DNA from: Acanthamoeba sp. SK_2022b
Lineage: Eukaryota; Discosea; Longamoebia; Acanthamoebidae
Direction of reading: 5' to 3'
DNA: 64,000 bases
NCBI GenBank assembly: GCA_027943245.1
Contig: JANDJZ010000159.1
Coordinates: forward strand, 1-64,000
Of this stretch, positions 1 through 64,000 are shown one piece after another; position 1 is the stretch's first letter; each line of letters opens with the position of its first letter. The notes under the pieces are model-generated. The model searched no databases. It was not told where the DNA came from and saw only the letters and a program-made list of their open reading frames with translations. Made by a program: the position numbers and the translations under genes.

Positions 1-236
1 CCGTTCTTGCTGGGGCTCCCCTCGTCCTCCGTGCTGGGCTCGTCTTTTCCATCGGTGGTGCTCGCCTCCTCGTCGGTACAAGGCCTGGAGTCCTCCTGAG
101 CGCTCTCCTCGTTTGCCTTTTGCTTTTGCTTGTGTTCCTCCATGCTCGTCTTGGCCCAAGCCCTTCTGGCGAGCTTGGGCTTTGTCTGCGCTTGTTCGCT
201 CCTGTGCCGCCTCTTCACCGCGCGCACCTGATGAAC
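1..236 (-). CDS. Partial acidic/basic low-complexity protein (3' part outside window)
   Basis: Reading the minus strand from about 236 down to the window edge gives an uninterrupted frame. It begins with a basic stretch (VKRRHRS, then LARRAWAKTSMEEHKQKQK) and becomes acidic (ANEESAQEDS, TDEEASTTDGKDEPSTEDEG). No stop is met before position 1, so the C-terminus lies outside. A plausible splice acceptor (TTCATCAG followed by GTGCGC on the minus strand) lies near 237, so this is probably an internal or last exon. The composition resembles the charged tails of other genes here. I do not recognise a family. It could be a chance open frame in GC-rich DNA, but the sustained E/D/K/S usage argues for coding. 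Confidence 0.4.
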
Positions 237-1233
237 GGCCCACGCGTCAACAAAATGAAAATGAAATTGACAAGAACAAATCCTCACTTCAAGAAAATTC
301 GGCGTGCTGACCGGTCACAGATCGATGGGGTCGTATCTGCTTCCCGAGATGTGCGTTGTCTTCACGGGCCGGCAAAGAATTGGCAAATTGCCGCAAATGG
401 CAGGAATTACAACGAGTTGCCGATTTGGCAGAAAACCCCCGCGACATTCAAACAGATTGGCTTTGAGCGTACTCTTTTCATGGCGAATCTTGTGCCTCTC
501 CCGGTCCTGAGCGTTGTTTTAATCGCGAAAACACAGCAGGGCGAATCACCACAGCAAAAACAGCGCCAAAAGAGTTGCCTGGTTTTTATCACTTACGAAC
601 AAAACAGCCGCCCTCCTGGAGTTCTTGGGCCACAAACCAACCTAAGGACACTACCTCCCACTCAACTAACCTCCACACAAACAGATATCCTCCAATTTGA
701 GGTATATGGAAGCCAGGATGGTAACACAGCCAAGCAAGGCAGTGTAACAGTGCAATAGAAATGTACTTCCTCAGCATATTAGGAACCATGTACCACTGTG
801 CTCCTATTGTACCCTTTCAAGGGCCCACCAGGAGCCATGGTGATTGTGCTTCTTGTGTGCCCTCAGAAATCTCAAAGGGTCGGGCATAATTTATTAGCAC
901 CCCGAGGGCGAGAGGGTCAATCCACGAATTTTCCAGCGGTAAGCTCCTGGGTCTTGCCCGTCTCTTGTGCGCCCTTCTTCTTTCGCCTTCTCGGGTTCTC
1001 GACACCGGCGCATTTTCGATTTTGTCTTTGCTTCGACTTCACCTTCTACCCTCTCCTGTTGAACCTTTGGAGGAGGCGCTGCGATACGGCCCTTCTTCAC
1101 TCGTTCTTCTCTGCGTTTGTAGATAAAAGAGAAAGCGTATTTATTCATTCATTCATTTCCATTTAATCGAAATTGCTGAACGAATCGTACCTACGGGAGC
1201 GACTCACCATCATCGAAAGACTACAACGCCAAC
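237..1233. other. Intergenic region, no gene supported
   Basis: Overlapping frames on both strands lack domain signatures and biased codon use. The stretch from about 590 to 900 is CpG-poor by eye and unlike the flanking GC-rich genes. The last 100 bp presumably contain the promoter and 5' UTR of the CDC50 gene. Nothing else is supported. Confidence 0.5.
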
Positions 1234-2854
1234 ATGTCGGCGACCATGAGGAAGATATTCTGCTGCAAGTCGGATGACCCCAGCCAGCCCAAGAAACACA
1301 AATCGAGGAGGCCTGCCAGTGCGTCTCACCTCCCTTTATTTGGCTTCGAATGGCTCGAGAGTTCTCATTTATGCATAATTCAATTCAGACACGGCCTTCA
1401 AGCAGCAGCGACTGAAGGCATGCCAGCCCATCCTCACCCCCATTCCAGTCATCATCACCTTCCTCGTTATTGGAATCATCTTTGTCCCCGTTGGCGTGGT
1501 CATGCTCATTTCTTCCAATAACGTACGTCGCCATTCCCTCGCTAGTTCTTTCTCGCGTTCATGGCCACGAGAACTGGTGCTGACCCAGCGCTTCGCTTGT
1601 GAAGGTGGTTGAAGTTGAGACCCGCTACGACGACCAGTGCGAGATTGGCGAGATTTGCACCGTCACGCTCGACATCAAGGAAAAGATGGAAGAACCAGTC
1701 TACCTCTACTACAAGCTCACCAACTACTACCAGAACCACCGGCGCTATGTCAAGTCCCGAAACGACCAACAGCTGCGCGGCCGTTCTGTCACCACCAAGT
1801 CTGAAATCCAAGTACACACTCCTCTCCTTCTCCCACCATTGACGGCCCTCCAAGCTGTCGCGTTACTGACGGCCGCCTCTCTCTCTCTCTCTCTTCCCAG
1901 GATTGCGATCCCGTGGAGTCGCTGGACGGTTCCTCGGACAAGAACAACTTCTTCCTGCCTTGCGGTCTCATCGCCAAGAGCTTCTTCAACGGTATCTCTT
2001 TCTCACTCCTTTGTGTTGTGCGTGTGCGTGTGCGTGTGCTTTGGGGCTTGTGCTGACGATGACACCCTTTGTGTCGGTCGTGTGGTCGGTGGCCTCCTCA
2101 GACACGTTCACCCTCGCGTACCCCGACAATTCGCTGGTGCCGCTGAAGAAGAAGGGAATCGCGTGGAGCTCCGATCTCGACCACAAGTTCAAGAACCCTG
2201 GCTCCGACGCTCCCGGCATTCGGTAAAAACAGCGACAGCCGCCTCCCTCCCTCACTCCTCCGTGTGTGGTCCAAGAGGAAAGGCAGCCGCTGACATCTTG
2301 TTGGTGTGTTTGTGGCTCAGAGTGATCTCCGATTTCGAGGACGAGGACTTTGTCGTGTGGATGCGTACCGCTGGTCTGCCCACCTTCAAGAAGCTCTACC
2401 GCATCATCAACAAGGACCTGCAGCCCGGCAACTACTCCGTCACCATACAGAACAGTACGCCGCCTCCTCAACAGCTCGCCTCTCTCTCCTCTCCCATTCG
2501 CTCACACGATGCGTGTCGCCTGTACAGACTACCCCACGGACAAGTTCGATGGTAAGAAGTACGTGGTGCTGTCGACCGTCAGCTGGCTCGGCGGCAAGAA
2601 CCCCTTCCTCGGTACGTTGCTGGCTCTGAGTGCTGCTGGCCGATGCTCGTGTGCGTGTCGATGATGATGATGGTGATGTACTGACTCCTCCAACGCGCCT
2701 TTGTGTGTGTGTGTGTTGCCCTGCTCCACCCATAGGTATTGCCTACATCGTCGTCGGTAGTTTGTGCATTGTGCTCGGCATCCTCTTTGGCGTTGTCCAC
2801 TGCATCAGGCCCAGGCGCCTTGGAGACATCACCTACCTCAACTGGAACAAATAA
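1234..2854 (+). CDS. CDC50/LEM3/TMEM30 family protein (P4-ATPase flippase beta subunit)
   Basis: Eight exons, joined by GT-AG introns, encode a CDC50-family protein. These proteins partner P4-ATPases for ER exit and lipid flipping at the Golgi or plasma membrane. Exon 1 (1234-1318) and exon 2 (from 1389) join to give the family hallmark [18 protein letters not shown], followed by TM1 ([20 protein letters not shown]). Exon 3 (from 1605) begins [12 protein letters not shown], and exon 4 (from 1901) carries [11 protein letters not shown] and [14 protein letters not shown], matching the conserved ectodomain cysteines. Later exons carry [17 protein letters not shown] and [17 protein letters not shown], the second TM ([18 protein letters not shown]) and the end [11 protein letters not shown]. 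Two TMs and a cysteine-containing loop fit the family. Start is the first ATG; an in-frame ATG at 1246 is an alternative. Confidence 0.93.
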
Positions 2855-3178
2855 GCGACCCTCCCCTTCATGAAGGTCGCTTGCCCCGCCGTCAGCGCGA
2901 ACGACTCTCCTTCCTCTTCCTCTTCCTCCTCCTCCTCCGTGCTCCTATTTTGCTGCTACTCGGGGGAGCTTTAGAGTACCACCACATTGTAAAGAATTGT
3001 TGCTTCACTCTCTCTTTCCACTTGATCTTTGGCCACTACGCCTCGACTTCCTGGTGCTTCGTCAACTACATTTCCCGTTTTTATCGGGGGGCTCTGTTCT
3101 GGCAGGAACGCAACCGAGCAACAGGCGAGGTCGCAACGGCTCAGAGAGAGTGGCAAGCACAGCCACACCGGCGCGGGA

Positions 3179-3834
3179 ATGGGTGCAGATGGAGCGGTGC
3201 TGGCATTCCAGGTGGGCTGTATGGCCGCCATCTTTGTGACCTGCTTCTTGGGCGCTCTGCTGCCCATCCAATTTACGCGGTACCCGCCATCTCATCCGCC
3301 GGGCGCGGTTGAATTTTGCATATTGATAATCGATTATGCTGATTTTTGGTCTAAGATGGTTCAAGGATCAAGGCAGGGTCCTCTCCTTCGCCAATTGCTT
3401 AGGCGGGTAAGAGTCGTCAGTCCATCTTGAAGAATGAAAGCGACGCTCGTTACCGTTCTTTATTTTATTAAATTATATTATTTTCTATTATTTGTTATCT
3501 CAACAAACCGGCGCAGGGGCATCTTGCTGGGGGCGAGCTACGTGCATCTGATGAGCGACGCTGAGGACGAGGAGTCTATTGTGCCCTCCAGCGTCGACCA
3601 CTTCACCGCCGCCGTCGGTACGTTTGGCCGCAGCCACGTCGCAAGCGGCCCGGGTACTCGCTCGCTAACGATCGATGGCGCGATGGCCGCAGGGTTCCTG
3701 GTGTCGTTCATCCTCGAGCGAATACTGTTCAACCACGACGAATCGCATGGCCACGGCCATGGCGGCCACGACCACGTCGTGTACGTGGAGGACCACAAAA
3801 GCGATGCCGACCCCGTATGTCTACATCATCCCAG

Positions 3835-3877
<43 letters not shown>

Positions 3878-4364
3878 GTCGTGTCGATCGCTGAGCGCCG
3901 TGTGCTTTGGCAATCGATCCAGCAGGACGCCTTCACATCCAAGGTCGCGGAGGGCGACCACGGCGCGACCGCCACAGCCGCCCACACCGAGGTGGAGATG
4001 GGCCTCCTCGACGCGGCAAGCTCGCAGGGAGCGGCCGGTAACTTGACCTCGCCTCCCCCCCCCAATCTCCCCGCAAGCGTGAAGCTCAATCGCCTCGATT
4101 CTGTATGACAGAACTGCCGAATGTCGAGGAGTCGGCGAGTGAGGAGGAGGCCGGCCACACTGAGAAGAAGAAGGAGCGAGAGCATGGCCACCATCACCAC
4201 AAGCATAAGCACACGCACGAGCACCAACACGAGCACGGCGATGAGGAAGCCAACCACGAGTACCGGTTCTCTCATCTCGAAGGTTCGCCTCCCTCCCCTA
4301 AGCGCTTGAGGCTTCGTTTCCTTGCCATCTGGAGCGTGAATTGAGTGATCGCATTGGCCATCTC

Positions 4365-4409
<45 letters not shown>

Positions 4410-5183
4410 CTTCCCTCTTCGCAGAGGATCACCACCACGACCACATCATCCACACCCAGAAGAGGCCCTCCAGGGTACTCCGCGTTGGGAGGTTGTTGAG
4501 GGAGGGAGGGAGGGAGGGGGGTATCGCACGCTGACAGTCGATCGTGTGCCCAAAGGTGCCCTACATGCTGTTCGCGGTGCTCGGCCTCGAGTCCGCCATA
4601 TCGGGCTCCGCTCTCGGCGTGCAGTCCACTTTCATCCAGTGTACCGTGCCCCCCCCCCACAAATCTCGCTGCGCCTCTCCACGGTTTGGCTGGCAGCTCA
4701 TGATGATCGCGGCCGCCTCTGCTGGACCCAGCGCTGGTGACCTTCCTGGCCATCGTGACCCACATCTGGGCCGAAGCGTTCACGCTCTCCACCGCCCTGC
4801 TCAAGGCCCGCGTGTCGGCGACCAACACGGTCAAGGCCATGCTGGGCTTCTCGTGCATCACCCCCGCCGCCGTCCTCCTGGGCATGGGCCTCGGCCAACT
4901 CCTCGAAGGTATACGGCCTCGTCTTCGCTCTTTGTTTTGCGCCGAGCCTTCGTTCTTTGCGTTCGCGCGCGCTGACCGTTGAAGCCCCCGTTCGGACATG
5001 TCAGCGTCGGCGGTGGCGGTGGTGTCGTCGATCCTGGTCTCGTTCGCGGCCGGGACCTTCATCTTCGTGGCGAACATGGAGATCATGGTCGAGGAGTTCG
5101 CCAATCCGCACAACAAGTGGACCAAGCTCGCCCTGCTCCTCGCCGGCTTCGGCTTCATGAGCCTTCTCGGCTTCGTCATGTGA
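3179..5183 (+). CDS. ZIP-family zinc/iron transporter
   Basis: A multi-exon ZIP (SLC39) divalent-metal transporter. Exon 1 gives TM1 (VLAFQVGCMAAIFVTCFLGA). The next exon has GILLGASYVHLMSDAEDEE, the usual TM2 pattern, then TM3 (GFLVSFILERILF). A long His-rich variable loop follows, with HGHGHGGHDH, then HHHHKHKHTHEHQHEH, then EDHHHDH, split over several exons. TM4 carries the metal-site motif in THIWAEAFTLS (HxxxE), preceded by SAISGSALGVQ. TM5 follows (MLGFSCITPAAVLLGMGLG), then SFAAGTFIFVANMEIMVEEF and the final TM ending LLGFVM. This is the complete 8-TM ZIP layout. The ATG at 3179 is the first in frame. Introns include a (GT)n tract at 3836 and a CT/CA tract near 4371-4409. The His-rich loop is a plausible metal-sensing segment (family knowledge). 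Substrate and subfamily are not decidable. Confidence 0.92.
3836..3876 (+). repeat. (GT)n microsatellite in ZIP intron
   Basis: About 20 uninterrupted TG/GT dinucleotides lie between the HDHVVYVEDHKSDADP exon and the next exon. The sense-strand GT repeat overlaps the region where the 5' splice site must lie. Confidence 0.95.
4371..4409 (+). repeat. Compound (CT)n(CA)n tract in ZIP intron
   Basis: A run of CT dinucleotides passes directly into CA dinucleotides. It ends about 15 nt before the CTTCGCAG acceptor of the EDHHHDH exon, so it probably serves as the polypyrimidine tract. Confidence 0.85.
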
Positions 5184-5279
5184 GCGCGCGCCACCGTCTT
5201 ACTCGTGTGCGCGCGTGTGTAATAAAAATGGAGTGTATTGGTGTGCAGTGGCAGTGAGATGAGATGGGAGGAGAGGTGG

Positions 5280-5985
5280 TCAGGTGCGCTTGCGGATGCT
5301 GCCGAGCTTGGTGAAGTCGAAGGGCTCGTCTCTCTTCTCCGGCGGCAGCGTGTCCTGGTAGTTGGGGATGGGCGCCGTCCAGAGCGGGATGACGCGTTCG
5401 CGAGGCGTCGTGGACACGTCCTCCACCAGCGCGGCGGCTCGCAGATCCGGCGGCAGTTCGTTGAGTGCCTGAAGCTTCAGCTTCAGCGCCTTGGACAAGT
5501 AACTCGATTCTTCATGCACACGCTTCATCCTGAGCTGCTCGACAGGATAGGGGATGATAAGTTGCATTGAAGAGCACAATCATTTATAAAAATATATAAT
5601 TATAATCAACCGGTGATTATGTAAAACTTGAGACGTAAATCACTGTGTCAGACAAGCGGAGGTGGTGTACCTTGGAATGCGATTTGACAAGGGCCTCCTC
5701 TTCGGCCAATTGCTCGTAGGTGCGAGTGAGTGTGACCCACTGGGGGCGCAGCTTCCAGAGCTCCTCGTCAAATCGCTTGCCCTCAGCAGCCTCTCCCTCA
5801 TCTCCGCCTCCGCCCTTCTTCTTCTTCTCCTTCTTCTTCGTGAATGATCCGGCATAGCCCCTACTCGCAATTAGGGAGCCAGTGGAATGAATGCATGTCG
5901 TGGTGCTCGAAGAGAGGGATGACTGCAGCACCCCAACGACTGCCGAAGAAGACGTAGAGGGACGAGCCGCTAACAAACGCTTCAT
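5280..5985 (-). CDS. Mitochondrial large-subunit ribosomal protein mL40 (MRPL40/MRP-L28 family)
   Basis: Two exons (5985-5671 and about 5530-5280). The N-terminus starts MKRLLAARPSTSSSAVVG and is rich in Arg, Ser and Ala, like a mitochondrial presequence. A Lys/Gly-rich segment (TKKKEKKKKGGGG) follows, then a helical region (RFDEELWKLRPQWVTLTRTY). The second exon contains RMKRVHEESSYLSKAL, LQALNELPPDLRAAAL and the C-terminal motif IPLWTAPIPNYQDTLPPE. That tail parallels the PPIPNYQPPEG region of animal MRPL40, and the helix lengths and charge pattern agree. The role is a structural protein of the mitoribosomal large subunit. The assignment rests on the tail motif and overall layout, so it is probable, not certain. 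Confidence 0.65.
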
Positions 5986-6127
5986 GTTTCGATTAAAGCA
6001 ATCAATTCCCTCCGGAGAAAAATGAAATTATTATTTCTTTTTTTTCATAGCCTGCGATGTGAATAAGAGAGGAAAAAGAAAAGAGTTTGGGCCAAACAGA
6101 ACGGCCAGAGGATAGCATCATACAGCA

Positions 6128-6994
6128 ATGGATAGACTGCCTGCGACAGACGATGATGCCCCTCCAGCTGCCAAGAGGGCCAGAATTGAACCAGAGGCAC
6201 TCGACTGGGCCGCATCTTTCGAAAAGAAGAAGGATGCGGGCGTGAGTTCGGCCAGTGGGGGGTGGTCGCTCAGGAATTGGTCGCAAGAGAAGGAGGCCGA
6301 GCGCCCACCACAGCCATCGGTAACCGAAGAAGAAGACTGGAGCTTCTTTCAACAGACGGACACTGCCACTGCCACTGCCACCTCATCTACAACGGCATCT
6401 TCTTCCTCATCAACATCAGCCTTCAAGGTGCCACAAGGGCGAACAGAAGCAAAGCAGAGGCGTGTTTCCTTCGCTGAGGAGGTGAAAGTCGTAACGATAC
6501 CGAAGGTCGCCAAGAAATCAGCAGCATTCGAGCCCGAGGATTTCGACGCAGATGGCAATCCGCTCTACGTGGAGGCCTCGATAGGCGATCTCGAAGGCGG
6601 CGATCTCGAGCTGGCGGAGGAAGGAGAAGAGCAAGTCGGTGTGGGTGGCGACACGCCTCTGCGCCTGTCGCGCAGCGAAGAAGGCGCTGCGGGTCTGATC
6701 GACTATCTCTTGTCAGCGGTCCCGGCCCAGGGCAAGTCATCGAAGGCCACCGCCAAATACTTCGGAGGGGGGTCAAAGGCCGCTGCACCAAGCGAGCCTG
6801 TGCAGGAGCCGCTCCGAACAGCTGCAGCGCCCAAGAAGTTCGATCCGAAGCGGGAGGATCTGGACGAGGACGACTTCCTTGAAGCTTTTATCGACAGTGG
6901 TGACGTCGCCACTACCTCTGCCGCGACGCCAGCCCCCGAAGAAGGCGTGGCGAAAGAGAAGAAGGCCAAGAAGAAGCCCGCCTTCAAGTTTTGA
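6128..6994 (+). CDS. Hypothetical nuclear-type protein with RVSF (PP1-docking) motif
   Basis: An intronless 288-residue protein. Near residue 117 it contains KQRRVSFAEEVKVV, a good match to the RVxF motif (preceded by basic, followed by acidic residues) that docks protein phosphatase 1. The N-terminus has a basic nuclear-signal-like stretch (AAKRARIEPEALDW), and the C-terminus ends KEKKAKKKPAFKF. The middle is acidic and disordered apart from a short helix-like segment (EEGAAGLIDYLLSAVP) and a second acidic motif (KREDLDEDDFLEAFIDSGD). No enzymatic domain is visible. A PP1 regulatory or scaffold role is inference from one short motif. It is convergent with the inhibitor gene downstream. Confidence 0.7.
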   Translation: MDRLPATDDDAPPAAKRARIEPEALDWAASFEKKKDAGVSSASGGWSLRNWSQEKEAERPPQPSVTEEEDWSFFQQTDTATATATSSTTASSSSSTSAFKVPQGRTEAKQRRVSFAEEVKVVTIPKVAKKSAAFEPEDFDADGNPLYVEASIGDLEGGDLELAEEGEEQVGVGGDTPLRLSRSEEGAAGLIDYLLSAVPAQGKSSKATAKYFGGGSKAAAPSEPVQEPLRTAAAPKKFDPKREDLDEDDFLEAFIDSGDVATTSAATPAPEEGVAKEKKAKKKPAFKF

Positions 6995-7059
6995 CCTCTC
7001 ATAGTCGTGTACATACCATGTCTTTCATTCCCTCGGCCTGCATAGACTTCTATTTCGCT

Positions 7060-7371
7060 CTATCCTCTGGTGACGCGCACAACCTTGCCCTCCTTGTTTA
7101 CCCACACGCGTGTGCGATCTTCTCGGTAGTCCATGGTCACCATGTTGCCCTCGGGCACCACCACCACCTTCATGCCGGGCGACTCCGCCGCGATGGCGGC
7201 CGCTGCCTCCTGTCCCGTCTGGCCGATGTACCCGCCTTGCGCTCCGAGGACGTTGTTGCGTGGGAAGCGGCTGGCTGTACGGTCACGCCACGCATTCGAG
7301 TCAGTGTCAGTCTGCAGATCTCGTACACAAGCACAGCGTTTGTCGGTGGGCGAGCGTGGGTGGATACCCAT
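7060..7371 (-). CDS. Potato inhibitor I family serine-protease inhibitor
   Basis: The 3' exon encodes GYIGQTGQEAAAAIAAESPG, then MKVVVVPEGNMVTMDYREDR, then TRVWVNKEGKVVRVTRG. This is the single-domain potato-inhibitor-I/eglin fold: helix, reactive loop (PEGNMVTMDYR), RV.V......V. The likely gene has a short first exon starting at the ATG at 7371 (MGIHPRSPTDKRCA) joined by a ~50-nt intron to SRFPRNNVLGAQGG, giving about 85 residues. No clear signal peptide is seen. The P1 position is predicted near Met in the loop, which would suit chymotrypsin- or subtilisin-like targets (family knowledge; inference here). It is divergent from the metallo-beta-lactamase gene. The first-exon boundary is uncertain. 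Confidence 0.75.
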   Translation of the reverse strand: MGIHPRSPTDKRCACVRDLQTDTDSNAWRDRTASRFPRNNVLGAQGGYIGQTGQEAAAAIAAESPGMKVVVVPEGNMVTMDYREDRTRVWVNKEGKVVRVTRG

Positions 7372-7594
7372 GTTGAGTTCTGCTGTGTCAAGTGTCGGTT
7401 GTGGATTTGTTTTGTTTGCGAGAAGGATTGTCCCTGTGTATCATCTAATGGTGCCAGCCAACGCCTACGCGAGACAAGAACCACCGAAAGCGGAGACGCC
7501 CGAGTGTGGCGTCGGGCTGTGCAGGGAAGGCCATTCAGGGGAGCTTTCTTGTAGTGTCGGCAAGAAATGGAGGGGACAGCAAACAAGACAGCAC

Positions 7595-8852
7595 ATGGAG
7601 AGCAGGGAGCCGCTTGGGCCGTGGCGCCCACTTGAGGGGGAGGTCATCTTCGTAGGCACGGGCACGTCCGAGGGCATTCCGGTCGCCAGCTGCCTTACCA
7701 AGGGTTTCGAACGCGACCACGACCAAGAGCTCAGCGGCGAAGGGGGGCAGTCAGTCGCGAAGTGCAGCGTGTGCTTCGACGCCATGCGAACGGACATACG
7801 CTCGCCAAATCGCCGACGCAACACGAGCCTGATGATACGGTGGCGGCGACCCAAGTCGCAGCAAGACGCCACTGCAGCGACGAGCAACTTCGAGAGGACG
7901 CACACCAACGTGCTTATCGACTGTGGCAAGTTCTTCTGGGAGTCAGCGCTGGAGTGGTTCCCTCATCACCGCATACGTTACATCGACGCCCTGCTCATCA
8001 CGCATCGTCACAACGACGCCTGCTACGGGCTGGACGACCTGCGTGACTGGACCAAGAACGTCAATGCTGCCGAGGGCAACTCGAAGCCGCTCGAAGTCTT
8101 CCTGCGCGAGGAGGACCTCCAGTTCTTGACCAAGCCATTTGACTATCTCGTTGACACATCACTCGTACGCGCTACAATCCCGCAGTGGCTCTTTGAAGTT
8201 TGTAGAAGTTGTTTTTGCTTAGGTGTGTAGCGGCTGGGTTGTGCTTCGCTGGTGCGTGTGAGGAGGTCACCTTGGGAGGAGGCGTAGCGCAGCTCGGGTG
8301 GAGTGTCATTCAGCCCTACCAACCCTTCGACATCGACGGCCTAAGCATCACGCCCCTCGAGATACAGGTCTCCCCACAGCCCACACAAGCATGGCGTGCT
8401 GTCGGATCCCTACTTACACGTGGATCACTGCGCTACAGCATGGCAGCACTCCCATGTTTGGCTTCCTGTTTGGCGAGGTGGCCTACCTCTCTGACGTCAA
8501 CGGCATTCCAGAACGCACGCGCGAGTTGATACAGGGCTGCGGGCTGCTCATTATCGATATGCTGCGGGCAAAGGTGAAACCTGTGCCATGCCAGCGCCTA
8601 CAGGCCAGAGGGAGCAATGTTGGCTCACTCGCGTTCTCGTGACTGCAGGACAAGCACCCCTCGCACTTTATTCTCGAGGAGACCCTGGAAGCGATACGCT
8701 TGATCAAGCCCACGCGAGCGCTGCTGGTGGGCATGAACCACACGGTCGACCACGATGCTATGAATGCGCTGCTCAAGGAACTGCACAGCTCGGCGGGTAT
8801 CGACGTGCAAGTGGCTTACGACGGCCAGCGTTTGCCTGTTCGCTTGGGTTGA
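7595..8852 (+). CDS. PhnP-like metallo-beta-lactamase fold hydrolase
   Basis: Four exons. The N-terminus MESREPLGPW leads to VIFVGTGTSEGIPVASC, the glycine-rich start of PhnP/plant-type MBL proteins. Then come CSVCFDA, the RRRNTSLMI segment and NVLIDCGKFFWESAL. The metal motif reads LLITHRHNDACYGLDDLRDW, that is HxHxDA...GLDD as in plant and protist homologues instead of HxHxDH. Exon 2 carries EEVTLGGGVAQLGW and GLSITPLEIQ, exon 3 HGSTPMFGFLFGEVAYLSDV and LLIIDMLRAK, and exon 4 DKHPSHFILEETLEAI and RALLVGMNHTVDHDAMNALL. The predicted activity is a metal-dependent phosphodiesterase of the PhnP/RNase Z-like superfamily; the substrate is unknown. The ATG at 7595 is the start that keeps frame; the open frame upstream to 7133 lacks homology and overlaps the inhibitor gene. 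Confidence 0.85.
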
Positions 8853-9546
8853 TGACCCGTTACACGAGAATCCACACCCAATACCTTTTCGCCGCCTAGG
8901 AGATTGCGGCTTAATGTCGCACACAGCCATACCTCCCAGGCTCCCATGTGCTTCAGCCAACCACTCCCGTGCCACACCGTGCGACACCGGTACGAGAAGT
9001 CGTCGCGGTCCGGTGTCAGAATTACTTGTCGTACGGGCTGCAATAGAAAAAAGTCCGCGTGTCCGTTGGGCGACTCCCAACTCTCTTTCGCCCTCGCTCC
9101 TTTCGCCCCGTCTTGTGCGGGCACCCATTGTGCGGAGTTAGGGCGAAAGGCCAGTGCGAAAGGGCGAGTGAAGTGCCGCCGCTTGCGCTGCGCCCCAGAA
9201 GGTTCGTCGGCGCAACCGCCGCAAGTGAATCTAACCGTCCAGGCGCGAGCAACGGCCGTTCCTTCCACATCCGTTCCCTGTAGCATTAGACGCAGGTACT
9301 GTCATCTTTTCTGTTGCTCTCTCCAGCACGCTGCTGTGCGCAAGCTTCGGGCGAGTGAGAACCAACACCAGCGAATTACGATTAATTTCTTAAATTGAAG
9401 CACAAGGCATCAGTAGCTGTGCTCCACCAGCGCTATGTGTCAACCATACTTACCATGTGTTGTGGTGTTGTGTCGCTTGTGTCGCTTGTGTCCATCAGAA
9501 AGCAATCGTTAGCAACGATTTCGTGTAGAATTAATTAATCCAACAA
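8853..9546. other. Intergenic region, no gene supported
   Basis: Open frames here overlap on both strands without recognisable motifs. The last 200 bp are AT-rich (AATTAATTAATC just before the ATG at 9547) and are likely promoter and 5' UTR of the PH-domain gene. Confidence 0.5.
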
Positions 9547-12503
9547 ATGAAGAGCCGCAAGCCGTCAGGATCGATCAAGAGCAGGACTGAGAGCCTGGCA
9601 CAGCCTTTCCTTAACTTGACTGTGGCCAAGCTCGAGCAGCCCGAGAAGGAGGGCTTCCTCCACAAGAACGGCGAGAAGCGGTGGTTCATCCTCAAGGACG
9701 CTCGCCTCTACTACTTCAAGAACAAGGACGCTCAAACGCCACTTCAGGGCACCATCGAGCTCGACGCTGCGACTGTCATCGACAAAAAGGAGGGAGACAA
9801 GAAGCACGGCTTCGACGTCACCGTCCACGATGGCCGTGCTTTCCAGCTCCGCGCTCACGATGAGCAAGATAAGGAGGCCTGGATCGGCGCGATCGAGAAG
9901 GTAGCCGCTAAGACCCCTGCGCCCGCCAAGGAGGCCGAGAAGGGTACTACTCTACACACTTTGTTACGTGGGGTTGAAATCGCAGTGTGCGCATTCAATT
10001 CAATTGAAATTTGCAGTGAGCTCGATCGCAGCAGTTCAATTCTGTGGACTTAAAAATTTGTCTTCCCGCCATTTCTGTAATCGCCAAGTCACAACTGAGC
10101 TCTGAACACTTCCTCCGATCCTATGCAGAGCCTGAGAAGCAGGCCGAGGTGAAGGGTAAGCAGGCCAAGCGTAACAGCAAGAAGGAGAAGAAGAACAAGA
10201 AGTCGTCCAAGGATGACTCTTCGTCTTCAGACTCGTCTTCCGACTCTTCCTCCGATGACGACGAGAAGGAGAACCACACGGAAGAGGCTAAGCCCGAAGC
10301 CGAGAAGCCCGCCGAAGAGGCAAAGTCCGAGGAGAAGCCCACCGAGGAGAAGAAGGAGGAGGAGGCCAAGCCCGCAGCCAAGCCCGCCGAGAAGTCCGAG
10401 GACAAGAAGGCGAAGAAGGCTGATAAAAAGGAGAAGGAGGAAAAGAAGAAGCACGAGAAGGAGGAGAAGAAGCACGAGAAGGAGGAGAAGAAGCACGAGA
10501 AGGAGGAGAAGAAGCACGAGAAGGAGGAGAAGAAGCAGGAGCGACCCACTTCGCCCCAGCCCAAGAAGAACGCGTTCGGTTTCATGAGCTTGAAGAGGCA
10601 CAAGAAGCCCGCTCACGAGGAGGAGAAGCACGAGGAGAAGAAGGCCACTCAGGAGAAGAAGGAGGAGGCCAAGCCCGACAAGAAGGCCGACAAGAAGGGC
10701 AAGCCTGCCAAGCACGAGGAGAAGGCCGCCGAGCCTGAGGTCGCCGAGAAGGCTGCCGTCGTCGCCGCGCCTGCCGAGGAGCACAAGGAGAAGGACGAAG
10801 AGAAGGAGCACGCCAAGGAAGAGGCCAAGCCCGCCGCCGTCGAGACTCCTGCTGCTGAGGAGCACAAGGAGAAGGACGATGAGAAGAAGGAGAAGGAGGA
10901 CGATGACTCCTCATCCGACTCGGATTCCGACTCCTCCTCCGACTCTGAGTCGGATGAAGAGGACAAGAAGCCCAAGGAAGCAGCCAAGCCCGCCGAGGAG
11001 AAGAAGGACGAGCCCGCTCAGGAGGAGGCCAAGCCCGAGGCCGAGAAGCCCGCCGAGGAGGCCAAGCCCGTCGCCGTCGCTGCCGCGCCTGCCGAGGAAC
11101 ACAAGGAAAAGGAGAAGGAAAAGAAGGACGCCAAGAAGAAGCCGGCGCCCAAGGAGGATATCACTTCGCCTAGGAGCGCCAGGAAGGCTGGTGGTCTCTT
11201 CAGCATCTTCGGCAAGAAGGGCAAGAAGGAGGAGAAGCACGAGGAGAAGAAGGAGAAGCACGAGGAGAAGAAGGAGGAGGCCAAGGAGGCCAAGGAGGCC
11301 AAGGCGGCCGAGAAGAGCGAGGCCCACGAGGAGAAGCATGAGGAGGCTGCCGAAGTCGAGTCCGAGGCGAAGGAGGCGCCCGCGCCCAAGTCCGAGGAGG
11401 AAGCCGAGCCCGCCAAGGAGGAGGCCGAGCCCAAGGAGGAGGCACACAAGCCCGCCGAGCCTGCCGCCGAGGCCGAGAAGGAGGCCGAGCCCAAGGAGGA
11501 GGCCCACAAGCCCGAGGACGAGCACCACGAGGCCAAGGACGAGCCCGCCGGCGAGAAGGAGGCCCCCAAGACCGACGAGGAGCACCACGAGGAGCACGCC
11601 GCCGACGCCGACAAGGGCAAGGAGAAGGAGAAGGAGGGCGAGGAGGAGGCCAAGCCGCAGCTGACCCGAGGAGCCATCGTGGGCCTCTTCACGGCCCAGG
11701 CGGCCTTCGTGCCCGAGGACAAGCTCCGCGAGTGGTGGGCCAAGGCCACGGCCGAGCTGACCGAGCTCGAGGACGCCGAGCTCAAGAACAAGCACGAGGA
11801 GACGCCCAAGGAGAAGAAGGAGCGGCTCAAGCGGGAGGCCGCCGAGAAGAAGCGCCAGGAGCAGGAGAAGAAGAAGAAGGAGAAGGAGGAGAAGAAGAAG
11901 AAGCTCGAGGAGGAGAAGAAGAAGGCCGCCGAGGAGAAGGAGAAGAAGAGGAAGGAGGCCGAGGAGAAGAAGAAGAAGCTCGAGGAGGAGAAGAAGAAGG
12001 CCGCCGAGGAGAAGAAGAAGAAGGAGGCCGAGGAAAAGAAGGAGGCCGAGGAGAAGAAGAAGGCCGAGGAGGAGCTCAAGAAGAAGGCCGCCGAGGAGGA
12101 GCACAAGAAGAAGGCCGCCGAGGAGGAGAACAAGAAGAAGGCCGACAAGACCAAGTCTCAGGAGGACAAGGAGGTCGCCGCCGAGCCCAAGGAGGCCGCC
12201 GAGAAGGAGGAGCACGCCGACTCGAGCAGCTCCGACGACGACTCCGACTCGGAGTCTGACTCGGACGAGGAGAAGCCCGCCGCCGCCGCCCCTGCCCCCA
12301 CCCCCGCCAAGGAGGAGAAGGCCGCCCCCGCGGCCGAGAAGAAGGTCGAGACCAAGAGGGAGAGCGACTCGGACGCCAGCAGCTCAGACTCGGACTCGGA
12401 CGAGTCGGACAACGAGGAGAAGCACGAGAAGAGCAAGGACGACGACTCCTCCAGCGAGAGCCACAGCGACAGCGATAGCGACAGCGAGAGCGAGAGCGAC
12501 TAG
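9547..12503 (+). CDS. PH-domain protein with giant Lys/Glu-rich and Ser/Asp-rich tail
   Basis: Two exons (9547 to about 9942, and about 10129-12503). Exon 1 encodes a compact pleckstrin-homology domain at roughly residues 35-120: KEGFLHKNGEKRWFILKD, then ARLYYFKNKDAQTPLQGTIE, and the C-terminal helix with its invariant Trp (DKEAWIGAIEKVAA). Exon 2 is about 790 residues of extreme low complexity: repeats of KHEKEEK, PAEEAKPE and KKKLEEEKKKAAEEK, broken by Ser/Asp blocks (SSSSDSSSDSSSDDDE, SDSDSSSDSESDEED). Three short non-repetitive islands stand out: KKNAFGFMSLKRHKK, SARKAGGLFSIFGKKGKK, and a longer one around TRGAIVGLFTAQAAFVPED plus KLREWWAKATAEL. Predicted role is a phosphoinositide-binding membrane adaptor with a long charged, casein-kinase-like substrate tail (inference). 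The repeat bias opens false frames on the other strand. Confidence 0.85.
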
Positions 12504-13160
12504 AAGCCCCCTCGCCCCACCCATTCGAGGGCCTCTGCGCCGTTAGGCGGCCCTTGAGAGCCCCCAAACCGCACTTTGCTTTTCTTATTGTTTCCCCCCC
12601 CCCCTCTCCCCACCTAAGTTATTGCGTGTGCAACCCAAGAGAGATAGATGACTGGTGATGGACGAGCCTCTCTCAACAACACGCGCCATCACGCACACGC
12701 ACACTCTACTCTTTCTTTACATCTACAACACGGCTCCCACCTTGGGACCTCTTTTGCAGCAACAACTCTCTATCCAGCAATAAACAATCAGCAACCAACA
12801 AACAATCAACTGATGTTGATGCAACTCTCATCCTTCCTTGACTTGAGCGTGCTTGTTGCTTGTCACACGCGGAGAGGCGTGCCAGCTCTGGCCCAGTGTC
12901 GTCAAAAAATGGAGTGAGAAAGAGAGCAGAAAGGAAAGCCGGAGGCAAAGAGGGCGGGGGAAATCTGCAGCTCAATCGCGAAATCGTAGCCTCCCGTGTG
13001 CCATCCACACTTGCATCTCCTCCTCCCGATTTTCTTCACGAACTGGTAAGCCTCCACGTCTTGGCTATTGCACCTCCTTTGTTTTTTCTGCAACATGTAA
13101 TCTTTCCGGGCGTATTGGTTGCCGATTTTAACATCTGGTTTGCAATTAAACGATTAAGGG
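12504..13160. other. Intergenic region, no gene supported
   Basis: 3' flank of the PH-domain gene (with a C10+ tract near 12594-12604) and 5' flank of the WDR43 gene. It contains CA-rich and CAACA-rich stretches near 12680-12810. No coding signature on either strand. Confidence 0.5.
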
Positions 13161-16100
13161 ATGGCAACTACCTTCTATAAGCCCCTCTCGTGCTTTGAGC
13201 CCTCGTTCGAGCGATTCGCCACGCTATCGCAGGATGGCCGCCTCAAGATTTTTGATACCCGCACGGGTGGCGTTCAGCAGCAGCTGACAGAGAAAGATCA
13301 CCTCAGCACTCACTACACTGCCATCGCCTGGGGCGCCACTACCGTATGCCACCGCCTCCAAATCGTCACTTTTTTTCTTCATTTATCATAATCATTTTCC
13401 CATTTTCACATAATTTTATCCTTTTGATTTAATCACAATTGGGCTCACAATTTTGCTGCATTTATCAGTTCCAGGGCGTCGGTCAGGCCGAGCGCAGCAA
13501 GCGCGCCAAGAAGCAGCTCGGTTCGTGCCCAACCCCGCTACAACGTGAGGCGGAGATGTGTGGAGTTGTAGAAGAATAGGCAACGAGGAGGCGGGGGGGA
13601 AGGGCCTTCGTGAAGGCATGCGCGAGACGTGTCGTCCTGCTCGCTCTCATGTTTCGGCTCGCGTGCGCTTGTGCAGGCGGCGCCGTTGCTATTGGCACGG
13701 CCAAGGGCAGCATCGTCGTGTGGGACATTCTGCGCGGCGAAGTACACAAGGTGCTGGAGGGCAAGGAGGGCCACTCGGGCAAGGTGAACGACCTCGTCTT
13801 CACCGAGGGCGCCACCTTCCTCTTCTCCTGCTCCGACGACCTTCAGATCATCAAATGGAATGTCGAGAACGGCGAGATCGTCGCGTATGCACGCTCCCTC
13901 CTTGCTATCCCCTCCTCAACAACGCCTCTGACCTTCCCTCTCTCTCTCTCGCTTACTCTCTCTGGCGCGCGCGCGCAGTAAGTTCAAGGCCGACAACCAG
14001 CCCATCTCGTCGCTGGCCCTGTCGGCGGACAACTCCACGCTGGCCACCGCCTCGGCCACGATCAAGATGTGGGACCTCGCCTCCTCCAAGTCGCAGAAGA
14101 AGTTCACCGGCCACGCCTCGGCCGTCACCTGCGTTGTACGTGCTCTCTCTCACCTCTCCCTCTCTCTCTCTCTCTCTCTGCCTCGGTAAGCAGCCGAGCG
14201 CCCACTCACACGCAACCCTGTCCCCGGCGGCTGCCACAGAACTTCTCCCCCAACGGCAAGTTCCTGGTCTCCTCCTCTGCCAGCGAGCGCTTCACCAGCG
14301 TGTGGGATCTCGAGGCCGCCACGGACGCCGCCGCCGCCGGTACCGCTCACCTCACCTCATCTCCACTCCCCTTCTCCAATCGACTCTGCGCATGCTCACC
14401 GGGAGCTCGCGGGTTGTGTGTTCACAGTGTTCACTGCGTCGAGCAACCCGGTCCACGTGGAGTTCAGTAAGCCCAAGAAGGCCAAGGCCAAGGCCTCGAT
14501 GGTCCTGGCCCTGCTGCGCTCGGGCGCCGTGGGCCTCTGGCAGTTCGAACACAAGGCCAACGCCGACGCCAAGCCCACGTCGCACAAGCCCGACGCGGTG
14601 ATCAAGGTGCGCCTGGCCGATGGCGCCACGGCCGCGCAGGACAAGAACAAGAAGAACAGGGGCAAGAACAAGAAGGGCACCGTGCTCTTTGCGCAGTTCA
14701 CCGGCGAGCACGAGGTCCTCGTCGTCTACGGCACCACCATCAAGCCGGTCTTTGAGCGTGTGGTATGCTCCGCCGCCCTTCGTGCTTCCCTCTCTCTCTC
14801 TCTCTCTCCCCTCTTGCCGTGTGTTGTGTTGTGTTGTGTTAGCCGTCACATCTAACGGTCGTCGTATGGCAGAACCTGTTGGACGACATCACGGGACAGC
14901 TGAAGAAGAAGATCACGATCCTCGACGCGAGCGAGGCCGGCGGCGCGCTGATCGAGCCGGAGGCCGCCCGGGAGAAGAAGAGCCAGGTGCACACCACCAT
15001 GCTGGGACCGAGCCAGACCAGCTCGCTCATCAAGGCCGGCGTCGCGACCGAGGGCAAGAAGGCCGACGCCGCCCCCAAGAAGGCGGAGAAGGCCGCCGCG
15101 CCCGCCGCGAAAAAGGAGTCCCTCACGCTGCAGGAGCAGCTCGACCGCATGCAGCTCACCGCGAACAATGACGAGGCCGAGGAGGAGAGGGAGTCCGACG
15201 AGGAGAAGATGGAGGCGGAGGCCACCGGAGGTATGCTCCCCTTTCCAATGCCAGCCCCCCGCGACGCGTGTGTGGTCATACGGGGAGCGCGCGGGCTCAC
15301 GACCTGTTGTGTGTATGTGTGGGATGGGTTGGGGGGAGCGCAGCGCTCGAGAAGGAGGTGAAGAGCCTGCTGAGCGCGTGGGGAGGTGACGACAAGAAGA
15401 TCCGCAAGCTCAAGGCCCACCAGGTGGCGCCCAAGGCGACGTCGCTGGCTTCGGCGCTGGGGCAGGCCATCCACACCAAGGACAAGCACCTGCTGGAGAA
15501 GGTGCTGAACATCAGCCAGGAGCAGATCATCTTCGGGACCGTCAGGCGCATCCAGCAGGACCACGTCCTCCCCTTCCTGGAGCTCGTGCTGACCCGGTTC
15601 CGAGGCAACCCCAACCGCAGCGTGTCCCTCCTCGTGTGGATCAGGGCCGTGCTGGTCGAGCACGTGGCCTACCTCAGCACCGTGCCCGCCCTCCTCACCA
15701 CGCTCAGCGACCTCTACTCGACCGTGCGAACGCGCCTGGTGAACCACAAGCGCTACGTCAAGCTGGCCGGGCGGCTCGAGCTCCTCAATGCGCAGATCAA
15801 GGAGCGGAACGCGCGCGCCGAGGCCACGCAGCGCGGCGTGTTCATCTACCGGGAGGACTACGACGACGACGGCCGCAGCCAAGAAGAGGAGGGCGTCACC
15901 CTCATGGACGTGATGGACATGGGCGACGAGGATGAGCAGGACGTGATGGACGACGACGATGAGGACGAGGAGGAGATCGAAGACGACGGCATCGAGCACG
16001 ACGATGACGACGAAGACGAGGAGGGTGAGGAGGGCGAGGACGGCGGAGCCAACCTGAGGCGAAAGAGGAGGCAGGCGCTGGAGGACGACGATGAGGAGGA

Positions 16101-16212
16101 GGAGGAGGATGACGAGGAAGGTGAAAATGGCGAGGAGCCATCCGACGACGAGGAGGGTGATGAGCTTGGTGAGGAGGAAGACGCCGATGAAGACGACGAG
16201 GAAGACAACTGA
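13161..16212 (+). CDS. WDR43/UTP5-type WD-repeat protein of the SSU processome
   Basis: About nine exons. The N-terminus MATTFYKPLSCFEPSFERFA, then TLSQDGRLKIFDTRTGG, is the start expected of UTP5/WDR43. WD repeats follow: GAVAIGTAKGSIVVWDILRG, HSGKVNDLVFTEGATFLFSC..DDLQIIKWNVENGE, ISSLALSADNSTLATAS..IKMWDLAS, and NFSPNGKFLVSSSASER..SVWDLEA. A second set includes VLALLRSGAVGLWQFEHKA and VLFAQFTGEHEVLVVYGTTI. The C-terminal half has the Utp12 domain (HTKDKHLLEKVLNISQEQII, VLPFLELVLTRF, NRSVSLLVWIRAVLVEHVAY, LNAQIKERNARAE) and ends in a long Asp/Glu tail, typical of nucleolar proteins. Role: t-UTP/UTP-A subcomplex, coupling rDNA transcription to 18S pre-rRNA processing (family knowledge). Some intron borders are approximate. 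Confidence 0.88.
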
Positions 16213-16681
16213 GCATCGCCACCAACAAACCAATAATAATTCTCCTTTTCCCCCTTTGCCACACGTCTCTGGCTGGTTTCTCTCTCTCTCTCTCTGCGGG
16301 TTCAACGGTGCAGTTGTTCAAAACTCTCGATCGAGTAACTCTGTGCTTGGCTGCAGTGTGGCTGCTGTACATGTACGCCAGCGTTGCTGCACACAGCGCC
16401 ACGACACGTCGTCTCATCTCGATTGGAGTGGTCTGCTTGCTACAAACCGGGAATTTGCGGAGCGCCAAAATATCATTTACGAAACAATTTCGATTTTCAC
16501 GAGCAACGAGGTCTGGTTTTGGCCTGTAACGGAGTCCTCCGCATTGGTCGAAAAGTTCAGGAAAAATTGAGCTTTGTATGCTCTCCCGTCTGCCGTTTCC
16601 TTCTCCCTTCCACACAACTTACAAACCACCAACAAGCAACGCTCGACCAGCCCAACAACTTCATCACACACGCCAAACAAC
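16213..16681. other. Intergenic region, no gene supported
   Basis: Lies between the acidic tail stop of WDR43 and the membrane-protein ATG. A CT tract at 16280-16295 is present. An in-frame open stretch continues upstream of 16682 to an ATG at 16574 but adds no recognisable signal. Confidence 0.5.
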
Positions 16682-18241
16682 ATGGCCCGTTCCAGCAACC
16701 CGATGCTGGTGCTCGTGCTTGTGTTGGTCATGTCCCTCGTGTGCCCCAACATGGCCACAACTTCGCTTCCTCCCGCGACTCGGCCCGCCAACGGTAACTT
16801 CGTCATGGCCAACGCCAACCACCAACCTCAGCAACCGACCTACCGCCAGGTGGCCGTTGCGGCCTCTCTTCTGGTGGGCTTCTCGGGCTTTCTTCTGCTT
16901 CACGTGGTGTACCCCTGGCATGCACACTCTGCAGACCCTGCACCCGCGGTAGCACAGAGTCCCGACGACGAGTGCCTCGGTTGCAGCAGCAGTCGGGTGG
17001 AGAAAAGCACCAGCTCCACTCTCAAGCCCAAGCCAACAACTACAACTCTTCCGGACAAGGTTGGCGCCAAGTCCAACAACCGTTCCGCCGTGGTCGAGAG
17101 TCGTCCGAACATCACGCCTGAGGTGGCCAATAACTCTTCGAAGAAAGTCACGCCCAGGCCCCAGGCAAACACCACGACGACGTCGTCGTTGCGTGTTGCC
17201 AATACGTCAACGACCTCTTCGGGACAGAAGACCGCCGCGTCAGCTCCTTCCTCGAGCCCTGTGCAAGCAAAGGGGCTTCCCTTGACGACAGCAGCATCGA
17301 GCCTCCCTCCGTTGAGCTCAAGCGCTCCAGTCTCTTCCGCCAACGATACGACCTCATCTTCATCTCCATCTCCATCTCCATCTTCAACTTCATCTTCATC
17401 TTCATCTACTACGCCCACTTTCGTCAATTCGACCTCAACCGCAACAACGGTAAAGCCTTCCTCGCTCCCCAGCCTTGCTTCGACCTCGAGTTCGACCTAT
17501 TCGGCCGAGTCTTCAGCAACGCCCGAACCGTCGACGCTTTCGACCTCGCCAGAGCCGCCTTCCTCGCTCCCCAGCCTCACCTCGACCCTGAGTTCGGCCC
17601 ATTGGGCCGAGTCGTCTTCAGCCGAGCAGAGCTATGTGGACCTGCTCAGTCAGGTGGCCATGACTTTGGTCGACTTCGCGCTCCTGGTGGGGCAACTGAT
17701 CGTGAACGTGGTGGTGAGCGTGGTCCTGTGTGCCGTGGTCCTCTTGTTGGGAGCGGTTCTGCTGCTGGTGGTGGTCATCGTGTTTGTGCCCACCTCGTTC
17801 GTGCACACGGTGACCCTTCTCATTCTGCGGCGCATGGGCGTAAGAGACACCATCATCAATACCACGAGGATGTTCGAGAGGGCCAGGAGAGCCAGAGAAG
17901 CAGAGGCCGAGAGAGAACGACAACGCCAACGAGAGGCCCAAGACGCGGCCGAGAGCATTCGCCGGTGGCAGGAGATCATGCGCGAAGCCAACCGCGAGGT
18001 ACGCCGCCCTCAGTCACACAACAGCAGCAATGAAGCTTGCTCTCTTCATCATCTCCTGACCGATCATTCCCCCCCCCCCTCTTTCCCTTCCAATCCCCCG
18101 CAGGCGGACAAGCGGGCTGAGGCGGAGCGTCGGGCGCAGCAAGAGAGAGAGGAGGCCGAGAGGGAGGAGGGAGGACAAAGAGCAGCAGCAACAGCAGGAG
18201 GAGGAGGAGGAGGCGAAGGAGGGGGAATGAGTGCGACCTAA
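16682..18241 (+). CDS. Ser/Thr-rich membrane protein with cytosolic coiled coil, family unknown
   Basis: The start at 16682 gives MARSSNPMLVLVLVLVMSLV, a classic signal peptide. A second hydrophobic segment (VAVAASLLVGFSGFLLLHVV) follows near residue 65. Then comes a long Ser/Thr/Pro-rich stretch resembling a heavily O-glycosylated stalk, including a SSSSPSPSPSSTSSSSSST block. Next is a pair of strongly hydrophobic segments (LLVGQLIVNVVVSVVLCAVV and LLLGAVLLLVVVIVFVPTSF). A basic/acidic coiled coil (REAEAERERQRQREAQDAAE) leads to a probable 104-nt in-frame intron (about 18000-18103), after which ADKRAEAERRAQQEREEAE ends in a Gly-rich tail. The layout suggests a surface or organelle membrane protein. 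No catalytic motif was recognised. Confidence 0.7.
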   Translation: MARSSNPMLVLVLVLVMSLVCPNMATTSLPPATRPANGNFVMANANHQPQQPTYRQVAVAASLLVGFSGFLLLHVVYPWHAHSADPAPAVAQSPDDECLGCSSSRVEKSTSSTLKPKPTTTTLPDKVGAKSNNRSAVVESRPNITPEVANNSSKKVTPRPQANTTTTSSLRVANTSTTSSGQKTAASAPSSSPVQAKGLPLTTAASSLPPLSSSAPVSSANDTTSSSSPSPSPSSTSSSSSSTTPTFVNSTSTATTVKPSSLPSLASTSSSTYSAESSATPEPSTLSTSPEPPSSLPSLTSTLSSAHWAESSSAEQSYVDLLSQVAMTLVDFALLVGQLIVNVVVSVVLCAVVLLLGAVLLLVVVIVFVPTSFVHTVTLLILRRMGVRDTIINTTRMFERARRAREAEAERERQRQREAQDAAESIRRWQEIMREANREVRRPQSHNSSNEACSLHHLLTDHSPPPSFPSNPPQADKRAEAERRAQQEREEAEREEGGQRAAATAGGGGGGEGGGMSAT

Positions 18242-18874
18242 AGGCTTGCCAGCACGACAAGCGGCTACCTGCTTCCGCTGTGGGAGGCAGGACCGCGGGC
18301 GGTTCCCCTTGTATGCGGGCCGCCCCGATCGACGCTTGACCACCTATCGGTGGTCAGGATCGAGCTGGGCTTCTAGGGCAACACCTTTCCTCTTCTTCTT
18401 CTTCTTCTTCTTCTCTTCTGCTTGCTGCTGCTGCGCTTTGTCCTCTCTCTCCCCTTCCCCCCCCCCCCTCTTCTGTCCCCCCTCCTCCCCCTCGTTCTTG
18501 TTCTGCAACACAATACAGTCGTCGTTTCTTCTTCTTCTTCATCTTCATTGCCATCATGTGGGAAGAGTCCAGCGGAGGCGACGTCGGCGCGGCCCATCGT
18601 CCGGCGTGCCGCGGCCCGCACTCCTCCGCCTGGCCGCCGTGCCTGTAGGTCCCGTGTCGCTGCAGCCCGCTCTTGAGCACCTCCTCGTCCCTGCGTTTGC
18701 CCCAAGCCCATGGATAGAGAGCACGTTTGTGGTGTGTCGTGTCTAGTTTGTCGTGTGTAGTGTATAGTGGTGTGTAGCGGGTAGCGTGTAGCGTGTAGTG
18801 TGTGGTGAGGCGGGCCGGACACCAGCAGCGCCGTCGTCGAGACTGGCCTCGGCCCGGGCTTGCGTTCGGGCCTG
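18242..18874. other. Low-complexity intergenic region
   Basis: Contains CTT/TTC repeats (18383-18415 and 18525-18550), C-tracts, and a degenerate GTGTAG-type repeat near 18725. Long minus-strand frames here are poly-Glu/poly-Arg products of those tracts. No gene is supported, although the 3' end of the unidentified minus-strand gene to the right could extend in. Confidence 0.4.
18725..18806. repeat. Degenerate GTGTAGCG/GTGTAGTG tandem repeat
   Basis: Reads as imperfect 5-10 nt units (GTGTAG, TGTAGCGG, GTAGCGTGTAGCGTGTAGTG) over about 80 bp. It is not the TTAGGG telomere unit. It lies between a CTT-rich tract and the unidentified minus-strand exons. Confidence 0.7.
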
Positions 18875-19401
18875 TCAGAGGAACGGACGACGAGGCGGAG
18901 GAGTTTTGCTGAGGGACTCGCCGATGAGTTGTGAACGATGGCATGAAGAGGAACGAACCCGAAAGAGAACGTGGGCTGGATGAAGGCGCTGACGGTGCAC
19001 CGGACGCGCATCAGCGACAGCCGCAGGCACGGATGGACGTCGTGGGCACGGACAGGACACGAATCGAAGACGCGGCCTGCTGGCAGCGCACCTCGAACTC
19101 GGCGCTCGCCTGCCACCACACGTTCCGGAACACCGCCTAGACGCGCCACCCATCGCGACGCAACAGTCAGCGGAGGGGGGGGAGAGCACTCACGCAACGC
19201 CTCTGGCCGCGCCCGAGCTGCGCGTGGTCGGCGCACACCACGCGGCGTTGGGCGAGGCTCTCGGCGGTGGCGTGCACGCTCAGCACGACGCATGCAAACG
19301 ACACCGCCCTCCGCCCCTCGCACAGCGGCACGAGCGCGCCGCGCGTCCCCGTCTGCTTGTACTCGACCTCGAGCAGATCGTGCACACTGACGAGCCGGGC
19401 C
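18875..19401 (-). CDS. Unidentified spliced minus-strand gene (exons only)
   Basis: A good candidate exon on the minus strand begins after an ACACTAG acceptor near 19402. It reads ARLVSVHDLLEVEYKQTG, TRGALVPLCEGRRAVSFA and CVVLSVHATAESLAQRRV, ending at a GTGAGT donor after GQRRC. A second exon (AVFRNVWWQASAEFEVRC) can be spliced on after the CGCGTCTAG acceptor. A possible last exon ends SKTPPPRRPFL at 18875. The alternating hydrophobic/charged pattern looks protein-coding, but I cannot name a family, and the start codon and first exon are not located. It is divergent from ERCC8, with under 200 bp between them. Other splice choices are possible. Confidence 0.35.
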
Positions 19402-19583
19402 AGCCCCTAGTGTCAGCCACAGCGTCGGCCCGGGCGCGGCCAGGGAGAGTGGCGTACGTGTGGAGGTGGTCCGGGCAGAGCAGCTTGGGCAGCGCTGCCT
19501 GAGCCCAGGCACCCTTAAGAAAGTTCACCTTTATGTTTTATTTGTGCGTGACCATTTTTTCACTGTTTGATGTTGGCGAAGGG

Positions 19584-20338
19584 ATGCTGCGGTGGTTAGC
19601 CAGCAGGGAGACAGGAGAGGTGCCACCTCAGGCGCTGGCGCGTGCAGAGGCCGTGCGACGCGCCTACGACCTCGACCTGAGCGGCAAGCGTGAGATTACC
19701 ACTGCGAACCACGCTGCCTTCACCTCGCTGGCCATCGACCCCGTCGAAGCGCGCTAGTGCCTTCACCCACGACCCCTTCTACCCTCATGCGCCGCAGCGC
19801 TTAATCCTCATTTTCTGCTTCCACCACCAAGCCTGCTGGCAGGGGCCGGCGATGGATTGATTTCTGTGTTCGATTTGCACCAATTTGGCGGCAACCCACG
19901 ACAGCGGTCCACCATAGAGCCCCTCTTCCTTGCCAAGCGAGGAGGGTGCGCGTTTCCCTTCCCTTTTTACATCATTATGCTTCCATTCTACAACGTAACG
20001 CGATGCAACGCTGTCTCCCCGCGCAGGCACACGCACGGCGTGTCGAGCATCGCGTGGTACACGCACGACACGGGCATGTTCTTCTCGGGCTCCTTCGACC
20101 ACAAGGTCAACGCGTGGGACACCAACGCCCAACGCGTCGTGTGCCAGTTCGAGATGCCCCTCCCGGTCTACAGCATCGCCCTCTCCCCCATCGCCACGCG
20201 CCACGCCCTCGTCGCCGCCGGCTCTGGCGACCAGAAGGTGCGCCTGTGCGACCCCATGACCGGCGGCAGCACCCACTGCCTCCTCGGTACGACCAACGCC
20301 ACGACCGCCGTGGGCGAGGTGAGTGTAGAGAGAGAGTG

Positions 20339-20403
<65 letters not shown>

Positions 20404-21451
20404 AGGAGGGCAGGCCACCGCGAGGCGATCCTGGCGGTGCAGTGGTCGCCCACCAACGAGTACCTGCTGGCGAGCGCGTCGGTGGACAAGACGATTCGGC
20501 TGTGGGACATCCGGCGATCGGGCTGCCTCCTCTCGCTCGACCAACACAACAGCCAAACAGCCTGGGAGACCAACCGAACGCTTCGACTCAGTTGCGCGCG
20601 CCTTCCCTCCCCGTTCTTGTGTGTGTTGTGTTGTGTTGTGTTGTGTGTGTGTGATGGTGCATGCGCGCTGATCGTGTGGTGGTCACGCGTGCAGAGAACG
20701 TGGGCGCCAAGGGCGGCGCGCCGACTTCGGTGACCGCGCACGACGAGCCCGTCACGTCGCTGTGCTGGTCGCCCGACGGCCTCTTCCTGTACAGCTCCGG
20801 CAAAGACAACAGGATACACATGTGGAACACCGACACCGGCAGGAACACGCTGGTACCACCATCGCGCCGATGATGTGAGCGTGCGCGCTCGTGTGGTATG
20901 CGTGGCATGCAACGCTGCTTATCGGGTGGCGTTCACCACAGGTCAATTTTGCAGGCGTCAAGAACGCGGCGGAGAAGGGGAGCCAGATGGCGCTGTCGTC
21001 GGACGGGCAGGTGCTCTACCACCCCAACGCGTCGGACATCCTCGCGCTCGAGGCCCACACCGGGCGCTCGCTCGGCCTGCTGCGCGGCCACTTTGACAAG
21101 GTCAACTGCTGCGTGTTTCACCCGCACCTCCAGGTGTGCTCTCCCTCTCTTGCCCCCCCCCCCCCGGCGCGCCTTCTTCGCTCACGGCCACGCCAACTGG
21201 CACGACAACGGCGGCGGCGGCGATGTCGACAGGAGTTGTACAGCGGAGGGAGCGACAACCAGATTCTGTGCTGGGTGCCGAGCTCGGACGAGGCTGAGCT
21301 GGAGGAGGAGGAGAAGGAAGAGGACAACGCGGGGAGCGCCGGGGAGCGACGACCGACGTCGGCAGCACAGTCGCAGGGCGCCATGGACGGCGACGCCTGG
21401 AGCGACGACGAAGCGGGTGAGGAGGAGGAAGGCGCCGGGATGGTCCTGTAG
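19584..21451 (+). CDS. ERCC8: Cockayne syndrome A protein (CSA/ERCC8), WD-repeat DCAF of CUL4-DDB1
   Basis: About seven exons. The N-terminus [20 protein letters not shown], then [11 protein letters not shown], parallels the start of human CSA (MLGFLSARQTG..., LDIEPVEGR). WD repeats follow in the same order as human [23 protein letters not shown] then [49 protein letters not shown] then [40 protein letters not shown] then [63 protein letters not shown]. The C-terminus is acidic and ends [14 protein letters not shown], also as in CSA. Role: substrate receptor of a CUL4-DDB1 ubiquitin ligase in transcription-coupled repair. A 60-bp (GT)n tract fills one intron. Confidence 0.93.
20341..20401 (+). 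repeat. (GT)30 microsatellite in ERCC8 intron
   Basis: About 30 perfect TG/GT dinucleotides at the start of the intron, before the GHREAILAV exon. The short spacer (GGGAGGAGGGCAG) after the repeat supplies the acceptor. Confidence 0.97.
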
Positions 21452-21621
21452 TCGCCGCCCCGGCCACTCATGGCAGGCCCAATCGTGTACAGAGCGCGCA
21501 ACCTTCGCATCTACTACCTACAGCCGAGCTGAGGTTGCCAGTGCTTGGCTGTCGTGTGCGGCGGGGCTTTGGGCGGTGAGATCGGCCTTGTTGTGACACT
21601 TTCTGAAATCATTGTGCACGC

Positions 21622-22304
21622 TCACGAGGATGGCCCGGTGTAGTCAGCCACAGTGCGCGTTCGGTCCTTGGTGGAGCCCTTGTCCTTGCCCCGCGCCTTG
21701 GGTCGTGGCCTGCTGCGCGACATGGTGCGGCGGTCGGGACACTGGAACAGCTTGCCCTTCTTCTCCGCGTTGTTCCGCCTCACCACCATCACGCCTGCGA
21801 TGGGCAACCGCCACCAAGCACGCGCGCGCGCACACGCATTGCCGGTTAGCGTGAGGGAGGGGAGTCTCGAGAGGTCGAGAAGGCGCCCGCACCGTAGGTC
21901 TCGCTGTCCTCCTTGCTCATCGCGCTGACATGCCTCCACTGTGCGAGGCTGCTATGGCGCTCTGCGCTGTGCCCGTCCGCGACGAAGAAGCATAGCCACT
22001 CCTCGGCCACTTGGCCGCGGTCGTCGACGAGGTAGGCCCAGTCGCTCTCGGGCAGCACCTCCTTCACCTCCTCCTCGCTCAACACCACCATGTCGGGCCC
22101 TTTGGGTATAGCGGGCGATGAGCATGCAGGGTAAAGAGGGAGGGGGGGGGGGAAGTAGCGCGTACGGATGGTGTGCAGGAAGGCTGGTCGGTTGTCGCGA
22201 GGCTTCACGGGCGGCCTGTATCCCGTGCAGACGCAGGTGTGCTTGGGGGTGTCTTCGTACGGGGGTGTCGAGTCCCGTGGCCCCCTCTTCTTTGATGTGC
22301 TCAT
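21622..22304 (-). CDS. Small unknown protein, three exons
   Basis: Likely start at 22304 (MSTSKKRGPRDSTPPYED). Exon 1 includes TCVCTGYRPPVKPRDNR and ends at a GTACGC donor. Exon 2 has DMVVLSEEEVKEVLPESDW, AYLVDDRGQVAEEWLCFF and QWRHVSAMSKEDSETYGA. Exon 3 has GVMVVRRNNAEKKGKLFQCP and a basic tail (RSRPRPKARGKDKG) ending at 21622. Phases are consistent across both introns (exon 1 to 2: ATC-CGG-CCC-GAC). The gene is convergent with ERCC8. An upstream in-frame codon at 22403 could extend the N-terminus. No family recognised. Confidence 0.55.
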
Positions 22305-22968
22305 GTTCTTGAGGAGGCCCCACCGGCCCCGCTTATCCAACGATACGGTGGTGGTGGTGTTGTTGTTGCCTCGCTGGTGGCCTTGGAGGATAGGAGGGAG
22401 CACATTAGGGCCAAAGCTTGAAGAAGGCTCCAGGGTGCAAGGGTGAGAGGAGGGCTGTACTCCATCCTGGCGGGAAGAAATCGATTTCAGCGCCAGACGT
22501 AAGATCGTTGGCGCAACGGGCGCAGTAGTGAACCCTTCCTGCTGTTCTCTTGCCCTTCTTCACTGTCTCCACTCGCATGTCTTCGAAGACGTTGGTTCTT
22601 CTTCTGTTGGGTCTTCCATCTTTCGACGGCTACAAATACCCAGGCTCTCCAGGCCTTCTTCCACCTCGCTTATGTGAAGGTTTTATTTTCCATTTCTCAG
22701 TGCTGGGGAGGGTGGCACGTTACAGTGTCCTTGCTACTCTTTGCGTGGCCTCCATGGTGATCAACGTTTATCTGTGAGCTGGTTGCTGGCCGTTTTTATG
22801 TGAACCCTCTCATGTCCCATAACAATCGTTATCGATATCAAGCATAAAGCAAGAACAGCTGCAACTCGGTGCCCAGACGTACCGCTCGCCGCAGGAATAA
22901 GAGTGATCTTGAAACTTTGATAGAACAGCTGCTAAGATGAACGAGTCATGGGAAGCAAGGTTGGAGAG
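22305..22968. other. Intergenic region; unlocated 5' exon(s) of TFIIB may lie here
   Basis: No open frame with domain signature. Because the TFIIB coding region begins inside its zinc ribbon, at least one short exon carrying ATG and the first CxxC should be here or just upstream. I could not find a convincing one. Confidence 0.4.
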
Positions 22969-23966
22969 GTTGGGACACCATCTGCCGGCAGTGTGGTCTG
23001 GTGGTGGGCGATCGCATCATCGACACCCGGTCGGAGTGGCGTAGCTTCGCCGATGACGACGGCGATGACCCTAGTCGCGCCAGTCGTGCCGACGAGTCGC
23101 TGCCCTCGGGAGGTCTAGGCTCTGCTGTCGCCGGTCAGCTGCCTCAGGCCAGCCTGAAGACCGTTAGTGGCGGAGGTGCAAGGCTGTCTCAGCTTCATGC
23201 GCGCAGCCAGGTCACCAAAGAAGACCACAAAGTACTGAGGGGCTACGGCACGCTCACCCACATTGCCGACCTCCTCGACCTGCCTCAGAAGATAAGGGTA
23301 GGTCAAGGTCGTGTAGGTTGGGGCTGTTGTGGGTTTCTCCCTGCCCTGACGCCTTGAGCGCACAGAACTCGGCCAAGGAGATCTACTCCGCGTTTGCAGC
23401 AAAGCGCGAGAAGATGAAGTTCAAGAAGCACGTCCTGGAGACGGCCATCATCTACATGGCCTGCAAGCAGGCCAACGTGCCTCGAACGTTAAGGGAGCTG
23501 GCCCGGGACACCCAGCTCTCGGAGAAGGTGTTGCGCAAGTACTACAACGTGCTCAGCAAGGCGCTCCCCGAGCAGCAAAAGCCACGCGGTCCCACCTCAG
23601 CCTCCGATCTTGTGGTATGTATGCCTTCTACTTGGGCTGGCAACACGATCATGATGCTGATGAGAGAGACGACGACCACAACAGAACCGCTTCTGCTCGA
23701 AGCTGCAGCTGCCACACGCGGTGGTGAACCTGGCCACGACGGTGGCCAGCCGGGCTGAGGCGTTGTTGGCGGGCAAGCGCCCGTCGTCCATCGCCGCGGC
23801 GGCCGTCCTGCTGGCCGCAAAGCTCAAGGGCGAGCCCAGATCGCCCAAGGACGTCGCCCTGGCGGCCTCCATCTCCCCGGCCACGGTCAACACCATCTAC
23901 AAGCTGCTCCTTGCTCACCAACCGACCGTCCTGCCACCGGGCTGCCCCCCTCTCGCCCAGCCCTAG
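22969..23966 (+). CDS. Transcription initiation factor IIB (first exon not located)
   Basis: Three visible exons. The first has the second half of the TFIIB zinc ribbon and the B-reader: DTICRQCGLVVGDRIIDTRS, then EWRSFADDDGDDPSR. It continues through the linker (TKEDHKVLRGYGTLTHIADL) to a donor near 23298. The second encodes cyclin repeat 1 (NSAKEIYSAFAAKREKMKFK, LETAIIYMACKQANVPRTLR, KVLRKYYNVLSKALPEQ). The third encodes cyclin repeat 2 (VVNLATTVASRAEALLAGKR, SIAAAAVLLAAKLKGEPRSP, ISPATVNTIYKLLL) and ends PPGCPPLAQP. Role: bridges TBP-promoter and RNA polymerase II. The frame upstream of 22974 hits a stop without a start codon, so a spliced 5' exon is needed. The gene is convergent, 48 bp from the next gene's stop. 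Confidence 0.85.
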
Positions 23967-24014
23967 AGCCCAGCCGAAGAGGTTACGTTGTTCGCGCGCC
24001 AGCCGGTGTACATA

Positions 24015-24605
24015 CTAGGAGGAGGGGAACGAGGCGGGGGCGAGCAGCGTCGTTGTCTGCGCGTGCAGCTGCCATAGGCGCCGGGTCATGCCATCCACGG
24101 CCGCTTTTCGCTTGGCCACCTCGACGCGCAACGCGTCTCGTTGCTCCTCCAGCTCGCGCAGCTGCCAGGGAATAAAATAAAAAATTAAAATGAGATAAAT
24201 ATTTTTCAAATCAATTTAAATTGATATTTTGCGTTGTTGTAAAAGATCAAAAAAAAATAAAAATAAAAAGGCTTGGCGTACAGTGTCCTGGTGTTCGTGT
24301 GCTGTGCCCGGCGAGGTGTCGGCCGGAGACGAAGATGCCGACTCCACGGCCAGAGCAGCAAGCCGTGGGAGGGTGGCAGCATGCCGGGCAGCAGAAGCCG
24401 CCGCTCCACCCTCCATTTCTGCTCGAGATGACGAGCGTGCCTCGCCCCCTTCCGTCTCATCCATGTCGCTGGTACCGGCCGCGCCCGGACGAGAGGCGGG
24501 CACAGGCGCAGAGGCGTGCTTGAGAAGCACCATGAGCGCCGCCATCGCTGCATCAACCGCATCTCGGCCCTCCAGCGCAGCCTTGCTCCTCCCTCGCTCT
24601 TCCAT
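24015..24605 (-). CDS. Small coiled-coil protein, family uncertain
   Basis: Two exons. Exon 1 starts MEERGRSKAALEGRDAVDAA and has a helix (AALMVLLKHASAP), an Ala/Ser/Glu-rich middle and ends HEHQDT at a GTACGC donor. Exon 2, after CCTGGCAG, reads LRELEEQRDALRVEVAKRKA then DGMTRRLWQLHAQTTTLL and ends PASFPSS. The total is about 155 residues. A long N-terminal helix, a disordered middle and a C-terminal coiled coil are compatible with a small Mediator-type subunit such as MED30, but no diagnostic motif supports that, so it is left open. Confidence 0.5.
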
Positions 24606-24860
24606 CTTTGGGCAGATCAATAAATGGATAATAAATTTTTGTCTATCACAGCAAGGCTAAGGTTTGCTGCCACAAGGTTGATGGTGATGGTGATAGTGTT
24701 GATGTTGGCTATGTATCAAATGTATTACGGGAGGAATGGGATGGGCTATCTTCACACCACAAACTGGTGGCTGCACAAAAGGAATAGCGAAGGTCGAAGA
24801 TCTATCGCTGGTGGCGTGGTTTGGACCTCGAGGGAGGGAGAAAGCGAACGGGGTCCGATT
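24606..24860. other. Short spacer, nothing seen
   Basis: Lies between the 5' end of the small coiled-coil gene and the 3' end of the valyl-tRNA synthetase gene. AT-rich on the left. No coding signature. Confidence 0.5.
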
Positions 24861-27800
24861 TTAGTTGGAGGCCTTCATGGCCTTGAACTTCTCGATGGCC
24901 TGCTTGATGGCGTCGATCTCCTGGTTCAGCTTGCCGACCTGCACATCAACAAGAGACGTGGGCCAAGCGAGTCAGAGGGCGGCTCACCGTGGGTTAGGCG
25001 GGGGGGGGAGAGAGTTGACGTACGCGCTCGGTGTTGGACTGCTTGACAGCGGCAGGGACCTTGTCCTCGTACATGGGGGCCTTCATCTTCTTCTCGAGGT
25101 TCTCGAGCTGCGTCGTGGACTCGCCGAGCTTCTTCTCGAGCTTCTTGACTTCGACGTCGGGATCGATCAGGCCCTGTGGCGGCGAGGCACAGACAACGAC
25201 GCGCGCAGCGGTGAGACCCCACTCGTAGGAGAGAGAGCAGCGTGGCGTGTAAAAAAAAGGGGGGGTGGTTGCCTCAGTGGTAGTGACAAAGAAAATGAAT
25301 ATAATCACTGATGATCATTTTCAATCTATCGTCATCGACAAGATAACTTCGGGTGATGATGATGAAACGAGTGTGCGCGTGCGTGTGTGTGGAGAAGGCG
25401 GCGTACCTTGAGGAAGATGTGGATCGCAACGTTCTCGTTGAGAATATTTACAGCGCAGCCGCTCGGCGGCTTGGCGTCGCTCTCGAGGATGTTGACCTCC
25501 GAAGCACCGGAGAGCGTGAGGATGACGGGCGCGAAGTTTCGGAACGTGTTCCTCAGCTCGTCCGAGTGGAACTCGAGGAAGAAGACCGGCTTCGAGCTCG
25601 GCGGAAGGCCGTTGTCGGCACGGAGGGCACGCGAGGCGCGGATGATGTCCTGCGCCAGCTTGACATCAGCCTCCAGCTGGGGATTGGCCCACGACTGCGT
25701 GTGCGCCTGCAAAGCAAAGAGGGGGGTGAGTCCAGGACTTCATAGGAACAGAAAACGAGTGGCGTGTGAAATGGACTAAACATAATTAATTAAATAAATA
25801 AATAAAAACAAAAAATAAGGTGAAAATTGTCTGTGTGTCAGACCCTTAGATGTTCTGAATTGTGTCCCAGCATTACAGCGTTAGGGCTCAGAAGTGATCA
25901 TCATCGACACAGAGAATTTGTTTTGGAACAGGAAAAGCGACGACCCGATGATAAGGTGGAACAGAGGAGGATTGGGGGGGGGAGCGGTACCGGCTTGGGG
26001 TAAGGCGAGACCATGATGCTGCAGATGTTGTCGCCGGGGCGCCTGGGGATGCGCTGGTAGAGCTCCTCGGTGACGAAGGGCATGAACGGGTGGAGCAGCT
26101 TGAGGCCGTAGTCGAGGCACGTGTAGAGCGTGTGCTGGGCCGACTTCTGCTCGGGGCTGCCCTTGTTGCGCATGGCGGGCTTGATGGCCTCGAGGTAGAC
26201 GTCGCACAGCTCGTAGAGCCAGAAGTTGTAGATGGCGGTGGTGCACTGGGCGAGCTCGAACGACTTCCAGCCCTCGTCGGCGTCCTTGACGGCAGAGTGC
26301 AGCCGGCTGAGGATCCACTTCTCCATGACGCTCTCCTGACCGGTGACGTCGGGCGAGGCCAGGGGCGCGTAGTCGGCGCCGAGGTTCATGAGAGCGAACT
26401 TGGTGGCGTTCCACAGCTTGTTACAGAAGTGGCGGTAGCTGACGACGCGGTTGATGTCGAGGTTGATGTCGCGTCCCTGCGAGGTGTAGGCGCAGAGGGC
26501 AAAGCGCATGGCGTCGGTGCCGCACTCGCTGATGCCGTTGGGGAAGTCCTTCTGCTGGCCCTTGATGGCCTTCTCGACCTCGGAGGCCTCGAGGTTACCC
26601 TCCCGGAGCTTCTGGTGCATGTCCTCCAGGCGAATGCCCTCCGTGACGTCGATCGGGTCGACGACGTTGCCCAACGACTTGGACATCTTCCTGCCGTGAG
26701 CGTCGCGGACCATCGCGTGCAGAAGAACCTGCGGGGAGAGGGGAGAGACGAACGCTCGATTAGTGCAAGTGCGATCATCTTCAGATGCAGAGCAAAGCTA
26801 TATCTCCCTCGAGCTTTCATCAGAGGCGTAGAAAAAAATCGCTCAACGGCAGGTCTTTAAATTAAATGCCATTTAAAGCCGCCTCAGTCGTCGGACCTTG
26901 TTTGTTCATCATCTAAAGCTAATGGTTGGGTGGGTGGGGGGGGGGGGAATAGTAAAGGGGGAATAAGAGAGAGACATTACCTGCGAGAAGGGCAGCTGGC
27001 CGGTGAGGTTGAGGCCCATCATGACCATGCGCGCGACCCAGAAGAACAGGATGTCGTGGCCGGTCTCGAGGAGCGAAGTGGGGTAGAAGGCCTTGAGGTC
27101 GGCGGTCTCGTTGGGCCAACCCATGACCGAGAACGGGAACAGGCCCGAAGAAAACCACGTGTCGAGAACGTCGGGGTCCTGCTCCAGTCTGATCTTCTCC
27201 GGCGCGACATCGGCGTGCTTGGCCTTGGCCTTCTCAAGGGCATCGGCGTGCGAACGACCGACAACCCAGTTGTTCTGATCCTCTGGCTGCATTGCATAAT
27301 GTGTTAGTTCTCGTCCAAACAGGAAATGGCGGCGGCGGGCGAAAGGCGTACATCAGGGGTAGGCTGTCCGTCGATGTGGACGAGGTAGGCGGGGATGCGG
27401 TGACCCCACCAGAGCTGGCGAGAAATACACCAGTCCTGGATGTTCTCCAGCCACCTGAACCAGACGGCCTCGTGCATCGCGGGAACGATCTCCAGGCGCT
27501 TGTCCTTGACCGCCTGTGACACACAAGAGAGAAAGAACGGAGATGATGAGTAAAACTTTGGCACGAAAAATAACCGAACCAACGACTAAACATAGAGAAC
27601 AACTATCTGATCAGACCCTTAGATGTTCTGAATTGTGTCCCAGCATTACAGCGTTAGGGCTCAGAAGTAATCATCACAAAACGGATAGTAGCCAAGTACG
27701 CAAATAAAATAATATAAAATAAAATAAAATGTGCAAGATACCTTGACAGCCTCGTCGGCCATGCCCTTGCAGCGGACCCACCACTGAGGCTTGAGGCGAG

Positions 27801-29709
27801 GCTCGATGACGTCCTTCGTACGCGAACAAACGGGGATGATCATAGGGTTGTCCTGGCTATCCCTGAGCAGACCCTTCTCCTCCAGCGCCTTCGCAACGGC
27901 AACGCGGGCGTCGAAGCGCTTCATGCCGGTGAAGGGAGCGCCGCCCTCCTCGTTGATGAGACCATCATCGGTGAAGATGTTGATCATCTGCAGGTTGTGC
28001 CTCTTTCCACACTCGTAATCCTTGGGATCGTGAGCGGGTGTGATCTTGACAGCACCTGTAGGAAAAAGCGAGAGTCAGACGCCATTTCTCACAAGAAAAT
28101 AAAAACAAAAAATAAGGTGAAAATTGTCTGTGTGTCAGACCCTTAGATGTTCTGAATTGTGTCCCAGCATTACAGCGTTAGGGCTCAGAAGTGATCATCA
28201 TCGACACAGAAATACAAGATTGAAAACATGGACTTACGGAAACAATCATTATAAGTGTGCGGGATCAGGACGTACCAGTTCCGACCTCCTTGTCGACAAG
28301 GACGGAGTCAGTGACGATGGGAATCCGTCGGCCATTGAAGGGATGAACCGCGAACTTGCCGTGGAGATGCTTGTAGCGCTCATCGTCGGGATGAACGGCA
28401 ATAGCTGTATCTCCAAGCATGGTCTCGATACGGGTGGTGGAGACGACGATCTGTTCCTCAGAGTTCTCGATTGGATACGCGAACGAGGTGAGGACACCGA
28501 ACTCGACCTCCTGCTTGCCATAACCGGGGACCTTCATTTTGTGGCGGCCCTTGAGGTCCTTGTGCTCAACCTAGCGGAACGGACGCCAGTCAGCAACTGG
28601 AGTCGGATTGGTTCTGGAACGAGAAGAGCACCAACCTCAACGTCGGAGATAGCAGTCTTGAGCTCAGTACACCAGTTGACCAGGCGAGTGCCGCGGTAGA
28701 TCAGACCGTTTTCATACATGCGAACGAACGCTTCGACGACGGCAACGGAGAGTTTCTGTAAAAACAAAACAAGGATTAGCAAAGTCACCCCATCACGCAC
28801 CACGCAACGACGTACCTCATCCATCGTGAAGACCTCGCGAGACCAATCGAGGGAAGATCCCAGACGCCGGAGCTGATTGCAGATCTGCGCGCCGTAATCG
28901 TTCTTCCACCGCCAAACTTCCTCGACAAACTTCTCGCGGCCAAGGTCATGGCGCGACAGATCGCGTTCCTTCTTCAACTTCTTCTCGACAACGACTTGCG
29001 TGGCAATACCGGCATGATCCGTGCCCGGAACCCACAGGACGTTCTTGCCGCTCATGCGGTGCCTGCAAGCGGGGGGAAAAAATAACACCGATTAATTCAA
29101 TAACGCGCCGAACTCCGGCAAGCGAAGCAGCGGCAAGCGTACCATCTGCACAAAGAATCCTGAATGGAATTGGTCAAGGCATGACCCATGTGCAAACTGC
29201 CAGTGACGTTCGGCGGCGGGATGACAATGATGAACTTCTCCTTGGTTTGATCGTTCTCGTCGGCCCGGAAGAAGCCCTGAGCAGCCCACCAATCGTACCA
29301 CGCAGCCTCAACGGCCGGAGGATCGTACTCGTTCAGCATGGGCTGTGTCATGTCTGGAAGAGTCCGATTAGAAATTGATCTCTTAAATCTCGTGTAGCAA
29401 AATCAAATCAGTTCTGGCGCACCCTTCTTTTCGCCCTTGGGAGTAGTGTTGTGGAATTCCTTCTTCAGCCGGATCTCATCCTTTTTGGCTTTCTATAAAT
29501 TGGATAGATTTAGGCGTGTCCTCAGTGAGAATTCAACAGCATAAAATTGCTGAGCGTACTTGGCTAGGTACCTTCTCGCCAGCAGCAGGTGCGGGCTTCT
29601 TCGCCGCAGGCTGCTTCTTCGGGGCCGGCTGCTTCTTGGCCTTGGCCTGCTGAGGCTTCTGCTCCGGCTGCGGCTGTGCTTGCTCTGGTTGCTGTGGATG
29701 TCCCTCCAT
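24861..29709 (-). CDS. Valyl-tRNA synthetase
   Basis: A class I aminoacyl-tRNA synthetase in about a dozen exons. The first exon is Lys/Pro/Gln-rich ([14 protein letters not shown]...KKQPAPKK), as in eukaryotic ValRS. Then [20 protein letters not shown] and the HIGH region [52 protein letters not shown]; the editing domain with [20 protein letters not shown] and [75 protein letters not shown]; and the KMSKS region [20 protein letters not shown]. The anticodon-binding domain and a C-terminal coiled coil ([20 protein letters not shown]) follow. It charges tRNA-Val and edits Thr-tRNA-Val. No clear mitochondrial presequence, though one gene may serve both compartments. Three introns host snoRNA-like sequences. 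Confidence 0.95.
25830..25913 (-). ncRNA. Intronic box C/D snoRNA candidate, copy A (ValRS intron)
   Basis: On the minus strand, in the same sense as the host gene, the 84-nt unit reads TCTGTGTCG, C box ATGATGA (25898-25904), a 56-nt body, D box CTGA (25838-25841), then CACACAGA. The ends pair as a 7-bp terminal stem (TCTGTGT with ACACAGA). The 15 nt upstream of box D, one base away (CAGAACATCTAAGGG), are complementary to CCCTTAGATGTTCTG of the conserved SSU rRNA V8-region sequence. Host, box order, box sequences, length and stem all fit an intron-encoded C/D snoRNA. The rRNA sequence is recalled from general eukaryotic knowledge; expression is not known. Confidence 0.8.
27602..27689 (-). ncRNA. 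Intronic box C/D snoRNA candidate, copy C (ValRS intron)
   Basis: A diverged relative of copies A and B in a different ValRS intron. On the minus strand: ACTATC..., C box GTGATGA (27671-27677), a body matching A/B almost base for base, the same guide (CAGAACATCTAAGGG), D box CTGA (27611-27614), TCA, GATAGT. The terminal stem (ACTATC with GATAGT) has an entirely different sequence from A/B yet still pairs, and the C box differs only at the R position (G for A). This is what selection on RNA structure would produce. Confidence 0.75.
28127..28210 (-). ncRNA. Intronic box C/D snoRNA candidate, copy B (ValRS intron)
   Basis: Same sequence as copy A over the 84-nt unit: C box ATGATGA at 28195-28201, D box CTGA at 28135-28138, the same 15-nt guide and the same 7-bp terminal stem. 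Identity also extends about 29 bp beyond the 3' end of the RNA (AAAAACAAAAAATAAGG then TGAAAATTG on the plus strand), so A and B arose by recent duplication between introns. Copy B lies in the intron between the [15 protein letters not shown] exon and the preceding editing-domain exon. Confidence 0.8.
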
Positions 29710-30033
29710 CTTGAGATCGTATTTGTGTGCGATAGATCGTATTTCAATAGATCGAGGGAAGTGTGTGAGTCTACTCAAGAACCAGACTGAGATCTGTGGT
29801 CGAAGAGTGTGGTGGTTTGGCTTGACGCAGGCAAAAACAAAAAATAAAGTTCGCCGCGCGTCGACAAAATAACGCAACACGGAACCCAAACTGGGAAATT
29901 ATCGCGAATGTCTCCGGCCAAGAGAGGGCCTCCCCTAAACAGCAGACAGGCACGCGGAGAAGAGGCTCTGCGGGGCGTGTGTGCGCTTTTTGATCGAAAA
30001 CAAAGCAACATACGGCATAAATATGGCAGCGTG
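29710..30033. other. Intergenic spacer
   Basis: 5' flank of ValRS and 3' flank of the 7TM gene. No coding signature. Confidence 0.5.
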
Positions 30034-32683
30034 TTAGAGGGTGTCGTGGATGTTGAAGGTGCGGGCGTTGTCCTGAGCGGCGTTCTTGCTGAGGTACTTG
30101 AGCTCCTGCTGGCCGCTGTATCCTTCGCTGGGCCCCGCGCCAAACAGCTTGGCGTGCTCCTGCTCGAATCGGCTGGGCAACAAACCGAAGAAGATGCCGC
30201 GACCGTTGACCAGCTCCAGCCCGTCCCTGGGCAGGTAGAGCCTACGTGTACGGGTCAGTTTCGAGCAGGACGAGCCAACCTTTTCAATGGCATGGTGGCG
30301 TGGATGCTGAACATACCAAGCGCCGACGACGAGCTCGATGAGAAAGTTGAGCGTGTAGCACACACCCATGATGGACTTGAAGCGGTAGTACGAGGGGTAG
30401 CCCTGACTGAACATATCCAATGGGCGCGTGGGGATCACCAGCAACGAAACGCGTGAGATATAAACCTCAAGAATAGGACAAGCGAGGAGAAGCGACGAAC
30501 CTGACGACGACCATGAACGGCAACATGAGGAACCAGACGGAGGCCAGAATGAAGAAGGGGAGGTGGAAGCGGATCTTGGTCTCCTTGGAGTATCCGTGGA
30601 GCACCTCGCCGGACCTCCTCGCGCGCTCCTGGTCTTCCGCGCCTGCGCACCCACCGAGGCACAATTGCCAATCAGCTCACGATCACGATCGCATACATCA
30701 CTTCCCACACCGAACGGGAGAACATACTGACGCTGTCGGTGCGCTGGATATCCTGGTAGATGCTGAACCCGAAGTATATCCAAATCAAACCTTTGACGAA
30801 CACGTACAAACAACACAAAGGAAAGGCGAAGAGCGTGAGTGTGGGCAACGACCAGGAGGCCCCGGCACACAGCGCGTGGGCGTATTACCGCGAAGGACAA
30901 GGTTGATGATGCCGGGCGCGCTCTCGAAGGTGGTGCGCGTGCTGATGTCCTCGTCCTCGATGTTCTCCCAAATGTAGAAGGCCACGTAGGAGAGCGACCA
31001 CACGCAGAAGATGCAGATGAGCATCACCTTGTTGTGGATGTAGTTGGTCGTCAGCGTGAAGCCCTTGGCCATCAGCGTCAGGAGTCCCACAAACAGCACT
31101 CGGCCGCACATCTCCAGCACTGTTTTCCGTGATTGTGCGCGCCGTGTGAGTGGCCGTTCATTTGCACGGGCAAGGAGCTAGCGCTCCTCGGGCCAGAAAC
31201 AGCAGTGTACCGTCGCCGAAGCCGAGCACGCCCGGAGCGCCGATGCCGTCGTCGGCGTAGATGGCCTCGTGGATGAACATGAAGAACTTGCTGCACATTT
31301 CGAGCAAGATGACGCCCACCCACAACTGGAACAACTGCTCTCCCACAATCATCGTCCGTGAAACGAGGTCGGTCAGTCGACGCGACGGGGGAGGAGGGGC
31401 AAGTTGATGATGGGCGACGGTTTTGAAGGAATGGATACCTGGGTGACGGTGTTGAAGGTGCCGTTGCGCCACTTGAATGAGAGGAGGGCGATGACCAGCG
31501 CGGCCACGACGAAGTAGAAGATGAAGTAGCACAGGTACAGCACAGCCAGACCTACATCCGGCGCAGCATCAAACATGTGCAATAAAAAGGGTAAGGCGGC
31601 GAACACGTTGGCGAGGCACATAATAGGAAAGAGAGAGAGAGAGAGAGATGGTGTACCCTGGTCTTCATACGAGAACTGCTCCTGCCAGTAGTCACCTGCT
31701 CCCGTCGATCACCGCCAGGGCCCGCTCGAGCATGAGTGAACACGATCGAGCAAAGAGCTGGCCATGCGCGCATGCAAGCGATGGGCGGGCGAACCATGAT
31801 TGAGCATCTCGAGCGTGTACCCAAAGTTGATGGGACCAGGCTCGCACCGCGAGACGGCAAAATACCAATACCTGTACAGCGCGGGACGAGCCACGCCATC
31901 AACGTGTTGCCAGTTTGCGGTGCATAACAGAGGCACAAAGCCATTCGTCAATAAGCTCTTGCTTGCTTGGGCTCACCTGGGGCGCGTCTTGTCGGTGAAG
32001 TGCGTCAGGAGACGGTGGTTGGATGTGATGACCTGCATGCCTGCCGCAGCTCCGCTGTTCTGTGCGATTTCGCGAACCTGGAGACGTCACCCGGTCAACA
32101 CGCCAATCGCCGACCAAGCTTGTGCGCGTGGGATATGTGCGTGGGATAAACATGGGCCAACAACAGCAGCAGCGGAGAAAGAGAGAGAGAGAGAGAGAGC
32201 AAAACAGAGGGACATGGTGCCTTGGTGCAGGAGAGGCCCTTATCATAAACTTCGTCCCATACGGTGTCGTCAAAGGTGAGGAGCACGATGTCGGTCTCGT
32301 TCTTGATGTTGCCCGGCGTGAACCGCATCAAACCCTTGCCTGCAAACAGAACAGGACCTCGGCGCCGTCAGCATTGATGCAGCGAAAAAGGAAACGAAAA
32401 GTACTGAACAAAAATTGATAAATAATAAAAATAGCAACTACTGTAGGGACAGAAAAAGATCTGAAATAATCAAATGGCCAATTAGGATCTTAGAAGGCCA
32501 AGGTGCCGGTCTTAGGCAAGGATGAAGGAACGGACCTGCATCGGAATAACAAAACTTGGCAACGAATTCGAGAGGGCTCTGCTTCTGGTCAAAGTTGTCC
32601 TCAATAACCCTGCCCTGCCCCCAGCTGGCCAAACAAACGACCACCAGAACCGCAGCCAGCACCACAGCCGCACTCGCTCTCAT
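30034..32683 (-). CDS. GPR180/TMEM145-type seven-TM receptor-like protein (copy 1)
   Basis: About ten exons. Start at 32683 gives a signal peptide (MRASAAVVLAAVLVVVCLAS), then an ectodomain: PLEFVAKFCYSDAG, GLMRFTPGNIKNETDIVLLT, FDDTVWDEVYDKGLSC, and RYWYFAVSRCEPGPINFGYT. The 7TM block follows: GLAVLYLCYFIFYFVVAALV, LFQLWVGVILLEMCSKFFMF..EAIYADDGIG, VLFVGLLTLMAKGFTLTTNY, VMLICIFCVWSLSYVAFYIW, FESAPGIINLVLR, FHLPFFILASVWFLMLPFMV, and FKSIMGVCYTLNFLIELVVG. The tail carries YLPRDGLELVNGRG and ends FNIHDTL. This order is that of the GpcrRhopsn4 family (GPR180, TMEM145, TMEM87-like fold). The ligand is unknown. A paralogue lies at 35530-38168 on the opposite strand. Confidence 0.82.
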
Positions 32684-32788
32684 CTTCCTCGCGCTCCGGC
32701 TTCTTCAAAATGAAACAAAAGAAAAAAACTAATTTAAACTGGGCCAAATTGCACCAATCGACGTCCAGCACGATCAATTTCAGGTTGT

Positions 32789-33692
32789 TTATTGTTGGCT
32801 TTCGTGCTGTTGTCGCGTGCGGGCAGGCTCCTCAGGGACCAGGTTCTGCCGTCGCATCTGGCGCTGTAGGTTGCGCGCCGCGGTTTCGTTGCCCAGAGCA
32901 CGGAACCCCTGCAAGAGAACTTTATGATGAGCGTGGCCGTGTGTGTGTCGTGTGCTTGTGTGCTCGGTTGAGGTACCTCGATCAGGCTCTGGTAGTGCTC
33001 TACTCTGGGGTCGTGTCCGATCTCCTGCATTTGCGTGAAGACAACATCGGCCTGGCCGATCTGCTGTGCAGCAACGTAGATGCTGAGCATGGACGTGTAG
33101 ACATCGCGCGGCGGGATCATGATGCTCTTAAGCGCCATCTCGTAGGTCTGCTTGGCCAGCGCCACCACCTCCTCCTTAGAGGGTACCGGGTCATTGAGCT
33201 TGAGGTAGCGCACTCGTTGGCTCCTACGCCACGGCCACCCCCCCAAACCAGAGTCACGTTTTGCGTAAGGGCATCGGTCCGGTCGACATGGCAGTTGGGA
33301 TTGCAGGCACGGCAGACGTACAATATCTCCATGACCTTGGCCAACAATCTCATGTAGATCGTGTAGGTGTCGTCGTCAGCCTGGCAGATGGGCCCGGGAA
33401 GAGGCTGAAGAATGGCAGAACAGAGCAAATGAACGATGAGGTGAATAGTGCGATCACCACACACACGCACACACCCAAAGGGTGGTGGACATGGACTGTC
33501 ACGCGTACCTCACTGCAGGGAAGCCTGCTGGCGGCCGGGTGCATCAGGTTGAACATCGCCGTGGCACCGGGCACGTGAAGCGCTTTACAGCGGGCCAACA
33601 GCGCTCGGTTAATCAAGGGCGCTCTTATCACCCCTCCTGCGGGCGTATGGAACACGAATACGGCGCGCGTGGTGTCAGAGAACAACGGCAAG

Positions 33693-33756
<64 letters not shown>

Positions 33757-35424
33757 GCACGCACGCACGCACGCACGCACACACACGTGGCAGTTGTTGC
33801 GCATGGCGGCGGCAGCACCTACCAGGGTAATCGGTCTTGAAATTCTTCACAAAGTAGTTGACAAAGTCAGAAATGGTCTCCCGGTAGTGGATGCCCTGTG
33901 CGATCCTCAGGTAGATGCTGGGCGAGGGCTGGCTCGGGTTCTTCTTCTCTCGCAGCGTCCTCAACACTCTGCACGTGCGCACGACGGACAGACGTGCGCG
34001 CGTGAGGCCACCGTTGGAGCCATTAGCCCCCACGCAACTCAAAACCCAAACTACCTGTCCAGCTGTTCGAGCCTCAGGCCGGGGAGGGCGCTGGCCATCA
34101 TGGTGTGGGTGACCGTCACCTTGTGCTGGTCAAAATTGGTGAGCAGGGTCGCCACTTCGGGCTTCACTATTTGTTTAAAAGGAGCAGAGTCAGTCTGACC
34201 GTCACGCTACGTCGTGTCGTGTCGTGTCGTGCGCCAAACGGGCGCAAAGAAAAATAGTTGTGTACCTCCGACCGCTCGGTAGAAGTGCAGGAGACACCGG
34301 TAGCAGCTGAAGTTGTCGGCGCGTTGGCCGGGAAACTCCCTCATGGCTTTGCTGAACTGGGCGGCCAGGCCCAAGGCGTCGTTCAGCATCTCGCGCTTCA
34401 GCGTGCCGTCGCGCGCCATCGCGGTCATGCAGCGCACGAGCACGTTGAAGGTCTCTGGATGCTGTCGGGGGGCGCCCTCGCCAGAGGAGGCAAGCTCGAG
34501 GAAGGGGCGTATGCCGACGTCCTCCATCAGCCCCTTCACCAGCGCCCGCATCGACGCATTGGCCACGAGCGCTGCACCCATCACACCGGCAGCGTTGTCA
34601 GCGATGGGTGGCGACGGTGGCGGTGGTGGAGAGGGCAGTGAGCAGTCGAACAAGCCACACAGCGCGCAGCGCGTACCCAAGCGGCCGGCCAGATCGAGCG
34701 TGTGCATGAAAGCCGCGGGGTCCTTGAGGCGCGCGTGTTCGGCAAGGAGCGCGCGGAAGGCTCCGTAGTAGGGGTAGGGTCGGTCGAGCACCAGCGTGGC
34801 CTCCTCCTCCTGAACCGTGCTCAGCACGTCGTCCACCTCCTTCCCCGCCTTCGCGAGGCGCTGGTCGGGCCGGTGGGTGCGCTGTGTTCTGGTGATGTCG
34901 GCCTCGGTCTGCTGGTCGATGGCGGAGAGCCGTTCGACCAGGATCTGCATGGCCTTGATGTCGTTGAAGCGAATGAATTGGGTGAGGAAGGCCAGTAGGA
35001 GCCCTCGGTTGTTGGCATCTGCGCTCTGGTCGAGCAATTCGAGCAAACGGTGCAGGATGTCAACTCGGCCGGCGTTGCCTGTCGCCGCCAGCACCCCTGC
35101 CATGCGAGTGGGCGAGGAGATGCGAGGACGTGCAGACGAATCGCCATGCTTCACTTCCTGCTCGAATCGCTCGAGCTCGGCTTCTACATTGAGAGGCACA
35201 AAGCCGGGCACTGACGAAGAAGGCGAAGAAAGGAATCGCGAGAACAGCAATGGTTGGCCGCTGTGCCGCACAGATGGATGAATCCGGAACGGTAGCAAAT
35301 CGCGAAATTGAGGCCGCGCGATCGCGCGCGTGCCGAAGATGGAAAGAGGAGATGAAAGCAGGGGAGAGGAAGGAGCTAAGCGGCCAACCCCGATACGGGT
35401 GACAGAAGTCATTCTTGGCTTCAT
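32789..35424 (-). CDS. PPR-like, probably mitochondrial, protein
   Basis: A long first exon (to about 34260) starts MKPRMTSVTRIGVGRLAP or at the ATG 12 nt further on. Both give an Arg/Ser-rich mitochondrial-type presequence (IFGTRAIARPQFRDLLPF). Helical repeats follow (RVDILHRLLELLDQSADANN, RGLLLAFLTQFIRFNDIKAM; HPETFNVLVRCMTAMARDG; NFSCYRCLLHFYRAVGG). Later exons carry YLRIAQGIHYRETISDFVNY, LINRALLARCKALHVPGATA, DTYTIYMRLLAKVMEILYVC and VYTSMLSIYVAAQQIGQADV, the last a good PPR helix pair. The end is GFRALGNETAAQNLQRQMRR...QHESQQ. Likely role is organellar RNA metabolism (inference). One intron contains a ~95-bp CA/CG repeat. It is divergent from 7TM copy 2 by 105 bp. Confidence 0.65.
33693..33787. 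repeat. (CA)n-(CGCA)n microsatellite in PPR-like gene intron
   Basis: Plus strand reads ~29 AC units then ACGCACGC units then AC again. In the sense of the host gene it is (GT)n with a (GCGT) block. Confidence 0.95.
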
Positions 35425-35529
35425 TCTGTCAAGAGCCAAATTGAAACAGAATAAAAAATAAGGGACAAAGAATCTCGACAAAAATATCAGATATACAGTG
35501 CCAGCTCAGGTTTTCGTGACACGAAGAGG

Positions 35530-36789
35530 ATGGCTGTCTCTGCCCGAAGTCCCCTTAGGGGCTTGGCGATCAGTGGCGTGTCGCCAGTGGTGGTGCTAAT
35601 CGCAACGGTCTTGGTCCTGTCGCAACTTGCGGAGGCGGACGTAATTCAGGCACAAATGGATAAAAGCGGCCCCAGCAAATTGTTCTTCATATCTAAGTTT
35701 TGTTACTCGACCACAGGTGCCGCCCCAGCCTTTAACACATAACGTCAAAAGAATTATTTTTATGGGCATGAATAATGAGAATAAAAATAAGCAAAATTAT
35801 ACATTTTCTTCACGGCTTGTGGCTGTTGTTGTGGTGTTCGGCAGGTGTGGGCTCCCTGAGCATCAACACATGGCACGTGAAGAATGACACCGACCTTCGT
35901 TTGCTCTTCTTCGATGATGACCTCTGGGAGCAGGTCCGCCATCGGAGCCTGTCCTGCCAGCAGATACGTGACAAGGTTCACCCCACTTTCTCGCACATGA
36001 GCACCTTTGCCCCTGCGCCCTGTGCATGATCGTAGCATGACGCCGGCACTTGACGCTGCCTCTACATCACAGGTAGATGGTGTTGCGTCTGGGCAGGCGG
36101 CCTTGCGCGAGGGCACCAATCTCACGTTCAACATCGCCGCTCGCTCAAGGCCCCGATATTGGTTGGCCAACACCCTACGTCTCTCCTTCAAACAAGACAG
36201 TGGGCACTGAGAAATGACTGATCTTGTCGTGCTCATAGGTATGCGGCGTTCTCGCGATGTGCGCCTGGCCCAATGAAGTTCGACTTTGAGATGCAGTTCC
36301 TCAACGATGGCCACTGGTGGAACCAACAGTTCTCGGTCGACCAACAGGGTAGGAGCATGCGTCAGCGCGTATCACTGCGGCATTGTTGTTCTTTAGCGTG
36401 ATGCTGACTTTATTGTTATCCTCCGCAGGCCTGCTGGTGATGTTTGTGATCTACTTCATTCTCTACGCTGTGGTCAACTTGTGCAACTTTGCGTATATCT
36501 ACACAAGGCCAGCCACCACCAGAGTACGAGTGATTGATCTTGCTAATGGCACTTAGCTGCCAAACTGATCAACCGTTATGACTACCTTGTCTCTTGCGGC
36601 GTACAGCTATTCAAGCTCTTTGCGCTGGTGGCTTTGCTTGAAGGCGCTGCCACGTTTTGCTACTTGGTCCACTACGGTGTATACGCCAATGATGGGATCG
36701 GCGTATCCAGTCTCGCTGGCCTTGGCGAAGGTGCACACTCCTGCGCTACACCACTTTGCTAGATTGCTCTTTGTTTATTTTACTATTAC

Positions 36790-36820
<31 letters not shown>

Positions 36821-38168
36821 TTAAAAAAGGTTTGATGATATTTTCCCCTTTATTTTGTTTTTCGAGTCACACCTATTATTGTATTTATTTTATGATGTTC
36901 TATCCACAGTGCTGAGGTTGGCTGTGACGCTGGGCCTGATGGGCCTGCTGGTGCTGTTGAGCCGCGGGTGGGGCCTGACTACGCTCAAGCTTGCTCAATT
37001 GAGCGCCAACATGTTCGCCCTCATGGCCGTCTTCTACTGCCTCTTCGTCGCCTTCTTCCTCTGGGCCGACCTCAACTATGACCCCGTCTCCACCAGCGTG
37101 CGCTCGCTTCGCCCGTTCGCTCGCTCGCTCGCTCACACTGATCTCGGGCTTGACTTCCTGTCAACAGGTGCAATTCGAAACGGCCCCAGGCGTCATCAAT
37201 CTGGTGCTGCGCATGGTGATATGGATGCTGTTCATGTTTGGCGTCTCCATGACTGTGCTCGGCAAGAGCGTTGTTCCCGTCCCAACGGGCGACGACGACC
37301 GGTCGGCGACCTACGATTCTGCGCAGGAGAGGCACCACGGCGCGGACGCCGAACGCGATGATGAGGAGCGACTGCTTCGCCGCCCTCGCCGCAGTCAGAG
37401 AGGGGCCAACCGCGAAGCAGTGGCGGGCGAGGAGGAGGAGGAGGAGCAAGAGCAAGAAGGGAGGGAAGACGAGCCAAGGGCAGAGGCACCGCGAGATGTA
37501 GAGCGCTCTTCGCCCGCGCTGGCCTTAAACGGCGATCAGGCTGAAAGGATTGCAGGCAGGAAGCGATTCTTCATTGGGCTGGCCGTGCTCGGCAGCTTCT
37601 GGTTCCTCTGCGAGCCGTTTATGGTCGCCTTAAGGTACCCACCACTACCAATTGTGTCGTGCTCTCGGATTCTGTTTTTAACAGCTAGCCTGATTGTGCC
37701 GCACAGTGAAGGGTTCCCTGTGTACCATCGATTAAAGGCCGTGGTGGCCTTGGCGTACACAGTCAACTTCATTGTCGTTGCCCTTTGTTCGCTCTGGCTC
37801 TACCCCGAGCGCGACGGCCTGTATCTCATCAAGGGCGGTGGCGTGTTCTTCGATCTCTCGTGGCCGTATGCTTTGCCTCTCTAATGTCCCTTCCCCATTC
37901 TGGCTCTGCTCACCGCTATCTGCTGGGTCTCTGACCTCTCGTACGTGGTGTGCGGTGCGGCAGCACGTTTGGCGCGCGCGGTGGAGAGTGGCAGGAGATT
38001 CAGTCACCGCTGCTCCCAAGTAGCACGGCGCCCCTGACGTCATCGACCGCCGCGACGACAGCGACTACCTCCTACACGAACGAGACGTCTCGACCACACA
38101 GCGTGGACCGCGTTGCAGCTCCTGCCCCTGCCGCAAGCAACGTGCAAGCTGTCTACGACTCACTGTGA
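35530..38168 (+). CDS. GPR180/TMEM145-type seven-TM receptor-like protein (copy 2)
   Basis: About ten exons, same order as copy 1. A signal anchor (VVVLIATVLVLSQLAEADVI) is followed by KLFFISKFCYSTTG, INTWHVKNDTDLRLLFFDDD..WEQVRHRSLSC, FNIAARSRPRYW..AFSRCAPGPMKFDFEM, and WWNQQFSVDQQ. The 7TM block contains LLVMFVIYFILYAVVNLCNF, LFKLFALVALLEGAATFCYL..YGVYANDGIG, VLRLAVTLGLMGLLVLLSRG, FALMAVFYCLFVAFFLWADL, FETAPGVINLVLRMVIWMLF, and FFIGLAVLGSFWFLCEPFMV. The last shared segment is AVVALAYTVNFIVVALCSLW then YPERDGLYLIKGGGVFFD. An acidic/basic insertion (DDEERLLRRPRRSQRG...EEEEEQEQEGREDE) sits in the last cytosolic loop, where copy 1 has a short basic loop. The C-tail is Ser/Thr-rich and ends AVYDSL. 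Confidence 0.82.
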
Positions 38169-38701
38169 GAAGAGCTCTGGCCACCCAGCCGCCGCGTTCG
38201 AACGGCTGCCACAAGAGTATTGCTTGGTGTCCCACAGGAGGAACACGAGGTACTTGTTTGGCACAAAGACTGGCAACTACTGTACTCAGCCTTTATCATT
38301 CCACTTCCATATTTGAAATGCAGTTAATTGTACAAGATGACTTCATCAGTTGTGGACTGCCCCTTGTCCACTTGTCCACTTGTCTCCACAGCCGTTGTTC
38401 TATGCGTGTTTCAAACGACACAGAAAATGTGTTTCTTAAAAACGACTGCACCTTACAAAAATCCAAGCCGCACCTTGGCAGGTCCGAGCAGCGGGCACGT
38501 CTTCTTTTGGTGCATCATTCTTATTTTCTCCATATAAGGTTGATTGCCATTTTGGCCTGCAACACCACGAGTACCTTTGCCAGGTCCGAACGTTTGAACC
38601 GAAGATACTTTTTATTTATTATTACTTTTTCTATTATTACTTTCTTTGAATCTTGCGCTCTTGCTTGCACTCTTGGTCCTTCTCCGCACACCACCTCCCG
38701 C
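38169..38701. other. Intergenic region, no gene supported
   Basis: AT-richer spacer upstream of the glycosyltransferase. The frame is open upstream to about 38165, but it has no motif and its composition is non-coding. Confidence 0.5.
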
Positions 38702-41482
38702 ATGTCCCCCACTGCGTGGAGGAACTGCTTGATTCGATTACGGGTTGGTTGGACTGGCCATGGCGAGAGGGTGAGGGCGGTGGTGGTGATGTTTCTGGCG
38801 CTGGTGGTGGCGATGGCCTGCCTGCTCGGAATCGTCCACCGCGAGTCCGAGCACTCGTGCTCCTTCGCAGCAACTGACTCGTGCCCGACCTTTGTGGCCA
38901 TTACCAGCCGAAGTCTGCGAGTCAGCTGGCAGCCGCCATCCTCCAACGCACACCTCGTAGCCCGGTACGAACTCTACATCGCCGAGACATACGCCTCAGA
39001 CGAGGCCGGCACCCGCACGAGAGTCTACAGCGGGCTCAAGCGATCGGTAGAGCTCAAGGATTTGCAGCCAACCACCAGCTATAACCTCACGATACAGATC
39101 ATCGGCTATCGAGACTCCCCGCGAACGGCTTGCTGGCGCTACGCCACCACATTGGGCGAGAGCAACCTCCTGGCCAACCCGTCCTTCGAGGAGGTGGGCA
39201 GTCCGCTCACTCCGCAGATTGACTACGGCGAGTTGCAGTTCGCGACCTACTGGGAGCCGCTCATGATGCCCTACTCCCTCCGGCAGCGACCCAAAGGAGG
39301 CCAAGCCTGGTACACACACAGCAACGACGCCCCAAACAAGAGAGGTGCCAATCAGTGGGTAGTATTCCCCGTCTTTCTCCACCGCGTCGGCCTGGTGGCT
39401 CGCTCCCTATGGCACAGGTTGACGTGGTGGGTGATTTTCTTCACCTGACTAGGTTCTGCTGAACCAGACCAAACCGACCAAGCTGCTGCTCTCAGCTTGG
39501 AGCAAGGCCAGCGATGTGTCTGGCGACCCCGACGACGGCTACAGCGTGTACATGGACCTCAAGTTCCAGGACGGCACATACGCCTACGGTGACGCCCTCT
39601 CCATGGGGAAACCACCTGCAATGAGTGAGCTAACGGGGAAACACAGGGATAAGCTTGAATTTTGACACCGGCACGCATGATTGGCAACGCATGTGCGCGA
39701 TCGTCTACCTGGACAAGCCGGTATACAGTGCAGCTGTGTCGGTTCTCTTCTCAGAGCACACTGGAAGCGTGTGGGTGGACGACATCGCCCTCACAGCTCA
39801 CTTTGGTAAGTCTCCTACGTTCTTTCTGTGGGTGTTTTCTGCTCTTATCAAGACGGTTACAGTGGAGAATATGGAGTGGGAGTGTAGCAAGCTTCACAAC
39901 ATTTCATCAATCTCTCTGGGATGCTGTTCCACCCGCGAGAGCATCCTGGCGACCGACACTCCGGTAACCTCTTTTCAATTTGAGAAGCAAGTGTGGGCCA
40001 ACTCCTGACTCATGTCTCGGATTGAGCAGGAGTACGATGATGTGTCCATCGCCTCGCAGATGACCATCGACCGACTGCCCGTGCTAGAGAGCATGGTTGA
40101 AAGTTGGGCCGGCCCAATCTCGGCAGTCATTTTGCTCTCGGACCCCGAGGCCGAGCTCAGACTGATCTACCACCTTCGTAACCGGTCCGAAGTGGTTCGC
40201 AAGAACGTTGATTTCCACCTGGTTCATGCGGGGGAGGTACCTACCCTGCATCACTCCGTGTCCTGATGAGGTGTGAGCCTCACAACGCGGTACCTACAGA
40301 ACATCTACGCTCTCCAAATCCTTGGATTGTATCCAGTCAACACGCTGCGCAATGAAGCGGTGGTCAAATGCCGCACAGCTCACGTGATGGTGCTTGATAT
40401 TGACTTCATTCCTAGCCGCGACGCGCGGAAGAACATACTGCACGACTCCACTCGATTCCTTGTCCAAGTTCATGTCACGCGTGAGCTCACTTCGTCCATA
40501 ACTTGATTGTGCGCTACAGAGGGATGTGGGAGAAGATGCACGAGCCCAAGGCGGTGTTCGTCGTGGCATCGTTCGAAATGGACGATTTCAACATGCGGGA
40601 CGTGCCCCACACCAAAGACCAGCTTCTGCGGATGGTCGCGCAGGATCGGATACGACAGGTGCACAAGGGCAAGTGGTTTCCCGCACATGGCCCTACGCGC
40701 TACGAGCACTGGTACGAAACGCAGGAGATCTACCACGTGGACTACCACCGCGACTATGAACCCTACTATATCGTACGCAAGGACGTGCCACTGTACGCTT
40801 GCCCTCGCTTTCCGCTGCTGCTTGCGTGACTGACCATCTAGCACCGTCCGATTGAACGCCACCTTAACAAAGGTGGGACGAGAGGTTCGTGGGCTATGGA
40901 TTTGACAAGGTGTCCCGCCTTCCCTATGTGTTGCCTTTTTCTTCCTCCAGCATCTGACTTTCGACGTGGCATTGGTGCAGGTGTCGCACAGCGCGGAGTT
41001 GAACGCAGCTGGCTACAGCTTCTTTGTTTTGCCCAACACCTTCATCATCCACGCCGAACACGGGGTACCCCGGTGGCGAGGCAAGGGCGACTTTGTACGT
41101 CTTCTCCCCCTCCCTCTTCTCTTTTGCGTGCTCCCTTGAGCGTGCTCATTGCCGCGGTCTCCAGGTACGGGTGCGCGTTTGGCTGAACTACTACGCTTTC
41201 CTGGGCGAGGTCATGCTCCGACATAGCACCGAGCAACCGATCCACTCCCACATATATGAGGGTATCGGATCACACTTCTTTCGCGTAAAGAAGCGGGAGA
41301 TGCTGATCGAGTGTATGTGCGCGCTGGTTGTGCGTTAAGGCCGAGACTGGGCTGCGGAGGAAGGCTTCATGGTGATGGCAGGCCCGATCTATGCAACGGG
41401 TCTCATGGCCAGCCTTGTGGTGTTGGCCTATGTGGCCTCGGCCCACGTCGCTCGCGCCCGTAAGCTCGGCCGCATTTTTTGA
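38702..41482 (+). CDS. GT49 (LARGE/B4GAT1-type) glycosyltransferase with FN3-like and lectin-like N-terminal region
   Basis: A type II membrane protein in about ten exons. The start MSPTAWRNCLIRLRVGW is followed by one TM (VVVMFLALVVAMACLLGIVH). Next is a fibronectin-III-like domain (SLRVSWQPPSSNAHLVARYE, ELKDLQPTTSYNLTIQIIGY). A jelly-roll-like segment follows (NLLANPSFEEVGSPLTPQID, HDWQRMCAIVYLDKPVYSAA, GSVWVDDIALTAHFG). The catalytic domain has QMTIDRLPVLESMVESWAGP, AVILLSDPEAELRLIYHL, LYPVNTLRNEAVVKCRTAHV, the DxD-containing MVLDIDFIPSRDARK, VFVVASFEMDDF, HGPTRYEHWYETQEIYHVDY, RWDERFVGYGFDK and YSFFVLPNTFIIHAEHG, matching the C-terminal GT49 domain of LARGE. A GT-AG intron near 41315 can add a C-terminal hydrophobic segment (GLMASLVVLAYVASAHV) ending at 41482; otherwise the frame ends at 41338. 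Likely Golgi; donor and acceptor unknown. Confidence 0.85.
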
Positions 41483-41665
41483 CCAACAGGCCTTCAGCCT
41501 GCTCAGAGAACTTACCAACGGACAAACTCCAACCCCTTTCGATCGAAACGCCGTGTCTCAGTTTCTGTGGACTGAACACTGAAATTCGAGGAATTCCATC
41601 TTTCTCCGCCGTCTGCAGATTGACACGTGAGAGCAGGAGGTGGCGTTGTGTCCGCCTACCCGAAG

Positions 41666-42600
41666 ATGAAACAGCAGCAGCAGCTGCAGATTGTGCTCCT
41701 CAAGTCGCTCATTAGCGTTGCAACGGCGGCGCTGGGGAGTCTGGCCGTAGGGTACTTGCTCCGCAGGTATCTCGCCCCCAGCAGCGGCGGTGCCGACACT
41801 GGGGCCGCGCTCGCAAAGCTCTACGAAATCGAGGTATTCTGCAACATCCAATCCAACAAAATTGCCAAACAAATGATGAGCGGATGAGATTTTGTTAATT
41901 ATTTCGATAATTATTGAAATAATAATGGAAAAAACAGAGGCAAAGAGGAAGGGAACCGAAGGAGCTCACTCTTACGGAGCACGAGTGCGAGCTAATCAAG
42001 GATGTCGTGAGTCCTGACGAAATCGACGTTGACTTTGACTCCATCGGTTCTCTAGAGGACATCAAAAGTACTTCTTCCATCTGCCAACATCAATACTGGT
42101 GGCAGCCTCTGACGCGGTGCGACCGTGATCGCTCCAGAATCGTTGCGCGAGGTGCTGCTGCTGCCCATCAACCGGCCCGAGCTGTTCCAGGGTCGACGAA
42201 GCAAGCTGCTGCAGCCACCCAAGGGGATCCTCCTCTACGGCCCTCCCGGTACGACGACGCTTCGCCGTCCCTGGGCTGCTGTCGCTGCTGTCGTCTGATC
42301 CTAGGTCGCTCCCATGGCAGGCACCGGCAAGACGATGATGGCCAAGGCCATTGCCAAGGAGGGCAAGCTCGCGTTCATCAGTGCGTGTCGGTTCATGTTA
42401 TTATTCTTATTTTCTTTTGATGTTTTTTGGCACTTTTTTTTGAATTGTCATGATTATTGATTTGTTTATTTATTTAATTAATTAATTACAGATATTAACC
42501 TGGCCACGATCCTCAACAAGTGGTACGGCGAGTCAGAGGTAAGACAGAGATGCACCTCCTTGTCGGCCCTTTTCGTTAGCACTTACGACAAACAACACAT

Positions 42601-42647
<47 letters not shown>

Positions 42648-43635
42648 CGCACGCACACACGCACATATGCACATGCACATGTACAGAAAATCGTGCGATC
42701 CATTTTCACGCTGGCCCACAAGCTGGAGCCGTGCGTGGTCTTCTTCGACGAGGTACGTGCGCGCGCTACCCGATCCCTTGGCCGTAATGTCCCCCTTTAA
42801 CCCGCCGCCTCACCTTCGCCGCCACCACCCCACCACCCCACCACCCCACCAGATGGACTGCTTCTTCCACAGCGGATCGCAAGGCAGCCAGCACTCGTAC
42901 CACCTGCAGGTCGAGTCCGTCTTCATGACGTACGCGTGCCCCCCCCCCAAGACCTGGCATCCACGCACGCGGCTACGGTTGGCGCGTGGTTTTGTCGATG
43001 CTGACGTGCACACATATACATGTGGGGGGGGCACAGGCTGTGGGACGGCCTCGCCACGGACAGCAAGTCGCGGGTGATCGTTATTGGCGCGACCAATCGG
43101 CCGTACAACCTGAACCCGGCCATCCTGCGCCGCATGCCGCTCCAGTTCCTCTTCGACCTCCCCAACAAGGCCCAGCGCGCCCAAATCCTCAACGTGGTTC
43201 GTTGCCCTTTCTATTTTTTATTTATTATTTTCATTTATGAATTTTTAATTAATTGGAAAATAATTTTAAAAAAAATAATATTTTTAGGTGTTGGCCAACG
43301 AGCCATTGGCGCCCGGTTTCGACATCAACATGCTCGCCCAGCTCACGTCGGGCTACTCTGGCAGCGACCTGCAGGAGCTCTGCAAGAAGGTGCGCCCCCC
43401 CTCCATTTGATAGAGGAGGAGTGTCGCCATGCGCGCTCACGTGGCCCTCCCTCCTGTCCCCTACGGCACAGGCTGCCGTGGCGCCGCTGCGTCACTTCCT
43501 CGAGGAAGAGGAGAAGCGACGGGCGACGACCGCCACCGCCGCCACCGAAGACGAGGCGAGCACGCCTGGCCTGCGACCCATGCACCTGCAGGACTTCATC
43601 GAGGCCATGAAGGAGGTACACAACTCCACAACACA

Positions 43636-43693
<58 letters not shown>

Positions 43694-43735
43694 AACACAC
43701 CACACATCACGCACAGCTGGGGGAGCGTACACTGA
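41666..43735 (+). CDS. Msp1/ATAD1-type AAA ATPase of the mitochondrial outer membrane
   Basis: About ten exons. The start [18 protein letters not shown] gives the N-terminal TM ([20 protein letters not shown]), then [20 protein letters not shown] and [11 protein letters not shown], the family's linker. The AAA core follows: [27 protein letters not shown], a Walker A split by an intron and completed by [29 protein letters not shown] (the KWYGES pore motif), [20 protein letters not shown] (Walker B), [34 protein letters not shown], and [15 protein letters not shown]. The last clear exon ends [15 protein letters not shown]. The 3' end is uncertain: the frame can run through the CA repeat to a stop at 43735 (a Thr-His tail), or splice to AGL-stop near 43762. 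Role: extraction of mislocalised tail-anchored proteins (family knowledge). Confidence 0.87.
42602..42646. repeat. (CA)n microsatellite in Msp1-like gene intron
   Basis: About 22 CA units between the KWYGESE exon and the KIVRSIF exon. Confidence 0.95.
43636..43688. repeat. (CA)n microsatellite at 3' end of Msp1-like gene
   Basis: About 25 CA units directly after the last clear Msp1 exon. If not spliced out they are translated as alternating Thr-His (or Cys-Val from the other strand). Confidence 0.95.
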
Positions 43736-43739
43736 ACGC

Positions 43740-45521
43740 GAAGAATATCAGGCAGGCCTTTGAGCAGCGGGTCCTCTTGACCCGCCCGCTGCTTCTCGAT
43801 CTGCGACTCGATCGCGGCCCTGATGCCGGCCTCGACTCGCCACAGTTGTTCGAGGTCGTCCACCTCCAGCAGCAGCTCGTCGTTGTTGTTGTAGCAGCGC
43901 AGCCTCCTGGCAAGCAATTCCGTAGCGGGTCCGTCGAGCAGCCCAGCGGCGAGGAGGAATCTATAGAGCCCATCGATGCGCCAGCGGTTGAGCGCGTTGA
44001 CCTTGACCGGGCAGATGTCGTGGAAGACCACCGAGCGGAGCTCTTTGACGGCCAGCAGGTAGGGGCTGGTGATGCCAAAGTGGTCCCTGAGCAGGTCCTC
44101 CCACGCCTCGAAGCCCTGGGAGTTAAGGGCGCAGCCCCACCGGTAATCAGGCCTCGCGCGCACGCGCGTAGCGAGGCGCGGGGGGGGGGGTACGTGGACG
44201 ATCGAAGGATCGTAGAAGCGGATAGCGTTGAAGTTGGCGCTCCGAATATCGAGAGAGACGTAGAACTTGCCCGCGTTCTCGGGCTCGTAGATCGAACTGG
44301 GCAATTTCTGTGCAGAGCAGCGCGCTCGAGGTCAGCCAACCGCTCACGCGCAAACCGAGACGGAAAGGCGAAGGACCTCTAGTTGGGCCCCGTAGGCCAG
44401 GAAGGAGTCGTCCTGGGCAAACTTGGCAAAGGCCTCGGACGACGTTAGGTCCTGCGTGATCCTCTCCTGTTGGGCGGCCCGCAGCACGCTTATGAGTCTC
44501 GAGCAGACCACAGCAAGTTGGCGGAGGTCTGGGGCTTGCCTTGGTGTTGAAATACAATTTGTGGAAGGCGGCCTCGCCGCCCACGCTCTTGATCTCCTCG
44601 AGCATGAGGTTCAGCTTCGCGTGCGCGTGCATCTCCTGATCCAGCACACCGCACATCCATGTGAGAACGGTGAGCTCACCCCCTCCCTTCTCTCTTCCAC
44701 CCTCCTCGATCTCGCTACCAACGCCACTCCAGTCCGGCGCACCTGATCGTAGAGGTCGAGAAAGTAACGAAAGTCGTCGGGCTCGTAACACTGCCCAGAG
44801 AAGAACATGGAGAGATGAGGCATTCGCATCATGAGGCTAGGGCAGGAGGGGAGTGGAGAGCTTTACCTTGATGGGGATGTCAAAATCCTTCACGAAGCGG
44901 CGCTTCATCGAGATGCTCAGCGTCTCGAGCGTGCGCTCCTTTGTTTCGGGCTGCTTGCTCACCTGTTCGACGTGTCGCCACACACCCCACCACATGCTTA
45001 GAAGGATGCTCTCAGAAGCACACGCGAGTCATGCAAGTCCACGGCGTTGGAGAGGAGGAGTGCCTGAATGTGGCGCTCCTTGCCCAGGCCGAAGCTCTCG
45101 TGGGAGAGATTGTACTCTTCGGCGAGGCGGTGCACCACTTTGCGTTCGTGGGGAGGCAGGGACGGCGCAAAGGCCAGCGGCTCGGTTTGGCTCTCGTCCA
45201 CAGCGAACGCCGCGATCTGGGCCTCGATCTCCTTCAGCCTCTCCTCGGGCACCACTCTGCGAGAGCGCACAATAAGAATTATTAGTTTAATTACAGACGA
45301 GAAATAATTATTTATTTAAATTTGTTCAAATATGCGAATAAAAACCCGAGTGGTCAATAACAGTACCGTAGAGCGGGCTTGGTTTGTTGCCAAGAGCGGC
45401 CGGAAGGGTTTTGTGGCTGCTTCGGCTTGGTCTTCTTTTTGTTTGTAGTGCCAGGTCGCTGGACCTCTGTGCTGTCCCTTTCTTCCACTCCTCCCACACT
45501 TGCCTTGTGTCTCTCCTCCAT
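43740..45521 (-). CDS. R3H-domain protein with a second conserved region of unknown function
   Basis: About seven exons. The first exon (MEERHKASVGGVEERDST, Lys/Pro/Gln-rich) ends at R and joins VVPEERLKEIEAQIAAFAVD. The R3H single-stranded-nucleic-acid domain follows: SLPPHERKVVHRLAEEYNLS, HESFGLGKERHI. Further exons give KERTLETLSISMKRRFVKDF, EPDDFRYFLDLYDQ, AHAKLNLMLEEIKSVGGEAA, KLPSSIYEPENAGKFYVSLD then IRSANFNAIRFYDPSIV, FEAWEDLLRDHFGITSPYLL, VNALNRWRIDGLYRFLLAAG and LEQLWRVEAGIRAAIESQI. This second part is well conserved in character, but I cannot name it. The 3' end is unclear because the frame runs into the CA repeat (next stop at 43492, overlapping the Msp1-like gene). Confidence 0.65.
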
Positions 45522-45656
45522 CTTGTGTCTTCTCCTCCCTCTCACCGTTGTGTGCCCCTGCCGCTTTAGACCCAACTCGTGTTAGCCCCAACTCAACCGG
45601 TTTCACTAATTGTGTTCTTTTTATTTTCCAGTAACGATTCTCTGTCTGGGCAGCGG

Positions 45657-47404
45657 CTACTGTGCTGGCGGGCGGGCGTCGTACACGTCGAATCGCGTGC
45701 GGGGGCTCTTATGGGCGCGCGAGACCCTCGGGTCCTCCGCTACGTACTTGGGTCGCTTGACCACCACTCGCTTCTTCGCCACCTGCACACACAGCGTGAA
45801 TACCGCAACACACAACAACACACGAGCGGCCAGGCACCCACCTGTTGGGCGATTTCCAGCAGCCGATTGGCATCCGCGTCGTCGCCGACCAGCGCACGGG
45901 CCAGCTGCATGCCGAGCTTGGTCAGCGCCTTTTGTCTTCGCTTGGGATGCGGGTACATCGGGTCGAGATACTGTTTCGCCGCGTGTCGCGTGTGTCGCTC
46001 ATGAGTCGTCGACAGACAAACACCCCCCCCCCCCAAACCACCCGCAAGGGTTGGCAAGTGAGGCGGCGTACGATGACGTCGGGCCGTTCTTCGACGGGTA
46101 GTGAGAGCAAGTACTGCATCGAGTCGGCGTGCACCAGATTCAAGTTGTCCTCGAGCTCCTTGCCTTGGCTCACCTGCCGATCGACCACACCTCAGCAGCA
46201 CGGCCAAGAGAGAGAGAAGAGGAGAGAAGAGGAGAGAAGAGGAGAGAAGCGGGACCTCACGCAGTCGCTGGAGACCGTCGCGCAGCAGGGCGTGCACTAC
46301 AGGGTTGCGCTCCACGAGCGTGACCCGACAGCCGAGCGCTGCCAACACGAACGCGTCCTTGCCCAGACCTGTCCGCCACGTTCGAGCCACGTCAGCACAG
46401 ACAGCTCGAACCAGCCGCTTCACTGGCGACGGCGACGGCGGTGGCGAGGCAAGGGGGGTGAGCGACCTCCGGTGGCGTCCAGGACGGACAGGCCGGACTC
46501 CTTGCCCACGCCGACGGCGCGGGCCATAGGCGAGCGCTGGTCTCGGCCGAACTTGGTGCGGTAGGCCAGCGCGCCTCGCACAAAGTCGACGTAGACGGGC
46601 GCCATCCTGCCAGGCCGATCAACCCAGTCAGCGACCACAAGCGAAGCGTGAGAGAGGAAAGAAGGGAAGGCTCGCTCACCGCTTGGTGGGCGCGTTGCTC
46701 CTGCGTTGGGTGACCTGGACGCGGGTGGGCGCCACCTCGACGAGGAACTCGAACTGGCTCGAGAGCTGGGCCGACCGGGGCTCGCCGTAGAACGGCAGCC
46801 CGAGCTCCTGCGCCAGCCGCTCGGCGCGAGCGCGGACGTCCTGCTTCACCCGCTCGAGGGCCTCCGCGGTGGAAGCTGTCTCGTCGCGCTGTACTGCTTC
46901 GACTTGCTCTTGTTGTTCACGATTCTCCTCCTCGTCTTCATGGTCTTCGTTGCTCGCCTCGTCCTCGTCTTCGCTCTCCGCGAAGTCTTCATCTTCATCA
47001 CCATCTTCGTCTTCCATCTGCATCTGTTGCGTAGCGTCTCTTCTCAATCGTGGGAAGACGCAGCAGACTGCGATGCTCTTAGAGGGAGGAAGGGGATCCT
47101 TAATCTCGTAGGCGACCCATCGTCGCAGCACGAGCTGCGGCAGGCTTCCTTCGATCAATTGCGTACGGTTTGGCGATGCTTTGCCTGGCCTCAACGGAAT
47201 GGGGGTACCAGCAATCGTTCGCGCGCTGAATGGTTGCCAAATCTTGAGTGGATGACTGCCCAATCTGGTGGAATTTGCTGATGGCAGGCCACAAAAGACG
47301 AAATTTGAGCGATTTGGACTTCCGCGGCTCAGCTGCGAGAAGATCTTCGCGTAGTGAGTCTTCAGGCCCTCTGCACCTGTCGCCCGTGCCGCCAACCGCT
47401 CCAT
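45657..47404 (-). CDS. RsmJ-type (bacterial 16S rRNA m2G1516) methyltransferase homologue
   Basis: About six exons. The N-terminus (MERLAARATGAEGLKTHYAK) is Arg/Ala/Ser-rich and lacks acids, like an organellar presequence, and is followed by a long Glu/Asp block. The RsmJ core is clear: ERLAQELGLPFYGEP, VYVDFVRGALAYRTKFGRDQ, ARAVGVGKESGLSVLDATGG then GLGKDAFVLAALGCRVTLVE and RNPVVHALLRDGLQRL (SAM-binding motifs I and II), LNLVHADSMQYLLSL, the catalytic-type motif YLDPMYPHPKRRQKAL, ALVGDDADANRLLEIAQQ, and VAKKRVVVKRPKYV..TRFDVYDARPP. This follows the E. coli order closely (ATAGLGRDAF, LERNPVV, YLDPMFPH, KRVVVKRP). Expected action: guanine N2 methylation of mitochondrial SSU rRNA (inference). 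An origin from bacteria or the mitochondrial ancestor is possible; introns show it is resident. Confidence 0.85.
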
Positions 47405-47717
47405 TATAATCACTCAATCTCTAATGTAAAATCACAATTTCTCTTGCTTTTCTCTGCACAGCAAAAAGCGACAGACGTAACGGTCTTCTCACACGACAAG
47501 ACGGACGAGGCGTACACAAGAGAACGAGGCAAGGATTAAAGTTGTAAAGTTAACCTCGCGGGAGATTGGTACTCCTTTCTCCTATTTTGTAAGCAATTGG
47601 TTGACTATCTCGGCCAGCCAAGTTTTCCAGCTTCCGATCTTTTTTCAGATCTCTTCGCGATGGACGCTAGCCTGCTCGGCATTTTTTGTTGCTTCAGCTC
47701 AACCTGTCTCTGTGCAG

Positions 47718-49329
47718 ATGTCGTACGAGGCTGAGAAAGAGCTCAGCGGCTCCCACAAGAGGAAGAGGACAGAAGGAGATAGAGTTGAGGAAGCTGAGGA
47801 AACTAATGGAATTGAAAATGCTGTGGAGGGCATCGACGACCTGAATGGGGAGATGGTAGAGGAGGGCTTCAAAGATGATGATCTTCTACTCGAAGATCTG
47901 ATCAACGGCGCCGATGCCCTGCCGCCAGGCGGCCCAGACGTTGACAGCGACTTTGGGGTAGTGTTTGCTGCTGGAGATGACGGCGCCGACGCTGGAGATA
48001 GCTTCGACAACAACGATTCCTACGACGACACATCACAGATCGACCTCATGGCGAGGGAGATCTTGGAGGACTCGAGCCAATCGCAGGGCACGGGCTACGG
48101 TCCCGGGCGCAAGAAGCCGCGCCGCCAGTACGCGCCATCCGCGACGGCGTTCACGGGGGCGGCGGTCAAGGGGAGCGACGACAGCGGCAGCAGCGACGAC
48201 AACGTGGAGGACGAGGAGGTGGAGGTCCTGGAGGAGGACGATGAAGAAGACGATGACGAAGATGGCGACGACGCGCCGGAGGAGGTGGGCGGCAAGGGGG
48301 TACGCACCGCGCGAACGAAGCGCAACCATGTCGAAGACGACGACGACGACGATGATGGCGATGACGGCGATGCCGAAGACGAGGGCGACGCGAAGGAGTT
48401 CAGAGCTCCGCCGGGCTCGAAGGGACTGTTCACGACCCGGGCCGGGAAGGGCGTGGGCGGGAAAGGCAAGGCCAAGGCCAAGGCCGGCGACGACGACGAT
48501 AGCGACGACGACGAGGAAGAGGAGGAGGAAGGAGAAGGCGATGAAGAAGAGGAGGAGGAGGAGGCAGAGGGTGACAAGGGCGGTGATGAGGGGGAGGGCA
48601 AGGAGCACACACTCACGCGAGCACGCATGGACCGATACTTGGACGTGGACGCCAAGATCGGCCTGCTCACCCGCGCCGTGCGGCAGTTTGACGCGCAGAG
48701 CCAGGTGTCGACGCTCCTCACATCGGCCCTCCTCCAGCTGGCCAACGCGCGGGCCGACTTCGCGGCCGAAGTCGAGAGGGAGATCGAACACGCCAAGGTT
48801 CTCTCCTCTTTGTGCTTGTCGCACGTGTGTCGCGCAGGCCTGCTCACGTGGGCAATGTTTGTCGTTGGCGTCGTCGTCATGCAGGAGGAGGACTACGACA
48901 GCGACGACGAGACGGAGGAGAAGGTGGAGCTGCCCGAGGAGGAAACGATGGAGGGCTGGCTGGAGGGCGCCGATCCGGCCGACTTTGACGCTCTGCGGGC
49001 CACTTTCCTCAAGGAGCTCCTGCAGATGCCATTCAAGGTAACCTCTCTCTCTCTCTCTCTACATATTACCGCATGCGCCTCGGCGGTGGTTGACTTGGCG
49101 TTGCGTGTGGGTTGTGTTGGGTCGTGTGCAGGCGAAGCTGAATGGAGAGCGGTGCACGGTGGTGCAGGCGGTGGGCGGGGACAGCATGCTGGTGCGGCAG
49201 AACGGCGAGTCGTTCATCGCCGCAGCCACGGCCCTGTCCGGGGCCAAGGGCCGCAACGGCGCCATCCTCGCCGAGTGGAAGCAGAATCGGGACGTCTTCA
49301 AGCAGCTGCCCGGCACGCACTGGCTTTGA
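47718..49329 (+). CDS. Large acidic nuclear-type protein, family unknown
   Basis: Three exons. The ATG at 47718 (MSYEAEKELSGSHKRKRTEG) follows a CTCTGTGCAG that could be an acceptor; the frame is also open upstream to 47601. The protein has a basic nuclear-signal-like start, a 200-residue Asp/Glu-rich middle with Lys/Gly breaks (RAGKGVGGKGKAKAKAGDDD), then a structured C-terminus: RARMDRYLDVDAKIGLLTRA, VSTLLTSALLQLANARADFA, EETMEGWLEGADPADFDALR, AKLNGERCTVVQAVGGDSML and ALSGAKGRNGAILAEWKQN, ending GTHWL. Composition suggests a chromatin or nucleolar factor. I do not recognise a domain. Divergent from the RsmJ-type gene by about 310 bp. Confidence 0.65.
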
Positions 49330-49482
49330 TGATTCATCGCCTCTTGTGCTTTTCTCTTGTGCCAATAACGATCGCTAAACTACAACTACGCCCGCCCCAA
49401 CCGTGTGTCGTGGACGGCCTTGCGGTGGTTTTCCAGGAGGGAACACACCCCCTCTTTTGTGATTTTTCTACCCAGATTCTTC

Positions 49483-50613
49483 ATGGCCACAGAGTTACAG
49501 GCCCTGCTGGGCCAGCTGGACACCGGCACGGACTCTTGCATCTTCAACACAATCCTGGAGGGACATGGGGAGAAAAAGAATTACGTCTGCTACTTTCTCG
49601 GATTTGCATCGCAATTAAAGCATCGCGCGAGCGAGGTGCGGGAGCTGCTCGCAGACTACCAGGCCAAGATCAAGGCCAAGGATGCGTTGCTTCATTCCCA
49701 GCTCGTTACGTATTCGGTAGCGCAATGGATCTTCCACAATAACAAGATCGAATTCGCGGGCCTGGACAGTGCTGCAGACACCCAGGCCCTCATCACGAAC
49801 CAGCGACTTACGAGAGGCACCGTTGGCGATAAAGAAGTCCTACAAACGCTCGACCTACTCATGCAAACTTACTCTCCCCACTCTGATCTGCGAAAGAAGG
49901 CCTTCTCCGCTGTCGATCTAGAGAGGTGGCACAGCCTGCTCTTCAAATCTGTACTCGAGTCGCATGGCACCTTCAGAACAACAGGTGTGAAGACCAATAG
50001 CTCGGACAACATCGAGCACATCTACCCGCACCACGGCACCGTGGTGAGTGCTACTCTCAGTCTGGGCCAAATTGTCTCCCGCCTGGTCACCGAGCTCAGT
50101 ACCGACCATTACGACGAGGGCGAGAAGCTGCTCTATACCTTCGCCCTCGCCGCCTTTGCGCAGTACCACTTCGTCGACATCCACCCCTTTGTCGATGGCA
50201 ACGGGCGCGTGTGCCGCTTCCTCAGCAAATTCATCCTCGATACGTGCTGCCCGCTGCCTTTTCCCATGTTCATCGATCGTGATTCCTACCTAGCAACGCT
50301 GGTCTCGGGGAGAAAGGAGAGAAACCCCACCGACGCACCTCTGGCTCTGGCGAGGCTCCTGCTGGATAGCGCAGCGACTTTCTATCGCGATACCATCAAG
50401 ACCTACTCCAACCAAACCTTCGACTGGTTGCTGATAGCCAGCGACGAAATCGGCTTCCGAGAAGTCTGCAAGGTGGAGCTCATCAACGACGCCAACACCG
50501 ACACGCTGGTCAGAACCTTCAACGACTTACAAGTTGGTCACAGCGTGGACCACTGCATCGGCGAGAAAGTGTACAGAATTAATAAAAGATACTGCGACAT
50601 AGACGACCTGTAA
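49483..50613 (+). CDS. Fic-domain protein (predicted AMPylase/nucleotidyl transferase)
   Basis: An intronless protein of about 376 residues. The Fic signature HPFVDGNGRVCRFLSKFI lies near residue 234 and matches HPFxDGNGRxxR, with the catalytic His, the anion-binding loop and the Arg all present. Upstream are KTNSSDNIEHIYPHHGTVV and the flap region. The N-terminal helix reads FHNNKIEFAGL where class II Fic proteins have the inhibitory motif (S/T)xxxE(G/N); the Glu is kept but the flanking residues differ. No signal peptide or TM is seen, so it is predicted cytosolic or nuclear. Predicted reaction: transfer of AMP from ATP to a protein hydroxyl. The absence of introns contrasts with its neighbours. 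An alternative start at 49405 adds 26 residues of poor quality. Confidence 0.88.
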   Translation: MATELQALLGQLDTGTDSCIFNTILEGHGEKKNYVCYFLGFASQLKHRASEVRELLADYQAKIKAKDALLHSQLVTYSVAQWIFHNNKIEFAGLDSAADTQALITNQRLTRGTVGDKEVLQTLDLLMQTYSPHSDLRKKAFSAVDLERWHSLLFKSVLESHGTFRTTGVKTNSSDNIEHIYPHHGTVVSATLSLGQIVSRLVTELSTDHYDEGEKLLYTFALAAFAQYHFVDIHPFVDGNGRVCRFLSKFILDTCCPLPFPMFIDRDSYLATLVSGRKERNPTDAPLALARLLLDSAATFYRDTIKTYSNQTFDWLLIASDEIGFREVCKVELINDANTDTLVRTFNDLQVGHSVDHCIGEKVYRINKRYCDIDDL

Positions 50614-51402
50614 GCAGCAAGGTACACCTCGTTCCTTGTTCAGACCTTGAAACATTACAATAACTGCCGTCCCCACCAGACCCCACATGACAAACCATGG
50701 AGCACTCCACAGCAAAGACAGCCAAGCCAGAGAATGAGCCAATCTTGTTGTGGCGCTAGAACGAGCTGCGCGTTGGTCTTGGACTGGACACATGCCACAA
50801 CCTGGCACTATGCTCATGTACATTTCACAAGGACTGTTCAATGGCGCACCCTCTCAATCTGCCATGCTGACCAGCTGCCCTGACCCCTGGGCCTGATGAA
50901 CAAAGCATAAAGAGCCCATTGAGACTGAACTGCAGACAATGTGTCAAACAGCAGTGTGAAATGATGTCTAGAGAAGGCTCTACCATACCTTCATGTTCTA
51001 CAGATATCCATCTCATGGAGAAAAAGGGTGAAAAGTTGAGATGAGATTTAGAGTGAATGGAATGGGTCAGCCAGGAATAGCACAAACAGATTGGGAGATT
51101 TGGAACAGGTGCTCCAATGGAACCAAGAGGTCTCCCTCACTGGTGAACACACTGGAACAAAGGATGAAAAGTTGGAAGAGTCACCACACACGACCGATAT
51201 CAAGCCTGCAGGCAAAGGTGATCAGGACACGCAGTTGGCCGATTTCGCGCTGCTCCTTCTTCGTCTCTCTGGCTCCTTCTTCCCGCTCGGGGCACGAGCT
51301 CGAATCGGTTCTTGGTGTTCGAGAACACCATCGGTACAACTGACGACACACCCACCACCACGTTGGTGAGCAGCCTGCTCCGTGTGTGCGTATGCATGCG
51401 CC
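50614..51402. other. Intergenic region, CpG-poor, no gene supported
   Basis: Between the convergent Fic and F-box genes. From about 50640 to 51230 the sequence is AT-richer and CpG-poor by eye, unlike the flanks, with no coding motif. It may be transposon-derived, but I found no terminal repeats. Confidence 0.45.
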
Positions 51403-53530
51403 TCATCCAAGCGAAAACGCACTCTTGAATGTGAACTCCATATTGGCGTAGAGATAGTACAGCCTCTGTTGATCGACGTCGCCAATAATTGCGGGCACCG
51501 GTTAGTGTGCTATACTCACCCCCCCCCCCTCTCTTTTCACGAGCGCAGTGTGCAGTCAGGCGGTCCGCACGGGTGAGCGATACCTGAAGAAGCCAGCGAG
51601 GGTGCGGCGGGTTGCCGGGGCTCCTGAGGCAGCGCCCTCCGGATTTGAAGCACTCGAGGGAGTAGAACCGCAGGTGCTTCTCCAGCACGCCCGCGTGGAC
51701 CGCCCCGAAGGCCGCCTTGTGGCCGCCGCCCGACCGCGGCGGCTCCTTCTCTTCGATACCGACCTCGACCGCTTCCCTCAGCATCTGGATACTTTCTTCA
51801 TCCGTGACCGCCTGCCCCCACACACGCACAAAGGCACAGACACGTCGTGGTGAGCTTAAGGAGTGAGGGAGCGGAAAGAGGCGGAGTGGCGTGCGCACCG
51901 AAGACCGCCTGATGACGTCATATAGGCTGGTGGACTGAATCCACTCGCGCATGCACTGCCAGTGGGGCTTCACCGGCACGGCGTCGCTACGGTTCGGTCC
52001 AGAGTTGACGACCATTAGGATAATCATGGCAACCAAAGTCAGGTTGCGCGCCCGTCGGACCGACATCTTCTCAAGCATCTGGTGGGTGCTGAACATGGTG
52101 ATGCCTGTGCGCATGAAGATAAACGAGCCGACCACCAGCAAGGCCTCGTCCTCCTCAGAGTCACTCTCCTCGGCGCTAGCCGCTGCATCGACAGCGGAGC
52201 GGGTGTGTGATGCCCGATGCAGATGATGGCGCACACTGTACCTCAGGTGAGACCAGATCAACCTCGTCTCGCTGAACAGTCGAATGCGTGCACGACATAA
52301 CCGGTTAGCGCGATCAGGTCGAGAATAGGATCGGGCTTTGGCGCACAGGCGAGGGGTGGGCGAGGCGGTGGTGGTCGCACAGCGGAAAGTGCAGCGTTCG
52401 GATCATTTCGACTGTGCCATTGCAAGCCCGCTCCAGCCTCTCCCGGTTGTGCTCAATGTTCTCCCTCGTCCGTGTCGGCTTGAATGATGAGGCACGCCAA
52501 TGACGACAGAGAGTGAGACAAGCGTGCGCGCGCGGCTACGATTGCTCGGCTGATGTACATCGATCTCCATCTCGCCTTTGAAGACGGGCGAGGAGAGTAA
52601 AGGCATGAACTTGGCGTGGAGCTCGGCCTTGAGTCGGTTGTGAAGCCACAACGTGGGGAGCAGGATGGGCACCGACGTAGACCTGTTCAACAGCATGGCC
52701 CTAGTGCTCGACTGGCTCTCGGCTGCGCGGTAAAGGGAGCAAAGGAGAACGAAAGCCGAAGGGGCAAAGTCTGAGACGATGGCTAAATCAAGGCGAGGCT
52801 GTGGAAAGGAGGAAGCGAAACACCTAACATGCGGGAGAGGTCGCTGATGAGGGGGAATATGAGGAGGTCGTAGACAAAGTGCGCCGGCAGCCTGACCAAC
52901 GCATGAGCGAAGTCATGCACGGATGCGCCAACATCCCAATCTGTGATCAGCTCGCGGCTCATCAGCACCTGCACACGCAAACATACGCCACGCAGTTACG
53001 CAAACGCGCAGACAAACGCAGAGCACGGTTGAGGTGAACTGTCTGAAACGCGTGGGTTTTCTGGAAAGGGGACAGCCGCAAGGTGGTACCTCGGCAAGCG
53101 CCATTGCCATTTGATCAGACACGCAGAGCGGCCGCAGACAGGCCACCAGTGCTCGCTTGTGCCGCGCGAAGAACCGCAGCCACGCCACCACGCTTACATC
53201 GGTGGTTGGGGTAAGGGCAGCGGCGCGGGCCAGGTGTGGGGGGATGCCGTCCAGGACCAGAGAACACCAGCGCACGGCCCGCTCGTGAGGCGAGCGTCGC
53301 AGCACCACTTCCCAGAGCTGCTTGTCTGTGCGGGTGTGTCCACATCGGTGAGCCGTCGACACCCCCCACAAAGAGGGGGCGCAGGCGCAGCAAAGACGGG
53401 AGGAGGGACCGCGAGAAAGACGCAAAGCACGGTGGGAGGTCTGGCCCACCCGTAGCAGGTCGCGAGGGTCCTGGAGATGGCTCAGCACAGTCAACGCCAC
53501 CTCATCGGGAAGCCCTGCACCGAACAGCAT
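51403..53530 (-). CDS. F-box protein
   Basis: About seven exons. From MLFGAGLPDEVALTVLSHLQ the F-box continues DPRDLLRVGQTSHRALRLSR and, across a GT-AG intron, DKQLWEVVLRRSPHERAVRW. The family usually recruits substrates to an SCF (SKP1-CUL1) ubiquitin ligase. The rest has no recognised substrate domain: VVAWLRFFARHKRALVACLR, VLMSRELITDWDVGASVHDF, LPTLWLHNRLKAELHAKFMP, ENIEHNRERLERACNGTVEM, FMRTGITMFSTHQMLEKMSV and RRARNLTLVAMIILMVVNSG, a C-terminal exon with AVTDEESIQMLREAVEVGIE, and YYLYANMEFTFKSAFSLG before the stop at 51403. An upstream ATG at 53644 (MATLNQRFGFVGEL) is an alternative start. Some 3' exon joins are uncertain. Confidence 0.7.
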
Positions 53531-53696
53531 TGTTTTGCTGTACCCCTCTCTTCTTCTTTCTCTTTCTCCGTCTTGTTGGTTGCCATTTGGAATTGCGGTT
53601 TTCAGTTCACCCACAAAACCGAACCTCTGATTAAGAGTTGCCATGCGAGGCTCCAATGGAATGGAACTTGAGTTTTGCTCATCCTGTACTGCCACA

Positions 53697-54461
53697 AACA
53701 GAGTGTTCAGAAAAAAGTAACTCACTTTTTAATGACCCAAGGTGAACACATGTGTGTATTCTGTACATCCACCAATGTCACTTTTTCACCATCTCACCTT
53801 TTTCATCATAAAACAACAAGGTGAGCATTGACCTGATGCACATCAGTTCAACCACCACAGCCCAAAAAAGATGTACTTGACCCAAAGGCATTTCATGTGC
53901 ATTTCAAGATGTCACTTTTTCATCATCATAGATCTTCACCCACAAGAGAAGTGTGAACCAATGCACATTGGTTCTGCCACCCCAGCCCAGAGATGAACAT
54001 ATTTTAGGTGAAATACCAGGTGTTCAGATGAAATTTCGCTATATATAAATATACAGATCTTTACCAAATTGAGCTGTAACATGTCCAGAACAGGCATGTC
54101 GACACAAAATCAGACCCGACTGTGCATCAGCACCAACCCTTTAAAGATGTTTGTGAAAAACCAGTTCTTCTTGTTATGTGTTTTTTACTCAACACCAAGA
54201 CTTTCCACTGTTTTCAATTTGCACCAAGGTACTGAAAAACTGTTTTTGCAGGGCTAGAAGAGATCAAGTTGCAACAATATAAACACAATCCATATTGACC
54301 AATGCATTTTGTCAAGTGCAAAACATCCAATTTTCAAAACTGTTTACCTCAGTGTACAGAATTTGAAGCTTTTTGTTGAGGCCTCAGTGTTGTTATTCCA
54401 TTGTGTCTGAAAAGAGTACATTGTCAAAAGAGTCATTGTTACTTTTTTCTAACACTCTGTT
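53697..54461. mobile_element. Inverted-repeat element, probable non-autonomous DNA transposon (MITE-like)
   Basis: An AT-rich, CpG-poor block of 765 bp is bounded by near-perfect terminal inverted repeats. The left end 53697-53721 begins AACAGAGTGTTCAGAAAAAA and ends GTAAC. The right end 54438-54461, reverse complemented, begins AACAGAGTGTTAGAAAAAAG and ends TAAC. The two differ by a single base deletion. No transposase is encoded; the longest frame is a 62-codon one. A clean target-site duplication is not obvious (flanks read GCCACA and CCCACC). The TIR style (CAG start, A-rich, GTAAC) recalls Tc1/mariner-like ends, but without a TA duplication I leave the superfamily open. It lies in the divergent promoter region of the F-box and sterol-dehydrogenase genes. 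Confidence 0.7.
53775..54000. repeat. Two diverged ~125-134 bp tandem units inside the inverted-repeat element
   Basis: Each unit starts with ATGTCACTTTTTCA (53776 and 53910) and contains a hairpin followed by a GTTC..CC-ACC-..-CAGCCCA segment. Hairpin 1 is CTGATG-CA-CATCAG (53833-53846). Hairpin 2 is GAACCAATG-CA-CATTGGTTC (53955-53974). Confidence 0.6.
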
Positions 54462-54640
54462 CCCACCAACTCAGGCATGGCCTCAGCCAGGCCTCAGAGT
54501 GCTTTAGTAGAGTTTGTTGTTTGGGGTGATGTTTATATTGGTAACCTTGAACAAAGTGGACAACCAGCGGGTAATACAGTATTTCAGCCATAAATTGGCA
54601 TTTTACCTTGGCACTTTTTGTCGCTGAACACAACACCCTC

Positions 54641-56165
54641 ATGTCTGCCAAGGTACTGATCTGGCACCGCCCACACGGTTTGAGGCCATTTCGATAAAAT
54701 CTCATCTTAAACCGAATTAATTCGCAGCGATATGGAGTGATTGGTGGTGGTGGCTTCCTTGGGAAGTGGATCGTGGACGAACTTCTCAACCGTGGCGAGA
54801 AGCACGTGCGAGTGCTCGACATTCGTCCCTCCCTTACTCCCGACGACCGCGTCGAGTTCGTCCAGGGTTCGCTAGCCCTCGTCCCCCCTTCGCTTTCGTT
54901 TTTTTTTCCCCTCACTCTCTCTCCTCGTTGTGGCCCCTTGCGTCTGCCTTGCTCATGCACGTCCTCCTTCCTTGCCCGGAGCAGTCGATGTGACCAAGAT
55001 CGATACGTTGATGAAGGGACTGGAGGGTCTCACCACCGTCATCCACACGGCCTCCCCGCCGCACGGCAAGGGCTACCAGATGTACTACAACGGTACTCGT
55101 CGTTCGCTGTGCTGCCTGCCCCTACTCGTTTGCTCCTCCTCCTCCCCTCATGGGCCGTTTGCTGTCGTAATGACCGCACAAAAACGCAGTCAACGTCGAG
55201 GGCACCAGGAATGTGGTGGAGGCCTGCGTCGAGTTGGGCGTCCAGCAGCTCGTCTTTACCTCCTCGGCCTCGGTCGTGTTCGACGGTCGTCACATTAAAG
55301 GTGAGTAGTGTCTCGACTCTACTGCACACATGGCGCATAGAAGGCATGGCGCAGGCAGAGAGTCAATCGTGTGCGGCTGACCGATCCACGACTGTGCGAT
55401 GAGGCAGGCGGTGACGAGAGCCTGCCCTACTGCAAGAACCACCTGGACGGCTACACGGAGACCAAGGAGAAGGCCGAGCGCATCGTGCTGGAGGCCAACG
55501 GCAGGAAGGGCCTGCTCACCGTCGCCCTCCGCCCTTCTGGCATCTTCGGCCCCGGCGACGCCCAGGGCTGGCCCGGCTTCATCGATGCCGCCCGGAACGG
55601 CAAGTCCAAGTTCCAACTGGTACTCCCGCACACGCGTGCGCCTACGCCGTACGCAACGCCGCACAGCGCTGACAAGACGCGAAACACGTGACAGGGTGAT
55701 GGCAGCAACCTGATGGACTGGACCTACGTGGAGAACGTGGCCTACGCGCACGTGCTGGCGGCGGACAAGCTGGTGGCGGGCAACGACAAGGTGGCCGGCC
55801 AGGCCTTCTTCATCACCAACGATGAGCCGGCGCCCTTCTGGGACATGGCCAAGTACATCTGGAAGAACCTGGACTACCCGACGCCCACCGTGGTGGTGCC
55901 CTACTGGCTGGCCTACTACCTCGCCCTCCTGCTCGACTGGATCGTGTGGCTCCTGTCGCCCCTCGTCTCGATCCACCTCACCTTCACCTTCTTCCGCGTC
56001 GTCTACGCCGGGGCCCACCGGTACTTCACGATCGAGAAGGCCAAGAAGGACCTGGGCTACAAGCCCAAGGTGTCGCTCCACGACGGCATGGCGAGGACGC
56101 TCAAGGCCTTCGAGCACATGCGCAACCCCAAGGCCAGCGGCGACCAGAAGAAGAAGGCCAAGTGA
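54641..56165 (+). CDS. Sterol-4-alpha-carboxylate 3-dehydrogenase-like protein (NSDHL/ERG26 family, 3-beta-HSD superfamily)
   Basis: A tiny first exon (54641-54652, MSAK) splices across a 75-nt intron to [20 protein letters not shown], the Rossmann glycine motif GGxGFxG. Next exons give [40 protein letters not shown] then [58 protein letters not shown] (YxxxK catalytic pair YTETK), [40 protein letters not shown] and [22 protein letters not shown]-terminal hydrophobic stretch ([20 protein letters not shown]) fits ER or lipid-droplet association. Reaction: NAD-dependent oxidative decarboxylation of 4-carboxysterols in C4 demethylation (family knowledge). Confidence 0.88.
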
Positions 56166-56260
56166 TCGATCGCAGGGAACACTGGGTGTCCTCTGTTTGC
56201 CCCCATTTAATAAACAGAGAGCAACCACACGAGTGGGCAGGGGAAGGGTTCGACTTGGCC

Positions 56261-57357
56261 CTAGGCGAGGGTGCTGGTCTTCTTGCCGAGGCCGTCCTCG
56301 ATGATGAAGCGCTGGGGCTCCTCGCGAGCGATGGGCCAGCCCGTCCCGTAGAGATCGTTCTCGCGCGCGCGCACCTCGACCTCCTCCTGAGTCCACGCCA
56401 GCGCCGGCAGCCTCGACACCGCGTCCGCCCACCATTCCTGTCGCTCTGCTCGCACATCACCGCACACACACCACGCATCACTACGACAGCCGTGCCTGCC
56501 GAGCGTCGGTGTGTTGGGGGGGGGGCAGTACCCCAAACGCTGCGCAGGTCTTCGGGCACCGGGCAGATGGCGCGCAGTCGCTCGGTGGTCTCGTTGAGGC
56601 CCAGGATGGCCTCGAGCTCGGCCTCTCTCGCCTTGAGCTCGGGATCGATCTTGTCCACGTCATCGGCCTCCTCGTCCTCGTCGCCCTTCTTGCCGCCGCC
56701 GGGCGGCTTGGCCTTGGCGCTCGAATTAGTCGCCGTTGTGGGCGGCAGCGCGCTGTCCATGTCCTCGAGCAGGGCCACCTCCTCTTCGGGCGACAGCTTG
56801 CGCTCACGCCACGACTCTCCCATCTCGGCACGCCGTGCCGCGCGGGCCTTCTCCTTGTCGTCCCACCAGCGCAGGTAGGCCGCGATCCGCTCCGGCGTCG
56901 GCAGCGGGATGTCGACGGCGAAGCAGTGGAGGCCCAGGCGTGGGTACTGCGTGGTCTCGCTCCAGTGGTGGTTGACCGGCAGGTCGCCGTGCGTGCTGTC
57001 CCCGATGATCGGATGCGACAGGAACCGACAGTGTCGTCGCACCTGATGGAATCGACCTGTCGTGCGCGGTCATCACCTCGCCATCGTGTCGCGCGATGCG
57101 TGTGTGTGCGTGCGTGTGTGTGTGCAGGTGTGTGTACCGGTGCGGATCTGGACGAGGAAGAGGGAGCTGGAGGTGTTAACCCGACGCGGCGGCTTTGCGG
57201 AGGGATCGATGGCCGAGGCCGCAGGCGGCGGCGCGGTATGTGGTGTGGGGTTCAGCGAACGCAGCACGCTGACCGACCGCTTCATGCGATTGTTGCGCGC
57301 CAGCGGCTTGTGGATCTCTATGCAGTCCGCGCTCGGCGTGGTGCCTCGCACATGCGC

Positions 57358-57426
<69 letters not shown>

Positions 57427-57930
57427 TCGCGTTAATCGTGTGCGTGCGTGCACGAGCGGGGCGGTGTGTACCGAGGTAGGTCTTGTTGGCTGACGGGTGG
57501 GTCATGCACCGCTGCAGGAGGGCGGCCCACGGCGCAGAGAGCGCTGCCACCAAACAGCCGGACGCCGGCTTGTCCAGCCTGTGCACCAGATGAATCTTGC
57601 CCTGTCCCTCCTCCACTACACAACACCATGTCAAATCTTTCAATAACCTCTGTAAATAATTTTATTTTGTTGATGTTTTGGGGAGGTACCGGGGGTGGCG
57701 CCCCAGTATGAGGTGGCGAGGAGGTGGTCGACGTGGTCCTGGAGGAGCTGGGCGGCGTAGATGCGTTCGCTGGGCGGGATGAACCACTCCCACTGATTCC
57801 GGTGGACGAACATGCCGCCGGGCTTGCACGCCACGATCCACTCCCCGAGGCCCGGCCCCACCCGCAGCACGCGCGCCACAGCCCACCCGCTCTTCGCCAC
57901 CACTGCCGCCCCTTCCTTCGCCACTTCCAT
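56261..57930 (-). CDS. TruC/RluA-type RNA pseudouridine synthase with acidic insertion
   Basis: About five exons. MEVAKEGAAVVAKSGWAV is followed by GLGEWIVACKPGGMFVHRNQ (the family's N-terminal VACKPxGxxVH) and PPSERIYAAQLLQDHVDHLL. Across an intron, GKIHLVHRLDKPASGCLVAA holds the HRLDxxxSG catalytic motif with its Asp. After a (CA)n-containing intron come GTTPSADCIEIHKPLA and a variable segment; then GRFHQVRRHCRFLSHPIIGD and STHGDLPVNHHWSETT, as in TruC (KTGRKHQLRRHLAHLRHPIIGDSKHGD). A long C-terminal extension, with EMGESWRERKLSPEEEVALL and an acidic linker, is absent from bacterial TruC. Possible upstream ATGs at 58014 or 58068 would add a hydrophobic N-terminus. Target (tRNA or rRNA) unknown. 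Confidence 0.82.
57361..57424. repeat. (GT)n microsatellite in pseudouridine-synthase intron
   Basis: 32 GT units on the plus strand, (CA)n in the sense of the host gene, between the HRLDKPASG exon and the next exon. Confidence 0.97.
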
Positions 57931-58153
57931 CCTTCGCGAACCTACCGGAAAAAAGATCTCCGGAGCTGTTCCACGAACCTGTGCCGAGAAGAGCGCAACA
58001 AGCAAGATACGCATGCCGCACCGTGCAGCGAAGAGGTGAGCAGCGACATGCATGCACGTGGAACACACAGAGCAGCCTGCATCCTCTCAGAGATGTCCGG
58101 CTGTTGCTGCACACGCTGTGCCTCGACCTTGCAGAGAGAGAGCGCGCGCGCAT

Positions 58154-59522
58154 TCATTTGCCGATGCAAAAGTCGCTAAAGATGACGTCTAGGATCTCGT
58201 CCAGGTCGACTCGACCCGTGATGCGGCCGATCTCGGCGAGGCCGCGCCTCAGCTCCTCCGCCGCCATGTCAATTGACATCCGCGCTTCGCGCGATGCGCT
58301 GGCCTCCTCCGCCATGTCCAGGTACCTGTTGGTATGTCGTCATCGCCGTTATTAGCGAACGGGCACGAGCACGGGCACGGGCACGGGGACTCACGTGCGG
58401 AGGTGCTGCAGGCACTTTTGGAGGTGCTCCTTGTGTCGTGCTCGGGTGACGACGGCGCCCTCAGGCGCGGCACCGCTCTCGAAGCTGTTGTAAAGAGAGG
58501 GTTGACCTCGAGTGAGTCATCGCAGTTCTGAGACGCTTCCCCGCACGCCGCTCACCATCTACCATGACCGACCGCCTGTACGTACAATGATTTGACCTGC
58601 GACTCGAGGGCCTTGGTGAGCTCCTCCAGGCCCTCGTAGTTCTTGCAACTGATGGAGATCACACTTCGTGCCGTCCCATCAGCCAGACGCTTTTTCAACG
58701 AAAGACAAGAATGATCAGATGTGCTTGTATGCTGTGTGTGCGCGCGCGGAGGTGACTGTTACCACTGAGGCGGGCGCAGATGCGAGAAGGTCTCTCTTGT
58801 TGAACACGATGAGCGTGTTGGCGTCGACGAGGGAGAGAATATCAGCTTCCAGCGACGGATACGTGGTGGCGTCGAACAGGCATATCTTGATGTCCGAGCT
58901 CGCGAACCTTCACCACAAGCCCACCGAAATACAAACCGCGGTCAGCCCGAATGGGCGCGTGCGCAAGCGCGTTGTGTCTGTCCGTGCGGCGAGGCAAAGG
59001 GGCAGACCTCTCTTTGGCCAATGCGACGCCCTCTTTCTCGATCTCGTCTTCCGAGTGGCGAATGCCGGCGGTGTCGGCGATGGTGAGGGGGTAGCCGCCC
59101 AGATCCAACGACACCTGTGAGGGATAGACAGCGGTGCCACGTCAGCAGGTCGTTCATAGTCCTAGGACAACTGGGGAGGAGTGAACCTCGATCACGTCGC
59201 GCGTGGTGCCAGGAATGGAGGACACGATCGCGGCTTTGCGTCGTGCCAGCAGATTCAGCAGGCTGCTCTTTCCCGCGTTAGGAGGACCTGGTCTCGCGAT
59301 GTCGCACACGCGCTTAGGCCACCATCCCCAGGTGCCAAGAGCTCCGGTGAGGGTGGGTTGCGCTTACCCACGATGGCCAACGACGCCCCGCTGCGCATCC
59401 GTTCGCCTCGATGCGAATCGCGCAAATGAAGGGCGATCATGTCGTACAGGCCCTGGATTCGTGGTTGCACTGTGCACGCGTGGTAAGGGTGGGCGGATGC
59501 GTGAGCACGCGTTTCGATATCG

Positions 59523-59596
<74 letters not shown>

Positions 59597-60749
59597 AAAA
59601 ATAATAGTAGCGGCAAAAGGGGTGGTCACCCGCAGCAGCAACTTCATGGTCGATGTGTTCGTCCTCTCCAAAGTCTTACGATGAGGTAGGCGTGTGAGTG
59701 TTTCAGTCATTGTGAAATTTCTCAGCGAGCTTACCGATGACCGCTTCAACGTGGGCGATGCATTTGATGAGCTCCTCCCTCCACTCGTTGCAAAGACGTC
59801 CCAAGGCGCCCTTAGATAAATAAATAAAAACAACAATTAATCAACATAAATTGTCAATAAATCGGCTTGCGTACGCCCATCTGGCGCAAGGCCTGCCTCC
59901 TCTGCGCGTCGGTCTCGGCGTCGATGAGATCCGCAAGACCCTCGGCCTCGGTCAGATCCATCTTCCCGTTCTGGAACGCTCGCTTCGTGAACTCCTGCAT
60001 ACACGGGCGAATATGGAGCGCAAGCGCAGCTAGGTGAGAACCATGAGCGTCGCATGCCTTTTTGTTGACGCACCCCGGGCTCGGCCGAGCGCATGCCGGG
60101 CTGCTTGCCGAGGGCGTTGAGCACGGCCGTGATGGCGGCGTGGCTGCCGTGAATGTGCAGCTCGGCCATGTCCTCCCCCGTAAAGCTTCGCGGCCCTGCA
60201 CGCGAAACTTCCCCATCAGCCCACACGCCCATGCACACGCACACGCGCGACATGTACGGGCGCACCTGGAAACCAAAGCACGAGGCCCTCGTCGAGGAGA
60301 TCGTCGTTGTGGTAGAGCTTGCGGAGGGAGGCGAGGCGAGGCGGCGGCAGCTCCTGCGTGTGGGTGAGCTCGCGTACGGCAGGGCCGGCGTGCTTGCCCG
60401 AGATGCGGACGACGGCCACGCCGGACTTGCCCACCGGGCTGGTGCCGAGCGCGAAGATGGACTCGCCCGACTGCCCACCATAGTGGAAGCCTCCGCTGTA
60501 GCGTCGCTGCCAAATGGCTGAAGATGAAGATGGAGTAAAGTGTGTAATAGAGGGCAAAGGGAAATGAACGCAGGAGGCGCGGCGTTGCAGGTGCGCTGTG
60601 GCGAAAGCGCGGGCGGTTGTGAGAAGGGGCGGGCATCTTCGCATCGATATGAGATTTGGTGTTGCTGCCATCTTGCATGCCCTTGCTCCAGCCAGCACTC
60701 GGATTGAAGAGCAAGAGGGAGCCGCAACTCGGCCTCGCATCGTCCTCAT
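58154..60749 (-). CDS. tRNA uridine-34 modification GTPase MnmE/GTPBP3
   Basis: About nine exons. The N-terminus [18 protein letters not shown] is a plausible mitochondrial presequence. Then [55 protein letters not shown] and [20 protein letters not shown], the THF-binding domain hallmarks. The helical domain has [20 protein letters not shown]. The G domain has [20 protein letters not shown] (G1), [20 protein letters not shown] (G2), [20 protein letters not shown] (G3) and [14 protein letters not shown] (G4, NKRD). It ends [20 protein letters not shown] then FCIGK, the conserved C-terminal Cys motif. With MTO1/MnmG it installs tau-m5U or similar at mitochondrial tRNA wobble U34 (family knowledge). 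One intron holds a 66-bp (CA)n tract. Confidence 0.95.
59527..59592. repeat. (CA)n microsatellite in MnmE intron
   Basis: About 33 CA units on the plus strand, (GT)n in the host-gene sense, directly downstream of the exon that ends near the EDE/FGEDE region. Confidence 0.97.
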
Positions 60750-60840
60750 GTCGCGTCGTTTGCTCAAATCAAATCACAAAAATATAATAAAATGATTTCC
60801 ATGATTTATTTGGCTTGCAGACACGTGGGGTGGTAGTACA

Positions 60841-63270
60841 TCAGAAGAGGCCCACCAACTTCTTCTTCTGGTTCCTCTTCCAAACTGGCATCTTGTAGAA
60901 CTCCTCCTTGCTCATCTGAAACACACTCTGGAACTCCTCCACTGTAAGATGGCCCTGTATGTGTGCGGTGAGCAATAGCTGCGCTTACCCATTTTCTCCC
61001 ACAGTAACATTACCTCGATCCTGGGGATGTTGATGATCTTGTCGCTCGGTTTGGTCTGGAGGAAGCTCTGCAGCTGGACCAGCGGATACGAGGTGTTAAG
61101 GGCCTCCTCGAGCATCATCTCCTGCATTTCGGTGCTCAGTCTCGCTTGGCCACCATCACCATCGACAACAAGGCAAGGCAAAGGGAGACGCGCACCTCCT
61201 CTGCCGAGGGCACCAGCTTAGTATCGCAGGCGGTTGATCGGCGCATACCTGGTTGGGGCTGTGGTCGCCTGTCCGGACCGATGGTGGACCTGCGCCAATT
61301 GGGCGGGGTCGTCCCCGACGCTGTGTTCGCTGCCGGTGTCGACGGGTCGCGGTAAGGTCACACACCAACCAACTGGAAAAGAGGGGGGGGGGGCAGGAAA
61401 CGTGGTGAGCGTACAGGGGACCGGGTTGCCCTTGGCCGGCGTCCCGTTGTTATTTGAGATGGCGCCGCTGCTGGTGGTGGTCCAGTCCGCGAACTTCTCC
61501 CTGCAAGCACATCCACACACGCACTGTGGTCAAGACGGGGGTAGGGCGTGAGGGGGCTTGGGGTTGAGTGGTACTTGAAGAGCAGTGGCTCCTTGTCTTC
61601 GACAACGACCTCAAGCGTGACCCAGGCCGGACGGGTGGCCTTGGCGGCAGAAAAGAGCTCAGTCTCGGCCTTGGCCTTGGCTGCACTGATGTCGTCCTCG
61701 CTCACGCTCCGCCCGATCCACATGTAGAACTCGGTCTCGGCGTCTACCACGAGAATGGTCGTGGGCGACAGGAGGTCGCTTGTGGGTGGCGCACCGGCCG
61801 CGCCGCAGGCCTCGACGTTGAGGCCGCCGTCGCCGGGCACCAGCTTGTGGACGGTCACTACGGTAGGCCAGACCTTCTCTGCTTCGGCGTCGTCGCCGCC
61901 GTCGTCGGCCGACGCGACCTCGGTCAACTGTCCGCCCAGCGTGGTCCAAAAGTCACGGCCCTGGTGCGGGTCCTGTTCCACGTTGACCAGGGCGACGGGG
62001 CCCGTCCTCTCGCCGTTCTTGATGAGGTTGGCCACCATCAATGCCTTCGATCGCTCGTTGATGTTGGCCTTGGCTCCATTCCAGACAAAGAGCGTTCGGC
62101 CCGTGTCGAGCACGAACGAATCGCCTGGCGATCCCACACCCGTCAACGGAAGGCGACATAAAAACGAGAGCGAATCGGGGGTCCAGTTACCTTGGTTGAG
62201 CGATCTGATGTGGACGTCCACCAGGCGAGTGCGCACCTTCCTCTTTCCCTTGCACTGTATAAGTCGCTTGGGGCCGACCGGGCTGGTGGTAGCTGAGATC
62301 GAGTTACGCAGCACCTTGCGGTACGCTATCCAAAACAAACGCAGCACGCACAACAGGACAGAGAAACGTTGTGGCGGTCACCAAATGGAAGGTGGGCCAG
62401 GGCAGCTGCGACAAAGATGAGCGGGTTGGTCTCCATACCAGGTGCCTCGCCGCTCAGCCGCAGGGCGACGGGGGGAGTGCCGCCACCGAAGCTGCTGCTG
62501 CGTGGCGATGACATGGAAATGCCATTACTGAAGCTGTTGGTGCGGGGAGATGACACAGAGGTGCCGTTCGTCGTGGACGTGGTCGGCGGGCTACTCACTG
62601 TCGGTGTTGCCATCGACGCCTCCGCTCCTGCCGCAGTCGGCGCGGCCATAGGGGCCTTGGGCTTCTCCAATTGGCCAGACGAGGAAAGGCTCGCCTCAGC
62701 CTCCGCCGGCGCTGCGGCGGTTGGGGGATCAGTCTCAGGAGCCTTGGCGTCGACAGTCATCGACACGTCATGCGGTGGACGAGCTGGGTCCGCCGGAGCC
62801 GCTTGCGCGCCGCGAGAGGTTCCTGGAATCGGCAGCGGCTTCTTGTAGTTGGTATCGTCAACGGTCACCGATGCGTCATGCGGTAGACGAGCCGGAGCTA
62901 ATCCCACTTGCGGGCTGCTTGGGATTGGCAGAGGCTTCTTGTAGTTGGCGTAGTCGACGGTTACCGATGCGTCTTGCGGTTGATGAGCCGGACTGTCCGG
63001 AGCCAATCCCACTTGCACGCGGCGGGGCCCTCGCGGGCTGGGGCTGAGAACAGTGTCGTCTGAGGCAGAGAGCGCCTCCACGGGCGTGCGGGGGCTATGC
63101 GTGGGCAGGGTCGAGTCTGACTTGGAAATTGAGTCCTTTCGCACCCCAGCCACCGCGGCTCCGTTGTTCGGGGTCTCTTTGGCCTTCTGGATACATATTG
63201 AACAGTCGAGAAATAGATAGCGGGTGAGTTGGTAAGCATGGGTGAGACGCGCGCGCGCGCGTGTGTGTGT

Positions 63271-63326
<56 letters not shown>

Positions 63327-64000
63327 AGTGAATGGTAATACATACATCGCTAGCACCAGAATTGGCCGGTGGGTCTTTGCGCTTCTTAAGCATGTGGGTC
63401 CCAATATTTCCGAGAGGCAACATCATTCCAACGCCCACACGATCCACACGATCTGATTACAGGAAAGACCCAAGGTCACGACCCTCGCACCACATTGTGT
63501 ACTGCCTGTTGGGAAGGGGGAAAGACATGTACAGGTTTCGGCAGCGGGCGCTACCGGGCTTGGCTCCTCCAGGGGCGTGGCTGCTTCGATCTGCTGCTGG
63601 AACTGAGACTGGGGGGCGACCTTGGGGACCTTTTGATGGTGGCCTGCACGGAAATGCGTGCATGAGAACACACGTGCGCATGAATAGGTTAAGCCTAGAG
63701 TGGATACCTCGTTGCGGAGGCCTGCGAGGCGGGCCGCTAGAGCGTATGGGGACGTTCAGGCGAGGGCCGACCGGCGCCAGAACGGCAAGCACAGGGCAAG
63801 AGAGCCGGTTGGCCTCTGGCGGCTCTGCGGTCGGCACTTTGCTGGGCGAAGTGATCGGCGCAGATCTGGGCGAAAGGGGCGCAGACATGGGCGAAAGGGG
63901 CACATTCCTGGGCGAAGTGGTCGGCGCATTCCGAGGCGAAGTGGGCGGCGCATTCCTGGGCGAAATGGACAGCAACGACGTCGGTGACTTGCCTCCGCTG
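60841..64000 (-). CDS. Gelsolin-repeat and villin-headpiece actin-binding protein (5' end outside window)
   Basis: The C-terminus is an unmistakable villin headpiece: GHLTVEEFQSVFQMSKEEFY then KMPVWKRNQKKKLVGLF. Upstream are at least two gelsolin-like domains. The first: RLIQCKGKRKVRTRLVDVHI, RSLNQ, GDSFVLDTGRTLFVWNGAKA, NINERSKALMVANLIKNGE. The second: WPTVVTVHKLVPGDGG, TTILVVDAETEFYMWIGRSV and PAWVTLEVVVEDKEPLLFK. The N-terminal part is long, disordered and repetitive: SPRNAP/TSPRNAP units at the window edge, and the repeated unit DASVTVDxxNYKKPLPIP. The 5' end lies beyond 64000. Role: actin side binding, bundling or severing, as in amoebal villin-type proteins (inference from domains). Confidence 0.85.
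63247..63325. repeat. (GC)n(GT)n microsatellite in villin-type gene intron
   Basis: A short CG-alternating run passes into about 32 GT units on the plus strand; (CA)n in host sense. Confidence 0.95.

Follow-up and report, generated by a model that had tools for sequence, protein, structure and literature searches.

The valine–tRNA ligase (ValRS) gene of Acanthamoeba carries in three different introns copies of one short unit (A, B and C) that, judged from their sequence, very probably are paralogous intron-encoded box C/D snoRNAs guiding methylation of 18S rRNA and duplicated within the gene. The coordinates of these elements are collected in Table 1 as positions in the window, that is, the whole 64-kb stretch of DNA that was analysed (G+C content 58%). 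A cofilin-family exon matching actophorin of A. castellanii (PDB 1AHQ) at 80 of 84 residues points to Acanthamoeba or a close relative, and the G+C content and a genome size of 44.9 Mb agree with this.

Table 1. Positions of the ValRS gene and of the C/D-like elements within its introns.
Feature	Position	Strand	Details
Valine--tRNA ligase (ValRS), host gene	24861..29709	-	13 exons, 12 introns, 1042 aa
SNORD70-like C/D RNA, intron 11 (25174-25406)	25269..25341	-	C box ATGACGA 25329-25335; D box 25274-25277; guide TGTCACTACC 25279-25288
Unit around copy A	25800..25913	-	114 nt, identical to 28097-28210
Putative C/D snoRNA copy A, intron 10 (25707-25990)	25830..25913	-	C box 25898-25904; D box 25838-25841; 7-bp terminal stem
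Copy A D-box guide	25843..25858	-	TCAGAACATCTAAGGG, antisense to 18S rRNA
Orphan C/D-like RNA, intron 9 (26729-26980)	26812..26920	-	C box 26906-26912; D' box 26884-26887; D box 26820-26823; stem AGCTTT/AAAGCT
Candidate guides of the intron-9 RNA			ACAAGGTCCGACGA before D'; TTCTACGCCT before D
Putative C/D snoRNA copy B, intron 7 (27514-27741)	27602..27689	-	C box 27671-27677; D box 27611-27614; own 6-bp external stem ACTATC/GATAGT
Copy B D-box guide	27616..27631	-	Antisense to 18S rRNA
Unit around copy C with direct repeat	28091..28219	-	Unit 28097-28210; TCTTGT at 28091-28096 and 28214-28219
Putative C/D snoRNA copy C, intron 6 (28056-28275)	28127..28210	-	C box 28195-28201; D box 28135-28138; 7-bp terminal stem
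Copy C D-box guide	28140..28155	-	Antisense to 18S rRNA

Once spliced at GT..AG junctions, the ValRS reading frame is complete at 1042 aa, and its product scores well above the cut-offs of NCBIfam families TIGR00422 (1037.2 bits; cut-off 612.1) and NF004349 (1074.2 bits; cut-off 704); moreover, alignment with two database relatives of 94% and 88% identity contains few gaps, none of which falls at a splice junction. The intron calls rest on the combination of this continuous frame, the family scores and the gap positions. Introns 6, 7, 9, 10 and 11 span 220-284 nt and contain one C/D-like RNA each, the other seven being 60-85 nt long.

Units A, B and C all lie on the minus strand, in the sense of ValRS, and rechecking of their boxes, pairing ends and introns bore out the placement proposed in the original prediction. 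The C box reads ATGATGA in A and C and GTGATGA in B, and the D box is CTGA in all three; the ends of A and C pair through the 7-bp stem TCTGTGT/ACACAGA, and those of B through the 6-bp stem ACTATC/GATAGT, which is separated from the boxes by 6 and 3 nt. When the 30-nt flanks were subjected to 2000 mononucleotide shuffles, stems of such length were reached in 5 (A), 8 (B) and 7 (C) trials. In the stretch that runs from TGATGA to the D box, 65 of 66 positions of B agree with A and C, and the base that opens the C box differs as well; a DNA search of the organism's own genome recovers three copies of the unit. It is the middle unit, B (27602-27689), and not the third as originally listed, that has a different stem; to call this difference compensated divergence is an overstatement, for the flanks of B outside the body are unalignable with those of A and C, no homologous stem has covaried, and the stem of B is independent.

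No clear C'/D' pair is visible by eye in the three units, and no convincing D' target is found in the readable rDNA. Folding energies are no better than those of shuffled sequences for A (z -0.92), C (z -0.66) or B (z +0.88), as is common among C/D snoRNAs. The exact 20-mer formed by guide and D box has no match in viral contigs or in bacterial and archaeal genome contigs, and a genome scan with the pattern ATGATGA-15N-CTGA is uninformative (30 matches versus 8 in the backwards control).

The identification as box C/D snoRNAs is strengthened by correctly registered complementarity with the 18S rRNA of the same organism: starting one base before box D, the guides of A, B and C form with it 15 Watson-Crick pairs and a G-U pair. 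Allowing up to one mismatch, the 15-mer CCCTTAGATGTTCTG occurs four times in the genome, each time exactly (backwards control, 1), the four loci being copies A, B and C, in antisense, and a locus identified by its Rfam score as eukaryotic SSU rRNA. In addition, when both strands of the window were scanned for C/D elements against 696 nt of the organism's SSU and 5.8S rRNA, guides of at least 10 bp appeared at A, B and C only, and none in the reversed window. The predicted site lies 14 nt past the first G of ACAGG; because PMC11542601 (Table 2) gives the same 14-nt spacing between Gm1434 and Um1448 of Arabidopsis 18S rRNA, the predicted target of the three units is the U equivalent to Um1448. 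An initial assignment to the site of SNORD61 (Um1442) and snR55 (Um1269) was discarded, two different sites being involved according to PMC8817022 and PMC11542601, and the 14-nt count giving Um1448. The published Dictyostelium table (PMC8817022) lists no Um at this 18S site.

The outcome of the Rfam model search speaks against the identification: throughout the 64-kb window, every family stays below its gathering score. The best family for A, B and C is SNORD25 (RF00054), with 20.8, 19.3 and 20.8 bits, respectively, against a gathering score of 39. These scores carry no weight, because unrelated places score alike and most control genomes match: genome-wide, with 66 of 966 candidates scored, the five sub-threshold matches comprise A, B, C and two unrelated places outside the window, on contigs C373 and C556 (20.0 and 20.3 bits), and at E values up to 10 the model matches in 12 of 14 control genomes. 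Nonetheless, the 14 bases of the SNORD25 consensus that precede box D, AGAACAUCUAAGGG, are those of A, B and C, and because of this agreement SNORD25 and the three units have the same U as predicted target. The consensus D' guide of SNORD25, ACAGACCUGU, which serves the Gm1490/Gm1434 site, is without counterpart in A, B and C, whose score is about half of the gathering value. An exact probe of the Gm1490 type, CACAGACCTGT-NN-TGA, finds a single match in the genome, on a different contig (control, 0), and a pattern of the Cm1703 type likewise finds one (control, 1); since neither match has a clear C box by eye, they are uninformative as to the usual placement of snoRNAs.

Two other ValRS introns contain C/D-like RNAs with different guides. 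The RNA in intron 11 shares with SNORD70 (RF00575) the D guide GUCACUACC in front of CUGA; its score (37.6 bits, E 0.0034) remains under the gathering value of 50, and guide and D box recur in a second copy on contig C821, within an Spb1-like gene. Its predicted 18S target would be the A of GGUAGUG. Its terminal stem consists of 3 consecutive Watson-Crick pairs, a length matched by 879 of 2000 shuffles, and lends no support by itself. The intron-9 RNA has a paralog on contig C356, adjoining exons of V-ATPase subunit H, and the terminal stems of this pair differ by a compensatory change from T-A to C-G; the stem measures 6 bp in ValRS (64/2000 shuffles) and 11 bp in the V-ATPase H paralog (0/2000). 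A later CTGA was rejected as box D of the intron-9 RNA, for it has no fitting stem (2 bp, 1930/2000 shuffles) and the paralog pointed to 26820-26823. As a lead for the target of its candidate guides we take the LSU GGUGUAGAA motif. In both the SNORD70-like and the intron-9 pair, divergence falls outside the boxes, guides and stems. The original prediction mentioned neither these two unrelated RNAs nor the identity of A and C over 114 nt.

Of the 114 nt over which A and C are identical, 38 lie beyond box D, and copy C is bounded by a 6-nt direct repeat (TCTTGT) reached by 41 of 5000 shuffles; identity and bounding repeat together suggest that copy C is an inserted A-type unit. The direct repeat at copy A amounts only to ATT (1820/5000 shuffles), and copy B has none. 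The A-rich 3' tail of retroposed snoRNAs (snoRTs) is absent from the shared unit, whose host-sense 3' end is T-rich. Downstream of A and B, a common 11-mer, TATGTTTAGTC, constitutes a weak resemblance (13/300 shuffles).

These features bear on how many of the copies work. It is conceivable, if doubtful, that only one of them, with A the likeliest, works as a snoRNA, and that B and C are recent and possibly non-functional duplicates kept similar by recency or gene conversion and not by selection. Such an origin would suit the long A/C identity extending past box D, the short repeat flanking C and the non-guide body of B, which has hardly changed; a body so little altered would be expected after recent copying or gene conversion no less than under constraint, and by contrast the SNORD70-like and intron-9 pairs have diverged outside their functional elements. 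Yet boxes and guide are intact in A, B and C, GTGATGA is an allowed variant of box C, and B possesses a 6-bp stem of its own that few shuffles equal (8/2000). Far less probable still is a mobile or structural DNA repeat without RNA function whose likeness to C/D snoRNAs arose by chance: although the units are repeated, one of them with a direct repeat at its ends, and fold no better than shuffled sequences, chance would have to account for the exact register beside box D in which 15 Watson-Crick pairs form with this organism's 18S rRNA, for the host-sense location of all three copies in introns of one gene, and for the different guide-like RNAs held by two more ValRS introns. An action of the intronic RNAs chiefly in cis, on the splicing or expression of ValRS, with rRNA methylation being secondary, might be read from their presence in 5 of 12 introns, but is rendered improbable by the match of the A, B and C guide to 18S rRNA.

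Assuming that A, B and C are guide snoRNAs, we infer that they are expressed, processed, assembled into snoRNPs and active in methylation, and the order and purpose of their duplication can be sketched in the same way. The ValRS pre-mRNA would be spliced, the lariat debranched and the intron trimmed by exonucleases to the core protected by the C/D elements; through the element adjacent to box D, the resulting snoRNP would pair with 18S rRNA at CCC-U-UAGAUGUUCUG, so that fibrillarin would 2'-O-methylate the U facing the fifth base before box D, equivalent to Um1448. The copies would derive from within-gene duplication, C having entered its intron as an inserted A-type unit and B, whose flanks form a stem of their own, having been copied separately; the extra copies probably have higher dosage as their effect.

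Introns of RPL4 or RPL17 host sets of snoRNAs in vertebrates. The amplification of one guide family inside a single host gene, unfamiliar to the original prediction, has a documented precedent in the available part of PMC2653536, which describes, for chicken and other vertebrates, single host genes with snoRNA paralogs in several of their introns. Those sets likewise combine one guide, several introns and one gene through within-gene duplication, and differ from the present one in that the host here is ValRS and the organism an amoeba; the ValRS set is a further instance of a known pattern, with no new mechanism. A literature search found no case of ValRS as host of snoRNA paralogs and no snoRNA paper on Acanthamoeba; PMC3491384, considered as a precedent, deals in its accessible portion with a tRNA half that lies upstream of the ValRS gene in an archaeon.

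Among amoebozoans, Dictyostelium also has C/D methylation guides, which in the accessible text of PMC8817022 are intergenic except for CD38 (1 of 47 C/D snoRNAs intronic), unlike the intronic ones described here, and the available part of PMC3542256 puts the intronic share of Entamoeba snoRNA genes at about 1%. According to the same portion of PMC8817022, C/D snoRNAs mostly form genes of their own in species whose introns have three-digit lengths, and lie within introns more often in multicellular species and in those with larger introns; a short-intron, single-celled amoebozoan with five C/D-like RNAs in one gene departs from this trend as stated there. A broader interpretation, advanced tentatively, is that the housekeeping gene ValRS may have become a splicing-dependent snoRNA cluster, occupying 5 of 12 introns with three unrelated guides, whose units would still be moving between introns through insertion with short target duplications, and that its amplified guide may install a Um1448-type methyl, listed for plants, predicted for the alga Ostreococcus and absent from the lists for human, yeast and Dictyostelium, at an ancient site either kept or regained. 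The analysis names ValRS as a snoRNA host and provides a testable predicted 18S methylation site in Acanthamoeba.

A complete gene for valine--tRNA ligase (ValRS; 1042 aa) runs along the minus strand between 29709 and 24861, its 13 exons separated by 12 GT..AG introns. Family models score well above cut-off, and the closest database proteins (P0001 and P0002) are 94% and 88% identical, with gaps at residues 8-36, at residue 282 and at the last two positions, and none at the splice junctions. Both relatives sit on JGI contigs of ~3.3 kb that barely exceed the coding sequence and are therefore probably spliced transcripts. Seven ValRS introns are short (60, 65, 65, 69, 79, 80 and 85 nt) and five long (220, 228, 233, 252 and 284 nt); each of the five long introns contains one C/D-like RNA. 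The three related units A, B and C of the original prediction are borne out, their boxes having been re-read in place and in the host-gene sense.

C/D-like RNAs in the ValRS gene and a relative of one of them elsewhere in the assembly
RNA	Position	Strand	Setting	Remarks
Copy C	28127-28210	minus, host sense	ValRS intron 6, 220 nt	
Copy B	27602-27689	minus, host sense	ValRS intron 7, 228 nt	
Orphan C/D-like RNA, 109 nt	26812-26920	minus	ValRS intron 9	
Copy A	25830-25913	minus, host sense	ValRS intron 10, 284 nt	
SNORD70-like C/D RNA	25269-25341	minus	ValRS intron 11	37.6 bits against a gathering score of 50; E 0.0034 for 5.5 kb
Paralog of intron-9 RNA	L028 1492-1609	minus	contig C356	79% relative, positions 1-101 of 147-nt query

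In all three units TCAGAACATCTAAGGG and one spacer base precede box D, and this guide makes 15 Watson-Crick pairs with 18S rRNA, in a duplex of 18 bp once G-U pairs are included. With at most one mismatch allowed, CCCTTAGATGTTCTG has four matches in the genome, all exact (backwards control, 1): three lie in the units and one in contig C286, which by Rfam is eukaryotic SSU rRNA followed by 5.8S. Both window strands were scanned for a C box and a D box together with a guide able to pair over 10 bp or more with the readable 696 nt of own SSU and 5.8S rRNA; only loci A, B and C emerged (six rows, with two overlapping C-box readings per locus), and the identical scan of the reversed window returned 0 loci. 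The fifth position before box D faces the first U of CCCUUAG in 18S, which lies 14 nt past the first G of ACAGG; from the U25 guide, we take this G to be the Gm1490/Gm1434 site. No second (D') target was found in the readable rRNA, which is the smaller part of the genome's rRNA, so one may lie in the remainder. The 14-nt spacing matches that of Gm1434 and Um1448 in Arabidopsis; in the same source, counterparts of Um1448 are listed for tomato, tobacco and Ostreococcus (the last predicted from snoRNA sequences), and the human and yeast columns of the methylation table are without one (PMC11542601). The Dictyostelium table likewise has no counterpart (PMC8817022).

A snoRNA model search, proposed earlier as a check, lends no support: nothing in the window attains an Rfam gathering score, and at a loose threshold A, B and C reach 19.3-20.8 bits with SNORD25 against a gathering score of 39, aligning best along their common D guide. 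The genome-wide SNORD25 search listed five places among the 66 of 966 candidates scored, two of them (at 20.0 and 20.3 bits) outside the units; in the control search, 12 of 14 genomes gave matches. The SNORD25 score is no evidence for the identity of the units, which are assigned as putative snoRNAs by their boxes, stem, register and target. Near a sub-threshold SNORD25 match, locus L014 (contig C373) is bacterial-looking, with a ParA-like reading frame by eye; the assembly may therefore include bacterial contigs.

Copies A and C share a 114-nt stretch without a single difference, 38 nt of it beyond box D. From TGATGA to box D, copy B agrees with both at 65 of the 66 positions, its first C-box base also differing; outside this body it aligns with neither, apart from one 11-mer that recurs farther downstream in both A and B. 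This 11-mer, TATGTTTAGTC (introns 25707-25990 and 27514-27741; 11 nt attained by 13/300 shuffles), may be a shared-flank remnant, a splicing element or chance. The stem ACTATC/GATAGT, earlier ascribed to the third unit and read as compensated divergence, belongs to the middle one, B. Flank shuffles attain the observed stems (box offsets 0-8) in 5, 8 and 7 of 2000 cases for A, B and C; the B stem is therefore probably real, yet it is independent of the A stem and not a covarying form of it, the B flanks being unalignable. Folding energy gives no advantage over shuffles (z -0.92 for A, +0.88 for the whole B unit and -0.66 for C). A DNA search of the 45-Mb assembly found three copies of the unit, a lower bound.

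TCTTGT directly follows the copy C unit and recurs three bases before it, a 6-nt direct repeat attained by 41/5000 shuffles; intron 6 without the unit and one repeat would measure 100 nt, close to plain-intron size. Copy A is flanked by ATT alone (1820/5000 shuffles) and copy B by no direct repeat. Modestly, the sequence points to copy C as an inserted A-type unit, perhaps introduced via templated repair. Copy C is not a classical retroposed snoRNA, since the unit lacks an A-rich tail and continues beyond the end of the snoRNA.

Covariation, invoked originally for the three units, is suggested instead by another pair, the intron-9 RNA and its C356 paralog. The latter lies shortly after a V-ATPase subunit H exon directly followed by GT, and may occupy an intron or the 3' UTR. 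Both copies carry ACAAGGTCCGACGA as D' guide and TTCTACGCCTCTGA as D guide plus box, without any change; in stems assigned by eye, one T-A pair becomes C-G in the terminal stem (AGCTTT/AAAGCT in the ValRS copy, AGCTTC/GAAGCT in the V-ATPase copy) and one in the internal stem (CTTTAAA/TTTAAAG versus CTTCAAA/TTTGAAG). Both stems form in the fold of the V-ATPase copy (z -3.77); when the ValRS copy is folded by itself, only the terminal one forms (z -1.02), the internal one being present in the fold of a longer piece. Resting on two sequences, this covariation is suggestive. No target for the pair was found in the readable rRNA.

For the intron-11 RNA, the genome has two occurrences of TGTCACTACC-N-CTGA (controls, 0), one in intron 11 and one in contig C821, where the C-box stretch GATGACGATAG and the guide are as in the intron-11 RNA and the remaining sequence differs. 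This guide presumably addresses the human Am512 / Arabidopsis Am468 site. The C821 RNA lies, by eye, inside a GT..AG intron. Of the four reading-frame pieces around it, one has a match to the Spb1 C-terminal domain (E 2e-50) and another a match below cut-off to DUF3381 of Spb1; the remaining two have none. A putative rRNA-methylation guide is here housed within an apparent, Spb1-like rRNA methyltransferase gene.

Overall, A, B and C are real and, as judged from sequence, very probably functional box C/D snoRNAs. Their arrangement had been flagged as unfamiliar; since snoRNAs are argued to move among introns of broadly expressed genes (PMC3511168), it is of a known kind. Titles and abstract openings on Acanthamoeba snoRNAs and introns, ValRS with snoRNAs and introns, and snoRNA host genes with tRNA synthetase yielded no such case, subscription journals being mostly outside coverage, and the word Acanthamoeba is absent from the accessible parts of PMC12309372, PMC3511168, PMC8817022 and PMC3542256. 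The less usual aspect is the setting, intronic C/D RNAs in an amoeba: 46 of 47 Dictyostelium C/D snoRNAs are intergenic (PMC8817022) and ~1% of Entamoeba snoRNA genes are intronic (PMC3542256), in contrast to the ValRS units. The latter offer a predicted methylation site that can be tested and, for evolution, a point of modest weight.
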